Assembly: GCA_020852255.1 (NCBI GenBank)
Contig: JADZBD010000010.1
Location: 1 to 64,000, forward strand
DNA: 64,000 nucleotides
Reading direction: 5' to 3'
Source: Bacteroidia bacterium
GTDB taxonomy: Bacteria > Bacteroidota > Bacteroidia > JADZBD01
Part shown: positions 1-64,000 of the stretch, piece after piece
Layout: every line of letters begins with the position of its first letter
How positions within the stretch are numbered: the first letter of the stretch is position 1
Notes under the pieces: generated by a model
Database searches by the model: none
Told to the model about the DNA's origin: nothing
Seen by the model: only the letters and a program-made list of their open reading frames with translations
Position numbers and translations under genes: made by a program

Positions 1-3000
1 ATCATCAGTGCACCTCCGACAGTAGCCAGCGCGGGCCCCGACCAGAACCTGTGTAATGTAAGCAGCTCGTCATTTTCAGGAAACACTCCCAGCACCGGCA
101 CGGGAGTTTGGACACTGATTGCAGGTACAGGCACGATTGCTTCTCCCAACTCACCAACAAGTGCCGTATCGGGTTTGAGTGTGGGAACAAATACATTTCA
201 ATGGACGATCAGCAATGGCTCCTGTCCGCCAAGTACAGATCAGGTGAGCATCATCATCAGTGCACCTCCGACAGTAGCCAGTGCGGGCCCCGACCAGAAC
301 CTGTGTAATGTAAGCAGCTCGGCATTTTCAGGAAACACTCCCAGCACCGGCACGGGAGTTTGGACACTTGTTGCCGGAAGCGGGTTTATTACCACGCCAT
401 CCTCGGCAACCAGCAACGTTACAGGGCTCGGATTTGGCACTAATACATTCGTATGGACAATCAGCAACGGAAGTTGCCCTAATTCAACAGATACGGTAAG
501 AATTTCGGTGTATGCATTACCAACACTTGCCTCGGCGGGACCGGATCAAAATCTTTGTAACCAGTTTGCCTCCGTGCTGGCTGGCAATGCGCCAACCACA
601 GGAACAGGCCTGTGGACTGTTTTGGCAGGAGGTGCAACATTAACTACTGCATCCTCACCTACATCAGCGGTAACAGGACTAACTTTTGGTATCAACACCT
701 TTCAATGGACCATTAGCAACGGATCTTGTCCCGCAACTTCTGATGTTGTCAATATTTTTGTTGACCCGCAGCCCACTCCGGCATTTGCCGGCTCAGATCA
801 GGCTTTATGTAACATTACATCAACTAACCTGACAGGAAATACACCGGTTACCGGCACAGGAATATGGACACTCATTGCCGGATCTGGTTTGATCACCAAT
901 GCAACTTGGCCAACTACAGGTATTACGGGACTTGGATTTGGAACAAACACTTTCGTTTGGACAATATCCAGTGGAATCTGCCCGGCTTCTACCGATACAG
1001 TACATATTGTAGTGAGTCAGCTTCCAACAGTTGCAGATGCAGGGCCGGATCAGGCTTTATGTAATGTGATGAATTCGGCCCTGGCGGGTAATACACCTGT
1101 TACAGGCATGGGCACGTGGACATTGGTTTCAGGTACAGGCACAATCACTTTGCCGAATTCATCAACCTCATCTGTTACTGGTTTAAGTGTGGGCGTGAAT
1201 ATTTTTGCCTGGACGATCCAGAGTGGTTCCTGCCCCGCAAGTTCTGATACAGTTCAACTTGTGGTGAGTGCACTGCCTACCATTGCAGCAGCCGGACCGG
1301 ATCAGTTTTTGTGTAATGTAACGAGCTCTTCATTCTCCGGAAATTCACCGCTGACGGGTACAGGCGTGTGGACACTGATCGCGGGTACAGGCACCATCAC
1401 CACTCCTTCGTCGCCGGCGAGTACTGTAACAGGTCTGAGTGTGGGAACAAATACTTTTCAGTGGACAATTAGTAACGGATCCTGTCCACCTTCCATAGAT
1501 TCAGTAACAGTAGAAGTCTATGATCTTCCCTCAAATGCCCTTGCAGGCCCCGATCAGTCAATCTGTATAGATTCCGTCTTGCTCAGTGGCAGCGTTGTTC
1601 AGGTGGGAACAGGAACCTGGACACTGATTGCGGGCAGCGGAACAATTATCAATCCTAATTCTTCGACCACGTGGGTTACCGGAATGGGACTTGGAACGAA
1701 CATATTTGAGTGGATGATCAGCAACGGAACCTGTCCCCCTTCAAAGGATACGGTTCAGATTACCGTGAATCCTGCCCCGACGGCGCCTAATGCCGGTGCA
1801 GATCAGGGGCTCTGCAATATTTTTTCCACCTCCTTTGCCGGCAATACACCACTGGTAGGTACGGGTCTTTGGGCCCTGGTATCAGGATCAGGTACACCAG
1901 CATCACCGGGAAGTGAAACATCCCCTGTCTCCGGTCTTGGTATCGGTGTGAACCAATTCACATGGACGATTACGATCGGGAATTGTTCCCTGACGGACAC
2001 GATGAATATTATCGTTTATGATCTGCCCACGGTGTCAAATGCAGGCCCGGACCAAAATGTGTGTTTTGATTCAGCGGTATTTTCAGGGAACACACCGTTG
2101 GTGGGTACAGGATTATGGACACTGGTGAGTGGAACCGGGGTGGTTGCTAACCCCACATCTCCTTCATCTGCTGTTTCAGGTTTAAGTATCGGGCCAAACG
2201 TATTTACCTGGACAATTTCCAATGGAAATTGCCCATCTTCAACCGATACTATTATTTTGACAGGACTCCCGCCCACCACGCTTGCCGATGCCGGACCGGA
2301 TCAGTCGTTGTGTAATACCTTCAGCAGCGTATTCACAGGCAACACACCGATAGTGGGAGCCGGAACCTGGAGTTTAGTTAATGGATCCGGAGTGATTGCC
2401 AGTCCTTCATCTGAAACATCAGCAGTTTCCGGTTTGAGCATAGGCACGAATACATTTGTTTGGACAATCGTTAACGGAACCTGCCCGCCAACAACTGACA
2501 CAATGCATATAGTGGTGTATGCCCTGCCGTCACCATCCAATGCCGGTCCCGATCAAAGTATTTGTACAGATTCATCCGGACTTACCGGCAATACTCCGGC
2601 GATAGGTATCGGGATGTGGTCTGTTGTTATGGGAACAGGAACAATCCAATCTCCGGCGCAGGCATTTACTGATTTTGTCAATATAGGATTAGGAGCGAAT
2701 GCCTGCGTGTGGACAATCTCAAATGGCGTATGTCCGGCCAATACGGATACGGTAATTATTGTTGTAAGTGCACTACCCACCCCTGCATTTGCAGGCGCCG
2801 ACCAGGTGATTTGCTCAGATACCGCATTCCTCAATGCCAATCCGGTATTAGTTGGAACGGGCAGCTGGACACTGGTAAGCGGAACGGGAATTTTTGCGGA
2901 CACCGCAGCGGAGAACACCCTGGTGTCAGGAATTTCTGTTGGCATGAATGTGTTTGAATGGACAACCACCAACGGAACTTGTCCGGTTTCCACGGATCAG

Positions 3001-3267
3001 GTTACAATTACCGTAATGCAGACACCGACGCTTGCAGATGCAGGACCGGATCAGGTATTATATGTACCAATCGCCATTATGAACGGGAATGTTCCCATTA
3101 TCGGCACCGGATCATGGTCAGTAGTTTCCGGTACAGCGACTATAACCAATCCTTTGGATCCGAATACTATGGTTACAGATCTTCCAACAGGAACGCATGT
3201 TTTGCAATGGTCGGTCTCCAACAGTCCCTGTGCTGACAGTTACGACTATGTTATCCTTGAGGTAAAG
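1..3267 (+). repeat. Tandem 249/252-bp coding repeats (13 visible copies)
   Basis: The start-to-start spacing is 252 bases for copies 1-7 and at the 10-to-11 step, and 249 bases elsewhere. Copies 1 and 2 are almost identical in DNA: bases 1-118 match 253-370 with only about two mismatches. The other copies have diverged much more. This indicates recent duplication or gene conversion near the window's left edge, and probably more copies upstream. Confidence 0.9.
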
Positions 3268-3537
3268 GAATATCAGATCCCGAACGGTTTCTCGCCGAAT
3301 AATGACGGTCTAAATGATGAGTTTACAGTGCCCGGCGCCGAAATATTTGACAATGTGAAACTTAAGGTCTTTAACCGCTGGGGGGGACTGGTATACTGGT
3401 CAGATGATTACAAGAATACGTGGAAGGGAGAGAACATGGAAGGAGAATTACTGATTGATGACACCTATTATTACCTGATTGAAATCAGCGGTTACGAGAA
3501 TTTTCAGGGTTATGTTGTAATAAAGAGAACCCAATGA
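1..3537 (+). CDS. Giant repeat surface protein with T9SS type B sorting domain (5' truncated)
   Basis: The frame is open from base 1, so the start lies outside the window. About 1,178 codons are visible. The visible part is a row of 13 repeats of 83-84 residues, each opening with AGPDQ.LCN, continuing GTG.WTL, and closing with WTISNGSCP.S.DTV. The AGPDQ-like motifs start at 31, 283, 535, 787, 1039, 1291, 1543, 1792, 2041, 2290, 2542, 2791 and 3040. The repeats look like Ig/PKD-type beta sandwiches, most with two cysteines that could pair. From about 3268 a CHU_C-type domain follows (IPNGFSPNNDGLNDEF, then KVFNRWG), which in known systems directs type B cargo through the T9SS. The stop overlaps the PorP/SprF start (ATGA). 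In known cases such operons pair a type B cargo with its dedicated SprF-like partner. I infer a cell-surface adhesin-like role; the ligand is unknown. Confidence 0.9.
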   Translation: MISAPPTVASAGPDQNLCNVSSSSFSGNTPSTGTGVWTLIAGTGTIASPNSPTSAVSGLSVGTNTFQWTISNGSCPPSTDQVSIIISAPPTVASAGPDQNLCNVSSSAFSGNTPSTGTGVWTLVAGSGFITTPSSATSNVTGLGFGTNTFVWTISNGSCPNSTDTVRISVYALPTLASAGPDQNLCNQFASVLAGNAPTTGTGLWTVLAGGATLTTASSPTSAVTGLTFGINTFQWTISNGSCPATSDVVNIFVDPQPTPAFAGSDQALCNITSTNLTGNTPVTGTGIWTLIAGSGLITNATWPTTGITGLGFGTNTFVWTISSGICPASTDTVHIVVSQLPTVADAGPDQALCNVMNSALAGNTPVTGMGTWTLVSGTGTITLPNSSTSSVTGLSVGVNIFAWTIQSGSCPASSDTVQLVVSALPTIAAAGPDQFLCNVTSSSFSGNSPLTGTGVWTLIAGTGTITTPSSPASTVTGLSVGTNTFQWTISNGSCPPSIDSVTVEVYDLPSNALAGPDQSICIDSVLLSGSVVQVGTGTWTLIAGSGTIINPNSSTTWVTGMGLGTNIFEWMISNGTCPPSKDTVQITVNPAPTAPNAGADQGLCNIFSTSFAGNTPLVGTGLWALVSGSGTPASPGSETSPVSGLGIGVNQFTWTITIGNCSLTDTMNIIVYDLPTVSNAGPDQNVCFDSAVFSGNTPLVGTGLWTLVSGTGVVANPTSPSSAVSGLSIGPNVFTWTISNGNCPSSTDTIILTGLPPTTLADAGPDQSLCNTFSSVFTGNTPIVGAGTWSLVNGSGVIASPSSETSAVSGLSIGTNTFVWTIVNGTCPPTTDTMHIVVYALPSPSNAGPDQSICTDSSGLTGNTPAIGIGMWSVVMGTGTIQSPAQAFTDFVNIGLGANACVWTISNGVCPANTDTVIIVVSALPTPAFAGADQVICSDTAFLNANPVLVGTGSWTLVSGTGIFADTAAENTLVSGISVGMNVFEWTTTNGTCPVSTDQVTITVMQTPTLADAGPDQVLYVPIAIMNGNVPIIGTGSWSVVSGTATITNPLDPNTMVTDLPTGTHVLQWSVSNSPCADSYDYVILEVKEYQIPNGFSPNNDGLNDEFTVPGAEIFDNVKLKVFNRWGGLVYWSDDYKNTWKGENMEGELLIDDTYYYLIEISGYENFQGYVVIKRTQ

Positions 3538-4424
3538 GGAGCGGTTTAATAACGATAATGGCTCTGCTGATTACGTCCTTTAGCGTATCCGGACAACATA
3601 CGCCATATTTTTCGCAATACCTTTTTAATCCTCAATCGGTAAACGCGGCGAATGCGGGATACAACGAAGTGCTCGATGTTTCTCTTACCCATAGGCGGCA
3701 ATGGCTGAAACTTGAAGGAGCGCCGATCTCAACCGAGTTCAATATTCATACGGCGCTGAAGAATAAAAAGATGAACGTGGGCGGCAGGGTTCAGAATGAC
3801 CTGTACGGTGTAACTAACAATTCGATGGTGTCTCTTATTTATTCGTACCGGGTGTTTTTCAGTAAAACCCGACATCTGTCCTTTGGTGCGGATGTCGGAA
3901 TTGGCCAGTCAAAAAACGACTGGACTAAAATCCATACTTACACAGGAAGTGATCCTGTGTATGCGGCCGGAACAGAACGATATATTTACGGCAAATTAGC
4001 CTCGGGTATTATGTTCAGAGACTCCAATTATTCTGCAGGTATAAGCATACCGGATATTTTCAAGAGTGACAGAAAGAATATTCTTTCTGACCGGCAGTTT
4101 TTAATATACGGTGAATACCGGTTTCATACCGGACTCGTTCAGATCACCCCCTCTTTCTTGTTGCGCCATGCAAAGAACTCCCCGCTATCATATGACCTGA
4201 ACCTGACGGGCACTTACCTTGAAAAATACACACTGGGAGCAGGATACCGTGCAAAAGATGCCTTCCTGCTTCTTTTCAGAGCGAAATTAAACTACCAGCT
4301 CGAAATTGGTTATGCTTACGATATCACCCTAAGCCCCCTTAAGACATATTCCAGTAACACACACGAAATACTCCTGAGATACGTGTTCGCCTATCCGGTA
4401 GTATCCACGCGACCCCGAAGCTGA
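3534..4424 (+). CDS. PorP/SprF family T9SS outer-membrane protein
   Basis: This is a 296-residue protein with a signal peptide ending at SVSGQ. It then has the family's characteristic opening HTPYFSQYLFNPQSVNAANAGY, followed by alternating hydrophobic strands of an outer-membrane beta barrel. Its length matches the PorP/SprF family. Members act at the outer membrane with type B T9SS cargo, each usually encoded next to the cargo it helps secrete or anchor. Here it overlaps the cargo gene by 4 bases and is followed 4 bases later by the PorE-like gene, so all are probably co-transcribed and co-translated. It is more likely a cargo-specific SprF paralogue than the core PorP. Confidence 0.9.
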   Translation: MRSGLITIMALLITSFSVSGQHTPYFSQYLFNPQSVNAANAGYNEVLDVSLTHRRQWLKLEGAPISTEFNIHTALKNKKMNVGGRVQNDLYGVTNNSMVSLIYSYRVFFSKTRHLSFGADVGIGQSKNDWTKIHTYTGSDPVYAAGTERYIYGKLASGIMFRDSNYSAGISIPDIFKSDRKNILSDRQFLIYGEYRFHTGLVQITPSFLLRHAKNSPLSYDLNLTGTYLEKYTLGAGYRAKDAFLLLFRAKLNYQLEIGYAYDITLSPLKTYSSNTHEILLRYVFAYPVVSTRPRS

Positions 4425-4428
4425 TTTT

Positions 4429-6960
4429 ATGTCAAGGACCGGGCGATTGCTACTTTTTTTTCTGATGTTACAGTGTGTAGTCCGTGCCCAGGAGAAAACG
4501 CAATACCTGTTCGATACCTCAGTGGTCAAGCTGAAGCAGGAGCCAAAAGTCAATACATCGGCTGCTGAGTATGCCCCCTCTTTCTTTCCCAAAGGGATTA
4601 TATTTTCTTCCAACCGGGATTATTCTTTTGGAGTGGAAACCTTCAATGCCGGTGACGGAACCCGGCTGGATGATCTGTACTTCTCACCTTTTTTACCGGA
4701 CAGCAGCCTCGGAGATCCTGCATTTATTAAAGCCATCAACTCCCGGATGCAGGAAGGCACATCCTGTTTCGATACCATTGGGAAAGTACTTTATTTTACC
4801 TCAACCATTAAGGTAAAGGGAAAATATGTGCTTACGATCTATGAAAGCAAGTTAGACCCGCTGGGTGAGTGGACAGAACCCCGGCCCGTATTTAAGCCGG
4901 CCAAAGTCTTCTCTTATTTTCATCCCTGCATTACGGACGATGGGAATACCCTTATTTTTTCATCTGATATTTTAGAGAAAAGCTCAGGAACCGACCTGTT
5001 CATTTCCCATAATGTTAACGGGGAATGGAGCGAGCCGAAAAAAATTCAGGATGGGATCAATACACCGCAAAATGATGGTTATCCCTTCACAGATAATTCG
5101 GGAAATCTGTTTTTTGCCTCGAAGGGACACGGCGGATTCGGCGGATATGATGTCTTCTTCTGTGAACGGATAGGAGCGGCGTGGGGGCAGCCGGTCAATC
5201 TGGGAGTACCGGTTAATTCCGGATACGATGATTTCGCCTTTATTATAGACCACGTGCGAAGAATCGGGTTCCTGACCTCTAACAGAAGCGATGGTAAGAA
5301 CGATGACATCTTTAGTTTTCGAATAGTGCTTCCACTATTCAATAATTGTACTGCATACGGGGATCCATCCTATTGTTATGAATTTACTGAAGAGAATTCG
5401 CTGACGGAAGAAGAAAACAAGGGCTTTGAATTTGAATGGCTGCTGGGCGACGGCACAAAAATGAGAGGTATCCACGTGGAGCATTGTTACGTGCAACCGG
5501 GATCCTATGATGTGGAGTTAAATATCGTTGACAAAAGTACAGGACAGCTATTTATGAATCAGATCAGCTATAAGCTGGAAGTAGACGAATTGTCGGGATT
5601 ACACATTAAAAGTCCCGATACGGTTTTTGTGGGTGATCTTGTCAGATTTGACAGCAAGGGATCTGTGCTGAAGGGTTACAAAATCACGAACTTCTTCTGG
5701 AATTTTCCGACAGGGTATATGACAAGAGATCCCGTGGCAGAACATGTTTTTATCAATGTGGGTATTTTTGAAGTTAAACTGGGCGTAACGGCTATTGCCG
5801 ACAGTGGCAAAGGCACCACAGAGGTATTTTGTATAAGCAGAAGCATTGTGATCAGGCCGGCCGGTGAGAAGCACCTTATCGTCAGTAACAAGGACGTGGG
5901 AACGCTGATTGGCAAACTAAAGGAATATGGTTCCACCGTGTTCGATCTCTCGAAGGTTAAATATCCGGAATATTCAGTCTACTTAGGATCATCAGAAAAA
6001 AAAGTAGATGTAAACGCGCTTTTGGTGGACAATCCCGGCAATATCAGAATTATTTATGAGGACTCTCTTTATCGCTACCTGTACAGCTCTTCCAAAACCA
6101 CCAGAGAGATTATTCAGGAGTATATCAAAGTAAAGAAATGGGGCAACACCGATGCCTTTGTGGTGATCCTTTCCGGCGATTCACTGGTTCCCGGCCAGCT
6201 GAAGAAAAAGAATGATTTTTCTATTAAGTATAAGGACCCGACAATGATATCTTCACTCACCACCAATACAAGCGATACTGCTAATGTGAATTCAGCAGGG
6301 GATACTTACCTCATCGTTGTAAACAATGAGACCAATCCCAACCCTACCACTCCCACTACTACTACTACTCCCACTACTACTACTCCCACTACTACTACTC
6401 CCACTACTACTACTCCCACTACTACTACTCCCACTACTACTACTCCCAACCTGGTTAATGCCGATAAAAACAAGGATGGAAAGATCTCCCAGCAGGAGGT
6501 GACAGCGGTAATTGACGCCTATTTCGACGGCGAAACTAAATTCGAAATAGGGCATCTTTATAAGTTAGTGGAACTGAAGAACTCGGGGCTCGTGGCATTT
6601 CCCCAGTGGCCGGACACAGCGGTTGTGTATTTCGATTTCAATGAATACGTTGTAAGCAGCGGAAGTGCAGAACCATTGAAAAAGGTGCTGGAGCTTTATA
6701 AAGCTGGCACAATATCTGATTTCATACTGATCGGGTTTGCTGACAGTACAGGCACATTGTCGTATAATCTGGCACTTTCAGGGAAGAGATGTTCCTCCGT
6801 TGAAGATTATCTTGTCCGGAACGGTGTACCGGCGATCCGGCTCAAATCCTTCTGGTATGGTGAAACAATACCGGCAATCTATCAGACATTCATCAGAAAG
6901 TTATATCTTCAGCGATGTGTAATAGTTATCCCACGAATAATAAAACCAAAAGTTCAGTGA
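4429..6960 (+). CDS. PorE-like OmpA-family protein with PD40 propeller, PKD-like and EF-hand segments
   Basis: This is an 843-residue protein with a signal peptide (cleavage near VRAQ). Residues about 45-300 hold WD40-like PD40 blades (PSFFPKGIIFSSNRD, DDGNTLIFSSDI, GGFGGYDVFF). Two PKD-like regions follow (about 310-480). Then come a PTTTT-rich linker (about 640-674), one EF-hand-like calcium loop DKNKDGKISQQE (about 679-690), and a C-terminal OmpA-like peptidoglycan-binding domain (about 732-835; FADSTGTLSYNLALS). The PD40-OmpA layout resembles PorE, which links the T9SS outer-membrane complex to the cell wall. The internal PKD pieces and low-complexity linker make it longer than typical PorE. 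I infer an anchor for the adjacent PorP/SprF and repeat protein. Confidence 0.85.
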   Translation: MSRTGRLLLFFLMLQCVVRAQEKTQYLFDTSVVKLKQEPKVNTSAAEYAPSFFPKGIIFSSNRDYSFGVETFNAGDGTRLDDLYFSPFLPDSSLGDPAFIKAINSRMQEGTSCFDTIGKVLYFTSTIKVKGKYVLTIYESKLDPLGEWTEPRPVFKPAKVFSYFHPCITDDGNTLIFSSDILEKSSGTDLFISHNVNGEWSEPKKIQDGINTPQNDGYPFTDNSGNLFFASKGHGGFGGYDVFFCERIGAAWGQPVNLGVPVNSGYDDFAFIIDHVRRIGFLTSNRSDGKNDDIFSFRIVLPLFNNCTAYGDPSYCYEFTEENSLTEEENKGFEFEWLLGDGTKMRGIHVEHCYVQPGSYDVELNIVDKSTGQLFMNQISYKLEVDELSGLHIKSPDTVFVGDLVRFDSKGSVLKGYKITNFFWNFPTGYMTRDPVAEHVFINVGIFEVKLGVTAIADSGKGTTEVFCISRSIVIRPAGEKHLIVSNKDVGTLIGKLKEYGSTVFDLSKVKYPEYSVYLGSSEKKVDVNALLVDNPGNIRIIYEDSLYRYLYSSSKTTREIIQEYIKVKKWGNTDAFVVILSGDSLVPGQLKKKNDFSIKYKDPTMISSLTTNTSDTANVNSAGDTYLIVVNNETNPNPTTPTTTTTPTTTTPTTTTPTTTTPTTTTPTTTTPNLVNADKNKDGKISQQEVTAVIDAYFDGETKFEIGHLYKLVELKNSGLVAFPQWPDTAVVYFDFNEYVVSSGSAEPLKKVLELYKAGTISDFILIGFADSTGTLSYNLALSGKRCSSVEDYLVRNGVPAIRLKSFWYGETIPAIYQTFIRKLYLQRCVIVIPRIIKPKVQ
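6352..6444 (+). repeat. 15-bp minisatellite encoding PTTTT
   Basis: Five perfect copies of a 15-base unit (CCC followed by four ACT triplets) occupy 6370-6444. An 18-base variant with one extra ACT precedes them at 6352-6369. All units are multiples of three, so slippage would change linker length without breaking the frame. The array sits between the body and the EF-hand/OmpA part of the PorE-like protein. Confidence 0.95.
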
Positions 6961-7919
6961 AATTTCTCCGGCGCATGATTGTTTGTTTCCTGGTGTGTTG
7001 CGGTATGCAGGTACAGGCGCAGAACATGCCGTCAGTTGAGGAGAACATACCATTCCTGGTTACGTTTTCGAAGCAGGCCGATAAAAAGTGGGGAGATGAT
7101 GATTTTATCCAGATTTATTTTATAGCCGTACCACAGTCGCGCGTGGCTCCTTTTTATATTCGGATTTTTGATGCGGATAACGGCGGAAAGCACGATGAGA
7201 ACAGGAACGGATTTAATTCCAAAACAAAGTACTCAGTATACGGCGGGGCGGGGGCTCATTCAAACGACGATGCTAAAAAGCAGGATCCTTCCGGTAATTT
7301 CAAGAGTGGTATCCTACTCGCAGGTAAAACATTTTCAGTGGATACGGCGGCCGACAACAAGTGGTATTCCTTCGGGCCGTTTAATCCATCGGAAGGGGAG
7401 TTACAGCCGAATTTTGGTGGTTATATATTTAAAGTGATAGTCGAAGGACAGGAAGGAGATGACGGTAATTTATATAAAATATCCATTTCCGAGAGCGAGA
7501 AAGCCAACAAACCGGTGGAAGGAAGTAACGGATTCACGTACGAGTATTGTTTCCGCACATCGGATGTGCCGGGAACGGTTTCGCATGTGTATCCTTTTGT
7601 AACACCGGAGGTGATCTCCGTAAACGTATCTTCTTTTGATTACGATTCCGAGGGAATTGTCAGGATTGTATCTGTATCCAAGAAGAATGATGTACTGAAG
7701 GTATCACAGGACGGCAACTGGGTGAATTCTGAGCACAAAGTAGTAACAGAGGAGCACAACACCAGTCTGGATATTCAGATGATCAAGAAGACACCGGTTA
7801 AAAATAATAATATGGTGTTGTATATCACAAATCAGTATGGGAAATTGTTGCCGTTTTTCGCAACCCCTATCGGCGGAGTTCCAAAATACAAGGGCAAGAT
7901 AACGGTGAAAAAAAAGTGA
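6957..7919 (+). CDS. Exported protein of unknown function, last gene of the T9SS type B operon
   Basis: I place the start at GTG 6957. It overlaps the upstream stop as GTGA, matching the overlap style of this operon. It also gives a proper signal peptide: KFLRR, then a hydrophobic core, ending QVQAQ. An ATG at 6915 would overlap the upstream gene by 46 bases and add a polar extension; an ATG at 6975 would remove all positive charge from the signal. The product is about 320 residues. The mature part is rich in aromatic beta-strand-like segments (DDFIQIYFIAVP, APFYIRIFDADNGG) with no family I recognise. Its position after PorP/SprF and PorE-like genes suggests a periplasmic or surface accessory of that assembly. 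Its stop abuts the stop of the convergent M15 gene with no base between. Confidence 0.75.
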   Translation: MKFLRRMIVCFLVCCGMQVQAQNMPSVEENIPFLVTFSKQADKKWGDDDFIQIYFIAVPQSRVAPFYIRIFDADNGGKHDENRNGFNSKTKYSVYGGAGAHSNDDAKKQDPSGNFKSGILLAGKTFSVDTAADNKWYSFGPFNPSEGELQPNFGGYIFKVIVEGQEGDDGNLYKISISESEKANKPVEGSNGFTYEYCFRTSDVPGTVSHVYPFVTPEVISVNVSSFDYDSEGIVRIVSVSKKNDVLKVSQDGNWVNSEHKVVTEEHNTSLDIQMIKKTPVKNNNMVLYITNQYGKLLPFFATPIGGVPKYKGKITVKKK

Positions 7920-8687
7920 TTATAGTTGCGTGAGTTCAAAATGCATTCCGTCCTTCCGTTGAAAATGCCCTCCCCAGTAAAATCCAAGCTTGTTGGCAAG
8001 GCTCACCAGTTCCCGGACGGATCCCTTTTGACCTTTTAAAGCCGGAACAACCCCGAGTCCGTTCCATGGAACATTGATATCTATGGCGATACCCCAGGCA
8101 TGGCAGCTTAACTGGGTATTACTACCCCGGATCAGGCGGGGATTGAATGCCCCGTCAAAGGTTTGGATTTTGTCGCGCAGTCCCGCTTTTTCCCATTCGC
8201 TGAATAATCGCTGAAATTTAGGCGCCGCTAATCGGTGCAGCCGGATCCGCGTTGGTTTGTAGGGCGGTAAGCCCGTAAGTTGAGGAATTTGAACACTCAC
8301 CATATTTTCAGCTTCCCAATTCCCAAGGATTTGAATGCTGCTTTTATCCGGAAGGATCCGGAAGTCGAACTTCCCGAATTTTCCCTGGATCTGAGACTGC
8401 GTTAACGGCCGAAAGTCGGGTGGAGGAGGCCAGTTTGGCCCGTTTCGTGTTTCATCCTCCGGATCCGCTACCAGCTGAAAGCCCAGCGACATGGCTTTCT
8501 GAAACGTTTCGTTGCCTACAACGCCATCTGCGAACAAGCCATGCAGCTTTTGAAAATTCCGGCTGGCGGTATCTGTTTTTATCCCAAATTCTCCATCGGC
8601 AACAATCGTATGATAGCCCTGACCGATCAGGAAGTACTGCCATTTTTTAATGAGCGGACCTTTGTCCCCTTTCCGTATTGCGTTCAT
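7920..8687 (-). CDS. Peptidoglycan-binding M15 family peptidase (endolysin-like)
   Basis: The product is about 255 residues from the ATG at 8687; a TTG seven codons upstream is possible but unneeded. Residues about 4-68 form a PG_binding_1 domain (IRKGDKGPLIKKWQ, DGEFG, GVVGNETF). A proline-rich linker (WPPPP) follows. The C-terminal M15 domain has the zinc ligands expected for VanY/L-alanyl-D-glutamate peptidases: His in SCHAWG, Asp in IAIDIN, His in GMHFEL. The family cuts the peptide stems of peptidoglycan. There is no signal peptide, which is odd for a wall enzyme and typical of phage endolysins, but no phage genes surround it. It could be a domesticated lysin released by lysis or by an unknown route. 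Confidence 0.85.
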   Translation of the reverse strand: MNAIRKGDKGPLIKKWQYFLIGQGYHTIVADGEFGIKTDTASRNFQKLHGLFADGVVGNETFQKAMSLGFQLVADPEDETRNGPNWPPPPDFRPLTQSQIQGKFGKFDFRILPDKSSIQILGNWEAENMVSVQIPQLTGLPPYKPTRIRLHRLAAPKFQRLFSEWEKAGLRDKIQTFDGAFNPRLIRGSNTQLSCHAWGIAIDINVPWNGLGVVPALKGQKGSVRELVSLANKLGFYWGGHFQRKDGMHFELTQL

Positions 8688-8730
8688 AACCTTTAAATTT
8701 TCCGGCAAGATAAAAATTTCAGTGATTTCG

Positions 8731-8738
8731 TATCTTTA
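8731..8738 (+). promoter_or_regulatory. Likely -7 box (TATCTTTA) for the 8758 gene
   Basis: It matches 7 of 8 bases of the Bacteroidota consensus TAnnTTTG. It lies 19 bases upstream of the ATG, in the short divergent intergenic region. Confidence 0.45.
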
Positions 8739-8757
8739 TATATCATTAACCTGTCTC

Positions 8758-10587
8758 ATGAAAGCCCTGTTCCTTCCCCTGTCTTTTATTCTGCTGGCCG
8801 GATCCCTTGTCGCACAGACCCGTATGGAGATTCCCCTCGGCGGAACGGTTGATCCTTCCAGGGTCACTACCGATTTCCATCCCCGCCTGATGAGTCTTGA
8901 AATGCCTTATCCGGGCGGAATGAAAAGCAATGATGCGCGGGAGAATCCGCATCTCATCGTGCCGCAACCGGGCGATTCTACGCCACAGTTTGAAAACCTG
9001 AGCAGCACGGCGCTGGGCATCAATTTCTTCGGAAATACCTTCGGTAACTCCACGCCTAACGATAACGATATGGCTATTTCCAATGGAGGAAAGATCATTT
9101 CCGTGATTAATGTGAATGTGTTATTCTACGACATCCCTTCTGATACCACCGTTGGATTTGTATCCCTTTCTACCTTTTTCAATGCGCTGGGATTCCCGAA
9201 TCAGGAATTTGATCCCAAGGTGATCTATGACCCGGTAGAAGACCGCTTCGTACTCGTTTGCCTGAACGGATTTTACGATTCCACGAGTTATATTTTCGTT
9301 GGCTTTTCCCAGACCAATGACCCTACCCAGGGGTGGAATCTCTACGCGCTGCCCGGGAATCCATTCAACAATGGACTATGGACCGACTATCCTATGGTTT
9401 CGCTGAGTCAGCAAGAGTTGTTTATCACGGCGAACCTGCTGTATCCCGATTCTTCATGGCAAACCGGATTTGTGGAAACGATTGTGTGGCAGATCAACAA
9501 ATTTGACGGATATGCCGGCAGCACCCTTAGTACCAACCTGGTGAACGGCATTAATTGGGGGAACAGGTCTGTGCGGAATCTTTGCCCCGTGAAAGGCGGC
9601 AGTACTTTGTATGGCCCTGAAATGTTTTTTGTCTCCAACCGGAATTTTGAAACCCAGGCGGATACCTTTTTCCTTGTAAAGATAAACGATACAATCGGGG
9701 CACCAGGTTATGCGGTTACCGTGAAGCAGTTAAACAGCAATGCAGACTATTTTCTGGCCGGGAACGCACGGCAGTTGAACCCTCATACCTTCGCAACCAA
9801 CGATTCCAGGATATTAGGCTCGTTCTATGAGAACAACAAGATCCAGTTTGTGCAGAATTGTAAAGATACCTCCACGGGATTCACCGGACTTTACCATGGG
9901 ATTATTGATTCGCCCAATGCGGTAAACCCGGTTGTTACCGGTCAGGTGATCGGGGACACCCTTCTGGATTTGGGTTATCCGAATATTTCCTATACCGGGA
10001 ATGCAACTACAGATAACCTGGCCATTATTACTTTCGACCACAGTGCTCCTACGGTGTACGCAGGTGTTTCCGCAATCAAAACAGATGGCAACGGGAATTA
10101 CTCGAACATTATGACCATCAAAAACGGAACTTCGTATGTGAACCTGCTGACCGGTTCGCTGGAGCGTTGGGGCGACTATTCCGGTTCGCAACGGAGGTAT
10201 AATAATCCAGGGGAGGTGTGGATGAGCGGTTATTATGGCTACTATGCTAATTTCCAGCGAAAGCATGGCGCATGGATCGCACAGATATACAAGGACCAGG
10301 TGATGGCCGGAGCAGAAGAAGAGTTCTTCATTTCCGATGTAAAAGTATTCCCCAATCCGGCCCCTGAGTTCGTTCAGTTGGAATTCAATCTGGAGTATTC
10401 TAAATGCCTGACTTTCGAATTAGTAGATATCTCCGGAAGAACTGTGAAACTTTTACTGAGGGAAAAAGCGAAGGGAGGCGATAACCGCTTTCAGTTCTCC
10501 ATGGCTAATCTTTCACCGGGCGTTTATTCCCTGGTGGTAAGGGAAGGAGCCGTAGTTTTATTTTCCAAAAAGGTGATAAAGTCTTAA
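8758..10587 (+). CDS. Secreted protein with T9SS type A sorting domain
   Basis: The start is ATG 8758, which gives the signal peptide MKALFLPLSFILLAGSLVAQ; the frame stays open further upstream but without such a signal. The product is about 609 residues. The C-terminal 85 residues form a Por secretion/type A sorting domain (VKVFPNPAPEFVQLEF, ELVDISGRTVK, LSPGVYSLVV). The body contains repeated beta-propeller-like stretches (FDPKVIYDPVEDRFVLVC, WTDYPMVSLSQ) similar in style to sialidase/BNR folds, but no catalytic motif is recognisable. It is probably secreted and either cell-surface attached or released. Its stop overlaps the convergent hrpB stop within the palindrome TTAA. Confidence 0.85.
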   Translation: MKALFLPLSFILLAGSLVAQTRMEIPLGGTVDPSRVTTDFHPRLMSLEMPYPGGMKSNDARENPHLIVPQPGDSTPQFENLSSTALGINFFGNTFGNSTPNDNDMAISNGGKIISVINVNVLFYDIPSDTTVGFVSLSTFFNALGFPNQEFDPKVIYDPVEDRFVLVCLNGFYDSTSYIFVGFSQTNDPTQGWNLYALPGNPFNNGLWTDYPMVSLSQQELFITANLLYPDSSWQTGFVETIVWQINKFDGYAGSTLSTNLVNGINWGNRSVRNLCPVKGGSTLYGPEMFFVSNRNFETQADTFFLVKINDTIGAPGYAVTVKQLNSNADYFLAGNARQLNPHTFATNDSRILGSFYENNKIQFVQNCKDTSTGFTGLYHGIIDSPNAVNPVVTGQVIGDTLLDLGYPNISYTGNATTDNLAIITFDHSAPTVYAGVSAIKTDGNGNYSNIMTIKNGTSYVNLLTGSLERWGDYSGSQRRYNNPGEVWMSGYYGYYANFQRKHGAWIAQIYKDQVMAGAEEEFFISDVKVFPNPAPEFVQLEFNLEYSKCLTFELVDISGRTVKLLLREKAKGGDNRFQFSMANLSPGVYSLVVREGAVVLFSKKVIKS

Positions 10588-13037
10588 CGTTTCTTTTTTA
10601 CAACGCCCCTTATGGCTTTGGCCGTGAAAGGATCATCCGGCCAGGAATGCCTGGGATAACGGATCCTTAATTCCTTTCTGACCTCGTGGTAAGTATTGCT
10701 CCAGAAACTTTTCAGATCCTGGGTAACCTGAACAGGTTTGTAACCGGGAGAAAGAAGATGTACCATGATCTTCAGCTTTCCATTCAGGATCGCAGGAGTT
10801 TCCAGCATCCCGAATAATTCTTGCAACCGAACCGCGAGCACGGGCGAGCGTCCGTCGTCGTGATATTCCAGGCGGATCTGTGATCCGCTGGGCACTTCAA
10901 CGAATTCCGGCAGTAGAACGGGGAGTTTTTGCTGTAAGTCCCAGGGCAAAGCATTCAGGAGTATATCACTGAGCGGGATCTTCTTGAGGTCACTCACCCT
11001 GTGCACCTGCTCCAGAAAAGGATCAATATATTTCGGTATATCCAGAAGCAGTGAAGCGTCGGAAAGATCAGGCCATTGCTGAGCTTCCAGGTGATGAAGG
11101 ATGGAAAGGCGTGCGCGTAATTGCTGCGTTCGCTCGTCGGATCCGAAAAGCGCGCTTCCCTTCTTTTTTATCAGCCCGTGAAGTACCCGGCGAAGCTGGT
11201 CGGGTGGAGGATTTTTAATGGGCTTGCTTTCCAGCACAATAGCGCCAAGGTGAATCTCCTTGCTGCAAATGATCTCATCTTTTCGTTCATCATAGTCGAT
11301 GATCTCACGCTCGGATGCAAGGTGAACGATATCTGTGGGATCTAAAGGAGCCGCAAGAAAGATCTTACCATCTGTTCTACCTGCGTCAAGGTGTGCGGCC
11401 ACAATCCATTCTTCATGGGTCAGGGGGTCATAATCTTCCAGCGATGCCGTTTTTCCGTTGGCCAGCCGGTATTTTGAGCCGGAGATTTTTCGGGCAATCC
11501 GGTCCGGAAAGGCAAAGGCCAGAAGGTAACCAATCTCGGAATCGGAGATGGTTTCGCTCTGTTCTTTAACTCCCAATCGCTTTTTCCATTCCAGCGCCGC
11601 TTTTACCACACGTTCACCGGAATATTTCTCCATCCGGTTTCGTAACCATTCAATACTCAGCGCGAGGTTCACTCCTTTTTCTTTTGGGATGGGATTGCGT
11701 TCTTCCAGCAAGGCGGCAATCTCTCCTGCCAGCGCGGCATGCCCCGTTCGCTTTGATTCGAGGAACATCCTGGCCAGGCGGGGATGGGTGGGGTACCCCG
11801 ACATTTCAACACCTTCTGAAGTAAGTTTTCCGTCTTTATAGGCGCCCAGGTCATGGAGCAGACTTAGCGCCTGTTGCAGATGCGCTTCAGGTGGTGGAGT
11901 TACCCATTTAAAATCCTGGAGGTTATTCTTCCCCCAGCGCAGAAGATCGAGTGCAAGAGGAGCAAGATCGGCTTCCAGGATCTCGGGCTTGCGATGAGGA
12001 AGAAGGTATTGGGTCTTACCTTCTTCCCACAGCCGGTACGCTGCGCCCGGACCAAGTCTGCCGGCACGTCCCGCGCGCTGGTCGGCTGTGTCTTTCGAAA
12101 CCTTGATGGTCTCTAATCGAGTTAACCCCGAATTCGGATTGAAACGGGGCACGCGGCTGTAACCGGAGTCCACCACCACTTTAATACCTTCAATGGTTAA
12201 ACTGGTCTCCGCAATGGAAGTAGCCAGCACTACTTTTCTTAATCCCGCCGGATCGGGAAGTATAGCTTCTTGTTGTTCCCTCCATCCCAGGTCGCCATAC
12301 AGTGGAACTATGCTTACTCCGGCGGTCTCAGACTCCAATAGTTCTGCTGCCTTTCTGATCTCACCCGCTCCGGGAAGAAAACAAAGAATGTCGCCCTCTT
12401 CTTTATCCAAAGCAAGGCGAACGAGCCGGGTAACCTGGCTGGTAATAGGGGTTCTTTCCTCCTCTTTAAAGTAGTTCATGGTCACCGGGAACATTCTCCC
12501 TTCCGAGCGAATGATTGGCGCATCCGGAAAGCGATGATGCAGGTATCCGGTATCCAGCGTAGCGGACATAATGAGGATGCGCAGATCAGGACGGAGTACA
12601 CTCTGCACCTCTGCGCACAGTGCCAACGCCACATCAGCGTGAATGCTTCGTTCATGGAATTCATCAAAGATGACCAAACCGATGCCGTCGAGTGTTTGAT
12701 CTTCGGTTACAATGCGTGTTAATATTCCTTCGGTAAGTACTTCCAGTTGTGTTTGCTGGCTGATGCGATTTTCAAAGCGGATCCTGAAGCCGATCGTCTC
12801 CCCTGTATCCTCGTTAAGATTCTGTGCCAGTCGTGAGGCTACCGCTTTCGCCGCCAAACGCCGGGGTTCCAGCATTAAGATCTTCCTGCCTTCCAGCCAT
12901 GGTTCCTTCAGCAGATGGATGGGAAGCAAAGTACTCTTTCCGGCACCGGGCGGAGCCTGAAGGATTACAAGATTGTGTTCTGAAAGGGACTTTCGGACGT
13001 CAGGGATCACTTCCTGTATGGGAAGATGGCTGTTCAA
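10584..13037 (-). CDS. hrpB: ATP-dependent helicase HrpB (DEAH-type)
   Basis: This is an 817-residue DExH helicase. Motifs in order: Walker A PPGAGKST (near residue 32), Walker B/DEFH in DEFHERS, motif III MSATLD, motif V TSIAETSLTIEG, motif VI QRAGRAGR. The HA2-like region and a long HrpB-type C-terminus follow, with normal family length. HrpB is a putative RNA helicase whose cellular role is poorly defined. The start must be TTG at 13037, three bases after the pheT stop: the next ATG would remove the Walker A motif. It is therefore probably translationally coupled to pheT. Confidence 0.9.
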   Translation of the reverse strand: MNSHLPIQEVIPDVRKSLSEHNLVILQAPPGAGKSTLLPIHLLKEPWLEGRKILMLEPRRLAAKAVASRLAQNLNEDTGETIGFRIRFENRISQQTQLEVLTEGILTRIVTEDQTLDGIGLVIFDEFHERSIHADVALALCAEVQSVLRPDLRILIMSATLDTGYLHHRFPDAPIIRSEGRMFPVTMNYFKEEERTPITSQVTRLVRLALDKEEGDILCFLPGAGEIRKAAELLESETAGVSIVPLYGDLGWREQQEAILPDPAGLRKVVLATSIAETSLTIEGIKVVVDSGYSRVPRFNPNSGLTRLETIKVSKDTADQRAGRAGRLGPGAAYRLWEEGKTQYLLPHRKPEILEADLAPLALDLLRWGKNNLQDFKWVTPPPEAHLQQALSLLHDLGAYKDGKLTSEGVEMSGYPTHPRLARMFLESKRTGHAALAGEIAALLEERNPIPKEKGVNLALSIEWLRNRMEKYSGERVVKAALEWKKRLGVKEQSETISDSEIGYLLAFAFPDRIARKISGSKYRLANGKTASLEDYDPLTHEEWIVAAHLDAGRTDGKIFLAAPLDPTDIVHLASEREIIDYDERKDEIICSKEIHLGAIVLESKPIKNPPPDQLRRVLHGLIKKKGSALFGSDERTQQLRARLSILHHLEAQQWPDLSDASLLLDIPKYIDPFLEQVHRVSDLKKIPLSDILLNALPWDLQQKLPVLLPEFVEVPSGSQIRLEYHDDGRSPVLAVRLQELFGMLETPAILNGKLKIMVHLLSPGYKPVQVTQDLKSFWSNTYHEVRKELRIRYPRHSWPDDPFTAKAIRGVVKKKR

Positions 13038-13040
13038 GGC

Positions 13041-15470
13041 TCAGGATCGAATATCTGCGCCCAGCTTTTCTTTATAGGCGTTCACTAAGCGCTCCATGGT
13101 TTTTTCGACCTGTTTGTCGGTGAGCGTCGCTTTTTCATCCTGCAATACAAATCGCAAAGCATAGGATTTCTTATCCTTTCCGATCTTTTCTCCTTCAAAG
13201 ACATCGAAAAGGTGTACTTCCTTAAGGAGAATCTTTTCCGTATCGAAAGCAAGTTTCTCGAGTTCTGCGTATTTTACTTTTCGATCGAGCAGCAAGGCCA
13301 GATCGCGTTGTACTTCCGGATACACAGGCACCTCATGGAATACCACTTCTGAATTTCCTCTGAGCAATTGGAAGATCAGGGTCCAATTTAATTCGGCCGA
13401 AAATACGGGCTCTGAAATATCGAATTTCTTAAGATGTTTTGACGCTACAGAACCTAAATGTCCGATCGGTTGTTTCCCGCTCCGAAGTTCAAGACCGTAG
13501 GCATAAAGGTCTGAACCTTCCATCTCCTTAAGGCTTGTCGTTATGCGCAGCCGTTTTAAAAGCTGCAATATCTCATTTTTGAGAATGTAGAGATCCGACT
13601 TTCGTTGAGGGGAGTGCCACGAGGCTGCATGGTTATTCCCGGTGAGAAACACCGCCAGATGCTCCTCCTCGTGAAAGGAGGACAACGCAACTTCCGGTTT
13701 ATACCGGGCATATACCTTACCCAATTCAAAAAACCGCAGGTCCGCATTCTTGCGGTTTCTGTTATAGGAAATCGCTTCGAGACCTGTGAATAATAGATTT
13801 TGGCGCAACACGTTCAACTCTGAGCTGAGCGGGTTCAATATGTTTACATTGTATTCAGGCTTTATAGAAGTCAATCCTTCCAGGTATTCATTTCGGCTCA
13901 AGGAGTTGCAAAAGATCTCCATGAATCCGCAGGAGGAGAGGTGTTCGGCGATCTTCACTTGCAGGGATTCCTTGTCCGGACGGTCGCCGGGGTTTACGGA
14001 AGTCCGAAGTGTTTGCGGATCTTCCACATTATTGTAGCCATAGATCCGGAGCACCTCTTCAACTACGTCGCATTCACGACGCACGTCGACCTTATAAGGA
14101 GGCACCTCTAATTGTAAAACGTCACCTGCTTCAGCAGCAATGGTGATGTTCAACAACTTCAGGATAGATTTGATCTTCTCCTTCCCAATGTCTTTTCCTA
14201 TAAGCCGGGCACACCTCGCATAAGAGAAATGAACGCTGAATGGTTTGGCCGGTTCCGGATAAACATCCACAATGCCGGAACTCAATTTTCCTCCACCGGT
14301 TTCCAGGATGAGCCTGGCTGCACGAAGCAGAGCGTTCACGGTGATATCGGGATCTGTTCCTCTTTCAAACCGGAATGAAGCATCCGTTTTTAAACCATGG
14401 CGCTTTGAAGAACGGCGGATATGTACCGCATCGAACCATGCGCTCTCCAGGAAAATATTCTTTGTTTGCTCCGTTACTCCGGAATGTTGTCCACCGAATA
14501 CGCCCGCGATACACATACCTTTCTCCGCATCGCAGATCATGAGATCTTCAGCATCCAGCTTTCGTTGAACTCCATCCAGGGTAGTGAAGGGTGTACCTTT
14601 GGGTAGTTTTTTTACTATCACTTCTTTCCCGACGATTTTATCTGCATCGAAAGCATGCAGCGGTTGCCCCAGTTCATGCAATACGTAATTGGTGGCATCA
14701 ACCACATTATTGATGCTGCGGACTCCGATGGTTTCTAATTGGTGGCGCAACCAGTCGGGCGAGGGGCCTACCTTCACGTTGGAAATCGTAATGCCGGAAT
14801 ACCTGGGGCAGGCTTTAGGGTCTTCCACGCGTACCGAAATGTGCAGGCTTTTATCCGGGGCCGGGGTTTGAGTATCGGGAAATTTGAGTGGTGAGCCTGT
14901 TAATGCCGCCAGGTCCCTGGCCACACCCCAATGGGAGGCCGCATCGGCCCTGTTGGGGGTAAGTCCGATCTCAAAAACAATGTCAGATTCCAGTTTGAAA
15001 TATTCAGCGGCCGGTGTTCCCGGCTTCGCGGAAGGATCGAGGATCATGATTCCCGCATGAGATTTACCCAAACCTAATTCATCTTCGGCACAGATCATAC
15101 CTTCGGAAACTGCTCCACGGATCTTGGCTTTTTTAAGCGTGAGGGGCTCGCCGTTACCGGGATAAATAGTGGTTCCCACCAGGGCTACAATAACTTTTTG
15201 CCCAGCGGCTACGTTCGGCGCCCCACAAACAATGTTCAGGAGGGTGTCCGATCCTACATTAACAGTGGTCAGGCTAAGTTTATCGGCGTCCGGGTGCTTT
15301 TCTTTGGTCATCACTTCTCCCACCACACAACCGGCCAGGCCACCTTTAACCGTCTCGTACGTGTCCATACTTTCAACTTCCAGTCCGCAGCCGGTAAGCC
15401 ATTCAGCCGTCTTTTCCGGGGAAGGTACTTCTGAAAGTAACGTTTTGAGCCACTGATATGAAATCCTCAT
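13041..15470 (-). CDS. pheT: Phenylalanine-tRNA ligase beta subunit
   Basis: This 809-residue protein has the full PheT layout: an N-terminal tRNA-binding OB domain (about 40-150; VGEVMTKEKHPDADKLS), B3/B4 region, B5 domain (about 405-475), the catalytic-like core, and a C-terminal ferredoxin-fold anticodon-binding domain (about 715-809; PEVQRDLALLLD). It acts with PheS as an alpha2beta2 enzyme charging tRNA-Phe and carries the editing site. pheS is not adjacent in this window, as is common in Bacteroidota. It starts at ATG 15470 and is followed by hrpB after three bases. Confidence 0.97.
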   Translation of the reverse strand: MRISYQWLKTLLSEVPSPEKTAEWLTGCGLEVESMDTYETVKGGLAGCVVGEVMTKEKHPDADKLSLTTVNVGSDTLLNIVCGAPNVAAGQKVIVALVGTTIYPGNGEPLTLKKAKIRGAVSEGMICAEDELGLGKSHAGIMILDPSAKPGTPAAEYFKLESDIVFEIGLTPNRADAASHWGVARDLAALTGSPLKFPDTQTPAPDKSLHISVRVEDPKACPRYSGITISNVKVGPSPDWLRHQLETIGVRSINNVVDATNYVLHELGQPLHAFDADKIVGKEVIVKKLPKGTPFTTLDGVQRKLDAEDLMICDAEKGMCIAGVFGGQHSGVTEQTKNIFLESAWFDAVHIRRSSKRHGLKTDASFRFERGTDPDITVNALLRAARLILETGGGKLSSGIVDVYPEPAKPFSVHFSYARCARLIGKDIGKEKIKSILKLLNITIAAEAGDVLQLEVPPYKVDVRRECDVVEEVLRIYGYNNVEDPQTLRTSVNPGDRPDKESLQVKIAEHLSSCGFMEIFCNSLSRNEYLEGLTSIKPEYNVNILNPLSSELNVLRQNLLFTGLEAISYNRNRKNADLRFFELGKVYARYKPEVALSSFHEEEHLAVFLTGNNHAASWHSPQRKSDLYILKNEILQLLKRLRITTSLKEMEGSDLYAYGLELRSGKQPIGHLGSVASKHLKKFDISEPVFSAELNWTLIFQLLRGNSEVVFHEVPVYPEVQRDLALLLDRKVKYAELEKLAFDTEKILLKEVHLFDVFEGEKIGKDKKSYALRFVLQDEKATLTDKQVEKTMERLVNAYKEKLGADIRS

Positions 15471-15739
15471 CGGCCTTAAAAATACGATTTTATGCCCTTG
15501 GGCTGATGGGTATTTGTGCCTTGTTTTCCAAGGACAGAACCTGATTCCGGATCCGGGTTTTGAGAGAATGGAGCATTGCCCGGGGAAAGAAACTGGCTTC
15601 TGCCCTGTGCTTTATGTTTCGGGGGAGGAACGATATTTTTAATCAATTACTTTACTTCCAAAGGTTTCTCACGAAACGAATTGTTGAGGAGAAGTAGAAA
15701 AATGAAGCTGGAAATGTATATGTTTTTCGCGGGGAGTGA

Positions 15740-16483
15740 TCAGCGGAATACGTAGATGCACATGGGAATAATATCTTCCGTTCTTACATCAATCCAGGGC
15801 GGTACGTTGCCGGGGTTTCCCAGCAGTTTATGTTCAGCGACCAGCTTAAAGCCGTTTCGTTCGAAGATCCTGAGCAAATCCTCCCGTGTGTAGTGGAAGC
15901 ATTTTCCGCCGCGGAAATATTCACTTCGTTCGGATACCGGCTCATAAACGTACAACTTGCCATCGGCTTCCATGATGCGGCGGATGTCTTTCAGCATCGC
16001 ATCTTTTTTCTCGAAATGATGAAAGGTCTGGCGCAGGATCACCTTGTCGTAAGCCGCCAGCGGTAACCCGGTTCCCTTTTTCTTCCCTTTCACAAACTGG
16101 ATGTTATTCGTATTCGGCGATTTTCTCAGCTTCACAAATTCTTCGATGGTCGGTTTTGATTCTTTTACATGGGATGCGTATACATCCACCGCATCGATCC
16201 GGAGGCTGTCGAATTCAAGCGCGCACACGCCTTCAAACCAGCCGGATCCCGCACCGATGTCTGCTACCCATTCTCCCGGATGGAAATCATAGATGCTGAA
16301 TTCCTGTTCCATGGCGCGGATCATGAGCGTTGCATCCGGTACAAATCCGTTGTTCTGTGCGATCCGGGTGCATTCTTCCTGACTGGGAGGAATAACATAC
16401 TTTGTGCAGCCTGCTCCAGAAAAGAACAGTACCGTCAGTAACACTAAACTGCGGCTTATATACATGCTGGAGTAAAGTTCCAT
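15740..16483 (-). CDS. Class I SAM methyltransferase-like lipoprotein
   Basis: This is a 247-residue protein. The N-terminus is a lipoprotein signal with a lipobox ending SGAGC (Cys26). The rest is a Rossmann methyltransferase: motif I VADIGAGSGWF, an acidic strand-2 end (IDAVDV), and the motif IV-V region ILRQTFHHF. The ATGs at 16483 and 16465 both keep the lipobox. Export is puzzling, because SAM is cytoplasmic; related signal-peptide-bearing predicted methyltransferases exist in other bacteria with unclear function. It lies downstream of the amidohydrolase gene but is separated from it by a strong terminator, so it is probably transcribed on its own. Confidence 0.75.
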   Translation of the reverse strand: MELYSSMYISRSLVLLTVLFFSGAGCTKYVIPPSQEECTRIAQNNGFVPDATLMIRAMEQEFSIYDFHPGEWVADIGAGSGWFEGVCALEFDSLRIDAVDVYASHVKESKPTIEEFVKLRKSPNTNNIQFVKGKKKGTGLPLAAYDKVILRQTFHHFEKKDAMLKDIRRIMEADGKLYVYEPVSERSEYFRGGKCFHYTREDLLRIFERNGFKLVAEHKLLGNPGNVPPWIDVRTEDIIPMCIYVFR

Positions 16484-16486
16484 ACG

Positions 16487-16515
16487 ATAAAAGCCTTCTG
16501 TGGGAAGGCTTTTAT
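16487..16515 (-). terminator. Rho-independent terminator of the amidohydrolase gene
   Basis: A perfect 12-bp stem (ATAAAAGCCTTC / GAAGGCTTTTAT) with a 5-base loop and a T run lies about 50 bases past the amidohydrolase stop and just before the methyltransferase start. Confidence 0.85.
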
Positions 16516-16566
16516 TAATTATCCACGCAGGGATGTTAATTAGGTTGACGATCAGATGCTTACGTC

Positions 16567-19500
16567 CTAATCGTCATCCCCGTGCCCATGTCCGTTTTCA
16601 TGCCATGGGAAGCCATTGATCCATTTCGGGTTCTCCCAGTAAAATTTTCCCCGTGTGCGCTCGCGCAAGCCCAGTTCATCCATGGTGTCGCAATCAAAAA
16701 GCCGTCCGTTCACCATCGTATATTTCACACTTTCAGAATTCCGGATGTTATCCAGTGGGTTTTTTTCAAGAATAATCAGATCAGCCAGTTTACCGGTTTC
16801 AATAGTTCCGATATATTGATCCATCCCGATATACTCAGCCCCGTTCAGGGTGGCGCAGCGGAGCGCCTGCATATTCGACATTCCACCCTGCTGCAGCATC
16901 CATAGTTCCCAGTGCACGCCTAATCCCTGCAGCTGACCGTGAGCGCCGAGATTTACTTTTACACCGGCATCCGCTAGTTTTTTACACGATCTGGAAATGA
17001 GAAAATAGCCGTTTTCATATTCTTCCTCCGGGATCATGGTGCGGTGTCTGGACCGGGAATCAATAATGGCACGGGGAGTAAATTTCAGCAGCCGCTCTTT
17101 TTCCCACACATTTGTATGCTGGTACCAATAGTTCTCCCCATTGATCGCACCGTAGGATACAATGAGCGTGGGAGTGTAATGGGTTTTGGATGCAGCCCAC
17201 AACTTTACTACATCGTTATAAAGCGGCGCGAAGGGGAGATTGTGTTCCACGCCGGTATGTCCGTCCATCACCTGCGTAATGTTATACCATGAGGTTGATC
17301 CTCCTTCCGGCACTACCATGATCCCCAGTTCACGCGCGCCGGTGATTACTTGCTGACGCTGTTCCCGGCGGGGCTGGTTATAGCTCTTTACTGAAAAAGC
17401 ACCGAAAGCGGCCGTCCGCCGCAGATGAGATCTGGCGTCGTCCAGGGAATTGATTACCGCCTTGTAATCTCCTTCTGCTCCGTAAAGGATCCATCCGGTG
17501 GAGAAGATCCTGGGCCCGGTCATATTTCCTGCTCTGACCATTTCGGATTGCGAAAAAATCATTTCGGTGTTGGAGGAGGGATCGTGGACGGTAGTTACGC
17601 CGTAAGCGAGATTGGCAAAATAGCTCCACTGTTTCTGCGGGCTTAATCCGTGCCGGAAGTTGCCGATATGTGCGTGTACATCTACAAAACCGGGCATGAT
17701 GGTCTTTCCTGTAACATCGATCACCTTTGCGCCGGCAGGAATCTGCACGGTGCCGGAGGTACCCACGGCGGTGATCTTGTTGTCGGTGATTACCACCGTC
17801 CCGTTCTCGATCACCTCATCTCCTTTCATCGTGATGATCCGGGCGCCCTTCAGGGCGATCACTCCCGAAGGTTTATCTGATTTAAGCTGAAGCCCCACTT
17901 TTATTCCGCTCGTGTCCATGGGTGGCAGCGAGTCCGGGGCTCCGGGAAGGAAAGAAAAATTTTTATCGAGTGGTGCCGTAAAATACTCCTCTCCAAGGGT
18001 CCAGTACAGCTTTTTTGAATCTGAACTCCAGTGCAGGTTGATACCTGCGTCTCGTGCCACCTGCCGGACGGGCGCAGCGTGCATTCCGCCGGAGAGAGGT
18101 AGTGTTTTTCCGGAAGGGGGAATGGCGGCGATGTACACTTTATACAATTCCACAAATGCTACCCATTTTCCGTCGGGACTTGGTGAATAAATACCGGAGT
18201 ACGCAGAAGTGAAGTGGGTTCGTTTCTCATTGCCCGACAGATCACTGCTGCTGAAAGCATATCCTCCCCCTTCTTCCGTATGAAAGTAGATTCTTTTGCC
18301 GTCGGCAGTGAAAGAAGGAGTGTGTCCCTCCTTGGATATCCGTATTCCTGTTCCCCCGCCGGATGACATTGTATAAATGCCCGGGTTCAGGCTATAAGCG
18401 GTACCCTGATGGTCATTTCCGTCTTCTTTCCAGTAAACAATGCTCCTGCCATCTGGTGAGAAGGAAGGTGTTCTGAATATTCCCTTGTCTTTGCTGAGCT
18501 TTGTAACCTTTTTTTCCTTTAAAGATAGCTTACAGATCGCGCCGGTTTCCTCATCATTCCATGTAACAAAAATGATTTCTCCGCCGCCAGGTGAGAAGGC
18601 CGGTTCAAATTCAAAGTCTGTTCCTGCCGTGAGCCGCTCCGGTTTTCCGTTAGGAAGTTCTTTCTTGTACAGATATCCCGCTGCCGAGAAAACCAGCGTT
18701 TTTCCGTCGGGAGAAGTCACTGCATGGCGGATGGCTTTCACCGTAAACTGATCCGGTGCCGGATCCTGTTTAAATCTTAATGCGTCGTATACGCGGTGAC
18801 TGCATTTGGCTTTGAACGGGATATTCACTGATTTCCCGTTTGTCACATCCAGGCGGTTGAACTTTCCTCCTGACCAGATGATCACTTCTTTGCCGCTCAG
18901 CCAGCTAAAACGGGGATAGGTACCAAAGATGGCCCAGGCTTCTATCTGATCTTTCGTGAGATCGTCATAAACAGGCCACTCTTCGCCGGTTTCAAGATTG
19001 CGGAGGAAAAGCACCGTTTTTGTTCGCACCCTTTTCAGGAATGCAAGTGTTTTACCGTCTTTGGAAATCTGAGGGCGGAAGGCGCTTCCGGCACCACCGG
19101 TCACGGTTTCTGTTTCTCCGTTCTTCAGGTTATAGCGTTTGACTACATAGATCTGGTGGTTGGGATCTTTGTTGTACTGGAAGTAACCTCCCGGATACAT
19201 ATCTTCACTGAAATATACGTATTGCCCGTCGCTGCTCACGCAGGGTTCTCCCACATCCTGCTGATCGTTTTTTCTTTTGGTTAGCTGCACCCCTTCTCCT
19301 CCGGAGAGGTGGTACATCCATAACTCTCCCGCACCGAGGGAACGGCGGGAAGTAAAATGTTTTCTGGCGATGATGTATTGCCCGTCGGCGCTGAAAACCG
19401 GGCTGTTCAGCAGGCGGAAATTTTCTTTAGTGACTTGTCTTGCTCCGCTGCCGTCTTTCTTCATGACCCAGATATTATCGCCACCGCCCGCATCACTGGT

Positions 19501-19809
19501 GAAACAGATCCACTGCCCGTCCGGTGAAAAAACCGGTTGCAGCTCAAATGCATGCCCTCCCCGGAGCAGTTTGGCTTCGCCGCCCCCTGCAGGCATTGTG
19601 TATATATCTCCCAGCAGGTCAAATACCAGATCATTTCCATCCGGACTCACATCTACACTCATGAACGTGCCTTCTTCTGTAGTAAATTCAGCCGTAGTGT
19701 AAGTGCCGGGCGGATTAGAGACATCCCACTTTTTTTTCTCTTTTTCGTTGCCCGGAAAGATGAATGCACAAAGTGCGGCGGAAAGAATAAGAATCAGGAC
19801 CTTCTTCAT
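16567..19809 (-). CDS. Exported TolB-like propeller fused to an amidohydrolase
   Basis: This is a 1,080-residue protein with an N-terminal signal. Residues about 45-640 carry many PD40/TolB-type blades (VSPDGNDLVFDL, FSPDGQWICFTSD, TSPDGKTLVFSA). Residues about 660-1040 are an amidohydrolase: metal-binding DVHAHIG, a candidate carboxylated lysine in FSVKSY, and GVEHN. Positions that in imidazolonepropionase-like relatives are His and Asp appear changed: VVPEGGS, and LGAHGQ where GTD is usual. From memory, this LGAHGQ form recurs in propeller-amidohydrolase fusions, so it is probably a subfamily feature rather than decay. The C-terminus is HGHGDDD, a possible metal-binding tail. Activity is likely periplasmic hydrolysis of an amide or a peptide-like substrate, which is unknown. 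Confidence 0.85.
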   Translation of the reverse strand: MKKVLILILSAALCAFIFPGNEKEKKKWDVSNPPGTYTTAEFTTEEGTFMSVDVSPDGNDLVFDLLGDIYTMPAGGGEAKLLRGGHAFELQPVFSPDGQWICFTSDAGGGDNIWVMKKDGSGARQVTKENFRLLNSPVFSADGQYIIARKHFTSRRSLGAGELWMYHLSGGEGVQLTKRKNDQQDVGEPCVSSDGQYVYFSEDMYPGGYFQYNKDPNHQIYVVKRYNLKNGETETVTGGAGSAFRPQISKDGKTLAFLKRVRTKTVLFLRNLETGEEWPVYDDLTKDQIEAWAIFGTYPRFSWLSGKEVIIWSGGKFNRLDVTNGKSVNIPFKAKCSHRVYDALRFKQDPAPDQFTVKAIRHAVTSPDGKTLVFSAAGYLYKKELPNGKPERLTAGTDFEFEPAFSPGGGEIIFVTWNDEETGAICKLSLKEKKVTKLSKDKGIFRTPSFSPDGRSIVYWKEDGNDHQGTAYSLNPGIYTMSSGGGTGIRISKEGHTPSFTADGKRIYFHTEEGGGYAFSSSDLSGNEKRTHFTSAYSGIYSPSPDGKWVAFVELYKVYIAAIPPSGKTLPLSGGMHAAPVRQVARDAGINLHWSSDSKKLYWTLGEEYFTAPLDKNFSFLPGAPDSLPPMDTSGIKVGLQLKSDKPSGVIALKGARIITMKGDEVIENGTVVITDNKITAVGTSGTVQIPAGAKVIDVTGKTIMPGFVDVHAHIGNFRHGLSPQKQWSYFANLAYGVTTVHDPSSNTEMIFSQSEMVRAGNMTGPRIFSTGWILYGAEGDYKAVINSLDDARSHLRRTAAFGAFSVKSYNQPRREQRQQVITGARELGIMVVPEGGSTSWYNITQVMDGHTGVEHNLPFAPLYNDVVKLWAASKTHYTPTLIVSYGAINGENYWYQHTNVWEKERLLKFTPRAIIDSRSRHRTMIPEEEYENGYFLISRSCKKLADAGVKVNLGAHGQLQGLGVHWELWMLQQGGMSNMQALRCATLNGAEYIGMDQYIGTIETGKLADLIILEKNPLDNIRNSESVKYTMVNGRLFDCDTMDELGLRERTRGKFYWENPKWINGFPWHENGHGHGDDD

Positions 19810-19826
19810 AATCAGATTTTGAAGGC

Positions 19827-19834
19827 CAAAGGTA
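19827..19834 (-). promoter_or_regulatory. Likely -7 box TACCTTTG for the amidohydrolase gene
   Basis: It is an exact match to TAnnTTTG on the minus strand, 17 bases upstream of the ATG. It sits in the 43-base gap after the upstream cargo gene. Confidence 0.5.
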
Positions 19835-19852
19835 ATAATTCGGAGCGAGGGA

Positions 19853-22480
19853 TCAGAAGCGGATCTTACGGGTTAATGTTCCTTCACTGCTCTGCAACCG
19901 TATAAAGTAGATGCCCGCGGAAATACCGGATACCTTCCAGATGAACGGTACGGCACCGGGCATAAAGTCCACCATCTTTTTTCCGGTAAGATCATAAATC
20001 GCCAGGTTTGCATTGTGCAGGGGGGAGTCGGAAGAATAATGAAGTATACCTTCTTCGTCTATCCACAGATGAACAGCGTTGGGGTTCCATTCTCCTATGC
20101 CGGCAGTTACAACGGCTACCACATTGGAAAGGGTATTGGTTACAGCCATCCACGGACCGGACGATATTTTCAACGAAGGATTGCATGGCGCAGGATTTTG
20201 TGCCGTAATAAGGTACTGAATGGTGCCCGTTGGCGGAGTGAGGTCAGAATAATTCAGTGTATTTCCCGGAACAGTTGCCAGCAAGGACATATTGCTGTTG
20301 TTGGTTCCACGGTAAATCTCATAATTGCTGACGACAAAGCCGCTGTAAGCATTCCAGTTCAGATCCCAGCTGTTATTAGGACCATTGGTCACCGTCAGGT
20401 GAATGGTGCGATGAGCAACGGACAGGGCAGAAATTGCGCCGCAGGAATCAACGGTTGCGATCCTGTAACGTTCTGCCTGAATGAATGGATTGGAATTCAG
20501 ATCAACGAAGGAGGTAAAGATGCTTACCGGCTGGGAACCGATTACCGTGTAATTATTGGGGGATGTTTCTTTGTAAATACGGTACTGGGAGAAATTGGAC
20601 GGTACGTTTCTTTCCCAGACCACTACATTTTTGTTCAGCGAGGTATCAACAGTAACTTCACAGGTGTTTTCGGTGACCGGATTGTTTAATCCTACCGTTA
20701 CATAAACCGAGGCTGTTGCGGAGCCGCAGGCCGAGGTAACGGTTACCATATAAAAGGTGCTTGAAGTAGGAGTGGCCACGGGATTCTGACACGTGTTACA
20801 AGAAACGGAAAGAGCGGGGGTCCAGCTGTAGGTGCAGTTGGGATGATTCGAAGTAACATTCAGCTGGGTGTTTCCTCCGCAGGAAATGGAAGTGGGTGAG
20901 GCGGTAGCGGTAGCTGTTAGAGTGCTGGCAATAATCTGCACAGATCCCGTGGTGGTACAGCCCATCGCGTCGGTGACTGTTACAGTATAATTTCCCGGGT
21001 TAAGTCCTGTCGCCGCTGCATTGGTTTGCACAGGTACGGTATTCCATGAATACGAATAGGGAGGATTTCCCCCTGTGACATTTGCAGTGGCTACACCATT
21101 GGGTCCGCAATTGGAGGATGTTCCGGTTACAGAAGCGGAGGGCGTGGGAGCATTCAGGGTTACCGAGGCGGTGGAAGTACATCCACCCGCGTCTGTTACG
21201 GTTACAGTATAGGTTCCCATTGAGAGATTCGTAGCGGTTTGCCCGGTCTGCACCGGAATTGTGCTCCATGCATAGGTATAAGGCGCACTGCCTCCGGTTG
21301 CGCTAACCGTTGCGGAACCCGTTCCGGTACACGAAGGGTTCACTCCGGAAATGGAAGTGCTGACTCCATTGTTAAGTATAGTATCGGAGAGCGTGATACA
21401 TCCGTTGGCATCCGTTATATAGCAACTCCATATTCCTGCGGAAAGCCCGGTCGCCGTTTGAGTGGTTTGCGCGGGAACGGTGTTCCACAGGTAAGTATAA
21501 GGGGGCGTTCCTCCGGTTATATTCGCCGTAGAGGTGCCGTTATTGTTACAAGTAGTATGTACACTGGTTGCCGTTGCAGTAAAAGTGGGAAGACAGCAAT
21601 TAATACAGGTGTGGCGGAAATACGTACCCATGGCAACAGTGGAAAAGCAATCGCTGGCTGCCAGTATATTAAAATTTGTTGTGGTTTGATTCTGGATATA
21701 ATTCGTACTCACTTCAATAAAGTTCCACCAATTCCATGTATAGGTTGCCGCGGAATTATTCATCATGACATTGGTACCGGTCATCTGAAGATCCGACAAA
21801 ATGGTAAAGGCCTTTCCTCCCAGAGAATTCATGCAAAGAGAATAATTGGAAATGGTATCACTCACAGGAACTCCTATGGACGTAATGCATCCGTCCTTTA
21901 TGATCAGTGTGCCCTGCCAGGTTTGACCCGGGTCGTTGTAGATGATCAGCAAAGTGGCTCCGTTCATGTCATTGCCTGCCGAAGGCGGATTGGTGGGAAG
22001 TCCGCTCACGTAGTAGGTTCCGTTGCCGTTAATGAGAGAGGTTACATCGGCACGGTAATGATAAGTGCCGGGGTATCCCCAGCAAATGTCGGGGCCCTGA
22101 CCGATCATGGTCATATTGAAATTTCCGCTTTGTGAAAGCGGATTCGTTAGTGTGGCCGTCACATTCATGCCGCTGGATGGTCCTCCCGTCCATAAGTATG
22201 CTTTGAGTATTACCGCGGTAGAAGGGATTCCGGAAATGGCAATGGCTGCAGGCTGCACGGTACCGTTCACCGGATTTCTTTGTCCGGTTTTTACCGAACC
22301 GGACACATAATCCAGGCCGCAGACGGTGTTGTTATAGATCCATCCCAGCGTACCGGTGCCGTCTGCAGGAAGGAGAGGGTTGAATTTTGAGTTAGACTGA
22401 AGGGAGGGGAGACCATCCTGCTGCGCGAAGAGAAGAATTCCGCAGAAGAGGAAGCTGGCAAGAACGAGGAACTGCTTCAT
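19853..22480 (-). CDS. SprB-repeat secreted protein with T9SS type A sorting domain
   Basis: This is an 875-residue protein. The signal peptide ends at LLFAQ. Residues about 40-260 form an N-terminal beta-rich domain (LKAYLWTGG, YRADVTSLINGNGTYYVSGLP, GATLLIIYNDPG) resembling DUF3344-type surface domains; that match is tentative. Three SprB-type repeats follow (GGTPPYTYLWNT, GGSAPYTYAWST, GGNPPYSYSWNT, each ending near DA.GC). Then come a polycystic/Ig-like part with paired cysteines, two fibronectin-like segments (YRIYKE, YEIYRG), and a C-terminal type A sorting tail (LAIYDLTGKKM, ISAGIYFIRLQ). It is probably displayed on the surface through the T9SS. Confidence 0.85.
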   Translation of the reverse strand: MKQFLVLASFLFCGILLFAQQDGLPSLQSNSKFNPLLPADGTGTLGWIYNNTVCGLDYVSGSVKTGQRNPVNGTVQPAAIAISGIPSTAVILKAYLWTGGPSSGMNVTATLTNPLSQSGNFNMTMIGQGPDICWGYPGTYHYRADVTSLINGNGTYYVSGLPTNPPSAGNDMNGATLLIIYNDPGQTWQGTLIIKDGCITSIGVPVSDTISNYSLCMNSLGGKAFTILSDLQMTGTNVMMNNSAATYTWNWWNFIEVSTNYIQNQTTTNFNILAASDCFSTVAMGTYFRHTCINCCLPTFTATATSVHTTCNNNGTSTANITGGTPPYTYLWNTVPAQTTQTATGLSAGIWSCYITDANGCITLSDTILNNGVSTSISGVNPSCTGTGSATVSATGGSAPYTYAWSTIPVQTGQTATNLSMGTYTVTVTDAGGCTSTASVTLNAPTPSASVTGTSSNCGPNGVATANVTGGNPPYSYSWNTVPVQTNAAATGLNPGNYTVTVTDAMGCTTTGSVQIIASTLTATATASPTSISCGGNTQLNVTSNHPNCTYSWTPALSVSCNTCQNPVATPTSSTFYMVTVTSACGSATASVYVTVGLNNPVTENTCEVTVDTSLNKNVVVWERNVPSNFSQYRIYKETSPNNYTVIGSQPVSIFTSFVDLNSNPFIQAERYRIATVDSCGAISALSVAHRTIHLTVTNGPNNSWDLNWNAYSGFVVSNYEIYRGTNNSNMSLLATVPGNTLNYSDLTPPTGTIQYLITAQNPAPCNPSLKISSGPWMAVTNTLSNVVAVVTAGIGEWNPNAVHLWIDEEGILHYSSDSPLHNANLAIYDLTGKKMVDFMPGAVPFIWKVSGISAGIYFIRLQSSEGTLTRKIRF

Positions 22481-22485
22481 GGAAC

Positions 22486-22517
22486 CAAAACTAATCTATT
22501 CACCGCGTATTCACAAA
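22486..22517 (-). promoter_or_regulatory. Promoter of the SprB-repeat cargo gene
   Basis: On the minus strand there is an exact -7 box TAGTTTTG (22486-22493) and an upstream TTTG (22514-22517) at 20-base spacing, as in Bacteroidota promoters. The -7 box is only 5 bases from the ATG, so the leader would be extremely short. Confidence 0.5.
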
Positions 22518-22552
22518 TTTCAGGATTCATGGCCCTAAACGGTTTTTTTATC

Positions 22553-24658
22553 TCAGGAAACCCGCCCCCAGTCGGGTTGCCCTTTGAAAATGCGGGCGTA
22601 CTGTTCCCTGATGGATGCATGGGCGGCTCCGTTTAATGCAGGATCATCCGCTGCCACTTTGAGCGCAGCTTCTTGCGCCACTCTTAGAATTTTTCCGTCA
22701 CGTGCCAGGTCGCCCAACCGGAGTTCCGCCTCTCCGCTCTGCCGGGTTCCCAAAATTTCACCTGGGCCGCGCAGGCGAAGATCTGTTTCGGCGATCTCGA
22801 AACCATCGCTCGTTCTGCACATGGTTTGTATCCTCACTTTGGCATCTTCCGAAAGTTTCGGTCCGCTGATCAGAATGCAGTAACTCTGATCCGCACCTCT
22901 TCCTACCCGCCCTCTCAGCTGATGCAGTTGGGAAAGCCCGAACCGCTCGGCATTTTCAATCACCATCACCGATGCGTTAGGGACATTTACTCCTACCTCA
23001 ATGACTGTGGTGGCTACCATGATCTGTGTTTCTCTTTTGACAAAGCGCCGCATTTCCATTTCTTTGTCGGCCGGAGTCATTCTTCCGTGAACTACACTCA
23101 CGCGGAATTCAGGAGCAGGAAAATCACGGCAGATCGCTTCGTACCCTTCATATAGATTTGCCAGGTCTACTTTGGCAGATTCCTCAATGAGCGGGTAAAC
23201 CACATACACCTGTCTGCCCGACCGGATCTGTTCTTTCAGAAATCCCTGTACGCGTAAACGCTGCGATTCAAAACGATGCACGGTGGTTACAGGTTTGCGA
23301 CCGGGAGGAAGTTCATCAATGATGCTAACATCCAGGTCACCGTAAAGTGTCATGGCCAGTGTACGTGGAATAGGAGTGGCTGTCATGACAAGCACATGTG
23401 GAACGGTTTCGGGGTTTTTTTGCCAGAGTTTTGCGCGTTGGGCCACCCCGAATTTATGCTGCTCATCTATCACTACCAGACCCAGCGAACGGAAGGAGAC
23501 TTTATCTTCAAGTACGGCATGTGTTCCCAGCAGCAAATGAAGTGTTCCTTCCGACAGGTCTTTTAAAATATGCTTTCGTTGCGCTGCTTTCGTGGAGCCG
23601 GTGAGGAGGGCGAGTCGGACAGGGAGATCTCCGAGAAGACCGGCAAGGGTATCCATATGCTGAGATGCCAGAATTTCTGTGGGTGCCATAAAGGCACACT
23701 GGTAACCGTTATCAATGGCCAGCAGCATGGTCATGAGCGCCACAACCGTTTTTCCGCTGCCCACATCACCCTGTAAGAGCCGGTTCATCTGCTTTCCCGA
23801 GGCCAGATCTTTCCGGATTTCTTTCATTACCCGTTTTTGGGCGCCTGTAAGCGGGAAGGGCAAACGGGAAGAGAAGAAGGTATTAAAGTGGTCACCGACC
23901 TTTTCAAACACCGCTCCCCTGGCTGTTCGTTCACGGATTACCTTGAGACGGGCCAACCGAAGTTGAATAAAGAAGAACTCCTCGAATTTGATACGGAAGG
24001 AGGCCTTCTTCATATCGTCTTCGCTTGCTGGAAAATGAATAAGCTGAAGGGCACTTTCCCTCGGCAGGAGAGAATAATTACGAACAATTTCGGCGGAAAG
24101 TGTTTCAGGAATTTTTCCCATTATTTCCGATAAAGCTGTTCGGATCAGCCGCAGGATACCCCTGCTGTCGAGTCCTTTGGCGGAAAGCTTTTCTCCGCTG
24201 TTATACACCGGTTGAAACCGGGCGTCACCTGCTGAACGATCATCTGCTTCCTGCAGTTCCGGATGAGCGATACTGTACTTATGTCCGAAAATATTCGGTT
24301 TGCCGAACACAATGAATTCAGTAGCAGGACGGAGAAGTTCTGATATCCACCGGATACCCTGAAACCACACTAATTCCATTGTTCCCGTACCATCGGTAAA
24401 ATAGGCGACAAGCCGCTTTTTCCTTTTTTCTCCCACGATCTCATAACGCAGGAAAGTTCCTTTCAGCTGTACATAGCCGATCTCCGGATGAATTTCACGG
24501 ATGGTATGAAATCGGGTTTTATCAATATAGCGGAAGGGATAATAGTGGAGCAGGTCGCCGATTGTATGCACGTTCGCTTCTTTGCGAAGTACTTCACCGC
24601 GCTGCGGACCCACTCCTTTCAGGTACTCAATTGGCCGGTCTAAAAGACTTTCAGACAC
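22553..24658 (-). CDS. recG: ATP-dependent DNA helicase RecG
   Basis: This 701-residue protein is of normal RecG length. An N-terminal wedge/OB domain (about 60-160) precedes the helicase: Walker A GDVGSGKTV, DEQHKFG (DExQ-type box), the TATPIPRTLAM motif, and the C-terminal QLRGRVGRG and translocation TRG-region sequences (LRLRGPGEILGTRQSG). RecG remodels stalled forks and recombination intermediates. The start codon is GTG at 24658; no ATG occurs close by that keeps the conserved opening (LKGVGPQRGEVL). Confidence 0.97.
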   Translation of the reverse strand: MSESLLDRPIEYLKGVGPQRGEVLRKEANVHTIGDLLHYYPFRYIDKTRFHTIREIHPEIGYVQLKGTFLRYEIVGEKRKKRLVAYFTDGTGTMELVWFQGIRWISELLRPATEFIVFGKPNIFGHKYSIAHPELQEADDRSAGDARFQPVYNSGEKLSAKGLDSRGILRLIRTALSEIMGKIPETLSAEIVRNYSLLPRESALQLIHFPASEDDMKKASFRIKFEEFFFIQLRLARLKVIRERTARGAVFEKVGDHFNTFFSSRLPFPLTGAQKRVMKEIRKDLASGKQMNRLLQGDVGSGKTVVALMTMLLAIDNGYQCAFMAPTEILASQHMDTLAGLLGDLPVRLALLTGSTKAAQRKHILKDLSEGTLHLLLGTHAVLEDKVSFRSLGLVVIDEQHKFGVAQRAKLWQKNPETVPHVLVMTATPIPRTLAMTLYGDLDVSIIDELPPGRKPVTTVHRFESQRLRVQGFLKEQIRSGRQVYVVYPLIEESAKVDLANLYEGYEAICRDFPAPEFRVSVVHGRMTPADKEMEMRRFVKRETQIMVATTVIEVGVNVPNASVMVIENAERFGLSQLHQLRGRVGRGADQSYCILISGPKLSEDAKVRIQTMCRTSDGFEIAETDLRLRGPGEILGTRQSGEAELRLGDLARDGKILRVAQEAALKVAADDPALNGAAHASIREQYARIFKGQPDWGRVS

Positions 24659-24820
24659 CCTGCGAAGTTAAAATAATGGGTGGCGGGGGAGCTTTCTTGT
24701 TCTGACTTGTTCGGATATACTAATATAATGGCCAAAATATCAGATAGTTAACACCATTTGGAGTTCTGTTTTTTTCCTCGGATTTGTACGATTCTTTGGT
24801 TTTTTACCGTTTCGACGAAT

Positions 24821-24850
24821 TTTGATTTCAGAACGATTAGATTATATTTG
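24821..24850 (+). promoter_or_regulatory. Promoter of the thioredoxin-fold cargo gene
   Basis: TTTG at 24821-24824 is followed by an 18-base spacer and an exact TATATTTG box at 24843-24850. It lies about 50 bases before the ATG at 24901, in a 242-base intergenic region. Confidence 0.65.
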
Positions 24851-24900
24851 TCACTATCGCACTAAGCGATTCCAACGTGTTTAACCAAACCAAATCACTC

Positions 24901-26964
24901 ATGAAGAAGATCACTATCACACTTGCTGCGGCTGTGTTGGTGGGAATGTCTGCTTCTGCCCAGTGTGCAAAGTATGTACTCATGGAGCAGTTCACGCAGG
25001 CATCCTGCGGCCCCTGTGCCAGCCAGAATCCGGGATTCAAGACCACGGTTCTTGACCCAAATCCTCAAAAGGTTCGTCACATTGCGTACCATACCAGTTG
25101 GCCGGGAGTAGATCCAATGTACAATGCCAATACTACAGATAATGGAGGAAGAACTACCTATTATAGTGTAACAGGAGTTCCGCACATTAAATTGTTGGGC
25201 AGCAAAAAGGCGGGTGCACCTTCCGGATTTACCCAGTCGGATGTAGATTATTTCTGGAGTGAGGGAAGTCCGCTGAAGATCACGGTATCGGAAGTAGACA
25301 ACGGCTCAACCCGTACCGTTACTGCCACCATCAAAACCATTGGTACACAACCCGCTGGTTCCTATAATATCCTTGGCGCTATTATCGAGCGTAACCGCAC
25401 TTACGGAACTCCTCCGGGATCTAACGGAGAGACGTACTTCCCGAATGTGTTCCTCGATATGCTTCAGCCCACTACAAACGGACAGGCTTTCACTATTCCC
25501 ACACAGGGTAATTCTACTACCTGGGGACCCTTCACCTATAATGAGTCCCTGGCGCAGAACGCCTCTGAACTCGGCGTGGTAGTTTTTATTCAAAATAACT
25601 CCACTAAAGAAGTGATCCAGAGCGGAGCCACTTTTGACCAGGTGATCGACGCAGTGATGTTTTCTCCCTCGCAGTTGGTTCAGCAGGGCATGAGTTCCAG
25701 CCTTTCTACCTTCAGTTTCCAAACGGGTAACAGCGGAAATGCTTCCGGTCAGTTCAACTACACGCTGACTTCTACTGCACCCGGCGGATGGACTTCAGGA
25801 TTCACTGTGAACAGCACGAATTATACCACCACTGCCACAGTTAACATTCCTGCCAATACCAATTATGCTACCTCAATCAATGTAACACCGAATGCCACAC
25901 CGGGTGTTGGTAAGTATACACTGAGCATGACTTCCGTGGCCAATCCACAGGCACCGGCAATGACGATGACCGTTTACGTGATTTCCGGGGTAACCGACCT
26001 GGTAGTGAACAATACCAGCGGACTTGGAACCGGATCAGGCACGCCTTCACAGTTTGAAGGACAGTACACTGCAGGTCTCGTTTATGCAGGAAATACTGCT
26101 TACGCGATCACAGACATCAATGTGCTCGTTCGTGCAATTCAGGACGGAGCTATGGGAGGAGTAAAGAACGTGTATATGAACATGGCATGGTCTTTCCCTT
26201 CGCTGACAGATGCCTTCTGTAATGCAATGACTACTTTCCTCAGCACAAGCGGAAAGTGTATGTTCATCTGCGGTCAGGACATTGCATGGGAGACCATGGA
26301 TGCCGCATCCACTTATGACACACCAACCACACAGTCTTTCTTTACCAACTACATGAATGCATCCTATGTAGCTGACGGAAGCACTGCCAACACGCAGCTG
26401 ACTGCCAATACAGGCGATGCCATTTTCGGCGGGATGGGTAATCATGCGCTGACCACAGCGACTTACACTTCTACCAATTATTTTCCGGATGAAATCAACG
26501 CTGTCGGTAACGGTCTCGTTATTTCCTACTACAACGGAAACACCGCCAAGAAGTCCGGCGTTCGTGCAACAAATGGAACTTACAAGGTGGTTTACCTTGG
26601 CGTGGGTATCGAGCAATTCGGTACAACCAACTCCAAGAATACCATCCTGAAGCTTTCGCACGACTGGTTCTGGGGTCTCACCACCACCGAGGAGTTCGAC
26701 AATGCGATGATCGCGATCTCTCTTGGACAGAACTACCCGAACCCGGCGAACACTACCACCGTGATTCCATTCGAAAATCTCGACAGGAACGGAACACTTG
26801 AGGTGCTTGACCTTGCCGGACGCGTCGTTTACAGCCAGTCAGTTTCCGCCAATGCTACCTACGTTAATCTTAACGTGGAGAAGTTGGAGAGCGGAACATA
26901 CATTTACCGCCTCGTGGCCGATGGTAAGATTATTGCCAGCAAGCCGATGAACGTGGTACACTAA
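24901..26964 (+). CDS. Omp28/thioredoxin-fold secreted protein with T9SS type A sorting domain
   Basis: The start is ATG 24901, giving the signal peptide MKKITITLAAAVLVGMSASAQ; a GTG at 24877 is less likely. The product is about 687 residues. The first mature domain is thioredoxin-like with a CGPC active site (Cys36/Cys39; FTQASCGPCASQNPGF) and a later cis-proline-like VTGVPHIKLLG, typical of Omp28-related proteins. A middle beta-rich region and an alpha/beta domain (GKCMFICGQDIAWE, YKVVYLGVGIEQF) follow. The C-terminus is a type A sorting domain (LGQNYPNPANTTT, VLDLAGRVVY, LESGTYIYRLV). It is probably a secreted or surface thiol-redox protein; its partner is unknown. Confidence 0.88.
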   Translation: MKKITITLAAAVLVGMSASAQCAKYVLMEQFTQASCGPCASQNPGFKTTVLDPNPQKVRHIAYHTSWPGVDPMYNANTTDNGGRTTYYSVTGVPHIKLLGSKKAGAPSGFTQSDVDYFWSEGSPLKITVSEVDNGSTRTVTATIKTIGTQPAGSYNILGAIIERNRTYGTPPGSNGETYFPNVFLDMLQPTTNGQAFTIPTQGNSTTWGPFTYNESLAQNASELGVVVFIQNNSTKEVIQSGATFDQVIDAVMFSPSQLVQQGMSSSLSTFSFQTGNSGNASGQFNYTLTSTAPGGWTSGFTVNSTNYTTTATVNIPANTNYATSINVTPNATPGVGKYTLSMTSVANPQAPAMTMTVYVISGVTDLVVNNTSGLGTGSGTPSQFEGQYTAGLVYAGNTAYAITDINVLVRAIQDGAMGGVKNVYMNMAWSFPSLTDAFCNAMTTFLSTSGKCMFICGQDIAWETMDAASTYDTPTTQSFFTNYMNASYVADGSTANTQLTANTGDAIFGGMGNHALTTATYTSTNYFPDEINAVGNGLVISYYNGNTAKKSGVRATNGTYKVVYLGVGIEQFGTTNSKNTILKLSHDWFWGLTTTEEFDNAMIAISLGQNYPNPANTTTVIPFENLDRNGTLEVLDLAGRVVYSQSVSANATYVNLNVEKLESGTYIYRLVADGKIIASKPMNVVH

Positions 26965-26982
26965 AGAGTTAAACATTTGGAG

Positions 26983-27014
26983 AAAAGCCCTGCGGCCATG
27001 CCGCGGGGCTTTTT
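26983..27014 (+). terminator. Rho-independent terminator after the thioredoxin-fold cargo
   Basis: A 13-bp stem with one G-T pair (AAAAGCCCTGCGG / CCGCGGGGCTTTT), a 5-base loop and a T run. It overlaps the stop codon of convergent gldD and may act in both directions. Confidence 0.85.
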
Positions 27015-27597
27015 ATTTGATTTCATTCCAGCGGAAGGTCTCTACCATCCGGTAAATGTCCTCAGTAAGAAAATTCAGCGAAGGGCCTATTGAATCGGCG
27101 TTGGGGCGGGCCCAGAAATACAGTGCACCGCGCACAAAGTGACGGGTGCTGTCCGTAAGATAGAACTGTACCGAGGAGGCCGTATTGCCGCCAAATTCAT
27201 ATAATAAGCCATACACCTTTGAGCTGTCGTTAATGATAGGACTCTCCTTCATGCCGCTGGCTTTCACCTGGTGTTGTATAGCCAGCTGCCTGCTTTGCGC
27301 AAGGTATTCGTTGATGTTGTTGTCCACCTTTTTATAGCTGAGGTGAAGCATGGCTTTGAAAGGGGTGTAATCCAGGTTATACCAGTAGGCTTCTACGTTT
27401 TCTCCGGTGTCGGGCAACACCCGGCAATAGCCGGGCACATCAAATGTAAACGGCGCGGCAGAATCCCATGTGCGGTAACTTTTTTCCGGAAATTCGATCC
27501 GGAAATATCCTTTTGGGCGGGGCGAAAGCTCTTCTTCGAAGCAGCCGGCCAAAGTCAGTGCAAGTATGCACGTAAGCGGGAGCAGGAGCCTTTTCAT
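27013..27597 (-). CDS. gldD: Gliding motility lipoprotein GldD
   Basis: This 194-residue lipoprotein has a lipobox ending TLAGC (Cys19). The mature protein opens with PRPKGYFRIEFPEKSY, characteristic of GldD, and shares its length. GldD is required for gliding in Flavobacterium and is an envelope lipoprotein tied functionally to GldE. Its ATG overlaps the gldE stop as ATGA, and the ssb-gldE-gldD order is the one seen across gliding Bacteroidota. Confidence 0.93.
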   Translation of the reverse strand: MKRLLLPLTCILALTLAGCFEEELSPRPKGYFRIEFPEKSYRTWDSAAPFTFDVPGYCRVLPDTGENVEAYWYNLDYTPFKAMLHLSYKKVDNNINEYLAQSRQLAIQHQVKASGMKESPIINDSSKVYGLLYEFGGNTASSVQFYLTDSTRHFVRGALYFWARPNADSIGPSLNFLTEDIYRMVETFRWNEIK

Positions 27598-28847
27598 GAA
27601 GACAGCGTGATTTTGATACGTTTAATTTTCCTGTTATCGGCCGATTCGATAGTGAATTGCAGCGTTTTGTAAGTCAATACATCACCCTTTTTTGGAATCC
27701 TTCCGGTGTATTCCAATAAAAATCCGGCGAGGGTGTCGGAATCTCCTTTTACGTTCTCAAAAAGATCAGATTCAAGGTTCAGAATCCGGCAAAGGTCGTT
27801 GAGCTGAACCCTTCCTTCAAAAACATAACTGAAGTCGTCCAGCTTCGAGTAGATCACGTCTTCAACATCAAATTCATCATTGATCTCTCCCACAATCTCC
27901 TCGATGATATCTTCCAGTGTTACCAGTCCGGTGGTACCGCCGTATTCATCCACAATGATTGCCATGTGGATCTTTTTCCCCTGAAATTCACGCAGGAGAT
28001 CGTCGATCATTTTCGATTCGGGAATGAAAAAGGGTTCCCTGACAAGCGTTTGCCAGTTGAATTCCGGTTCCCGGTCCAGGTACGCCAGCAGATCTTTGAT
28101 ATAAAGAATACCTACAATTTTATCCACCGAATCTTTATAGACCGGCATACGTGAAAATCCTGAAGACAATATGAATTGCATTAACTTCTGAAAGTCCATG
28201 TTCTGATCTGCACAAACCATGTCCGGACGTGGTTTCATAATCTGCTTCACGTCCATTTTACCGAAGCGTACGATCCCACGAAGTAATTTTTTTTCTGTTT
28301 CGGGTGTCTCCTTGTTTGTGGTAAGTTCCAGCGCCTCCGATAACTCTTCAACGGACAATGTCCGGGGTTTGGCCTTGACCAAGCGTTCAGTGATCCAGGA
28401 CGAATAAAGGAGTATACGGGATAATGGATAAAAGATTTTTTCCATAATCCCAACAACATGCACGAGCCGGTGTGCGACCTGTACAGACTTAAAATTGGAG
28501 TAGACTTTAGGTATTACTTCACTGAGAAGAAGGAGGATAAAGGTTACACCTACTACCTGGATCAAAAATCCAAGCAAGGGACGATCGGAGAAATCGAAGA
28601 GGGAGTTAAATAAGTAGGTGCTGGCAAGGATCGTTGAAATGTTTACCAGATTGATGCCTATGAGCATTGTGGCCAGGAGCATTTTCGGCCGCCCCAGCAG
28701 TTCTCTCACTTTTTCAGCACTAACCGGGTGTTTTTCGTTCAGCTCTTCTGTTTCCTTTGGGCCAAGTGAAAACAGCGCTACCTCCGCGGCCGAAAGGCAT
28801 GCCGAGAAAAAGATCATTACGCAAATAAAAACGGCGAGGAGGATCAA
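27594..28847 (-). CDS. gldE: Gliding motility-associated CNNM/CBS protein GldE
   Basis: This 417-residue protein carries an N-terminal CNNM (DUF21) membrane domain with several helices (about 1-150), a CBS pair (about 195-325; [24 protein letters not shown] is diagnostic) and a C-terminal CorC_HlyC domain. Family members resemble magnesium/cobalt efflux proteins, but GldE works with GldD in gliding. The start is TTG at 28847, overlapping the ssb stop (TTGA). The first ATG, ten codons later, would cut into the first membrane helix. It is translationally coupled on both sides. Confidence 0.92.
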
Positions 28848-29263
28848 AAGGGCAGATCTTCAGCGTTGTTTCCGGTGGTATTCGGACTCGACTGGTTCGG
28901 ATTCGGCTCTGATTTTGACGTTGGGTCCTCGTCGCGTTTACGGCTGAGAATTGTGAAATTTTCTCCCACAATTTCCGTAATGTATTTTTTGTTTCCCTCC
29001 TCACCCCAGGAACGGGTACGAAGTCGTCCCTCTAAATAGATCTGAGTTCCTTTCCGGAGATATTTTTCGGCTACTTCGGCCAGACTTCTCCATAAAACAA
29101 TATTATGCCATTCGGTTTGTTCAACCCGTTGCCCGGTTTTATCCTTATAGGTTTCGGAAGTGGCCATGGGGAAGTTCGCCACTTTAACCCCTTCGCTCAG
29201 GGTTCTTACCTCCGGATCTTTTCCAAGGTTTCCCAGTAAAATCACTTTGTTAACTCCTGCCAT
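28844..29263 (-). CDS. ssb: Single-stranded DNA-binding protein
   Basis: This 139-residue protein has an OB fold (about 1-105; [34 protein letters not shown]), an Asn/Pro/Ser-rich linker and the acidic partner-binding tip EDLPF. It coats single-stranded DNA and recruits replication and repair proteins through the tip. It is the first gene of ssb-gldE-gldD, so a DNA-metabolism gene drives two gliding genes. Confidence 0.97.
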
Positions 29264-29455
29264 AGCGTGTCTTGAATTTGGTTTAACAAACCTACTGAAA
29301 GATCAGAGATCGTACAACCTGATTTTAGAACCTTTTTAAACTATTTCCTGTTGGAGACGCTTCATTCTCAGGCGATTCAGGAGGAGGGAGGAGAGGAGTA
29401 AATTCAGTTTAGAACCAGTTGGCGTAACAAGGACCTGAATTCCCAACTTTGCCTT

Positions 29456-30745
29456 ATGAACGAGCAGATACTTTACGCGGCCTGGGAGCATCGCTGGTAC
29501 AAGGCTGGGCCTCTTCGTACCACCTGCGGCGAATCATTGGAAATTCTGCGGGCCGGTGTCCGGAACGAGCATTCCGGTCCTGATTTTTCCGATGCCCGGA
29601 TCCGCATCGGGAACACCTTGTGGGCAGGAAATGTAGAAATGCATGTGAAGTCTTCAGACTGGGAGCAACATGGTCACCGGACGGATGCGTCCTATAACAA
29701 CGTGGTGCTGCATGTGGTATTTGAACATGACAAGGATATTTTCACAAAAGCAGGAACTAAGATCCCCGCGCTGGAACTGAAGGAGATGCTGGATCCGGAC
29801 TTGCTTCGGGAATGCCTGGAGTTTACGCACCGATCCGGATGGCTGCAGTGCAGTGGCAGACTTAAGGAGGTAAGTCCTGTAAAATGGACGCTTTGGCTGG
29901 AACGGTTGGCCGTGCTGCGGCTGGAGGAAAAGGTAGAAGTCATCCGGCAGCGGTTGCAGCAAACAAACAACGACTGGGAAGAAACCTTATACCGAACGCT
30001 GGCTTCGGCATATGGTTTCAGGGTAAATTCTCCTCCCATGGAGATGCTGGCCGGCGCAATTCCCTGGAAAATACTTCGGCGGTATGCAGGAAACTCGCTG
30101 GTTTACGAAAGCATATTATATGGTGCGGCCGGAATGCTGAATGGTTTCTTTGCGGATGAATATCCCCGAAAGCTTCAAAACGAGTTTATTTTTTTTCGCA
30201 TGAAGCATGAATTGAATATTCTTCCGGAAGCAACCTGGAAGTTGATGCGACTTCGCCCGAGAAATTTTCCCACTATTCGCATTTCCCAATTCGCACGCAT
30301 GTTGTCTTCGCATCCCCATCTGCTGGAGGAAATACAAACCCTGGACGACCCGGAGTGCGTAACCGGTATTTTTACGGAAGCCGCATCGGATTACTGGAAA
30401 GAACATTATTTGTTCGATCGCGTGGCGGGAAGGATTTCACCGGCCATGGGATGGGAGTCGGCCAGTTTGCTGCTGATCAATGCGGTAGTTCCTTTTTTAT
30501 TTTTGTACGGGAAAGAAAAGGGAGATCAGCGGTTCACGGAACGGGCCATGCGGTTCCTGGAACACACCGGGGCAGAGAACAATTCCGCAATGCGTGCATG
30601 GAAGGAGCATGGAGTTAAACCGCATAATGCACTGCAGTCGCAGGCTTTATTGCATCTGAAGGGAAGATACTGCTCAGAGGCGCGATGCCTTAGCTGTTCG
30701 GTGGGAATAGGACTGTTGTCCTCCCGTAAGCCGCTTTCTGCATAA
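29456..30745 (+). CDS. DUF2851 family protein
   Basis: This 429-residue protein is of a family widespread in Bacteroidota and of unknown function. Recognisable conserved stretches are NEHSGPDFSDARI, WAGNVEMHVKSSDW (near residue 60) and a cysteine-containing C-terminus (RYCSEARCLSCSVGIGLL). The early region resembles nuclease-like folds only loosely, and I assign no activity. It lacks a signal peptide and is probably cytoplasmic. A CAACTTTG box 4 bases before the ATG is a possible promoter with a near-leaderless transcript. Confidence 0.85.
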   Translation: MNEQILYAAWEHRWYKAGPLRTTCGESLEILRAGVRNEHSGPDFSDARIRIGNTLWAGNVEMHVKSSDWEQHGHRTDASYNNVVLHVVFEHDKDIFTKAGTKIPALELKEMLDPDLLRECLEFTHRSGWLQCSGRLKEVSPVKWTLWLERLAVLRLEEKVEVIRQRLQQTNNDWEETLYRTLASAYGFRVNSPPMEMLAGAIPWKILRRYAGNSLVYESILYGAAGMLNGFFADEYPRKLQNEFIFFRMKHELNILPEATWKLMRLRPRNFPTIRISQFARMLSSHPHLLEEIQTLDDPECVTGIFTEAASDYWKEHYLFDRVAGRISPAMGWESASLLLINAVVPFLFLYGKEKGDQRFTERAMRFLEHTGAENNSAMRAWKEHGVKPHNALQSQALLHLKGRYCSEARCLSCSVGIGLLSSRKPLSA

Positions 30746-30789
30746 TGTCTTTCCGGGGGCAGGGAAATATCGGGGGCAGTGGAGTATCT

Positions 30790-31056
30790 TTACTCCTTCA
30801 GCAGCTTTCCGGTTTGTTTACCGGTTTCGGGAAGTTGCTGACCAATGGGACGCTCCGGTTCAGTTATACCGCTGGACGGATCGTATTTGTATATGGTTCC
30901 ACCTGTACCTACAGCATACTCGATGGTGAGACTTGGAAAACCAAGGGAATTAAAAGTGGAGGAACTTGAATAGCTTAAGGTCCAGGTTTAACCTCCATTG
31001 CTGGTATTTAATTGCGTCAGACCTGCCAGCACGATACACAATGAGAAAGAATTGCT
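30790..31056 (-). pseudogene. Decayed C-terminal remnant of a YCF48-like propeller protein
   Basis: No intact gene fits 30746-31234. Read on the minus strand, one frame shows TSNGG, a stop (30988-30990), then TWTLSYSSSSTFNSLGFP and IEYAVGTGGTIYKYD, ending at a stop at 30790-30792. YCF48/photosystem-stability-like T9SS proteins have blades of the form GYAVG.GGTI..T.NGG.TW, so the stop interrupts a canonical NGG.TW turn. One frame over, just upstream (31004-31030), lies GRSDAIKY, which would join to TSNGG after a small indel. I infer a relic with at least one nonsense mutation and one frameshift. Its distal boundary is uncertain. Confidence 0.5.
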
Positions 31057-31234
31057 TATACAAGAATATTGCAAAACAAGGAGACCTGCAAATGATCCGG
31101 CGCCTAAAATGCGCCATTTCCACTTCCGTACCGGATTTATGTTCAGTTTTGGTCTGTTGTTGCCCTGGTACAGTTCTCCTGAAACCCCAGGTAAGGAGGT
31201 AAGATCAGATCAAAAGATTTTCAAGCCCGTCAGC

Positions 31235-32911
31235 TCAGTGAACAGCAACCTTGAAACTACCCAGCTTTTCGCTGGTGGCAGAAAAGATCAGGCCATGATA
31301 AAGGCCGGGAGATAATACACTGCTTCTTACCCTAAGGGTTACCTCCCCGTTTCTGTTTTCCATTGGTGCTGAAAAAGCCAGCCGGCCGCTGAGGTCGTAC
31401 AGCTTCAGTGTGCACGCGGTATGTAGTGAGTGATGAAAGGAGAGAGTAACATTGAAATGATCTGCCGCAGGATTCGGATAAACAATGGTGCTGAAAACAA
31501 TGCCATCCGATTCCCAAACCGAAGTATTCTGCGGGCTGTATTTGATCACATGATAATCTTCGTTTACTACCGAAGTGGAAGGATCCACATCTCCGGATCC
31601 TGCGATATATACACTGCCATCGTCCAGCACCTCCACCGCTTTTGATTCGTCCATTCCGTTCCCTAATGCATCATGAGTAACCAGCCACATCTGAGTACCT
31701 GCGGAGTTGTATTTGATCGTGATCATATCGCGGTTGGTGCTGTTAATAGACTTGTACCCTGTAATATATACGTTGAGTGTATCATCGAGCGCAATATCCG
31801 CCCCCCTGTCGTCTACATTACCGCTTCCCGCATACCGCATAACCCATTGCTGAACACCTGCGGAGTTGTACTTAATGGTGGCAATGTCGTTGAGCGCGGT
31901 TTGATTTCCGTTACCCTGACTTTGACCTGTGATATAGACGTTACCGAGAGAGTCAGCGATGAGTCCGTTCACTTCCTCGTATTTGACATTTGTATTCACG
32001 TCGGTGTATCCGTATCCGGTAGCCCACATTTGCACACCGGTTGAGGCGTTGAGACGCAAGGTGATATAGTCGAACCAGTAACCGGAAACAAAGGAGCGTC
32101 CTGCTACAAATATATTTCCGTTTTTATCCTGTGTTATAAGCTTGCCGAAGTCGTTATCGTTGGCGGTGCCGTTATACGTGTTTGTCCAGAGGGTGCTTCC
32201 ATTAGAGGAGCTGAGTTTCTTGGTGACGATATCCGACAGCGTTCCATTGATATCATTGGCGGAACCGGTAACAACAGGATTTCCGGCCGCATCCACTACA
32301 AGATCCGTTGCATCATCGTTTCCGTTATTGCTTCCGTTATAGGTAATCACCCATTGCTGAGTACCGGAACTATTATATTTAATAACGAGCCAGTCCATGT
32401 AAGGTCCGGCAACAGTAGTATAGCCACAGACATAAACATTTCCCGATGCATCGGTTTCAACATTTTTTCCTTCATCCTGAAGGTTGGAAGAACCATTGTA
32501 GGTTTGAGCCCAAAGCTGGTTTCCGGCGTTGTCATATTTTATGACCACCAGGTTTTCAAAGTTGGAGGATCCTTTTTCTTTTCCTGTAACGTACAGATTT
32601 CCTGAGGCATCCAGCCAAAGATCAGCAGCTCCGTCGTTATCGTTACCGCTGCCATTGAATGTGCGTGCCCATACCTGGGTGCCGTTGATATCGTATTTCA
32701 CGGTAACAATATCCAGATTGCCCTGGCTTCCCAGGCTGGTGCCGGTAACATACGCGTTGCCTGCCGCATCAATGGTCATATCGGCAACCTGGTCTGTATT
32801 GTCGGCCTGCCCGTTGTAGGTTACAACCCAGTCAACAGGTATTGTCTGTGAGAAGAGAGTGCTTTGAGAAAAAAGAAAGAGAAAGAATAAAGAGCGTGTA
32901 ATGAGCTTCAT
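31235..32911 (-). CDS. SBBP-repeat beta-propeller secreted protein with T9SS type A sorting domain
   Basis: This is a 558-residue protein. The signal peptide ends at TLFSQ. About eight repeats of roughly 55 residues follow, each with D..GN.YVTG, then IV.IKY...G.Q.W...YNG, the SBBP/propeller pattern. The C-terminal type A sorting domain is clear (VYPNPAADHFNV, LKLYDLSGRLAFS, LSPGLYHGLIFS). It is probably displayed on the surface; propeller cargo of this kind has no proven function. The decayed YCF48-like relic lies directly downstream on the same strand, so this may once have been a cluster of propeller cargo genes. Confidence 0.88.
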   Translation of the reverse strand: MKLITRSLFFLFLFSQSTLFSQTIPVDWVVTYNGQADNTDQVADMTIDAAGNAYVTGTSLGSQGNLDIVTVKYDINGTQVWARTFNGSGNDNDGAADLWLDASGNLYVTGKEKGSSNFENLVVIKYDNAGNQLWAQTYNGSSNLQDEGKNVETDASGNVYVCGYTTVAGPYMDWLVIKYNSSGTQQWVITYNGSNNGNDDATDLVVDAAGNPVVTGSANDINGTLSDIVTKKLSSSNGSTLWTNTYNGTANDNDFGKLITQDKNGNIFVAGRSFVSGYWFDYITLRLNASTGVQMWATGYGYTDVNTNVKYEEVNGLIADSLGNVYITGQSQGNGNQTALNDIATIKYNSAGVQQWVMRYAGSGNVDDRGADIALDDTLNVYITGYKSINSTNRDMITIKYNSAGTQMWLVTHDALGNGMDESKAVEVLDDGSVYIAGSGDVDPSTSVVNEDYHVIKYSPQNTSVWESDGIVFSTIVYPNPAADHFNVTLSFHHSLHTACTLKLYDLSGRLAFSAPMENRNGEVTLRVRSSVLSPGLYHGLIFSATSEKLGSFKVAVH

Positions 32912-32914
32912 GGT

Positions 32915-33148
32915 TCAGGGATTAGGTTTAGTTATATCTGACTCTTCTTTCATTTTATTGGCTTCCTGTTCAATTTCCCGTTTGATTCCGTTGGCGGCAT
33001 CTTTGAATTCCCGCATCCCTTTTCCGAGTCCGCGGGCGAGGTCAGGAATCTTTTTCGATCCGAAGAAAATAAGAAAGACAAATGCAATGAGTAGCAATTC
33101 GCCGGTTCCGATTCCTTCCAGTATAAGAAACGTGTGAGCGAACTGCAT
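32915..33148 (-). CDS. tatA: Twin-arginine translocase subunit TatA/TatE family
   Basis: The start is ATG 33148, giving 77 residues; a longer upstream reading would begin inside the secDF terminator region. A single N-terminal helix (GTGELLLIAFVFLIFFG) precedes the hallmark hinge FFGSKKIPDLARGLG and an amphipathic, charged tail (MREFKDAANGIKREIEQEANK). TatA forms the pore-like assembly that moves folded proteins across the inner membrane. tatC is not in this window. It lies just downstream of secDF but has its own promoter. Confidence 0.9.
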   Translation of the reverse strand: MQFAHTFLILEGIGTGELLLIAFVFLIFFGSKKIPDLARGLGKGMREFKDAANGIKREIEQEANKMKEESDITKPNP

Positions 33149-33152
33149 AGGG

Positions 33153-33160
33153 CAAAGATA
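33153..33160 (-). promoter_or_regulatory. -7 box TATCTTTG for tatA
   Basis: It is an exact TAnnTTTG match, 4 bases upstream of the tatA ATG on the minus strand. It directly follows the T run of the secDF terminator. Transcripts from it would be nearly leaderless. Confidence 0.5.
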
Positions 33161-33190
33161 AAAAAAACCCGCACCTTTCGGGAGCGGGGT
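33160..33190 (-). terminator. Rho-independent terminator of secDF
   Basis: On the minus strand a GC-rich hairpin (CCCGC/GCGGG extended by CC/GG around one A-A mismatch) is followed by eight T residues, about 20 bases past the secDF stop. Confidence 0.75.
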
Positions 33191-33209
33191 GTAAAGTGGC
33201 AGAGCTCCT

Positions 33210-36200
33210 TTATTCTTTTTTCTTGCGGTCAAAGTCAATCACCACGGGGGTGGCAATGCAGAGGGAGGAGTAGGTTCCGATCACAATTCCGATCAGAAGA
33301 GCGAAGGAGAATCCGCGGATAACTTCGCCCCCGAAGACGAATATGGCTACAAGAACAATGAATGTGGTTAATGAGGTAATGAGTGTACGGCTGAGTGTGG
33401 CATTGAGTGCGTAATTGATGAGTTTCTTTCTTTCCTCACCGGCTTCGTCTTTTTTGCCTCCGGACAGGAATTCCCGGATACGGTCAAAAACCACTACCGT
33501 ATCGGTCATCGAGTAACCCATTACAGTAAGAATGGCCGCAACAAAGTGCTGGTCGATTTCAAGTGCAAACGGAAGCAGGCCGTCGAAGATGAGGTAACAG
33601 GCAAGTACCACTGCAACGTCGTGGAAAAGCGCGACCGTTGCACCGAGTCCGTACTGCCATTTTTTGAACCGAAGCAAGATATACAGGAACATGACCGCGC
33701 AGGAGAAAATGATGGTGAGTACAGATGCATTTCGGATATCGCGCGAAATGGTTTCTCCGACTTTTGTCTGGGATTCAAGATGGTCTTCCAGGATAAAGCC
33801 GGGCACTACTTTGCCAATACCCTCTTCCAGTTTTTTCTCTACGTTCACAGATGCTTCCTTGGACGGGTCACTGATGAGGTAGGACGTGGTGATGCGCAGC
33901 TGATTGTCTTCGCCGTACGTTTTGATTTCCGGCTTCTCTCCATCGAAGGACGCAGTGAGGGGGCTGATCAGGTTTTCTGTTGGAACCGGCTGTTCAAAGC
34001 GGATCACATAGGAGCGGCCTCCTTCGAAATCAACACCCAGATTGAATCCGCCTTTCTTCGCATACATGAATACTCCGGTGGCAATAATCAGGGCACTGAG
34101 GATGTAAAAGTACTTTCTGTTTCCTACAAAGTTGATATTGACACCCTTCAGAACGCCTTTCGAAAGGTTGTTCCAGAATGTGATATCCATTTTCCGGCGA
34201 TCCATGGCTTCGAAAATAAGCCGCGTAATAAACAGTGCACAGAAAAGAGAAGAGAGAATACCAATGATGAGCGTAATGGCAAATCCCTGAACGGGTCCTG
34301 TTCCGTAGGCCGCCAGAATTATTCCGAGAATGATGGTGGTGATGTTTGAGTCCAGAATGGAACTGAGTGCACCTTTGAAACCATCTTTGATGGCGAGGCT
34401 CTGACCTTTGCCCTGACTTAATTCTTCCCTGATTCTCTCAAAGATGAGCACATTCGCATCTACGGAAAGACCAATTACCAGCACGATACCCGCAATACCG
34501 GGCAGGGTGAGCACGGCACCATAGGAGGCAAGTACACCCACGATGAAGAACATGTTGGCAAACAGAGCAATGTCGGCTACCATTCCGGCTTTGTTATAGT
34601 AGATCACCATGAAGAACAGGATGAGAAGAAGCGCGATCACGAACGAAAGAAAACCTTTTCGCATGGCTTCGGCACCCAGGGTGGGTCCAACAATACTTTC
34701 TTCAACGATATTGGCTGCGGCAGGAAGTTTACCTGCAGACAAAATGTTTGCAAGATCTTCCGCCTCACGGATCGTGAAGTTTCCGGTAATGGAGGAGCTT
34801 CCCCCGCTGATCTGATTCTGTACCGTAGGGGCCGAATACACAATATTGTCAAGAACAATAGCAATCTCAGATCCAATGTTGCTCTTTGTAATCACAGACC
34901 ACTGGCTTGCGGCCTCGGTAGTCATATTCATTGTTACGCTGGCATATCCGCCGCCGCCCTGGTCAAAATCAACCTTGGCTTTTGTGATAATATCGCCGGA
35001 GAGCGCGGCATTTCCGTTGCGGTCGGTAATTTTTATTGCATACAGCGGCAGGATACCGGTTCCTTTTTTATTCTCTTTTCCCCAGAGGAATTTGATATTA
35101 GAAGGAAAAAGACGCGACACCCTCTCCATGCGGAAATAGGACATGATCTTTGAGGTGTCGTTCGGACTGGCATACCCGATGATCGGACCTTCTGCCGGTT
35201 CGTTCTTATCATCCAGACTGTACAGCATAATGGAGAAGAGCGGATTCTCCTTGCGCATCAATTCCAGTGAATCGGCACGACTCATTGTGCCGGAGTCTTT
35301 GTTTGTGGTGTCTGTAGAAAGAAGAGAGGCCAGTGCGTTCGTGTCCGGTTGCTTCAGGCTGTCTGGATTTTTAGAATCTTCTTTTTTTGCAGTTACCGAT
35401 TTGGTTGTGTCCGGCGCAGTTACCTTGCCGGTGTCCGCAGCGGTACTGTCCTTTGTACTCAGTTCCGGATGCAGAATGTTCTTCAGCTCAACGTTGGCGT
35501 CCACCAGCTTGAAGAAAATACCATCTTTTTTATTGATGTCTCCGCGATTGCTGAATGTTTCCCAGAATTCGAGATTTGCGCTTCCCTGCAGGAGTTTTCT
35601 GACGCGTTCCTTCTCCGTAACACCGGGCAACTCAATCAGGATTCGTCCCGAGGCTTCCAGCTTCTGGATATTCGGCTGCGTTACACCAAAGCGGTCAATC
35701 CTTGCACGCAGCGTGGTCTCGGCTGTTTTAATGGAATTGGTAACGGTTTCCCGGATAAGTGCCAGTACGTCTTCATCCTTTGTATTTGCATCTACTTTTC
35801 CCTTGAGTTCGATGGTACGGAAGTAAAATGAAATGTTGTTCTTGGTGTCCAGTTTTTTAAGCTCTTCCCCGAATAAGGTGGCAAAATCGCGGGCGTCCGT
35901 TTTTTCTGCCTTCCGGGCGTTTTCCAGGGCTTTCAGAAGCACAGGATCATCCTGCCGTGAACTCATTCCTTTGATCAGATCGGGAACAGAGATCTCGAGT
36001 GTTACGTTCATTCCGCCCTTGAGGTCAAGACCAAAATTGATCTCCTTCTCCTTGCAGTCGAGATACGTGAAACCCAGGTATACCTCCTGGTTCTTCAGCG
36101 AATCGAGGTAACGGCCGGTTCGTGCTTTTTGTACCGAGTCGAGATAACGATCGGCTTTTTTCTGATCTCCGCCGGCGTATGTACCTGCGGCAGTTTTAAT

Positions 36201-36341
36201 GTCAGAGCGGTTGGAATAGCTCACCCCGGCGGTTTTAGCGTCATCTTCAATTCCCACCACAATCCAGGTGAACGATAAATAGAACAAGCAGACAAGAAAC
36301 AACAGTGCTGTAAAAAGTCTGATCAAACCCTTGTTTTGCAT
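33210..36341 (-). CDS. secDF: Protein translocase SecDF fusion
   Basis: This 1,043-residue fusion carries SecD then SecF. SecD features: an N-terminal helix, GLDLKGGMNVTLEI (about 105), IELPGVTEKERVRKLL, and the membrane block with LVIGLSVDANVLIFERIREEL (about 630). SecF (from about 715) has LGVDFEGGRSYVIRFE and MGYSMTDTVVVFDRIREFL. SecDF uses the proton gradient to pull proteins out of the SecYEG channel on the periplasmic side. A Thr/Asp/Ser/Lys-rich low-complexity insertion (about 298-355) interrupts the SecD periplasmic domain. It is transcribed alone from a promoter near 36404. Confidence 0.96.
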   Translation of the reverse strand: MQNKGLIRLFTALLFLVCLFYLSFTWIVVGIEDDAKTAGVSYSNRSDIKTAAGTYAGGDQKKADRYLDSVQKARTGRYLDSLKNQEVYLGFTYLDCKEKEINFGLDLKGGMNVTLEISVPDLIKGMSSRQDDPVLLKALENARKAEKTDARDFATLFGEELKKLDTKNNISFYFRTIELKGKVDANTKDEDVLALIRETVTNSIKTAETTLRARIDRFGVTQPNIQKLEASGRILIELPGVTEKERVRKLLQGSANLEFWETFSNRGDINKKDGIFFKLVDANVELKNILHPELSTKDSTAADTGKVTAPDTTKSVTAKKEDSKNPDSLKQPDTNALASLLSTDTTNKDSGTMSRADSLELMRKENPLFSIMLYSLDDKNEPAEGPIIGYASPNDTSKIMSYFRMERVSRLFPSNIKFLWGKENKKGTGILPLYAIKITDRNGNAALSGDIITKAKVDFDQGGGGYASVTMNMTTEAASQWSVITKSNIGSEIAIVLDNIVYSAPTVQNQISGGSSSITGNFTIREAEDLANILSAGKLPAAANIVEESIVGPTLGAEAMRKGFLSFVIALLLILFFMVIYYNKAGMVADIALFANMFFIVGVLASYGAVLTLPGIAGIVLVIGLSVDANVLIFERIREELSQGKGQSLAIKDGFKGALSSILDSNITTIILGIILAAYGTGPVQGFAITLIIGILSSLFCALFITRLIFEAMDRRKMDITFWNNLSKGVLKGVNINFVGNRKYFYILSALIIATGVFMYAKKGGFNLGVDFEGGRSYVIRFEQPVPTENLISPLTASFDGEKPEIKTYGEDNQLRITTSYLISDPSKEASVNVEKKLEEGIGKVVPGFILEDHLESQTKVGETISRDIRNASVLTIIFSCAVMFLYILLRFKKWQYGLGATVALFHDVAVVLACYLIFDGLLPFALEIDQHFVAAILTVMGYSMTDTVVVFDRIREFLSGGKKDEAGEERKKLINYALNATLSRTLITSLTTFIVLVAIFVFGGEVIRGFSFALLIGIVIGTYSSLCIATPVVIDFDRKKKE

Positions 36342-36403
36342 ATTAATTCTTACTTAGATAGTTATTAATCAGAGAGTTAAATTAGTCTCCCAAAAAAGGA
36401 CTG

Positions 36404-36411
36404 CAAATATA
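36404..36411 (-). promoter_or_regulatory. -7 box TATATTTG for secDF
   Basis: It is an exact TAnnTTTG match on the minus strand, about 62 bases upstream of the secDF ATG, in the divergent intergenic region. Confidence 0.5.
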
Positions 36412-36465
36412 GTACTTTCTTCCGTTCACCGCTTTCGGAATGTCCTAATCCTCAGGCTAAAATCG

Positions 36466-36496
36466 TTGCGAATGCCCCGTATTCCTGCTATCTTTG
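36466..36496 (+). promoter_or_regulatory. Promoter of the FG-GAP cargo operon
   Basis: TTG at 36466-36468, a 20-base spacer and an exact TATCTTTG at 36489-36496. Transcription from here excludes starts upstream of 36497 and supports ATG 36535 as the gene start. Confidence 0.6.
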
Positions 36497-36534
36497 TTGA
36501 TCCCCGCGCATTACACTTTTTAAGTTTCCTCGTT

Positions 36535-38724
36535 ATGAAGACACTGTTTATCGGTATTTGTCTGATTCTCACAACTTTAGAATTGTTTTCACAATTACCA
36601 TTTCGTCGGGCTGACTCGGTGAAAGTGTTTCGCAACAGCGCCCAACTTTCCAATCCCTGGGTTGGGGGGCACAATTTCGTTCAGTTTTCAGACATTGACT
36701 TGAACATGGACGGCATCAAGGATCTTTTTGTGTTCGACCGTACCGGAAATAAAATCACCACTTATCTGAACACGGGTACACCCAACGCCGTTTCATATGT
36801 TCACAAGCCGGAATATGAGAAGCAGTTTCCGATCATGACAAACTGGGTTTTACTGCATGATTACAACGGAGACGGCAAGGAGGACATTTTTCATTTTAAC
36901 GGCGCCGGTTTCGCGGTTTGGAAAAATACGTCCACTGTGTCGGGGCTGCAGTTCCAGAACATCACCTGGCTGGCCATGTCAGAGTACAGTCCGAATAACT
37001 GGGTGAATTTATATGTTTCTCCTGTGGACATTCCTGCGCTGGTGGATGTGGATAACGACGGCGATACCGATGTTCTTACTTTTTCAATTAACGGTATATC
37101 GGTAGAATATCATAAGAATCGCGCCGTTGAACTATCTATGAGTCCGGACAGTCTGAAGTTTCAGTACATCACCGGCAATTGGGGTGATTTCACTGAGAAT
37201 CCGAGCAATTGCGGAATCAATCTCCAGCGTCAGAATCCTCATCTTCCAACACCGCAGCATGCCGGTTCATGTCTGCTTTGTCTTGATTTTGATAACGACA
37301 ATGACCAGGAGCTGATTTTAGGCGATATTTCCTGCTGTAACATGACGATGCTAACCAACGGTGGTGATTCAGCCAATGCCGATATGGTAACGGTAGATGC
37401 TTTATTTCCGTCCAGCTCTATGTCAGTTGATCTCAGTATTTTTCCATGCGCCTATCATCTGGATGTGAACAACGACGGAGACCGCGATCTGGTGGTTGCA
37501 GCTAACGCACAGAATGTATCAGAGAATAACCGCAGCATATGGTTTTACGAGAATACAGGTACCGATGTTTTTCCGGTGTTCACCTGGGTAAAAAAGGATC
37601 TTCTGCAGTGCGACATGATGGATGTAGGGGAGGGGGCTTTTCCGGCGCTGGTGGATTTTAACGCCGACGGTTTAACGGATCTTCTTCTGGCCAATACGTT
37701 TATGCGTTCGCTGGCTGGAATGTGCAGCACTACAATCTCCACCCGTATTGCCGCTTATGTTAACACCGGAACAGCCAATGCGCCCGTTTATACACATGTC
37801 ACTGACGACTGGAACGGATTATCCACCGAGTTTACCGGAGTGATTGCAGCGGCGATCACGTTCGGAGACCTGGATAATGACGGGGATCTGGATATGATGG
37901 CAGGTGACGACAACGGAAGAATTAATTATTTTCCGAATAATGCCGGGGCAGGTAATCCCATTACGTTCGGAACTCCGGTCATGAGTTATCTTGATAACAG
38001 TTTTACAATGATCGATGTGGGAAATAATGCTACACCCCAGCTGATTGATCTCGATCTTGACAGCAAACTGGATCTGGTGATCGGGGAAAAAGGAGGAAAT
38101 CTGAATTATTATCAGAATGTCGGAACAACCAGCGCGCCTTCATTTCAGTTTGTTACAGACACGCTGGGAGACGTGGACGTAACACCGGCAAACAATTTTC
38201 AGGGTTACAGTGCTCCCTATATTTACCTCGACAGCGGGCAATTCGAGTTATTGATCGGGTCGGAGAGGGGGGTTGTTTACCACTATCAGAACATTACCGG
38301 AAATATTGCGGGTACATGGGTTCTGACCGATTCGATAGGGGGGCGTTATTACGAGGTATTTGAAGGAATTCGTACTGCGCCTGTGGTGGCGGATGTTACC
38401 AATGATGCGGTGCCAGACCTGGTGATAGGAAATTACCGCGGCGGAGCCGGTTTCTATATTGGTGATGCCACCACCGGCACGGCAGAGAACGAGGTATCCG
38501 GATATATTCAGATCTATCCCAATCCGGCCAGCGGAATTTTCATGGTTTCCTCGTATGAAGAGGGAGTGGCCGAATGGTTCTCGCTGGATGGGAAGTTATG
38601 CGGATCAGCGCGGATCACAAAAGGAGAAAGCGTAGTTTCAGTTGGGGATATTTCCACCGGAATCTATCTCGTGCGTGTTCGTACCGCTTCCGCAATACTG
38701 AATTTCAAACTTCTTATCCGATGA
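36535..38724 (+). CDS. FG-GAP/VCBS-repeat secreted protein with T9SS type A sorting domain
   Basis: The start is ATG 36535, giving a signal peptide ending at LELFSQ. The product is about 729 residues. The body carries at least seven calcium-binding DxDxDG-type loops (DLNMDGIKDL, DVDNDGDTDVL, DFDNDNDQEL, DVNNDGDRDL, DFNADGLTDL, DLDNDGDLDM), as in integrin-like FG-GAP propellers. The C-terminus is a short type A sorting domain (QIYPNPASGIFMVSS, ISTGIYLVRVRT). It is the first gene of a three-gene operon with 4-base ATGA overlaps, so it is probably a surface propeller made together with the two following lipoproteins. Confidence 0.9.
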   Translation: MKTLFIGICLILTTLELFSQLPFRRADSVKVFRNSAQLSNPWVGGHNFVQFSDIDLNMDGIKDLFVFDRTGNKITTYLNTGTPNAVSYVHKPEYEKQFPIMTNWVLLHDYNGDGKEDIFHFNGAGFAVWKNTSTVSGLQFQNITWLAMSEYSPNNWVNLYVSPVDIPALVDVDNDGDTDVLTFSINGISVEYHKNRAVELSMSPDSLKFQYITGNWGDFTENPSNCGINLQRQNPHLPTPQHAGSCLLCLDFDNDNDQELILGDISCCNMTMLTNGGDSANADMVTVDALFPSSSMSVDLSIFPCAYHLDVNNDGDRDLVVAANAQNVSENNRSIWFYENTGTDVFPVFTWVKKDLLQCDMMDVGEGAFPALVDFNADGLTDLLLANTFMRSLAGMCSTTISTRIAAYVNTGTANAPVYTHVTDDWNGLSTEFTGVIAAAITFGDLDNDGDLDMMAGDDNGRINYFPNNAGAGNPITFGTPVMSYLDNSFTMIDVGNNATPQLIDLDLDSKLDLVIGEKGGNLNYYQNVGTTSAPSFQFVTDTLGDVDVTPANNFQGYSAPYIYLDSGQFELLIGSERGVVYHYQNITGNIAGTWVLTDSIGGRYYEVFEGIRTAPVVADVTNDAVPDLVIGNYRGGAGFYIGDATTGTAENEVSGYIQIYPNPASGIFMVSSYEEGVAEWFSLDGKLCGSARITKGESVVSVGDISTGIYLVRVRTASAILNFKLLIR

Positions 38725-39104
38725 GGCAGCTTTTGGTGGTCATACTCCTGTTGCCGTTCCTCTCCTGCCGGAAGGAAAAGACCCCCGAACTTATTGTGTC
38801 AGAACTGAGGGTGCATGCAGAAGTGATCCATCATACATATGCGATCCCTTACAGCAGGGTCTACCTCAAATCGGGCACCACGGTCTGGCCGGGAAACAGT
38901 CCATCTTTTTACGAAACATCTTTGATCACCGATGCCGGCGGCCGTGTTACATTTGCCGGGCTGAGTGGAGGGAAGTATGTTTTTTGGGCGGTAGGATATG
39001 ATGCAGCCGTAGCAGACAGCGTTTCCGGATACATGGTAATTAGTTCCAGCCTGGATCCCGGCGAGCAGAAGGAGGTCAACCTTATTATTCCGGTGAGTGA
39101 ATGA
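38721..39104 (+). CDS. Small lipoprotein, possibly carboxypeptidase-regulatory-like fold
   Basis: The start is ATG 38721, overlapping the upstream stop (ATGA). A longer reading from 38574 lies inside the upstream gene and lacks a signal. The 127-residue product has a lipobox ending PFLSC (Cys16) followed by RKEK. The mature 110 residues contain a Cna-B/transthyretin-like stretch (ITDAGGRVTFAGLSGGKYVFWAVGYD), a fold common in adhesion or scaffold domains. It is the middle gene of the operon and is probably anchored in the outer or inner membrane near the cytochrome-like partner. Its function is unknown. Confidence 0.75.
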   Translation: MRQLLVVILLLPFLSCRKEKTPELIVSELRVHAEVIHHTYAIPYSRVYLKSGTTVWPGNSPSFYETSLITDAGGRVTFAGLSGGKYVFWAVGYDAAVADSVSGYMVISSSLDPGEQKEVNLIIPVSE

Positions 39105-40564
39105 GATTTTTACCTGCTTTTTTTATCATCTGTACAGTTGTTTTAGTTTACGCATGCCGGAGGGATCTGCCATCCGGGCTGGAGGAGAGCGGTTACCCGA
39201 ATGAAATCGGAAAGATCATTCTGACGCATTGCGCTGTTACAGGCTGTCATAATGCCGAAAGCAAAGCGGCTGCGGGCGGACTTGATCTTGAATCCTGGGA
39301 AAGTATGTTCCGGGGAGGGTCGGGCGGAGCAACGGTGATCCCTTTCAGCCCTGATTTTTCCACGTTGATGTATTATGTAAATACCTACGATGATCTGGGG
39401 CCCTCACTGAATCCCACCATGCCGCTCAATAATGCCCCCCTTTCCAGAGGAGACGTTGAACTCCTGAAGAGATGGATCGCCGAAGGCGCGCCGGACCGCA
39501 ATGGGTTTATCTGCTTTTCGGATAATATTTCAGCAGGAAAATATTTTATCTCCAATCAGGGGTGCGATGCAGTGGCGGTGTTCGACAAAGCAACCGATCT
39601 GTGCATGCGTTATATCAGCGTGGGAAAGTACCCGAACATCGAAACGCCGCATATGCTCAGGCTTTCTCCGGACGGAGTGTATTTCTACGTGATTTTCAGT
39701 GTGGGAAACGGGAGCCAGAATTACCTGCAGAAATTTTCTGCAGAATCACAACTGCTGATTGCTGAGGTAAATCTCGGTCAGGGCTCATGGAATACATTAA
39801 CAATCAGTGCCGACGGGAGAAGAGCATATGTGGTGGACTGGAGCGCTAACGGGGGGCCGATGGATGTGAACCTGGAAACAATGTCGGTGGTGGCGAATTA
39901 TCAGGGTATGCTTATCGATCCTCACGGCTCGACCCTGAACGGATCCACGTTATACATTACCATGCAGGCCGGGAACGGTCTATATAAAATGGATACCTCC
40001 GATATTGCAAATTATACCATGGTGTCACTGGATCCGCCCAATGCACCCGACCCGGGAAGTAACAGTCTGAGGATTCATGAACTCGCTTTTTCCCCTGACG
40101 GAAGTAAATACTTCGTAACCTGCCAGGGACCTTCCTTGTCTCAGATGAGAATTTTTCAGACAAGTAACGATTCCCTGCTTGCAGTGATTCCGCTGGGAGC
40201 CTATCCGTCCGAAATGGCGGTGGCAGATCCCCTTCCTTACGTTTTTGTTACAGTGATGGAGGATGTAAGCACCTTTCCTGGTAAGCGGGGAAGTGTGGCG
40301 GTTATCAATTATCAGACACACCAATTGATAACATCCGTTTATACCGGTCATCAACCACACGGAATTGGCGTGAGTAACAGCAGAAAAAGAGTGTATGTAG
40401 CCAACAGAAATCTGGAACCTTCAGGTCCCGCCCCGCATCATTCGTCGCTTTGCGGAGGTAGAAACGGTTACCTGACCATTATTGATATGAATACGATGCA
40501 ACTGGTACCGGGTATACGCACAGAACTTTCAAGCGATCCGTATTCAGTTGGGGTACGGGAATGA
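39101..40564 (+). CDS. Lipoprotein with CX4CH cytochrome-c-like segment and YNCE-type beta-propeller
   Basis: This is a 487-residue protein. The N-terminal signal ends LVYAC (Cys19). Residues about 44-50 read CAVTGCH, a CX4CH haem-binding-like motif in place of CXXCH. A possible axial Met follows in NPTMPLNN (about 107), as in small class I cytochromes. From about 150 a YVTN/YNCE-like propeller follows (LRLSPDGVYFYVIFS, LTISADGRRAYVVDWS, AFSPDGSKYFVTCQ, GIGVSNSRKRVYVANR). It overlaps the upstream lipoprotein gene by ATGA. Redox function is inferred from the motif only. Its stop abuts the convergent retropepsin gene without a gap. Confidence 0.8.
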   Translation: MRFLPAFFIICTVVLVYACRRDLPSGLEESGYPNEIGKIILTHCAVTGCHNAESKAAAGGLDLESWESMFRGGSGGATVIPFSPDFSTLMYYVNTYDDLGPSLNPTMPLNNAPLSRGDVELLKRWIAEGAPDRNGFICFSDNISAGKYFISNQGCDAVAVFDKATDLCMRYISVGKYPNIETPHMLRLSPDGVYFYVIFSVGNGSQNYLQKFSAESQLLIAEVNLGQGSWNTLTISADGRRAYVVDWSANGGPMDVNLETMSVVANYQGMLIDPHGSTLNGSTLYITMQAGNGLYKMDTSDIANYTMVSLDPPNAPDPGSNSLRIHELAFSPDGSKYFVTCQGPSLSQMRIFQTSNDSLLAVIPLGAYPSEMAVADPLPYVFVTVMEDVSTFPGKRGSVAVINYQTHQLITSVYTGHQPHGIGVSNSRKRVYVANRNLEPSGPAPHHSSLCGGRNGYLTIIDMNTMQLVPGIRTELSSDPYSVGVRE

Positions 40565-40990
40565 TTATTTCTCCAGCCGGAGTGATTTTTGAGGGAAAGA
40601 GATCCTCGCTCTGAATTTTTTCAGCAGATCTGAGCCCAGCACTCCGCACACGGGTGAAAGTCCCAGCTGTTCGTAACTCTGATTCACGTGTGAAAGATCC
40701 AGGAGTATGCTTTTGTAATTTTTCAGAATGAATGATCCGATCTGAAGACGGCTGATCACCAGCACCTGACTTTCCATGGTGCTGGTACCAAGGCCTGAGG
40801 AGAGCATCGGGTGTTTGCGCGCTCTCTGTTTTTTCTCCAGTTCCCTGATTCGTTCCGCATCAAATACGGTACGTGAAGCACCGGTATCCACTACCACGAG
40901 GGCAGGCATCCCATTCACGGAAATGCGGGTCAGGAGGTGATAGCCGTCACCGCCGATATTTTTTACCTGGAGCGGAAGGGTAGTGGTCAC
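40565..40990 (-). CDS. Retropepsin-like aspartic protease (single domain)
   Basis: This 141-residue protein has the catalytic VVVDTGASRTVFD (Asp35) and a C-terminal hydrophobic-Gly signature (GVLGSDLLKKF) typical of clan AA single-domain proteases, which work as homodimers. The start must be GTG 40990, one base after the mdh stop; the first ATG would remove half of the domain. It has no signal peptide, so it is probably cytoplasmic. The substrate is unknown. It is coupled to mdh. Confidence 0.85.
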   Translation of the reverse strand: MTTTLPLQVKNIGGDGYHLLTRISVNGMPALVVVDTGASRTVFDAERIRELEKKQRARKHPMLSSGLGTSTMESQVLVISRLQIGSFILKNYKSILLDLSHVNQSYEQLGLSPVCGVLGSDLLKKFRARISFPQKSLRLEK

Positions 40991-40991
40991 T

Positions 40992-41930
40992 TCAGGCCAC
41001 TACTTTCATGTTGTCAAGAACATCCATCACTTCCTTCACAGATTTTGCAGATGATTGAAGTAACTTGGTTTCCTCTGCGTTGAGTTTGAGTTCAAGGATC
41101 TCCTCAATTCCTTTCTTTCCGAGTTTTACAGGAACACCCAGATAGATGTCTTTCAGTCCGTACTGGCCGTTCAGCAGAGCGCAACAGGGGAAAATCCTTT
41201 TTTGGTCGCGAACGATGGCTTCTACCATCTGTGCTGCGGAAGCTCCCGGGGCGTACCATGCAGATGTTCCAAGAAGATTAACGATCTCGCCTCCTCCTTT
41301 CTTCGTACGCTCGATGATCGCATCCAGTTTGTCTTTCGCGATAAGTTCAGTAACCGGAATGCCGGAAACAGTAGTGTAGCGGGGCAGCGGCACCATAGTA
41401 TCGCCGTGCCCACCCATGAGTACGGCCTGAATATCTTTGGGTGAACAGTTCAGGGCTTCGGCAAGAAATGCACGGTAGCGCGCCGTATCAAGAATGCCGG
41501 CCATGCCGAACACGCGCGAGGAATCAATCTTTGCGGTGAGATAGGCACAATAGGTCATCACATCCAGCGGATTCGAAACAATAATAATAATAGCGTTCGG
41601 AGAATGTTTGATCACATTTTCAGTAACGGTTTTAACGATCATGGCATTCGTGGAAATAAGATCGTCGCGGCTCATACCCGGCTTGCGCGGCAGGCCGGAA
41701 GTGATTACCACTACATCAGAGTTGGCCGTTTTGGAATAATCATTGGTGGAGCCTTTAATGCGGGTGTCATACATATTCACCGGGGCGGTCTGCCAGATAT
41801 CCAGGGCCTTTCCTTCAGCAAAATTTTCTTTGATGTCAAGAAGCACAACCTCGTTGCACAATTCACGATGAGCGATCACATCAGCGCAGGTTGCTCCAAC
41901 GTTGCCTGCTCCTACTACGGTTACTTTCAT
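40992..41930 (-). CDS. mdh: Malate dehydrogenase (LDH-like type)
   Basis: This 312-residue NAD-dependent enzyme has a Rossmann GAGNVG, strand-2 LLDIKE (acidic, NAD-specific), the substrate Arg in GLPRKPGMSRDDL, ISNP-type VSNPLDVMT, the catalytic pair LDTARYRAFLA and GGHGDTMVPL, and TCA-cycle function converting malate to oxaloacetate. Arg and Met around RKPGM fit malate rather than lactate use. It is followed by the aspartic protease gene with one base between. Confidence 0.95.
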   Translation of the reverse strand: MKVTVVGAGNVGATCADVIAHRELCNEVVLLDIKENFAEGKALDIWQTAPVNMYDTRIKGSTNDYSKTANSDVVVITSGLPRKPGMSRDDLISTNAMIVKTVTENVIKHSPNAIIIIVSNPLDVMTYCAYLTAKIDSSRVFGMAGILDTARYRAFLAEALNCSPKDIQAVLMGGHGDTMVPLPRYTTVSGIPVTELIAKDKLDAIIERTKKGGGEIVNLLGTSAWYAPGASAAQMVEAIVRDQKRIFPCCALLNGQYGLKDIYLGVPVKLGKKGIEEILELKLNAEETKLLQSSAKSVKEVMDVLDNMKVVA

Positions 41931-42064
41931 GTGTTTTATTTTTTTAAGAATGCTAAAAATATAAAGTGTATTTCACCTGAACCCTGAGATTTCTCCATAT
42001 TTTAGCAAATTATTGATAATCAGTCGAATACCTTATCATGCAACGAATCCCAGTTAAAAATGTC

Positions 42065-42072
42065 TAACTTTA
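42065..42072 (+). promoter_or_regulatory. Likely -7 box TAACTTTA for the type B cargo gene
   Basis: It matches 7 of 8 bases of TAnnTTTG, 12 bases before ATG 42085. Confidence 0.4.
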
Positions 42073-42084
42073 CGGGTCGTACTC

Positions 42085-43764
42085 ATGAAGTATTGGATTT
42101 TACATATATCTCTGGCAATCACTTCGTTGCTTTTGTCCGGTCAGGTGCAGCCTCCTTTCTGGGTGGACAAAGACACTACGCTTTGTTCTCCGCAGCCGGT
42201 AACGCTTACGGCGAATGTAAACATTCCCGGTGCAAATTACGCAACCACATCCTATTCTGTGGGAAGCATTCCGTACACGCCGGATCCTTATAACGGTGGT
42301 ACACCATTGGTGTGGCAAACCAACGGCGACGATGAGGTACACGGGCCATTCAATATTGGTTTCACTTTTTGCTTCATGGGTTCTCCCAGGACGCAATTTT
42401 ATATTGGTATAAACGGATGGGTTGGTTTCGCCAACGGACCTACCACTTACACTTCCCTCGCTATTCCCAGCACGAATGCAAACGTGCCGAAAGAGTGCAT
42501 CATGGGACCCTGGCAGGATTGGTATCCCGGTTTCAACAACGCAAGTGTGAATTATGCGGTTTACGGGGTTGCTCCGTACCGCCGGCTGGTGGTATCCTGG
42601 GATAATTCCGCCATGTTCTCCTGCACTAACCTGACCGGCCGTTTCCAGATCATTCTTTACGAGACGTCGAACATTATCGAAAATCATATTCAGAACAAAC
42701 CCAACTGCCTTACCTGGGGAGGGGGAACCGCCGTACAGGGATTGCATGATTTTTCCGGAACACTTGCATTTCCGGTCACGGGCAGAAACAGCACGCAATG
42801 GACCGCAGTGAACGATGCCGTCCGGTACACCCCGAATGGTGCCTTCACGCCGTTTCAGATCGACTGGTATGACCTGCCCGGGAATAATCTGCTTGGCTCC
42901 GGTTCTACCATTACGGTTAACCCAGTTACCAATACACAGTATTATGCGGTAGTAACCTATCTCTGTTCAAACGGAACCGATGCAGATACGGTAGATGTTA
43001 ATATATCCACTGCGATCAATGCGAGTACGGTTTTTTCCGACGACACCTGTAATATCAGCAGCGGAACAGCCACCGTGAATGTTTCCGGAGGAGTTGGCCC
43101 TTATGCATATGCATGGAGCAACGGGGATACACAAGTTATGGCCGACAGTCTCTCAGGAGGAACATATACCGTTGTCATTACGGATGTGAACGGATGCACA
43201 GCCAGCACAACGGCAACTGTAAATTCCCTAATGCCTCCTGTGGCAAATTTTTCTTACTCTCCTTCCGTGATCACGCTGATTGACCCCGAGGCTCAGTTCA
43301 CGGATCTGTCCGCAGGAGCTACCTTATGGTATTGGGATTTCGGAGACGGAAATACTTCCACAACTCAGCACCCCCTGCACACATACCTCCTGGATGGTAC
43401 CTATCTGGTTACACTGATAGTGGAGAACCAGTTCGGCTGCACCGATACCGTAACGCAGACGTTACTGGTGGAAGGTTATTTTACCTTCTATATTCCCAAT
43501 GCTTTTACTCCGAACAACTCCGGTTCTAACGAGATTTTCGCCGCAGAATTTACCGGAATCGAAGAGCAGGGATATGAAATGTTTATATTCTCGCGCTGGG
43601 GCGATGTGGTTTTCCATACTACCGACCCGAATCAGGGATGGTACGGTTCCTACAATAATTCAGGACCAATGGTTCAGGAAGGTGTCTACGTTTATTTATT
43701 TAAGTTTCGTGATTTTAAATCCTATGGCCACGAAATCCGTGGGCATGTAACAGTAATAAAGTAA
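42085..43764 (+). CDS. Secreted protein with SprB repeat, PKD domain and T9SS type B sorting domain
   Basis: This is a 559-residue protein. The signal peptide ends near LLLSGQ. Residues about 40-260 form a beta-rich lectin- or NIDO-like domain (FNIGFTFCFMG, FYIGINGWVGF). A SprB repeat (GGVGPYAYAWSNGD, about 335-385), a PKD domain (WYWDFGDGNTST, about 390-465) and a C-terminal CHU_C type B domain (FYIPNAFTPNNSGSNEIF, FSRWGDVVF) follow. The sorting domain has NNSG.NE where NNDG.ND is usual. No PorP/SprF partner is adjacent, so it would rely on one encoded elsewhere. Confidence 0.88.
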   Translation: MKYWILHISLAITSLLLSGQVQPPFWVDKDTTLCSPQPVTLTANVNIPGANYATTSYSVGSIPYTPDPYNGGTPLVWQTNGDDEVHGPFNIGFTFCFMGSPRTQFYIGINGWVGFANGPTTYTSLAIPSTNANVPKECIMGPWQDWYPGFNNASVNYAVYGVAPYRRLVVSWDNSAMFSCTNLTGRFQIILYETSNIIENHIQNKPNCLTWGGGTAVQGLHDFSGTLAFPVTGRNSTQWTAVNDAVRYTPNGAFTPFQIDWYDLPGNNLLGSGSTITVNPVTNTQYYAVVTYLCSNGTDADTVDVNISTAINASTVFSDDTCNISSGTATVNVSGGVGPYAYAWSNGDTQVMADSLSGGTYTVVITDVNGCTASTTATVNSLMPPVANFSYSPSVITLIDPEAQFTDLSAGATLWYWDFGDGNTSTTQHPLHTYLLDGTYLVTLIVENQFGCTDTVTQTLLVEGYFTFYIPNAFTPNNSGSNEIFAAEFTGIEEQGYEMFIFSRWGDVVFHTTDPNQGWYGSYNNSGPMVQEGVYVYLFKFRDFKSYGHEIRGHVTVIK

Positions 43765-43768
43765 TCCC

Positions 43769-44152
43769 ATGAAAAAAGCACTTCTTTCTTTTCTCTTCCT
43801 TCTTTTCTTCTGTGCAGGGTATTCCCAGAATAGCTTCACAGCCACTCTTCCGGGTTCTGAAACCGAGCTCAAAGCGATGATCGAAAAAGGAAATCTTGTA
43901 TTCGAAATTCTCACCGTAACGGACGCAGGCCAGGTAGACTTTTTAAATAACAAGGCGGTGCCCTATACCAAGGAAATTGGCATGGTAGTTACCCTGTCGG
44001 ATTCCAAAGGTGCCAGGGCCGTGGCGACCCTGAACGACGGGGCGAAGGACATGAAATGGCTGTTCAGGTACTTCCTGAATGCCGGAATTACAACGGTGAA
44101 TTTTAACGGCAAATCTGTAAGCACCCAGGAGTTCTTTAAGCCCTGGATGTAG
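43769..44152 (+). CDS. Small exported protein of unknown function
   Basis: This 127-residue protein starts 4 bases after the type B cargo stop. The signal peptide is hydrophobic and ends at AGYSQ. The mature about 105 residues are a mixed fold (LPGSETELKAMIEKGNLVF, GMVVTLSDSKG) with no recognised family. It is probably periplasmic and co-transcribed with the cargo gene. The downstream rpsU has its own promoter. Confidence 0.75.
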   Translation: MKKALLSFLFLLFFCAGYSQNSFTATLPGSETELKAMIEKGNLVFEILTVTDAGQVDFLNNKAVPYTKEIGMVVTLSDSKGARAVATLNDGAKDMKWLFRYFLNAGITTVNFNGKSVSTQEFFKPWM

Positions 44153-44168
44153 GTTCCATGGAAAGTAG

Positions 44169-44176
44169 TATATTTG
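44169..44176 (+). promoter_or_regulatory. -7 box TATATTTG for rpsU
   Basis: It is an exact TAnnTTTG match, about 30 bases upstream of the bS21 ATG, so rpsU is probably transcribed independently. Confidence 0.6.
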
Positions 44177-44190
44177 TCCCCCGTAAATAA

Positions 44191-44198
44191 AAGGAGGT
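44191..44198 (+). promoter_or_regulatory. Strong Shine-Dalgarno AAGGAGGT of rpsU
   Basis: It is a near-perfect anti-SD complement, 8 bases before ATG 44207. I found no comparable site upstream of the other starts in this window. In Flavobacterium johnsoniae the anti-SD is masked by bS21 with bS18 and bS6. A strong SD on rpsU is thought to allow autoregulation by sensing ribosomes that lack bS21. Confidence 0.85.
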
Positions 44199-44206
44199 AT
44201 TTTTTT

Positions 44207-44398
44207 ATGATTATTGTGCAAGTGAAAGAAGGAGAAACGCTGGAAAAGGCATTAAAGAAATTCAAGAAGAAATTCGAGAAAACTGGTGCTGTTCGCGAAC
44301 TCCGTCGCCGTCAGTCCTTTACCAAACCATCCGTGCGCAAGCGCGATACCTGGAAAGCAGCTGTACATCGTCAGAAACTTCAGCTGGAAGAGGCTTAG
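44207..44398 (+). CDS. rpsU: 30S ribosomal protein bS21
   Basis: This 63-residue basic protein has the family sequence (VQVKEGETLEKALKKFKKK, then VREL and RRRQSFTKPSVRKRDT). The start is ATG 44207, chosen because a strong SD sits 8 bases upstream; an earlier ATG at 44174 would read through that SD. bS21 sits at the 30S platform, near the anti-Shine-Dalgarno end of 16S rRNA. A perfect terminator follows directly. Confidence 0.96.
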   Translation: MIIVQVKEGETLEKALKKFKKKFEKTGAVRELRRRQSFTKPSVRKRDTWKAAVHRQKLQLEEA

Positions 44399-44421
44399 GC
44401 CGTATCCGGACGATTTTTTTT

Positions 44422-44449
44422 AAAGGGACCTTTTGGTCCCTTTTTTTTT
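44422..44449 (+). terminator. Rho-independent terminator of rpsU
   Basis: A perfect 9-bp stem (AAAGGGACC / GGTCCCTTT), 4-base loop and long T run. It overlaps the stop codon of the convergent ZIP gene by two bases. Confidence 0.92.
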
Positions 44450-45161
44450 ATAAGAGTATCCCGATTCCTGCGCCGGCAAGAATAATGAGCAGTTTGATGA
44501 TATTGAACCGGTGGTTCTCGCTGGATTCGAACAAAATGGTGGTGCTTATATGCAGAAAGATTCCTACCACAAGGGCCATGGGATACCGGACGGCCGAATG
44601 CATATCCTGTACACAGGCACTAAGCCATTCACCTGCCAGTGCACCGGCCGGAGTCATGAGAGCAAACATCAGCAGCCACAGGATGGCCGTAGTTCGCCGG
44701 GTGCCACTTTGCAGAAGTAGTGTGCAGAGCGCAATGGAGATGGGAATATTATGAAGAATAATACCCGTAAAAAGAGAATGATGCGTGTGATCATCCCCCC
44801 CAAAGGTTTCCGCGAGCGGAAGTCCTTCAAGAAATGAGTGGACGGAGAGGGCAATCATCATCGTGAATGGGAAGCGCTGTTCCTGTTTGCTGTGAACATG
44901 GATGTGACCATGTTCAATTCCTTCAGAGAAAAACTCAATGATGATCTGAAGAATAAATCCTGCCAGAATAAATATTCCCACCTGGTGTTCCCCCTCGGAA
45001 TACACTTCCGGCAACAGGTGCATAATACTAACAGAAAACAGAAACGCCCCGCTGAACGCCAGCAGCAATTTCAGAATGCGGGGCTGAACCTTCACAAACA
45101 GAACAAAGGCGCCTGATAACAGGACCCCTGCAACAAGGATGATATATTCCCAAAGTCCCAT
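44448..45161 (-). CDS. ZIP family divalent metal transporter
   Basis: This 237-residue inner-membrane protein has about eight hydrophobic helices. Metal-site helices read MHLLPEVYSEGE, HSFLEGLPLAE and ILHNIPISIAL, the ZIP signature. A His-rich cytoplasmic loop (EHGHIHVHS) and DDHTHHS support zinc or iron import. Its ATG overlaps the upstream methyltransferase stop (TGATG), so the two are coupled. Metal specificity cannot be read from sequence. Confidence 0.9.
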   Translation of the reverse strand: MGLWEYIILVAGVLLSGAFVLFVKVQPRILKLLLAFSGAFLFSVSIMHLLPEVYSEGEHQVGIFILAGFILQIIIEFFSEGIEHGHIHVHSKQEQRFPFTMMIALSVHSFLEGLPLAETFGGDDHTHHSLFTGIILHNIPISIALCTLLLQSGTRRTTAILWLLMFALMTPAGALAGEWLSACVQDMHSAVRYPMALVVGIFLHISTTILFESSENHRFNIIKLLIILAGAGIGILL

Positions 45162-45889
45162 CAGGATTTTTCGGTTACAAATATAATTCTTGGAGAAGAT
45201 TCCTGACTGAATTCTTCAAGCGAATAATCACCGTATCTGGCATGAATTATAAATCCGGCCTCCTTCAGGAGTTGTTCCAGCGCCACCGGACTATGATCGG
45301 TTATAGATTCGCAGAAATGGAAAATGTGAGTGCCATGCGCAACCTGAATCTGTTTTATGATCTTCCCGTGCTCGTGCCGGCGGCGGATCGTGAAACGGAT
45401 CCCCTCGCGCTCTGTTGTTTCCTCCGGTACAAGATGATGAAGCGTAACAGCAGTATTCAGAAAGTCCAGTACCAGAAGTCCTTTCGGCTTCAGGGAATGA
45501 TAAAAATTCTGCAGAATCTTCCGGTCGTCACGCACGGTACCATATCCGAAGCTCGAGAAGATATTTAGCACCATATCGTAATAGTTCGTGCGGAAAATAC
45601 ACCGCATATCCTGAACAAGGTATTCCTCTGCGCCCGACGAGCGTTCCCGCGCAGAAAGTATGGCTTCTTCGGAAAGGTCAATGCCGGTAACACTGAAGCC
45701 AAGTCCGGCCAGCATTCTCCCGTGGCGCCCGTTTCCGCAGGGAGCGTCCAGGATGCGCGATCCCGGACTGACCGGATGAGCATGAAGGAGCGCGGTGATG
45801 AACCTGGCTGCTTCTTCATCGTTTCGGTGACGGTACAGGATGGGATAGAATTCACTGTTAAACCAGCTCTTATACCATTCATGTTCCAT
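45161..45889 (-). CDS. Class I SAM-dependent methyltransferase
   Basis: The start is ATG 45889, giving 242 residues (MEHEWYKSWFNSEFYPILY); a TTG at 45922 is less likely. Motif I ILDAPCGNGRHG, strand-2 VTGIDLS and the motif IV region YDMVLNIFSSFGYG are clear. The opening EWYKSWFNS with YPILY is typical of a conserved small-molecule methyltransferase family in Bacteroidota. The substrate is unknown. It is coupled to the ZIP transporter. Confidence 0.85.
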   Translation of the reverse strand: MEHEWYKSWFNSEFYPILYRHRNDEEAARFITALLHAHPVSPGSRILDAPCGNGRHGRMLAGLGFSVTGIDLSEEAILSARERSSGAEEYLVQDMRCIFRTNYYDMVLNIFSSFGYGTVRDDRKILQNFYHSLKPKGLLVLDFLNTAVTLHHLVPEETTEREGIRFTIRRRHEHGKIIKQIQVAHGTHIFHFCESITDHSPVALEQLLKEAGFIIHARYGDYSLEEFSQESSPRIIFVTEKS

Positions 45890-45942
45890 CCGGATCAAAG
45901 GTAAGAACCGGAGCGGTAACAATGAAGAGCGATTTCTTTTAT

Positions 45943-45950
45943 TATCTTTA
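45943..45950 (+). promoter_or_regulatory. Likely -7 box TATCTTTA for the propeller-phosphatase gene
   Basis: It matches 7 of 8 bases of TAnnTTTG and lies 5 bases before ATG 45956, so the transcript would be nearly leaderless. Confidence 0.45.
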
Positions 45951-45955
45951 CCCCA

Positions 45956-48900
45956 ATGAGGACGACTCGTCTTCCCTTCGCGTTCCGCTTATTTTTTCTT
46001 CTCATCTGTGCAGGGTGTGTGCAGGCGCAGGATCTGAAATTTTATCATCTTACAACCAAGCAGGGATTATCCCAAACCGTCATCAATTGCATGATCAAGG
46101 ATTCCAGAGGGTTCATGTGGTTTGGAACCCAGGATGGTCTGAACCGGTATGACGGATACACCTTTACGGTGTTCCGGAACGACCCTGAGGATACCAACTC
46201 CATTTCCGACAACTATATCAATTGCCTGCTGGAGGATCAAGAAGGCAGAATATGGATCGGTACCAATGTGGGAGGCTTGAATGTGTATGATCCCGTTCTG
46301 AACAGGTTTGTCCGTTACCGGCACGAGGAGAATAACGACCAGTCGCTCAGCGACAATAAAGTCTTTTGCATTATGGCCGCTCCCGGCGGCGGATTTGTGG
46401 TGGGTACGGATAATGGCCTTAATTTTTTTGACGGCGAGAGCAATCGTTTCAGACGTTACCTGGCGGAGGACACGCCAAAGGCGCTGATTGATGCCAGTAT
46501 CCGTTGTCTGGCCACCGACGAAAAAGATAACATCTGGGTTGGTACATTCAGGGGAGGGTTGCATCGCTTCCGGGCGCAGGAAGGGGTATTTGATTATTTC
46601 AGTCCGGTGGAACAGCAAATTCCCGGAGCTGTTGACAAGAGTGAGAAAATCCGGACGATTTACTGTGACAAGGATGGCTTATTCTGGATCGGAACCTATA
46701 ACGGCGGAACCTTTCTCTTTGATCCGCTGAAGGAGAAATACCTGAAATGTTTTCTTGCAGACAGCGGGCCGGAAGGGATAACCCATAACTGGGTGCTATC
46801 CTTTGCGGAAGATAAGAGGGGAATGATCTGGGTGGCAACCAACGACAGTGGTTTGTGTTTTTATAATAAGAGCACCGGCAAATTCACACGGCAGTACTCG
46901 GATGAATTCGACCCACTGGGGTTGTCCAGTAATTCCCTTTCAAGCTTATTGTGCGACGAAACCGGAAACATGTGGGTGGGCACTTCAACGAATGGGGTCA
47001 ATGTGTTTTTCAGGAACACTCTTAAGTTCAGCCATGTCCGAAGAAGAGTGGGTTCAGAAAATACTTTGCCGGACAAAATCATATACTGTGTTTACAAGGA
47101 CAAAAGCAATCAGGTTTGGTTTTGTGCCAAGGGAGCCGAGTTGAGTAAGCTGGATCTTCAAACGGGAAAGTTCACGCACTACAAGGACGTTTGCGAGGCA
47201 CAGAACAAAACGATTCTTACAATTTACGAATCTCCCAATGGGCTTTTCTACCTGGGTTCCTATGGCGGCGGAATTTCTATTTTCGATCCAGGGCAGGGCA
47301 GGGCAGTACCGATCAGAGACGATGAATTCAAGGGGGAGAAGCTTACAAATAAAACCATTCTTAATATCCGGGCAGATAAACTTGGACACCTCTGGATTTC
47401 TACCTTCGGCGGCGGCTTATTCCGGTTCGATCCGGTGAATTACGGACTGGAGGTGCTCAATGTTTCCAAAGGACTGGCGCATAACCGCGTACATTATTCC
47501 TACCAGGCATCGGACGGACTCATCTGGGTTGCCACACAAGGAGGCATTTCCGTTGTGGATCCCCTCACGTTTAAAGTGATCCGAAACTACAAGGCCGGAA
47601 ACAGCGACAGCTCCATCACTTCCAATACGGTCTACTCATTCTATCAGGATCGCCAGGGAAATATCTGGGTAGCTACGGGTATCGGGCTTAACCGCATTTC
47701 CGCGGGAGACGGGAAAATTCAAAAGTTTTACCAGAAAGACGGGATGGCGAATGATAATATTTACGGTATTCTGGAGGATAAGAAAGGAAACCTCTGGCTG
47801 AGCACCAATAAGGGAATCACCCGGTTCAATCCGGGCACGAAGAATATTAATGGTTCGGCCTTTAAAAATTATGAAGCAATTGACGGACTCGCAGAAGGTG
47901 AATATTTGCAAGGAAGCTTTTTCAAAGACGCCGTAACCGATGAGCTGTATTTCGGGGGGAACGATGGGTTTAACACGTTTCTGCCGGAAAAAATAGAGGA
48001 GAATGAGCATATACCCCCAGTATTCATTACATCATTTAAGCGTTTCGGTAAAGAAGTACAGCTGGATACAAATATTCTGTACAAAAGGTTTATAGAACTT
48101 TCTTACCGGGATAATTTCTTTTCCTTCGAATTTGTTTCACTCGACTATACTCTTCCCGGGAAGAATCTTTATTCCTACAAAATGGAAGGAGTGGATGAGG
48201 ACTGGAGCGCTCCAAGCACCATCCGCTACGCGTCTTATACCAACCTGGAGGGGGGCGACTATGTTTTCAGAGTGCGTGCTTCCAACAATGATGGTGTTTG
48301 GAATGAAGCTGGTGCAGTAATTCATATCCGGGTAATACCGCCGGTGTATAAAACAAAAACATTCTACGCGATTTGCGTAATACTGTTGCTGATTGGAATA
48401 TGGAGCTTCACCAAGTGGCGAACAAGAGCCATTGAGAAGGAGAAAAAACTGTTGGAAGATAAAGTGGCAGAACGCACCGCAGAGCTGGCGCAAAAAAACC
48501 TGGATATTATGTCCAGCATTCAGTATGCCAAGCGGATTCAGGAGGCCATCCTTCCGGAAATGAAAGAGATACGGAAACATCTGCCGGATTCGTTCGTTCT
48601 ATTCAAACCCAAGGATATTGTCAGCGGGGATTTTTATTGGTTCGGAACTAAGGGCGGAAAAAAGATCATCGCCGCAGTGGACTGTACAGGACACGGGGTA
48701 CCGGGGGCATTCATGTCTATGATCGGAAATAACCTCCTCTCACAGATCGTTATGGAAAAAGGAATTACCGATCCTGGTCTGATCCTTAATGAGCTCAATG
48801 CCGGTGTCAGGGCCGCCTTGCGCCAGGGTATTCATGAGGTGGATACAAAAGACGGGATGGATGTGGCTCTTTGTGTGATAAACCCGGAAACACGCGAAGT

Positions 48901-49258
48901 GCAGTTTTCCGGTGCTTTCCGGCCTTTGGTAATTGTGCATGAAGGCAAACTGGAAAAGGTAGACGGCACCAAATTCCCGATCGGTGGTTCCCAAATGGAC
49001 AATGAAAGAGTGTTCACTACCAGCGCCCGAACCATGGAAAAAGGTGATACTCTATATATGTTCTCAGACGGGTATGCCGACCAGTTTGGCGGAGAAAGAG
49101 GAAAGAAGTTTATGCTCAAAAAGCTGAATGAGTTGTTCCTCGCCATCCAGGAATTGGGAATGAACAGGCAGAAAGAGGAGCTGGATCAAACCATCGAAAC
49201 CTGGAGAGGTCATCATGAACAGGTGGATGACATCCTCATCATAGGGGTAAGGCTCTAA
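45956..49258 (+). CDS. Periplasmic two-component-type propeller sensor fused to a PP2C/SpoIIE phosphatase (SiaA-like output)
   Basis: This is a 1,100-residue membrane protein. The signal segment (about 1-25) is followed by about 14 Reg_prop blades (GFMWFGTQDGLNRYDGYTF, RIWIGTNVGGLNVYDP, NIWVATGIGLNRIS) forming two propellers (about 28-700), and a Y_Y_Y domain (about 715-798; YSYKMEGVDEDWS). A single transmembrane helix (about 803-820), a coiled-coil signalling helix, and a PP2C/SpoIIE Ser/Thr phosphatase (about 860-1100) follow. Metal-binding motifs are SGDFYWFG, DCTGHGVPGAFMS, SDGYADQFGG and DDILIIGV. Such propellers usually end in a histidine kinase, so here input would control dephosphorylation of a protein. 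SiaB- and SiaC-like genes nearby suggest it acts like SiaA on SiaC. Confidence 0.92.
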   Translation: MRTTRLPFAFRLFFLLICAGCVQAQDLKFYHLTTKQGLSQTVINCMIKDSRGFMWFGTQDGLNRYDGYTFTVFRNDPEDTNSISDNYINCLLEDQEGRIWIGTNVGGLNVYDPVLNRFVRYRHEENNDQSLSDNKVFCIMAAPGGGFVVGTDNGLNFFDGESNRFRRYLAEDTPKALIDASIRCLATDEKDNIWVGTFRGGLHRFRAQEGVFDYFSPVEQQIPGAVDKSEKIRTIYCDKDGLFWIGTYNGGTFLFDPLKEKYLKCFLADSGPEGITHNWVLSFAEDKRGMIWVATNDSGLCFYNKSTGKFTRQYSDEFDPLGLSSNSLSSLLCDETGNMWVGTSTNGVNVFFRNTLKFSHVRRRVGSENTLPDKIIYCVYKDKSNQVWFCAKGAELSKLDLQTGKFTHYKDVCEAQNKTILTIYESPNGLFYLGSYGGGISIFDPGQGRAVPIRDDEFKGEKLTNKTILNIRADKLGHLWISTFGGGLFRFDPVNYGLEVLNVSKGLAHNRVHYSYQASDGLIWVATQGGISVVDPLTFKVIRNYKAGNSDSSITSNTVYSFYQDRQGNIWVATGIGLNRISAGDGKIQKFYQKDGMANDNIYGILEDKKGNLWLSTNKGITRFNPGTKNINGSAFKNYEAIDGLAEGEYLQGSFFKDAVTDELYFGGNDGFNTFLPEKIEENEHIPPVFITSFKRFGKEVQLDTNILYKRFIELSYRDNFFSFEFVSLDYTLPGKNLYSYKMEGVDEDWSAPSTIRYASYTNLEGGDYVFRVRASNNDGVWNEAGAVIHIRVIPPVYKTKTFYAICVILLLIGIWSFTKWRTRAIEKEKKLLEDKVAERTAELAQKNLDIMSSIQYAKRIQEAILPEMKEIRKHLPDSFVLFKPKDIVSGDFYWFGTKGGKKIIAAVDCTGHGVPGAFMSMIGNNLLSQIVMEKGITDPGLILNELNAGVRAALRQGIHEVDTKDGMDVALCVINPETREVQFSGAFRPLVIVHEGKLEKVDGTKFPIGGSQMDNERVFTTSARTMEKGDTLYMFSDGYADQFGGERGKKFMLKKLNELFLAIQELGMNRQKEELDQTIETWRGHHEQVDDILIIGVRL

Positions 49259-49281
49259 TAATCATATATTTATATATTTAT

Positions 49282-49289
49282 TATCTTTG
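49282..49289 (+). promoter_or_regulatory. -7 box TATCTTTG for the 49340 lipoprotein gene
   Basis: It is an exact TAnnTTTG match about 50 bases upstream of the ATG. The lipoprotein is therefore probably not just read through from the phosphatase gene. Confidence 0.55.
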
Positions 49290-49339
49290 GGGGTAAACCC
49301 TCAGTTTTATATCTCGTCTTATACATTAAATCCCAACCT

Positions 49340-50155
49340 ATGAATAAGTTCATTGTTCAGTTTTCCTTTTTTGGCCTGATAGCGGGGCTGTTTCTTTTAG
49401 GCTCCTGTAAGCGGGAGGAGCTGGATACAGAAACTGTATCTACAACAGATAACGCACTTTGTGAGTCAGAATTTCTCCGGATTTTTCCGGAGGCCAATGG
49501 CATAGCCATCGGTGAGGAAGGCGTGCAGCGCGTGGTTCCCGGTTTTAGCGTGTTTTCCGTTTGTCCGAACGACAGTGTGAATCCTGCCGATACACTTGAC
49601 GGATTTCCGGTAACCCTGTTTCTGGATTTCGGTACCGGATGTGTTGGCAACGATGGAAAAACCCGGAAGGGAATGATCCGGTGCATCTTCATGAATCCCT
49701 ATGACGGGGCCGACGACACCGTAAATATTTCACTGGATAATTATTATGTGAACGATATTCATTACGAAGGAACTGTACAGGTAATACGCAGTACCAACAG
49801 CTTTACTCAAACGGTGAGCAACGGCCGTTGCACCAAATCCGGATGGGAGATCCTTTGGAGCTCCACGCGTACTTGCACCTGGGTGAGCGGCCAGAACACA
49901 CCTTCTGACCCCAATGATGATATTTTCGAGTTCACCGGTAACGCTTCAGGTACCAACCGCGAAGGAAAAACCTTCGATGTCACAATTACCAGTCCGCTCG
50001 TTCGCGGGAAGCATTGCGCCTACATTACCAAGGGTACTCTGGATATTACCCCGGAAGGAAAGAAAACCCGGACAGTTGATTTTGGCAATGGTGCCTGCGA
50101 TAATAAGGCCACGTTAACAATTAACGGGAACACGTTTCAGTTCAATCTTCAATAG
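49340..50155 (+). CDS. Lipoprotein of unknown function
   Basis: This 271-residue protein has a lipobox ending LLGSC (Cys23) followed by KREE. The mature part contains six or more cysteines and beta-rich stretches (FPVTLFLDFGTGCVGNDGK, ISLDNYYVNDIHYEG, DVTITSPLVRGKHC). I recognise no family, though similar lipoproteins are common in Bacteroidota. It lies between the phosphatase and siaB-like genes but has its own promoter and a strong terminator, so membership of the Sia-like system is unproven. Confidence 0.75.
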   Translation: MNKFIVQFSFFGLIAGLFLLGSCKREELDTETVSTTDNALCESEFLRIFPEANGIAIGEEGVQRVVPGFSVFSVCPNDSVNPADTLDGFPVTLFLDFGTGCVGNDGKTRKGMIRCIFMNPYDGADDTVNISLDNYYVNDIHYEGTVQVIRSTNSFTQTVSNGRCTKSGWEILWSSTRTCTWVSGQNTPSDPNDDIFEFTGNASGTNREGKTFDVTITSPLVRGKHCAYITKGTLDITPEGKKTRTVDFGNGACDNKATLTINGNTFQFNLQ

Positions 50156-50174
50156 ATCGTTTCAGCAAGCCTTG

Positions 50175-50201
50175 AAAGCCCCTGTTTTTAGGGGCTTTTT
50201 T
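50175..50201 (+). terminator. Rho-independent terminator after the lipoprotein
   Basis: A 9-bp stem (AAAGCCCCT / AGGGGCTTT), a 6-base loop and a T run. It separates the siaB-like/siaC-like pair from upstream genes. Confidence 0.9.
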
Positions 50202-50317
50202 GTTGATAGCCAGTCCATTAAAAAGTTTTGTATATCTGCGGAAATTCATGTAGGTTTGACAGGTTTTTCAGAAAAGGCCCTGCATCTTATTGCTTCGGCC
50301 TGAGGTAATTATCTGAT

Positions 50318-50866
50318 ATGTTGGACATCTTTGACTTTTATGATAAAATGGAGCGTAATAATATTATGCTCTCATTCAAAGGTGACATAACCTCTGAGTT
50401 GCTGACGTCCATCCTCCAGATTATGGAGTCGAAGCTGGATAACATGCAGGAAGAACCTAAGGTGAAAAGAAAGGTGTATAACGTTTTAGTAGAGTGCCTG
50501 CAGAATCTGTATCACCACATGGATGAAGTAGACAATTCGGATGTGACTTCCGACAGCGGGCGCTCCGCGATCTTTATGATTGGCCGGGTAGACAACCAGT
50601 ATAATATCATTACCGGAAATTATATCAAGGTGGATAATGTAGAGTTACTGAGGGGAAGAATTGATAAAATCAATTCCCTGAGTAAGGATGAATTAAAAGA
50701 ATATTACAAGGAAGTCCTGAACAACGGGGAGATGTCGCAGAAGGGAGGAGGGGGACTTGGCTTTATTGATATTGCCCGGAAATCAGGGGAGAAGCTGGCG
50801 TACAATTTCCTGAATGTAGATCAGAAGTATTCATTTTTTAGTTTAAACATCAAAATAGCACAATAA
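50318..50866 (+). CDS. SiaB family protein kinase (DUF6272)
   Basis: This 182-residue cytoplasmic protein has the GHKL ATP-binding layout: N-box VLVECLQNLYHHMD (about 54-67) and glycine-rich G-box QKGGGGLGFIDIARKSG (about 140-156). This matches SiaB/DUF6272. In Pseudomonas aeruginosa SiaB phosphorylates SiaC on a threonine and the PP2C phosphatase SiaA removes it. The SiaC-like gene follows after 10 bases. Upstream is a terminator, so the pair is probably transcribed separately. Confidence 0.9.
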   Translation: MLDIFDFYDKMERNNIMLSFKGDITSELLTSILQIMESKLDNMQEEPKVKRKVYNVLVECLQNLYHHMDEVDNSDVTSDSGRSAIFMIGRVDNQYNIITGNYIKVDNVELLRGRIDKINSLSKDELKEYYKEVLNNGEMSQKGGGGLGFIDIARKSGEKLAYNFLNVDQKYSFFSLNIKIAQ

Positions 50867-50876
50867 AAGCAATCGT

Positions 50877-51257
50877 ATGGAAAAGTTGACCATTGAAGGA
50901 ACTCCGAAGACCCCGACTATCAGCTTCGACTTTGGAACAGGAACACTGGAGATTAAGGGAAGATCAATTCCCGAGAACTCTATTGAATTCTACAAGCCGC
51001 TGGTTGAAACACTGGAGAAGTATTCTTCTAAACCGCAGTCGGCTACGGCCGTGAACATTCAGCTGGAATATTTTAATACCAGCTCATCCAAGTGTATACT
51101 GGATGTGTTCAAGAAGCTGGAGGCAATTCACAAGGGAGGAAGCCAGATTACCATCAACTGGTACTATGAGCAGGACGATGAGGATATGCTCGAAGCGGGA
51201 GAAGATTATCAGGCCATTATCAATGTGCCTTTCAAGATGATCCAGGTAGAGGAATAA
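50877..51257 (+). CDS. SiaC family regulatory phosphoprotein (DUF1987)
   Basis: This 126-residue protein has an SiaC-type alpha/beta fold. The conserved phosphorylation region reads LEYFNTSSSKC, with threonine at position 68, the same number as the phosphorylated Thr68 of P. aeruginosa SiaC. In that species unphosphorylated SiaC binds and activates the diguanylate cyclase SiaD. No GGDEF gene exists in this window, and c-di-GMP is uncommon in Bacteroidota, so its target here is unknown. It is followed by a terminator. Confidence 0.92.
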   Translation: MEKLTIEGTPKTPTISFDFGTGTLEIKGRSIPENSIEFYKPLVETLEKYSSKPQSATAVNIQLEYFNTSSSKCILDVFKKLEAIHKGGSQITINWYYEQDDEDMLEAGEDYQAIINVPFKMIQVEE

Positions 51258-51286
51258 TCCCCTGCCTGTCTTGTTTTTCAAAATAA

Positions 51287-51321
51287 ACGCGAACGGCGGT
51301 TAGTCGTTCGCGTATTTTTTT
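51287..51321 (+). terminator. Rho-independent terminator of the siaBC-like pair
   Basis: A perfect 9-bp stem (ACGCGAACG / CGTTCGCGT), 9-base loop, then a T run. Confidence 0.85.
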
Positions 51322-51322
51322 A

Positions 51323-51362
51323 TCCGTGCCGGCACGTAGATGAATTTACCTGCCGGCACGGA
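51323..51362 (+). repeat. Inverted repeat, 12-bp perfect arms
   Basis: The arms TCCGTGCCGGCA (51323-51334) and TGCCGGCACGGA (51351-51362) extend inward by three further pairs around one mismatch. The inner core GTGCCGGCAC is itself palindromic. It sits between the siaBC-like terminator and the next gene. A related sequence (TCCGTGC CA GCACGGA) forms the terminator at 52488-52503. Confidence 0.8.
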
Positions 51363-51411
51363 CATTTCTGCTGGCTCACAACTCGAATCTTTGCTGAAAA
51401 CCACAAAGATC

Positions 51412-52470
51412 ATGAAAACCAGGACATTATTACTGCTCGTACTCAGCGCAGGACTTAGCATGCCTATACTCGCTCAGCGAGAAGGCGACGAAGAAAGAAA
51501 ACCCGGAAATACCAACACGAATTCCAACAACGGTCAGGAGGAATGGCCGGCGCCGGGGAATTACAGGGTAGAAACGCTTAAAAACAAGATGTATCCTTTC
51601 AATCTCTTCGTTTCGGCGGGGTTGATGTTTGATGCGGATCTGGCGAACTTTTCAAAGCCGGCGGGCGGTTCGCTGGCTTACGGTCGGGCACGCTATATTA
51701 TCGGACAGCGTTTTTCGGTTTCCGGTATGGGAATATTCGGCGTGGGCAATCTGTATAACTCAAAGAACTATTCCGTCTTCGAAGGCCGTGCAACCTATTT
51801 CTTTAAGAAAGGAACGGAGCCAAGAACTGAAACAAAGAAATTCGGCAGTGAGGGAGGGTATGAGTACTCAGGAAGTTATACGGTGGGCGTAGGAACCTAT
51901 ACGGGTATCACGGGTTCGGTGAGTATGGTCAATCGTACTTTTACGAATCCTCAGGATACCCTTTTCCGCAGCTGGGAGTTGCATTACCTGCCCACCGATT
52001 CGATATGGCAAGACACCAAGAATGTGGGAGCGCAGGTTACAATGATGCAGTTCAGTTTCGGTTTTGCATACAGTTCTTCCCAGCACTACAAGGGAAGGTA
52101 TAAGATCACATTCCCGTCAACCATAAAGAAGTCAGGGATCATACGTAAGAATAATGCCATAGACCTGTCTATGGAGATGTTGTATGCACCGGTAATCAGT
52201 GTGGGAAAAACCCCATTGGCCGTTGATACCCTCACCCAGGAGAATTCTCTTCAGCAATTTGAACTGAAGAACATCAATCTGAAGCACTTCGGATTCCGCT
52301 TCCAGGTGGAAGCACGCAGCGGCATTTTCGGCTTTCGCACCGAATTCGGATTCCGGCCCGGAGTGAAGCACCTCGCCAGCCAGAACGTTCCTAACCCCAA
52401 ATTCGGAGACAAACTGGGGTCCCGCATTTATCTACAGCTTGGTATCGGCCTGAGCTTTGGCGCACTGTAG
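51412..52470 (+). CDS. Exported protein of unknown function, probable outer-membrane beta barrel
   Basis: The start is ATG 51412, giving a signal peptide ending at MPILAQ; a reading from 51340 would run through the inverted repeat. The product is about 352 residues. The mature part has alternating aromatic beta strands (GGSLAYGRARYIIGQRFSV, NLKHFGFRFQVEARSG) and ends in a hydrophobic segment, fitting an outer-membrane barrel. I recognise no family. It is flanked by terminators, so it is monocistronic. Confidence 0.75.
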   Translation: MKTRTLLLLVLSAGLSMPILAQREGDEERKPGNTNTNSNNGQEEWPAPGNYRVETLKNKMYPFNLFVSAGLMFDADLANFSKPAGGSLAYGRARYIIGQRFSVSGMGIFGVGNLYNSKNYSVFEGRATYFFKKGTEPRTETKKFGSEGGYEYSGSYTVGVGTYTGITGSVSMVNRTFTNPQDTLFRSWELHYLPTDSIWQDTKNVGAQVTMMQFSFGFAYSSSQHYKGRYKITFPSTIKKSGIIRKNNAIDLSMEMLYAPVISVGKTPLAVDTLTQENSLQQFELKNINLKHFGFRFQVEARSGIFGFRTEFGFRPGVKHLASQNVPNPKFGDKLGSRIYLQLGIGLSFGAL

Positions 52471-52480
52471 TCCGTTTCAT

Positions 52481-52521
52481 CCTGCTCTCCGTGCCAGCAC
52501 GGAGGCAGGAATACCTTTTTT
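52481..52521 (+). terminator. Rho-independent terminator of the 51412 gene
   Basis: A 13-bp stem with one bulge (CCTGC and CTCCGTGC pair with GCACGGAG and GCAGG) around a 2-base loop, followed 6 bases later by a T run. The stem shares sequence with the inverted repeat at 51323. Confidence 0.7.
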
Positions 52522-52600
52522 CACGGATTTACCGGATCAGCGGGATGCATCACTTTTGAGGAAAATAACCACACATGATCATCATTGATTCAAATTACGG

Positions 52601-52623
52601 AGATATTGCAGGAAGCAATATCT
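52601..52623 (-). other. Hairpin just downstream of priA
   Basis: Perfect 9-bp arms (AGATATTGC / GCAATATCT) with a 5-base loop, immediately past the priA stop. It lacks a T run, so termination is uncertain. Confidence 0.45.
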
Positions 52624-52625
52624 GA

Positions 52626-55106
52626 TCAGTACGGATCCACATCGGTTTGCACTTGCACCGGGCGGTAAGCGGGATCCTCCCTGAACCGGAGTATTATTTT
52701 TCGGACTCGGTTTTTTATCTCTGAAACAGAGGCCCCGGTTTCTATGCGGATGAGGATTTTTTTACGGTAATAATTCCGCACTCTCGGGATAATGGGAAAT
52801 TCGGGCCCCAGCACGCGCTTGCCCAGCGGCTCTCTCAGCATTTCTGCAAAGGCGGCGGAGGCTCCTTCCAGCGTTGCCAAATCGCGGTGTAAAAGAAGAA
52901 TTTCTATTAGTCTTGTTTCCGGTGGAAACCCAAGCTGAATCCGCTGGGATAATTCTTCGCGGAACATGGAGAGGTAGTCGTGTTTTGTTACACAGCGAAT
53001 AACAGGATGGTCAGGATTCCGGCTCTGGATGATCACATTCCCTCTCTGTAATCTCCGTCCGGCCCTTCCCGCCACTTGTTCCATCAGCTGGAAGGCCCTT
53101 TCATGCGCGCGAAAATCCGGGAAACCCAGCAGTCCGTCTGCGTCCATTATCCCTACCAGCGACACATGTTCAAAGTCCAGCCCTTTGGTAATCATTTGGG
53201 TTCCCACCAATACCTGGATCTTGCCGTCCTCGAAATCTTTCACCAGCTGAAAATGGGCCTGTCTGGAGCGGGTGGTATCCAGATCCATCCTGCTGATACA
53301 AAGTCCGGGCAGGTATAAATTCAGTTCTTCTTCGATTTGTTCCGTGCCGAACCCTTTCAGTTTAAGATGGGTGTCGCCGCAGGCATGACAGGAGGCCGGC
53401 ATAGCAGAGGTAGCACCGCAGTAATGACAACGGAGCTGATGAGATGTTTTGTGATATACCATACTTACATCACACTGTGTACAAACGGGCCTCCATCCGC
53501 ACCACTGGCATTCCAGCACCGGTGCGAAGCCGCGGCGATTCTGAAATAGGATTACCTGTTCCCCGTTTGAAACTGCCAGTCGGATTCCTTCCAGCAACTG
53601 AGGGGAAAAATGCCCCTTCATGGTCTTTTCCTTCCACTCTTTTTTCAGGTCCACCACATGAATGTGAGGAAGCGCAGTACCTCCGTGTCTCTCCTCCAGC
53701 GAAACTAAACCGTACTTCCCTTCCGAGGCGTTGCGGTACGATTCAATCGAGGGTGTGGCAGACCCCAGAATCACTTTCGCATCGAAGAGCGAGGCCATAA
53801 AAATGGCGGCATCCCTTGCATGATAGCGCGGTGAAGGATCCTGCTGTTTGAAAGAGGCATCATGTTCTTCATCAATGATGATCAGGCCAAGATCTTTCCA
53901 GGGCAGAAAGAGTGAAGACCGTGCACCGATAATCATGCTGAAGGGAGCGTACGGGCCGCCCGGAGCGCACTTTCCGGTGAAATGTAAAACCGTATTCCAT
54001 ATCTCTACTCTTTCATTCTCATTGAACCGGCTGTGGTAAACTCCTACCGCTTCCCCGAAATACTTCAGGAGTCGTTCCAGCAGCTGAGTAGTGATGGCGA
54101 TTTCAGGAATAAGATAGAGCACCTGCTTTCCCGCATCCAGGGTTTCGCGTATAAAACGGGTATAAATCTCCGTTTTTCCGCTGGAGGTTACGCCGTGCAG
54201 CAAACTTACGCGTTGCCGCAACAGGGATTGGCTGAGTTCTTCGAATGCAGCGCACTGTTTATCTGAGAGGGTCTTTTCCTTATCGCTCGCGCGCGTTGGC
54301 CTGAATCTTCCCACCTCCACTTCATATACTTCCAGTACCCCTTTTTTTACCAGAGCCGGAAGGGCGGATATGTCGTTGAGTTCGCTGCGTGTTACTTCAC
54401 GTTCCTGCGCGCTGCTGATTCCGCTTCTCCGGATCATGTCGAGCAGAAGGTCTACCTGTTTGGGTGCCTTTTTTTCCAGGTTGTTCAATAGTTCACCCAA
54501 TCGGTTTTCGTTCCGGAATTCATCCCTGAAGCGAACCCTGCTTTCCGTTTTTGCTTTGAAACGATCCTTGATCTCTTCTACCAGGCAGATAACTTTTTTT
54601 TCACGCATCGAACGGATAAGGGCATAGTTGCTTTTTGATCCGGTTACTGCGGCGATCTCCTGCATGCTGAGCTCTCCCTTCGAACGAAGTGCTTCCGCTA
54701 CCAGAAATTCAGAATCCGTGAGCAAAGTTTCTGTGGCCGGCTCAGGAAACAAAACCACTTTTGTTTCACTGGAGAGTTTGAGCCCGGAAGGCAGAGCTGC
54801 GTTCAGCACATCGCCCGGATGAGCGATATAATAGTTTGCCACCCACTCCCAGAAAAGCAGCTGAACGGGATGAACAACAGGGTGATCGTCCAGTATGGTT
54901 TCAATGTATTTGGCGGTATAATGGGAGGGGGGTGTTTCGTGTATACGCCGGATGATGCCGGTGTAAAGCTTTGATTTGCCGAACGGAATAATAACACGCT
55001 GACCCTCGGTTACTGATCCTGAAAGTTCATGGGGAATACGGTAGGTGTACAGGTTGGGAACAGAAACCGGAACGATCACATCCGCGAAAAAAGTCTTGCG
55101 CTCCAT
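52626..55106 (-). CDS. priA: Primosomal protein N' (replication restart helicase PriA)
   Basis: The start is ATG 55106 (MERKTFFADVIVPVSV), giving 826 residues; a TTG three codons upstream is possible. The N-terminal DNA-binding region is followed by the helicase: Walker A GVTSSGKTEIY, DEEHD, GSATPSIES. A zinc-binding insert of cysteine pairs (CQWCGWRPVCTQC, CHYCG, CHACG) and GTQMITKG follow. PriA restarts replication at stalled forks. It lies 30 bases after the RNA methyltransferase gene. Confidence 0.96.
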   Translation of the reverse strand: MERKTFFADVIVPVSVPNLYTYRIPHELSGSVTEGQRVIIPFGKSKLYTGIIRRIHETPPSHYTAKYIETILDDHPVVHPVQLLFWEWVANYYIAHPGDVLNAALPSGLKLSSETKVVLFPEPATETLLTDSEFLVAEALRSKGELSMQEIAAVTGSKSNYALIRSMREKKVICLVEEIKDRFKAKTESRVRFRDEFRNENRLGELLNNLEKKAPKQVDLLLDMIRRSGISSAQEREVTRSELNDISALPALVKKGVLEVYEVEVGRFRPTRASDKEKTLSDKQCAAFEELSQSLLRQRVSLLHGVTSSGKTEIYTRFIRETLDAGKQVLYLIPEIAITTQLLERLLKYFGEAVGVYHSRFNENERVEIWNTVLHFTGKCAPGGPYAPFSMIIGARSSLFLPWKDLGLIIIDEEHDASFKQQDPSPRYHARDAAIFMASLFDAKVILGSATPSIESYRNASEGKYGLVSLEERHGGTALPHIHVVDLKKEWKEKTMKGHFSPQLLEGIRLAVSNGEQVILFQNRRGFAPVLECQWCGWRPVCTQCDVSMVYHKTSHQLRCHYCGATSAMPASCHACGDTHLKLKGFGTEQIEEELNLYLPGLCISRMDLDTTRSRQAHFQLVKDFEDGKIQVLVGTQMITKGLDFEHVSLVGIMDADGLLGFPDFRAHERAFQLMEQVAGRAGRRLQRGNVIIQSRNPDHPVIRCVTKHDYLSMFREELSQRIQLGFPPETRLIEILLLHRDLATLEGASAAFAEMLREPLGKRVLGPEFPIIPRVRNYYRKKILIRIETGASVSEIKNRVRKIILRFREDPAYRPVQVQTDVDPY

Positions 55107-55136
55107 CTCCGGCAAACCTAAGAATTCAAATCCGTT

Positions 55137-56333
55137 TCAGGAAGCTCCCTGCTTCTTGCTTCCCGTATACATTTCAAATTTCATGTACTTGCATTCCAGC
55201 GACCCGTTGAAAAGGGTGATTTTCCGCGACGCGTGCAATCCCAGGTGTTGTACCGCTTCCTTATCCGGAGAAATGATCCAGCAGGTGTAACCGGTCCAGT
55301 TCTTTTTCAACGCGTCTCCCATTTCCTTGTAGAGCAGGTTCAGATCATCTTTATCCATCCGTTCTCCGTAGGGTGGGTTAATGACGATAACGCCGGGACG
55401 AGCCCCTTCCGGAGGGCGAAGATCACGGAAGTCACTCCCGCTTACATGGATCATATCCCCGGTTCGGGAATTCCGGATGTTTTCCTTGGCTTTCTTCAAC
55501 ACATTGGGAGAAACGTCAGAGGCAAATATATCAATGTCAGATTCCCGGATTTTGTTCACCGACGACTGGTAAATTTTTTCCCACAGCTCAGCATCAAAGT
55601 TATCCCACCCCATGAAGGCAAAGGGCTGAATTTGTTTGGAGATGCCGGACATTCTGAAATATCCGGGGGGGATGCGGGCGGCGAAGAGCGCGGCTTCAAT
55701 GGCGATGGTTCCGGAACCGCACATTGGATCAATGAAAGCGCTGCGCTGATCCCATCCGCTAAGGGCTACAAGTCCGGCCGCCAGCACTTCGTTCATGGGA
55801 GCAATATTGGTGGCACTCCGGTACCCGCGTTTATGCAATGATTCACCGCTGCTGTCAAGGGAAAGGGTGCACTGGTCTTCACGTATATGAATGTGGATGG
55901 GAAAATCGGGTGCTTCCAGATCCACGCTGGGTCGTGCCCCTTTTTTTTCCCGGATGCGGTCAATGATGCCATCTTTCACTTTTTGGGAAACAAAAAGTGT
56001 GTGATTGAAAAACGGAGAGTGAATGGCTGCATTCACAGCCAGGGTCTTCCGTACATCAATGAGATCTTCCCAGGGGAGTTTCAGGACCTGTTCGTACAGC
56101 TGGTCGGAATTCCGGGCCTTGAACTGCTGAAAAGGAACAAGGATGCGGATGGCAGTGTGCAGATTGAGGTTCGCCTTGTACAGAAAGCCCTTATCTCCTG
56201 CAAAAGAAACCGCCCTAGTGGCAATTTTAATATCTCTTGCTCCCAGCCCAAGCAGTTCATTGCCAAGTACTTCCTCCAATCCGGCCAGGGTAGTGGCTAA
56301 AAAGGGAAGGTTATCTGACTCAAGTTGTACCAT
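55137..56333 (-). CDS. THUMP-domain class I RNA methyltransferase (RlmL N-terminal-type)
   Basis: The start is ATG 56333, giving 398 residues; a TTG three codons earlier is possible. It has an N-terminal ferredoxin-like plus THUMP domain (about 10-165) and a methyltransferase domain: FIDPMCGSGTIAIEAA (about 205-220) and the catalytic NPPYGERM (near residue 318). The layout matches the m2G-forming half of RlmL, which modifies 23S rRNA G2445 in Escherichia coli. The RlmK half is absent, as usual in Bacteroidota. The target base is inferred. Confidence 0.9.
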   Translation of the reverse strand: MVQLESDNLPFLATTLAGLEEVLGNELLGLGARDIKIATRAVSFAGDKGFLYKANLNLHTAIRILVPFQQFKARNSDQLYEQVLKLPWEDLIDVRKTLAVNAAIHSPFFNHTLFVSQKVKDGIIDRIREKKGARPSVDLEAPDFPIHIHIREDQCTLSLDSSGESLHKRGYRSATNIAPMNEVLAAGLVALSGWDQRSAFIDPMCGSGTIAIEAALFAARIPPGYFRMSGISKQIQPFAFMGWDNFDAELWEKIYQSSVNKIRESDIDIFASDVSPNVLKKAKENIRNSRTGDMIHVSGSDFRDLRPPEGARPGVIVINPPYGERMDKDDLNLLYKEMGDALKKNWTGYTCWIISPDKEAVQHLGLHASRKITLFNGSLECKYMKFEMYTGSKKQGAS

Positions 56334-56482
56334 TTTGGACAAAGGTACGGATAGGATTGAGGTGGCTCCGGAAGATTTTGAAAATGAGGGATTAATGGGC
56401 CATTTTTTAGGCTTTTTCTGTTTTTTTTATTGCAGAAAATGTTATTTTTACGGGCTTAGATTTTAATCTTAACACTCTCATT

Positions 56483-57373
56483 ATGAATTTAAAACCCCTG
56501 AAGATCTCGGCCACCTTCCTGGCACTTTTCGCGTTTTCTTTCACCGGATGCGGACCGGGCGAGGAAGGCAACGGCACAGACGATGGTCCGAAAGACAGTA
56601 CATCCGTGATAACGGTATCGGTGGATGGCAAGATATTTTCCATTCCATCTCCTATTCAGACAGCTATGCTCATCAAGCGTTCAGGAGCCGGCTACAATAA
56701 AGGATTTCTGAATCCGGCGGATAAAGTGAATGGGTATTCCATGCAAATGCAGAAGGCCCTTAATCTGGGGGTGTTCGGTGCTGATCTCGGATATGTAACG
56801 ATGTATGATCAGAATCAGGATGCAATCGCCTATTTCCAGGCTGCCCAGAAACTGGCAGACGATCTGGGAGTAAGCGGCGCATTTGACAAAGCGCTGATCG
56901 AGCGATTCAAAACCAATATCGGGAAACAGGATTCCATGCTGGTGCTTGTGTCCACAGCCTACCGGTCTGCAGATAATTTTCTGAAGAATAATGACAAGAA
57001 TGCTATCGGCGCACTCATTATTACCGGAGGATGGATTGAGTCACTCCATTTTGCCGTGAATGTTAATAAGGATAAAACCAATGAAGAAGTAAAGCAGCGA
57101 ATCGCTGAGCAGAAAATATCCATTGGAAACCTGATCGGTCTGCTTGAAACCTACGCCGGACAGGAGGAATACAGCGAGATTCTCAACGGATTGCGTGAAC
57201 TTAAAAGCGATTTCGACAAGGTAGAGTACAAATATGTTTATGAAAAGCCCGTCACCGACGAAGGAAATAAGCTGACCACTTTCAACAGTAAGACTACAGT
57301 GAACATTACACCGGAACAACTTGCTTCGATCACTGCAAAAGTGGAAAGCCTGAGAGCTCTTATTGTTGAATAA
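56483..57373 (+). CDS. Lipoprotein of unknown function, helical
   Basis: This 296-residue protein has a lipobox ending SFTGC (Cys23) followed by an acidic GPGEEGNGTDDG stretch. The remainder looks largely alpha-helical with conserved-looking KRSGAGYNKGFLNPADKV and LNLGVFGADLGYVTMYDQ. I have no family assignment, although similar lipoproteins occur in many Bacteroidota. It is followed 21 bases later by the small exported protein and then the ABC transporter, so the three are probably one unit. Confidence 0.8.
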   Translation: MNLKPLKISATFLALFAFSFTGCGPGEEGNGTDDGPKDSTSVITVSVDGKIFSIPSPIQTAMLIKRSGAGYNKGFLNPADKVNGYSMQMQKALNLGVFGADLGYVTMYDQNQDAIAYFQAAQKLADDLGVSGAFDKALIERFKTNIGKQDSMLVLVSTAYRSADNFLKNNDKNAIGALIITGGWIESLHFAVNVNKDKTNEEVKQRIAEQKISIGNLIGLLETYAGQEEYSEILNGLRELKSDFDKVEYKYVYEKPVTDEGNKLTTFNSKTTVNITPEQLASITAKVESLRALIVE

Positions 57374-57394
57374 ACGATCTAAAAAGGAAATACT

Positions 57395-57817
57395 ATGCGT
57401 AAGTTTTTTATCATTGCCCTCTTTCTGACCGCAACCGGTGTGTATCACCGTGCGGAAGCCCAGTTCTGTGATACCATTGCGACCATCTGTTCCAAGCACA
57501 TGACCGGACAATTCATTTCGGACGGACAAACGTACCGCGCGCTGCTCCTGAACGATCAGTATGCGGAGTTTCATACCACCTTCTACGGAGGAACTACCTA
57601 CCGGATCTGTGCCTGCAGCGGTATGACAGACGGCAACCTGATCTTCACCATCAAGGATCAGGACGGGACGGTTCTTTTCACAAATAAAGACTTCAAAAAC
57701 GCGCCGTACTGGGATTTTAAAATTACTTCCACCATCGATTGCTCCATAGAGGCGGCCCTTAATCCGGATACCCAGGCGAGCGGTTGCGCGGTGCTACTGA
57801 TCGGATTCAAGCAGTAA
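57395..57817 (+). CDS. Small exported protein of unknown function
   Basis: This 140-residue protein has a signal peptide ending HRAEAQ and a beta-rich mature part with several cysteines (QFCDTIATIC, YRICACSGM, IDCSIEAA, SGCAVLLIG), probably disulphide-bonded in the periplasm or outside the cell. The pattern of FTIKDQDGTVLF followed by IDCSIEAAL recalls pre-peptidase C-type beta sandwiches, without a firm match. It lies 30 bases before the ABC transporter gene. Confidence 0.75.
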   Translation: MRKFFIIALFLTATGVYHRAEAQFCDTIATICSKHMTGQFISDGQTYRALLLNDQYAEFHTTFYGGTTYRICACSGMTDGNLIFTIKDQDGTVLFTNKDFKNAPYWDFKITSTIDCSIEAALNPDTQASGCAVLLIGFKQ

Positions 57818-57847
57818 GTATATTTTTTCTGATTACACGATTCCCCC

Positions 57848-60800
57848 ATGAGTGAGCGGATCCTAAAAGCGCTAATGCAACTCTTCGCTATTATTGCGAA
57901 GGTTGACGGCGTAACTTCCTCCAGCCGGGGTATTGTTCAGACTTTTCTTAAGCAGTTACTCAGCAATGAGCAGGTAGAAGCTTATCTGAAAATTTTTGAT
58001 GAGTTTCTGGAGGCACACCACCAGGTTTCGAAACGGAAAGACGGAAGTGCGAAGCGCACTTCGCTCAACTCCGTGAAGGTACTCAAGATCTGCACGCAGA
58101 TCAATGCCGAACTGGAACAGAAGCAGAAGATTGTTGTACTCGTCCGGCTGATCGAGTTTATCCATTCCTCCAACGAAATCTCGGAACAGGAACTGGAATT
58201 TGTTCAAACCGTGGCGGAGACCTTTAACGTAGAAAGTGAGGAGTTCAAGCGTATACTTGGATTTATTCAAAGCCCGGAGAGTCAGGTTCCCGATTCCGCC
58301 AGCACGCTGGTTGTTGATCACCACAAGGAGAATCCTTATCAGCTGTCGCGGCATATTCATTCCGAAGGAATGAACGGACATCTTCGGGTGCTGTACATTG
58401 ATTCCGTGGACATGTACATCATCATGTATTTCGGCACAAGTGATCTGCTGCTGAATGGGCAGAACATTGCACCGTCAAAGGTTTACATCCTAACCCCAGG
58501 TTCTTCCATCCGTTCTTCTAAAGTAGCTCCGGTCTATTATTCGGATATTCTGGCGGCCTACCTGACCGATAAAACCAAGGCCAGGATATCTTTCGTAACC
58601 CGGAACCTTGATTACAAATTTAAGAACGGTAAACTCGGACTTCGAAACATAAATATTACAGAGGAGAGCGGAAAGCTCATTGGGATCATGGGAGGTTCCG
58701 GTGCAGGAAAATCAACCCTTCTCAACGTATTGAATGGCCAGGAGACTCCCAGCGGGGGGGCGGTGCTGATCAACGGAAAGAACATTCATACCCAGCGCAG
58801 GGAGGTGATGGGAGTGATCGGACACGTTTCACAGGACGACCTTCTTATTGAAGAGCTCACCGTTTTCCAAAACCTTTTTTATAATGCCAAGCTTTGTTTC
58901 GGGAATCTCTCGGATGCAGAGATCACAGAAAAGGTAAACAAAGTGCTGATGGATCTCGGGTTGTTTGAGAAAAAGGATTTGAAGGTCGGTAATCCCCTGG
59001 AGAAAACTATTTCCGGCGGGCAGCGGAAGCGTTTGAACATCGCGCTTGAACTGATCCGGGAACCCAATGTGCTGTATGTGGATGAGCCTACATCTGGTCT
59101 CTCTTCCCGCGATTCGGAGAATATAATGGACCTCCTGAAGGAACTGGCCCTGAAGGGAAAACTGCTCTTTGTGGTGATCCACCAGCCCTCTTCCGAAATC
59201 TTTAAAATGTTTGATAAGCTCATTATCCTTGATGTGGGCGGATATCCCATCTACTATGGCAATCCTGTAGATGGTGTGATCTACTTTAAGCATGCGATCA
59301 ATCACGTGACGGCCAATATCAGTGAATGTGTGGAATGCGGTAACGTGAACCCGGAACAGATTTTTAATATTATTGAAACAAAGGTGGTGGACGAATACGG
59401 CGGGCTTACCAACAACCGTAAGATCTCTCCGCCGGAATGGAATGAGCTGTACAGGGAAAAGATCGAGTCTAAAATTCCTCTGATCGAAGAGCATACTGAA
59501 ATACCTCCGGCTACATTCAAGATCCCGAACAAGATCAGTCAGTTCATGGTGTTCATGATCAGGGACGTAAAAGCGAAGCTTACCAACACGCAGTACCTTG
59601 TTATTAATCTCTGCGAAGCACCGCTGCTGGCATTCATACTCGCCTACCTTGTGCGGTATTACGATACGGATATTTCCAATACCCTTGGTTATATCTTCAG
59701 GGAAAATGCGAACCTTCCTGCATATCTTTTCATGTCGGTGATCGTGGCCCTGTTCATTGGTCTTACCGTATCCGCTGAGGAGATCATCCGGGACCGGAAG
59801 ATTCAGAAGCGGGAATCCTTTCTTAACCTCAGCCGCAGCAGTTATTTATTGAGCAAGATCAGTATCATGTTTGTGCTTTCCGGCATTCAAACCATCTGTT
59901 TTGTGATTGTTGGCAATCTGATCCTCGATATACGCGGGATGTATTTTGACTACTGGCTGGTGCTTTTCTCTACCTCCTGTTTTGCAAACATGCTGGGACT
60001 GAATATATCTTCGGCCTTCAATTCCGCGGTTACCATTTATATTCTGATTCCCTTCCTTCTGATTCCTCAGTTATTGCTCAGCGGTGTAATTGTAAAGTTT
60101 CATAAACTGAATCCCACGATCACCAGCCAGAAGAACGTACCGGTTACCGGAGAGGTAATGGCATCGCGGTGGGCCTTTGAAGCGCTGGCAGTAAATCAAT
60201 TCATTAATAACGATTTTGAAAGGCAGTTCTACCCCTACGAAAAGGCTATCAGCTATGCAGATTTCAAGAAAAACTACTGGCTGAGTAAGCTGCGTGCAAA
60301 ACTGGAGGGATGTGAATCCATTCTGAATGATCCGGCGAAGAAGGATCAGCTGGCCGCAGACCTGCAATTATTGCATGATGAGCTGGCAGCGGAAACCAAG
60401 AGGATAAAGAATGTGAAATTCCCCGAGCTGGAAATGCTGATGCCGGGAAAGTTCAGTTCTTCTGTTGCCGATGGGGTGAAATCGTATTTTGATCAGATCA
60501 ACAAGATCTACATCAAGCGATCCAACGAGAACAGTAATGAAAAAGATAAAATTGTTGCAGGGAAAGTAAAAACGGAGGCATCTAAAGAAGAGTTCCTGGC
60601 GCTGAAGAACGCCTATGAAAATGAGTCGCTCAACGACCTTGTTAAGAACGGAACGGAAATGGACCGGATTATTGAAAAGGATGGCGAGATTATTCAGCGT
60701 GCCGATCCCATATTTCTTGACCCCGAAGGATTTAAATCTCACTTTTTTGCACCGAGGAAAAAGGTCTTCGGTAAGTACTACGATACATACTGGGTGAATA

Positions 60801-60919
60801 TCGGAGTAATCTGGATGATGAGTATTACCCTTGCGGTAACGCTGTATTTCGATTTGCTCAAGAAGCTGCTGGACTGGATGGGGGATGTGTTCTCCCGTTT
60901 CGGAAAAAAGCCTGCCTGA
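57848..60919 (+). CDS. ABC transporter with TerB-like N-terminus, ABCG-type ATPase and membrane domain
   Basis: This is a 1,023-residue protein. Residues about 1-150 are an acidic helical TerB-like domain (LFAIIAKVDGVTSSSRGIV). Residues about 180-260 are beta-rich and FHA- or cyclic-nucleotide-domain-like. The ATPase (about 265-480) has GGSGAGKST, a Q-loop near VSQDD, the signature ISGGQRKR, Walker B VLYVDEPTSGL and switch His in VVIHQPSSE. The ABC2-type membrane domain (about 590-770) and a long charged segment before a last helix follow. The layout resembles eukaryotic ABCG half-transporters (ATPase first) with added regulatory domains. The substrate is unknown. Confidence 0.88.
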   Translation: MSERILKALMQLFAIIAKVDGVTSSSRGIVQTFLKQLLSNEQVEAYLKIFDEFLEAHHQVSKRKDGSAKRTSLNSVKVLKICTQINAELEQKQKIVVLVRLIEFIHSSNEISEQELEFVQTVAETFNVESEEFKRILGFIQSPESQVPDSASTLVVDHHKENPYQLSRHIHSEGMNGHLRVLYIDSVDMYIIMYFGTSDLLLNGQNIAPSKVYILTPGSSIRSSKVAPVYYSDILAAYLTDKTKARISFVTRNLDYKFKNGKLGLRNINITEESGKLIGIMGGSGAGKSTLLNVLNGQETPSGGAVLINGKNIHTQRREVMGVIGHVSQDDLLIEELTVFQNLFYNAKLCFGNLSDAEITEKVNKVLMDLGLFEKKDLKVGNPLEKTISGGQRKRLNIALELIREPNVLYVDEPTSGLSSRDSENIMDLLKELALKGKLLFVVIHQPSSEIFKMFDKLIILDVGGYPIYYGNPVDGVIYFKHAINHVTANISECVECGNVNPEQIFNIIETKVVDEYGGLTNNRKISPPEWNELYREKIESKIPLIEEHTEIPPATFKIPNKISQFMVFMIRDVKAKLTNTQYLVINLCEAPLLAFILAYLVRYYDTDISNTLGYIFRENANLPAYLFMSVIVALFIGLTVSAEEIIRDRKIQKRESFLNLSRSSYLLSKISIMFVLSGIQTICFVIVGNLILDIRGMYFDYWLVLFSTSCFANMLGLNISSAFNSAVTIYILIPFLLIPQLLLSGVIVKFHKLNPTITSQKNVPVTGEVMASRWAFEALAVNQFINNDFERQFYPYEKAISYADFKKNYWLSKLRAKLEGCESILNDPAKKDQLAADLQLLHDELAAETKRIKNVKFPELEMLMPGKFSSSVADGVKSYFDQINKIYIKRSNENSNEKDKIVAGKVKTEASKEEFLALKNAYENESLNDLVKNGTEMDRIIEKDGEIIQRADPIFLDPEGFKSHFFAPRKKVFGKYYDTYWVNIGVIWMMSITLAVTLYFDLLKKLLDWMGDVFSRFGKKPA

Positions 60920-60923
60920 TCCT

Positions 60924-61571
60924 TCAGATCAGCTTGTTCTCCATTGCGTATTTGATCAGCCCCACTACGGATTTGGTATCGGTTTTCCTGAAGATATTTT
61001 TCCGGTGCGATTCTACCGTGCGTTCGCTTATAAACAATTGTTCTCCGATCTGTGCATTGCTCAGTTCTTTAGCGATCAAACGAATGATCTCCAGTTCACG
61101 GCCGGTTAGAGTGACTGTTTTCTTCTCTTCCCGTTTTTTTGCACGCTCACTCATGGTGCGCATCATCTCTGCTGAAACCTCCTGACTGAAATACAATCCG
61201 CCGTCATTCACTTTGCGAATGGCTTCCACCAGTTCATTCTTTCCTGTATTCTTCAGCAGATAACCGGAGGCGCCTGCATCAAGCATGTCGGAAATCTGAG
61301 ACGGATCACCGAACATAGAAAGAGCAATAATCCGGACACCCGGAAGTTCTTCCTGAACGCACCTGGCAAGTTCAATTCCGTCCATCAAAGGCATACTGAT
61401 ATCAGAGATAAGGATATGAGGTTTTATCTTCCGGAGCGATTCCAGCGCCGTTTTCCCGTCAGAGGCCGTGCCGGCAATGCGAATATCGTCCACTCCTTCC
61501 AGCAAGGCACGCAGGCCGTCAATCATGATCTGGTGATCATCGGCGAGAAAAACCTGAATAATATTTTTCAT
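60924..61571 (-). CDS. NarL/FixJ-family response regulator
   Basis: This 215-residue protein has a receiver domain with acidic pair DD (11-12), phosphoacceptor Asp57 (LISDISMP) and a Lys in LLKNTG. The LuxR-type helix-turn-helix (TLTGRELEIIRLIAKELSN, then SERTVESHRKNIFRK) covers about 152-210. Its ATG overlaps the histidine kinase stop (ATGA), so the two form a co-translated pair. Genes it controls are not evident. Confidence 0.94.
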   Translation of the reverse strand: MKNIIQVFLADDHQIMIDGLRALLEGVDDIRIAGTASDGKTALESLRKIKPHILISDISMPLMDGIELARCVQEELPGVRIIALSMFGDPSQISDMLDAGASGYLLKNTGKNELVEAIRKVNDGGLYFSQEVSAEMMRTMSERAKKREEKKTVTLTGRELEIIRLIAKELSNAQIGEQLFISERTVESHRKNIFRKTDTKSVVGLIKYAMENKLI

Positions 61572-63358
61572 ACCGGTATTTCAATGTTCAGGGTGGTACC
61601 TTTACCCGGGCGAGAGTCAAAGGTAACATTTCCGTTGAGTGACTCAACGCGTGTAACGATATTCCTGATTCCGATGCCGCTATGTCCGGTAAGTGAGTCA
61701 GGATTAAATCCTTTTCCGTTGTCTTCAATCATCAGCGAAATCACATCCGGATGGCGGATAAGCTGGATCGAGACCGAGGTAGCGCCCGCGTGTTTGAGGA
61801 TGTTATTCATCCCCTCCTGAACGACCCTGTATAAAATAGATTGAATAACGCTGTCGCTGACCTCTTCCATGCCGTGGCATTCCAGGGTTACGACCGGCTC
61901 GCCGGCGGGAAGCTTGGAGAGAAACTCCCGAATGGCGGCTCCTATTCCGGATCGCCTGAGGGCACCGGGCATCATAACATGTGAAATATTGCGAACCTCT
62001 CTCACGGAATCGTCGGAAAGGGAAAGTAGTTTCTCATGAACATCCGGTTGAAGGTGATTGTCTTTTATCGAAGAAAGATTCATTTTTAAGGCAGACAGGG
62101 TTTGTCCAACTCCATCGTGCAATTCCCTGGCGATGCGCTGGCGTTCTTTCTCTTCCGCTTCCACGATTGCTCTGGTTTTGTTCACCTGTTCGCGCAACAT
62201 GGCTTCATCGAAAAGCGCCCGCTGCTTTGCACGGTAACGGTAATAGAAGAGTAACCCTGCCATAAGCAGCAGAAGTGTTCCCGATATCAGCGCGAGAATC
62301 CAGTTTCTCGAGCGTGCGAGCGCCAGTTGCTGACCGGTATTTGTTTCACGAAGTTCCAGGTTTTCTTTTTCTTTCTTCGCTGTTTCGTAGCGGGTTTCTA
62401 TTTCAAGCAACTGGCGCGTGCTTCGTTCGTTCAGTATACTGTCTTTTGTTGATTTGAATTTTCTGTGAAAGAACAGCGCCTTTTCAAAATCATTCCGGTC
62501 AGAATAAAGCTGCGACAGTTTTTCATACGTGTGAGCAGCGAGATCCGCGAATTGTATCTTTTCGGAATAGGTAAGCGAGCGTATAAAATGCTCTTCTGCG
62601 CGGAGCAGATCTTTCATCAGGTAATAAGTTTCACCGAGATTATTAAGATTGATAGCCACGGCAAAATCATCGCGCAGCGCTGTGCGGATCACTAATGCAT
62701 CTTCCAGGAAGCGGATGGCACGGCGAAACTGCCCCAGGTTACCGTAACAACCGCTGAGGTAATCATACGAATAGGAGAGTCCCAGCGAATCATTGTATTT
62801 CATATTCACAACTACTGCACGCTCGTAAAAGGATATCGCTTTTTGATAATTACCTTGTTCTTCATAAACGGCTCCCAGGCCGTTGTATCCTGAGGACAGG
62901 AGTGATTCCCGGCCGGCAGCCGAAAAAAGCTCGTTGGCTTTGAGAAAATGATCAGCCGCTTCATCGTATTTTTTCAATTTCTTTTTATAAACCCCCAGGT
63001 GGTGATGTGCATGTCCGGCTCCTTCTTTGTCTCCGCATAGTTCAAATGATTCAAGAGCCTGCAGGTAGGATTTAAGCGCTCCTTCGTATTTGCCAAGGAA
63101 GTACATGGCGTTCCCTTTTTCAATACAGGCATAACCATGCAAACTGCTTTTGGCGGGCGTAAGCCGGATTACGGTTCCGGAGAGTTCCGCTTTGAGTTCA
63201 TAGTTCTGCCGGCCGTTTGCCTTGATCCAGTTGAAGATGAACCGTGCCCTGGAGGTATCAGGGTGGATATGCTCCGAGGCAAGCAGCAGCGAATCTGCGG
63301 TTCCTGCCAGTGCCGGAAGGGAAAGAAAAAATAGTTGGAGACACAAGAATGCTCTCAT
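61568..63358 (-). CDS. TPR-repeat sensor histidine kinase (HisKA_3)
   Basis: This is a 596-residue protein. A signal peptide (ending PALAG) and about six TPR repeats (about 75-300; GNAMYFLGKYEGALKSYLQA, YNGLGAVYEEQGNYQKAISF) lie outside the membrane. A transmembrane helix (about 353-373), a HisKA_3 dimer helix (ERQRIARELHDGVGQTL, His near 414) and a HATPase domain (VQEGMNNILKHA, DNGKGF, GIGIRNI) follow. It phosphorylates the NarL-type regulator encoded next. It starts 22 bases after the gldM stop, where gldN would be expected. Confidence 0.93.
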   Translation of the reverse strand: MRAFLCLQLFFLSLPALAGTADSLLLASEHIHPDTSRARFIFNWIKANGRQNYELKAELSGTVIRLTPAKSSLHGYACIEKGNAMYFLGKYEGALKSYLQALESFELCGDKEGAGHAHHHLGVYKKKLKKYDEAADHFLKANELFSAAGRESLLSSGYNGLGAVYEEQGNYQKAISFYERAVVVNMKYNDSLGLSYSYDYLSGCYGNLGQFRRAIRFLEDALVIRTALRDDFAVAINLNNLGETYYLMKDLLRAEEHFIRSLTYSEKIQFADLAAHTYEKLSQLYSDRNDFEKALFFHRKFKSTKDSILNERSTRQLLEIETRYETAKKEKENLELRETNTGQQLALARSRNWILALISGTLLLLMAGLLFYYRYRAKQRALFDEAMLREQVNKTRAIVEAEEKERQRIARELHDGVGQTLSALKMNLSSIKDNHLQPDVHEKLLSLSDDSVREVRNISHVMMPGALRRSGIGAAIREFLSKLPAGEPVVTLECHGMEEVSDSVIQSILYRVVQEGMNNILKHAGATSVSIQLIRHPDVISLMIEDNGKGFNPDSLTGHSGIGIRNIVTRVESLNGNVTFDSRPGKGTTLNIEIPV

Positions 63359-63380
63359 GCCTCCAAAATACTAAAGATTC

Positions 63381-64000
63381 CTAATTACAGATCTTCATAA
63401 AGAAGTTTCCTGTTTTTGGAGCCCCGTCGGGCCCTACCATTTTTACCTCCTCGAAGTAGAAGATGGTCCCTGTTCGCCCGGCTCTGCGAATGAGATCTTT
63501 CATGCGTTCAGTCATTAGCCCGTTATCAGATGTTTCTGTAACCGGAACGCCGTTGAGCAGGGCGCTCAGTTTAAACGATTTTACCTTAGCAGAGATATTC
63601 TTATAAACAAAGTCTTCCGGATATACCGCCATTGGTCCGTACGCAGCGAGAAGTTCATTTTTTGTAATAAGGGGAGTGGTTTTTCCGCCAATGCCGGGAA
63701 TAGGAGATGGCAGAGGCATTACCCTCAGGGTGATGTTTCCCATTGTCCGCGTTTCCCCGTTTATTTTCGCATAAACGTTCACCTTCATTTGTCCGACCCT
63801 GCCGGGGGTTACATTAAATTCGCCGTTAGCGGAGCGAACAATGTTCCCTTGGTCAGGAACCACGGTTACATCCGCGCCGGCTACCCCCGGACAGGATACG
63901 GAGAGGGGATTTGGTACGCCCATGTACACCACGTTCATCATGGTTGGACTTACTGTTGCCGAAGGCCGGGCTACCATGTACTCAGATTTGAACGGGTACT
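63381..64000 (-). CDS. gldM: GldM/PorM C-terminal part (5' end beyond the window)
   Basis: The frame is open to base 64000 and the start is outside, so only the C-terminal about 206 residues are visible. They include SEYMVARPSATVSPTMMNVVYMG and GVPNPLSVSCPGV, the signature of the GldM middle and C-terminal beta domains, and end LKNG-type KTGNFFMKICN. GldM is the inner-membrane stalk of the T9SS, driven by the proton gradient with GldL, and its periplasmic domains reach toward GldK/GldN at the outer membrane. gldL would be expected just upstream, beyond the window. Confidence 0.93.
   Translation of the reverse strand, partial: YPFKSEYMVARPSATVSPTMMNVVYMGVPNPLSVSCPGVAGADVTVVPDQGNIVRSANGEFNVTPGRVGQMKVNVYAKINGETRTMGNITLRVMPLPSPIPGIGGKTTPLITKNELLAAYGPMAVYPEDFVYKNISAKVKSFKLSALLNGVPVTETSDNGLMTERMKDLIRRAGRTGTIFYFEEVKMVGPDGAPKTGNFFMKICN

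Follow-up and report, generated by a model that had tools for sequence, protein, structure and literature searches.

A periplasmic propeller sensor with a SiaA-like phosphatase domain in a conserved four-gene order with SiaB and SiaC in Bacteroidota

The genome of the Bacteroidia bacterium studied here (assembly GCA_020852255.1; 3.28 Mb in 28 contigs) carries a run of four genes on one strand for a sensor phosphatase, a lipoprotein, a SiaB family kinase and a SiaC phosphoprotein. They lie in the 64,000-nucleotide stretch that was analysed, which is positions 1 to 64,000 of contig JADZBD010000010.1 and is called the window below. These four genes, which we refer to as the module, and the neighbouring genes considered in this work are as follows.

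45161..45922, minus strand: methyltransferase, the divergent flank of SiaBC, conserved in about 45 loci
45956..49258, plus strand: propeller sensor phosphatase, 1100 aa, with Reg_prop, Y_Y_Y and SpoIIE/PP2C
49340..50155, plus strand: conserved module lipoprotein, 271 aa, lipobox Cys23
50318..50866, plus strand: SiaB family kinase (DUF6272), 182 aa, DUF6272/SiaB match at 3.8e-44
50877..51257, plus strand: SiaC phosphoprotein, 126 aa, PF09345 match at 5.6e-46
56483..57373, plus strand: lipoprotein-like gene that accompanies the TerB-ABC gene
57848..60919, plus strand: TerB, FHA-like fold, ABC ATPase and ABC2 membrane protein in one product of 1023 aa

The sensor phosphatase begins with a signal peptide (residues ~1-25), followed by Reg_prop blades that span residues 54-617 (Pfam, 2.5e-59), a Y_Y_Y domain (730-793, 2.2e-18), a single transmembrane helix at about 802-820, a coiled-coil linker at 833-867 and a SpoIIE match at 901-1099 (1.8e-19). 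An earlier note on this DNA, made from the sequence alone, had described a Reg_prop/Y_Y_Y sensor ending in a PP2C/SpoIIE domain in place of a histidine kinase, and the Pfam scan bears this out, as it matched no histidine-kinase, receiver, HTH or HAMP domain in this protein. The PP2C region (891-1099) displays GDFYW (891), VDCTGHGVPGA (908), FSDG (1036) and DD (1091); among propeller phosphatases the metal-binding motifs GDFY and SDG are kept in 63 of 63 proteins, GHGVPGA in 61 and the last DD in 62. When compared by sequence with the PDB, the sensor part matches the HTCS periplasmic structure 4a2l at 1e-112, and the PP2C domain has SiaA (6k4e) as its best match at 1.5e-35, with the second-best at only 1e-3. 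The NCBIfam SiaA model covers residues 825-1099 only and scores 191.9 bits, below its cut-off of 700.

SiaB starts 1,060 bases past the end of the sensor gene on the same strand, and the earlier placement of SiaB- and SiaC-like genes within about 1 kb downstream therefore holds. The window's SiaB scores 176 bits with the NCBIfam model SiaB_fam_kinase (cut-off 85), matches SiaB 6kko_A at 4.6e-16 by sequence, and contains an N box (E59/N63) and a glycine box (GGGGLG, 143-148), the residues of both being invariant in 22 aligned proteins; mean identity over the 22 aligned loci is 77%. In SiaB of Pseudomonas aeruginosa, Glu61 is the predicted catalytic residue (PMC7647112). The window's SiaC matches 6kko_C at 2.3e-21 and has Thr68 within YFNTSS, under the same number as the P. 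aeruginosa phosphosite, which is phosphorylated by SiaB and dephosphorylated by SiaA, a protein whose PP2C is a dimer (PMC7647112). The motif NT[SA]S is found in 188 of 200 SiaC proteins. With 155.5 bits the window protein belongs to the broader Pfam SiaC family (cut-off 24.5); its score with the NCBIfam equivalog, 100.7 bits, is below the cut-off of 150.

The earlier note was right about these three genes and overlooked the conserved lipoprotein gene in the interval of about 1 kb. Its product matched no Pfam or NCBIfam family and has about 40% mean identity among its relatives, with Cys23 of the lipobox, Cys226 and Cys253 invariant. A confident AlphaFold2 model is beta-rich (pLDDT 87.8) and has no significant solved relative in the PDB. 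C-x-K-(D/E)2 is a signal for surface export (PMC5080379). The CKREE of the window lipoprotein resembles this signal, the strict form of which, with Lys or Arg allowed, is found in only 16 of 85 family members, and on this sequence evidence surface exposure is uncertain.

The four-gene arrangement is old and conserved. Of 197 genomes of the class, 114 have SiaC, and SiaB almost always lies next to it in the loci taken from 102 genomes. Co-occurrence of the genes in relatives had been set beforehand as the test that could overturn the earlier reading, and it was observed: in 18 of the 102 surveyed genomes, from 8 families, SiaB-SiaC is immediately preceded by the propeller-PP2C and lipoprotein genes, and a second scan, with a SiaB alignment, found the full four-gene order in 44-45 of 80 loci. 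Whether 44 or 45 are counted depends on the treatment of one overlapping start, several other loci of the 80 are cut by contig ends, and the two surveys share some loci, so that their counts are not independent. The related loci come mostly from Bacteroidota metagenome genomes. The 186 SiaC/SiaB loci contain 67 propeller-PP2Cs, and not one of these is encoded on the strand opposite to SiaB: 65 share its strand and precede it by less than 1.5 kb, and the remaining two (L134 and L205) occupy that position as split-frame copies. The median gaps in the four-gene order are 79, 122 and 13 bases; those in the window are 81 (sensor to lipoprotein), 162 (lipoprotein to SiaB) and 10 (SiaB to SiaC). SiaB-SiaC pairs without an adjacent phosphatase are the commoner state, at 57 of 106 surveyed loci, and such a phosphatase is therefore not required for the pair. 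In other families, PAS/GAF-type PP2Cs are situated directly upstream of SiaBC (L146, L164, L189), and their presence in the same place suggests that the sensor is the varying part.

In a tree of SiaB-SiaC, the modules are clustered, with 17 changes as opposed to 45 in shuffles, and fall mostly in one large part, with scattered losses. The PP2C domains of the modules form one clade (SH-aLRT 94; 83/95 in a second tree). Monophyly of the propeller phosphatases as a group is rejected (AU p 0.0004), so that the fusion of propeller and phosphatase must have arisen, or been reshuffled, more than once. The co-occurrence described above, together with the conserved phosphosite and active-site residues, sustains the earlier proposal of a Bacteroidota SiaABC-like set with a propeller-borne phosphatase.

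All 55 module proteins in which the linker could be measured have exactly 31 residues from LExKVxERT to xILP. SiaA has 38, and the genome's other PP2Cs have 38 or 45, so that the differences amount to whole heptads. In PPM phosphatases a coiled-coil linker couples the sensor to the phosphatase dimer (PMC12143880); lengths that change in heptad steps are what such coupling predicts, and the module proteins share the heptad periodicity of sensor-linked PPM phosphatases.

The module can be compared with three known systems. It has in common with SiaABC(D) of P. aeruginosa (PMC7647112, PMC8457831) the PP2C with its metal-binding Asp, a SiaB kinase with catalytic and glycine boxes, Thr68 of SiaC, linked co-directional genes in the order A-B-C and, ahead of the phosphatase, the same kind of helical linker. 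It differs in its sensor, which is a Reg_prop/Y_Y_Y protein with one transmembrane helix, whereas SiaA has a two-helix transmembrane HAMP region; in its extra lipoprotein gene; in a linker that is one heptad shorter; and in a genome that lacks SiaD or any GGDEF. A match to the whole-protein SiaA equivalog, a SiaC score above the NCBIfam cut-off and the SiaD output are not found here. With the HTCS of Bacteroidetes (PDB 4a2l, 3v9f, 3ott) it shares the periplasmic propeller, the Y_Y_Y domain and the single transmembrane helix, but its effector is a Ser/Thr phosphatase instead of a histidine kinase, receiver and AraC-type DNA-binding domain, and it has no SusC/SusD genes nearby and no carbohydrate-use locus among the flanking genes scanned. 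The RsbU/RsbP/SpoIIE-type proteins (PMC12143880) likewise combine an N-terminal sensor, a coiled coil and a dimeric PPM phosphatase with a kinase/phosphoprotein switch, yet their phosphoprotein is a STAS anti-anti-sigma factor, unlike SiaC (DUF1987). The sensor inputs listed for PPM phosphatases are PAS, receiver, GAF and HAMP, and propellers are not among them (PMC12143880). By whole-protein definitions the module is thus neither SiaABCD, as it has another sensor and no SiaD, nor an HTCS, as it has no kinase; it probably works like SiaABC with an HTCS input.

We therefore consider it likely that an HTCS-type envelope sensor has been rewired to a SiaABC partner switch and acts on Thr68 of SiaC, with a target that is not a cyclase. 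In such a system, a SiaA-like PP2C would replace the histidine kinase in an HTCS-type transmembrane propeller sensor. Binding of a periplasmic signal, possibly involving the neighbouring lipoprotein, would alter the paired sensors, and the movement would reach the phosphatase dimer via the single transmembrane helix and the heptad-spaced coiled coil. Once active, the phosphatase would strip from SiaC Thr68 the phosphate placed there by SiaB, and unphosphorylated SiaC would bind and control a target other than a diguanylate cyclase. The genes with their order, orientation and conservation, the residues of the active sites and the phosphosite, the linker spacing and the lack of GGDEF are direct observations, from which we infer the direction of the signal, the action of the window's phosphatase on the window's SiaC and the role of the lipoprotein. 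As to the signal itself, the earlier note had favoured a polysaccharide-type input. The neighbourhood lends this candidate no support, and it was set aside, since neither SusC/SusD nor glycoside hydrolase genes are found among the flanking genes scanned; propeller sensors of the HTCS family have a fold in common and do not make up a ligand class.

How specific the pairing of this phosphatase with SiaC might be has to be judged against the rest of the genome, which encodes 38 SpoIIE domains, eight of them on propellers. Many of these 38 PP2C sensors carry TPR or other inputs. On the side of possible partners there are six SiaC, five DUF6272 and three STAS proteins (one within a 565-aa ORF) and one strong RsbW-like match, and this disproportion is what would be expected if all 38 sensors converged on six shared SiaC, with the propeller sensor as one input of many. 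Nearly all 38 PP2Cs score as SiaA-like, some SiaBC loci have PAS/GAF- or cache-type PP2Cs and others have none, and several genomes carry extra PP2C genes upstream of the module. Such a hub is nevertheless unlikely in our view, because the position-locked orthologous propeller-PP2C with SiaBC argues for a preferred pairing. Moreover, three of the six SiaC genes adjoin a propeller-PP2C, namely those in the window, at the C8 locus (L042, SiaB-SiaC-propeller phosphatase) and at the C2 locus (L044, propeller phosphatase-SiaC without SiaB), whereas the other 30 SpoIIE genes are all more than 5 kb away from any SiaC gene; three such pairings exceed chance (56/8436 = 0.007, calculated by hand). An independent origin of the three SiaC-linked phosphatases is not shown by these data, a single clade being compatible with them (AU p 0.15). 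SiaA-likeness was discarded as a proof of substrate, as the window's PP2C ranks only about 22nd among the 38 domains, and the case for SiaC as substrate is hence one of gene context and not of domain sequence. Two small STAS proteins are alternative substrates for the window's phosphatase, which counts against the SiaC pairing.

Gene context could also mislead, if the phosphatase and SiaBC were mere neighbours in a conserved order (methyltransferase, sensor, lipoprotein, SiaB, SiaC, ABC) and had no action on each other. Both the ABC gene and the methyltransferase, the latter probably outside the system, are likewise conserved flanks, and many genomes keep SiaBC with those flanks and without the sensor. 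However, the shared strand, the short gaps and the complete absence of the opposite orientation speak against simple neighbourhood, as do the two further propeller-PP2Cs of this genome that adjoin other SiaC genes in other contexts and the PAS/GAF-PP2Cs at the same site in other families, and we regard it as very improbable. The propeller phosphatase acting on SiaC remains the preferred reading.

The fourth gene is a separate matter. The lipoprotein may be a partner of the propeller or a load that it senses. It might instead be a passenger or unrelated cargo outside the switch, with the sensor phosphatase still acting on SiaC; this is compatible with the preferred reading, as it concerns the fourth gene only, and is a serious possibility, albeit one towards which we do not lean. 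Paralogues of the lipoprotein elsewhere mostly do not adjoin phosphatases, so that a phosphatase-specific family was rejected, and a few loci have the sensor and SiaBC without the lipoprotein or the lipoprotein and SiaBC without the sensor. On the other hand, it is kept between the sensor and SiaB in 60 measured modules from several families despite its modest sequence identity.

The output of the switch must differ from that of its counterpart. SiaC of P. aeruginosa activates the cyclase SiaD (PMC8457831), whereas GGDEF domains were found neither in the genome itself (0/1) nor in 20 module genomes (0/20), positive controls being detected. An output via c-di-GMP was consequently rejected, and the SiaC output here has to be something other than a diguanylate cyclase; the earlier reading of a SiaC switch had the partner-switch parts right and left the absence of the known GGDEF output unmentioned. 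One candidate is the TerB-ABC gene, which recurs near SiaBC in about 30 of the loci surveyed, as a rule convergent and less than 1 kb away, and on the same strand as SiaBC in family f15. When the N-terminal 264 residues of its product were modelled (pLDDT 81.6) and compared with the PDB, most of the matches were FHA domains (best E 4e-3, probability up to 1.00); this FHA-like fold is missed by Pfam and NCBIfam and seen only by the fold search, and the canonical Gly-Arg is not evident by eye. FHA domains recognise phosphothreonine. It is therefore tempting to speculate, from the model, that the TerB-FHA-like-ABC protein might be the output of the SiaC switch, and the lipoprotein-like gene next to it is a possible associate of the system. 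The full circuit would be an envelope-sensing Thr-phosphorylation circuit free of c-di-GMP, in which the propeller phosphatase, with the lipoprotein as its ligand or stress gauge, sets the phosphorylation of SiaC, and SiaC or phospho-SiaC contacts and controls the exporter; taken as a whole, we hold this to be a long shot. It would resemble the mycobacterial FHA-ABC transporter Rv1747, the FHA domain of which reads phosphothreonine and binds a phosphothreonine partner (PMC5549992).

No paper on propeller-SpoIIE proteins or SiaBC in Bacteroidota was found in the open literature, most subscription journals being outside the search, and the arrangement may provisionally be called unreported. Propeller sensors are a hallmark input of Bacteroidota histidine kinases. 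Here, such an input feeds a SiaB-SiaC switch by way of a Ser/Thr phosphatase. The modular exchange of sensors that has been proposed for kinases, cyclases and phosphatases is thereby extended to the periplasmic propeller. The absence of GGDEF poses a clean question, namely which target SiaC has in Bacteroidota, and the module offers a lipoprotein and a candidate transporter as objects for testing. In this bacterium, a signal from outside the cell probably leads to the dephosphorylation of SiaC, with no part played by the second messenger that is under SiaC control elsewhere.

The genome from which the window was taken encodes 38 SpoIIE phosphatase domains; eight are carried on propellers, and at least one is joined to TPR repeats. 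Its SiaC proteins number six and its small STAS proteins two, and these counts describe a many-to-few phosphatase network. In several modules an additional phosphatase gene (420-480 aa) lies upstream of the propeller phosphatase; the four surveyed loci below are examples, with similar cases elsewhere, and the PAS-PP2C assignment comes from the scanned L150. In two further loci the propeller phosphatase itself occupies two overlapping frames, the break falling inside the PP2C part, which is a frameshift or sequencing error.

Extra and split phosphatase genes (locus-internal coordinates)
L116:1195-2604, extra phosphatase gene before propeller phosphatase
L150:1668-2939, the same; PAS-PP2C on domain scan
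L195:1507-2943, the same
L203:1753-3150, the same
L134:2862-6259, split propeller phosphatase
L205:3052-6449, split propeller phosphatase

Two neighbours of the SiaBC pair are kept in many families; the FHA-like fold of the second was detected by structure search only.

SiaBC neighbours in the window
56483-57373, plus strand, lipoprotein-like gene
57848-60919, plus strand, TerB, FHA-like, ABC ATPase and ABC2 membrane protein

The module lipoprotein has a paralogue at L271:9401-10324 (own genome, C2:142460-143317). A GroES/GroEL-like pair is situated two genes upstream of it, an arrangement also seen in the second genome of the family (L273). Separately, a Bacteroidota-type SiaB-SiaC pair (L249) was found on a contig whose label reads Candidatus Saccharibacteria; this contig was probably misbinned or mislabelled.

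The switch proteins themselves also vary. One protein adjoining SiaC carries two SiaB domains, and the SiaB of L108 and that of L233, each of 366 aa, would by their length likewise be double-domain fusions. Both genomes of the family encode an orphan SiaC with the motif FFNISSS, in which Ile replaces the phosphorylated Thr68.

Variant SiaB and SiaC genes (locus-internal coordinates)
L043:9981-11096 (own genome, C18), minus strand, double SiaB; two DUF6272 matches
L046:9193-9651 (own genome, C16), minus strand, orphan SiaC, no SiaB neighbour
L090:9827-10231 (second genome, C66), minus strand, orphan SiaC, no SiaB neighbour

Judged from this substitution, the two orphans are possibly phospho-blind SiaCs.
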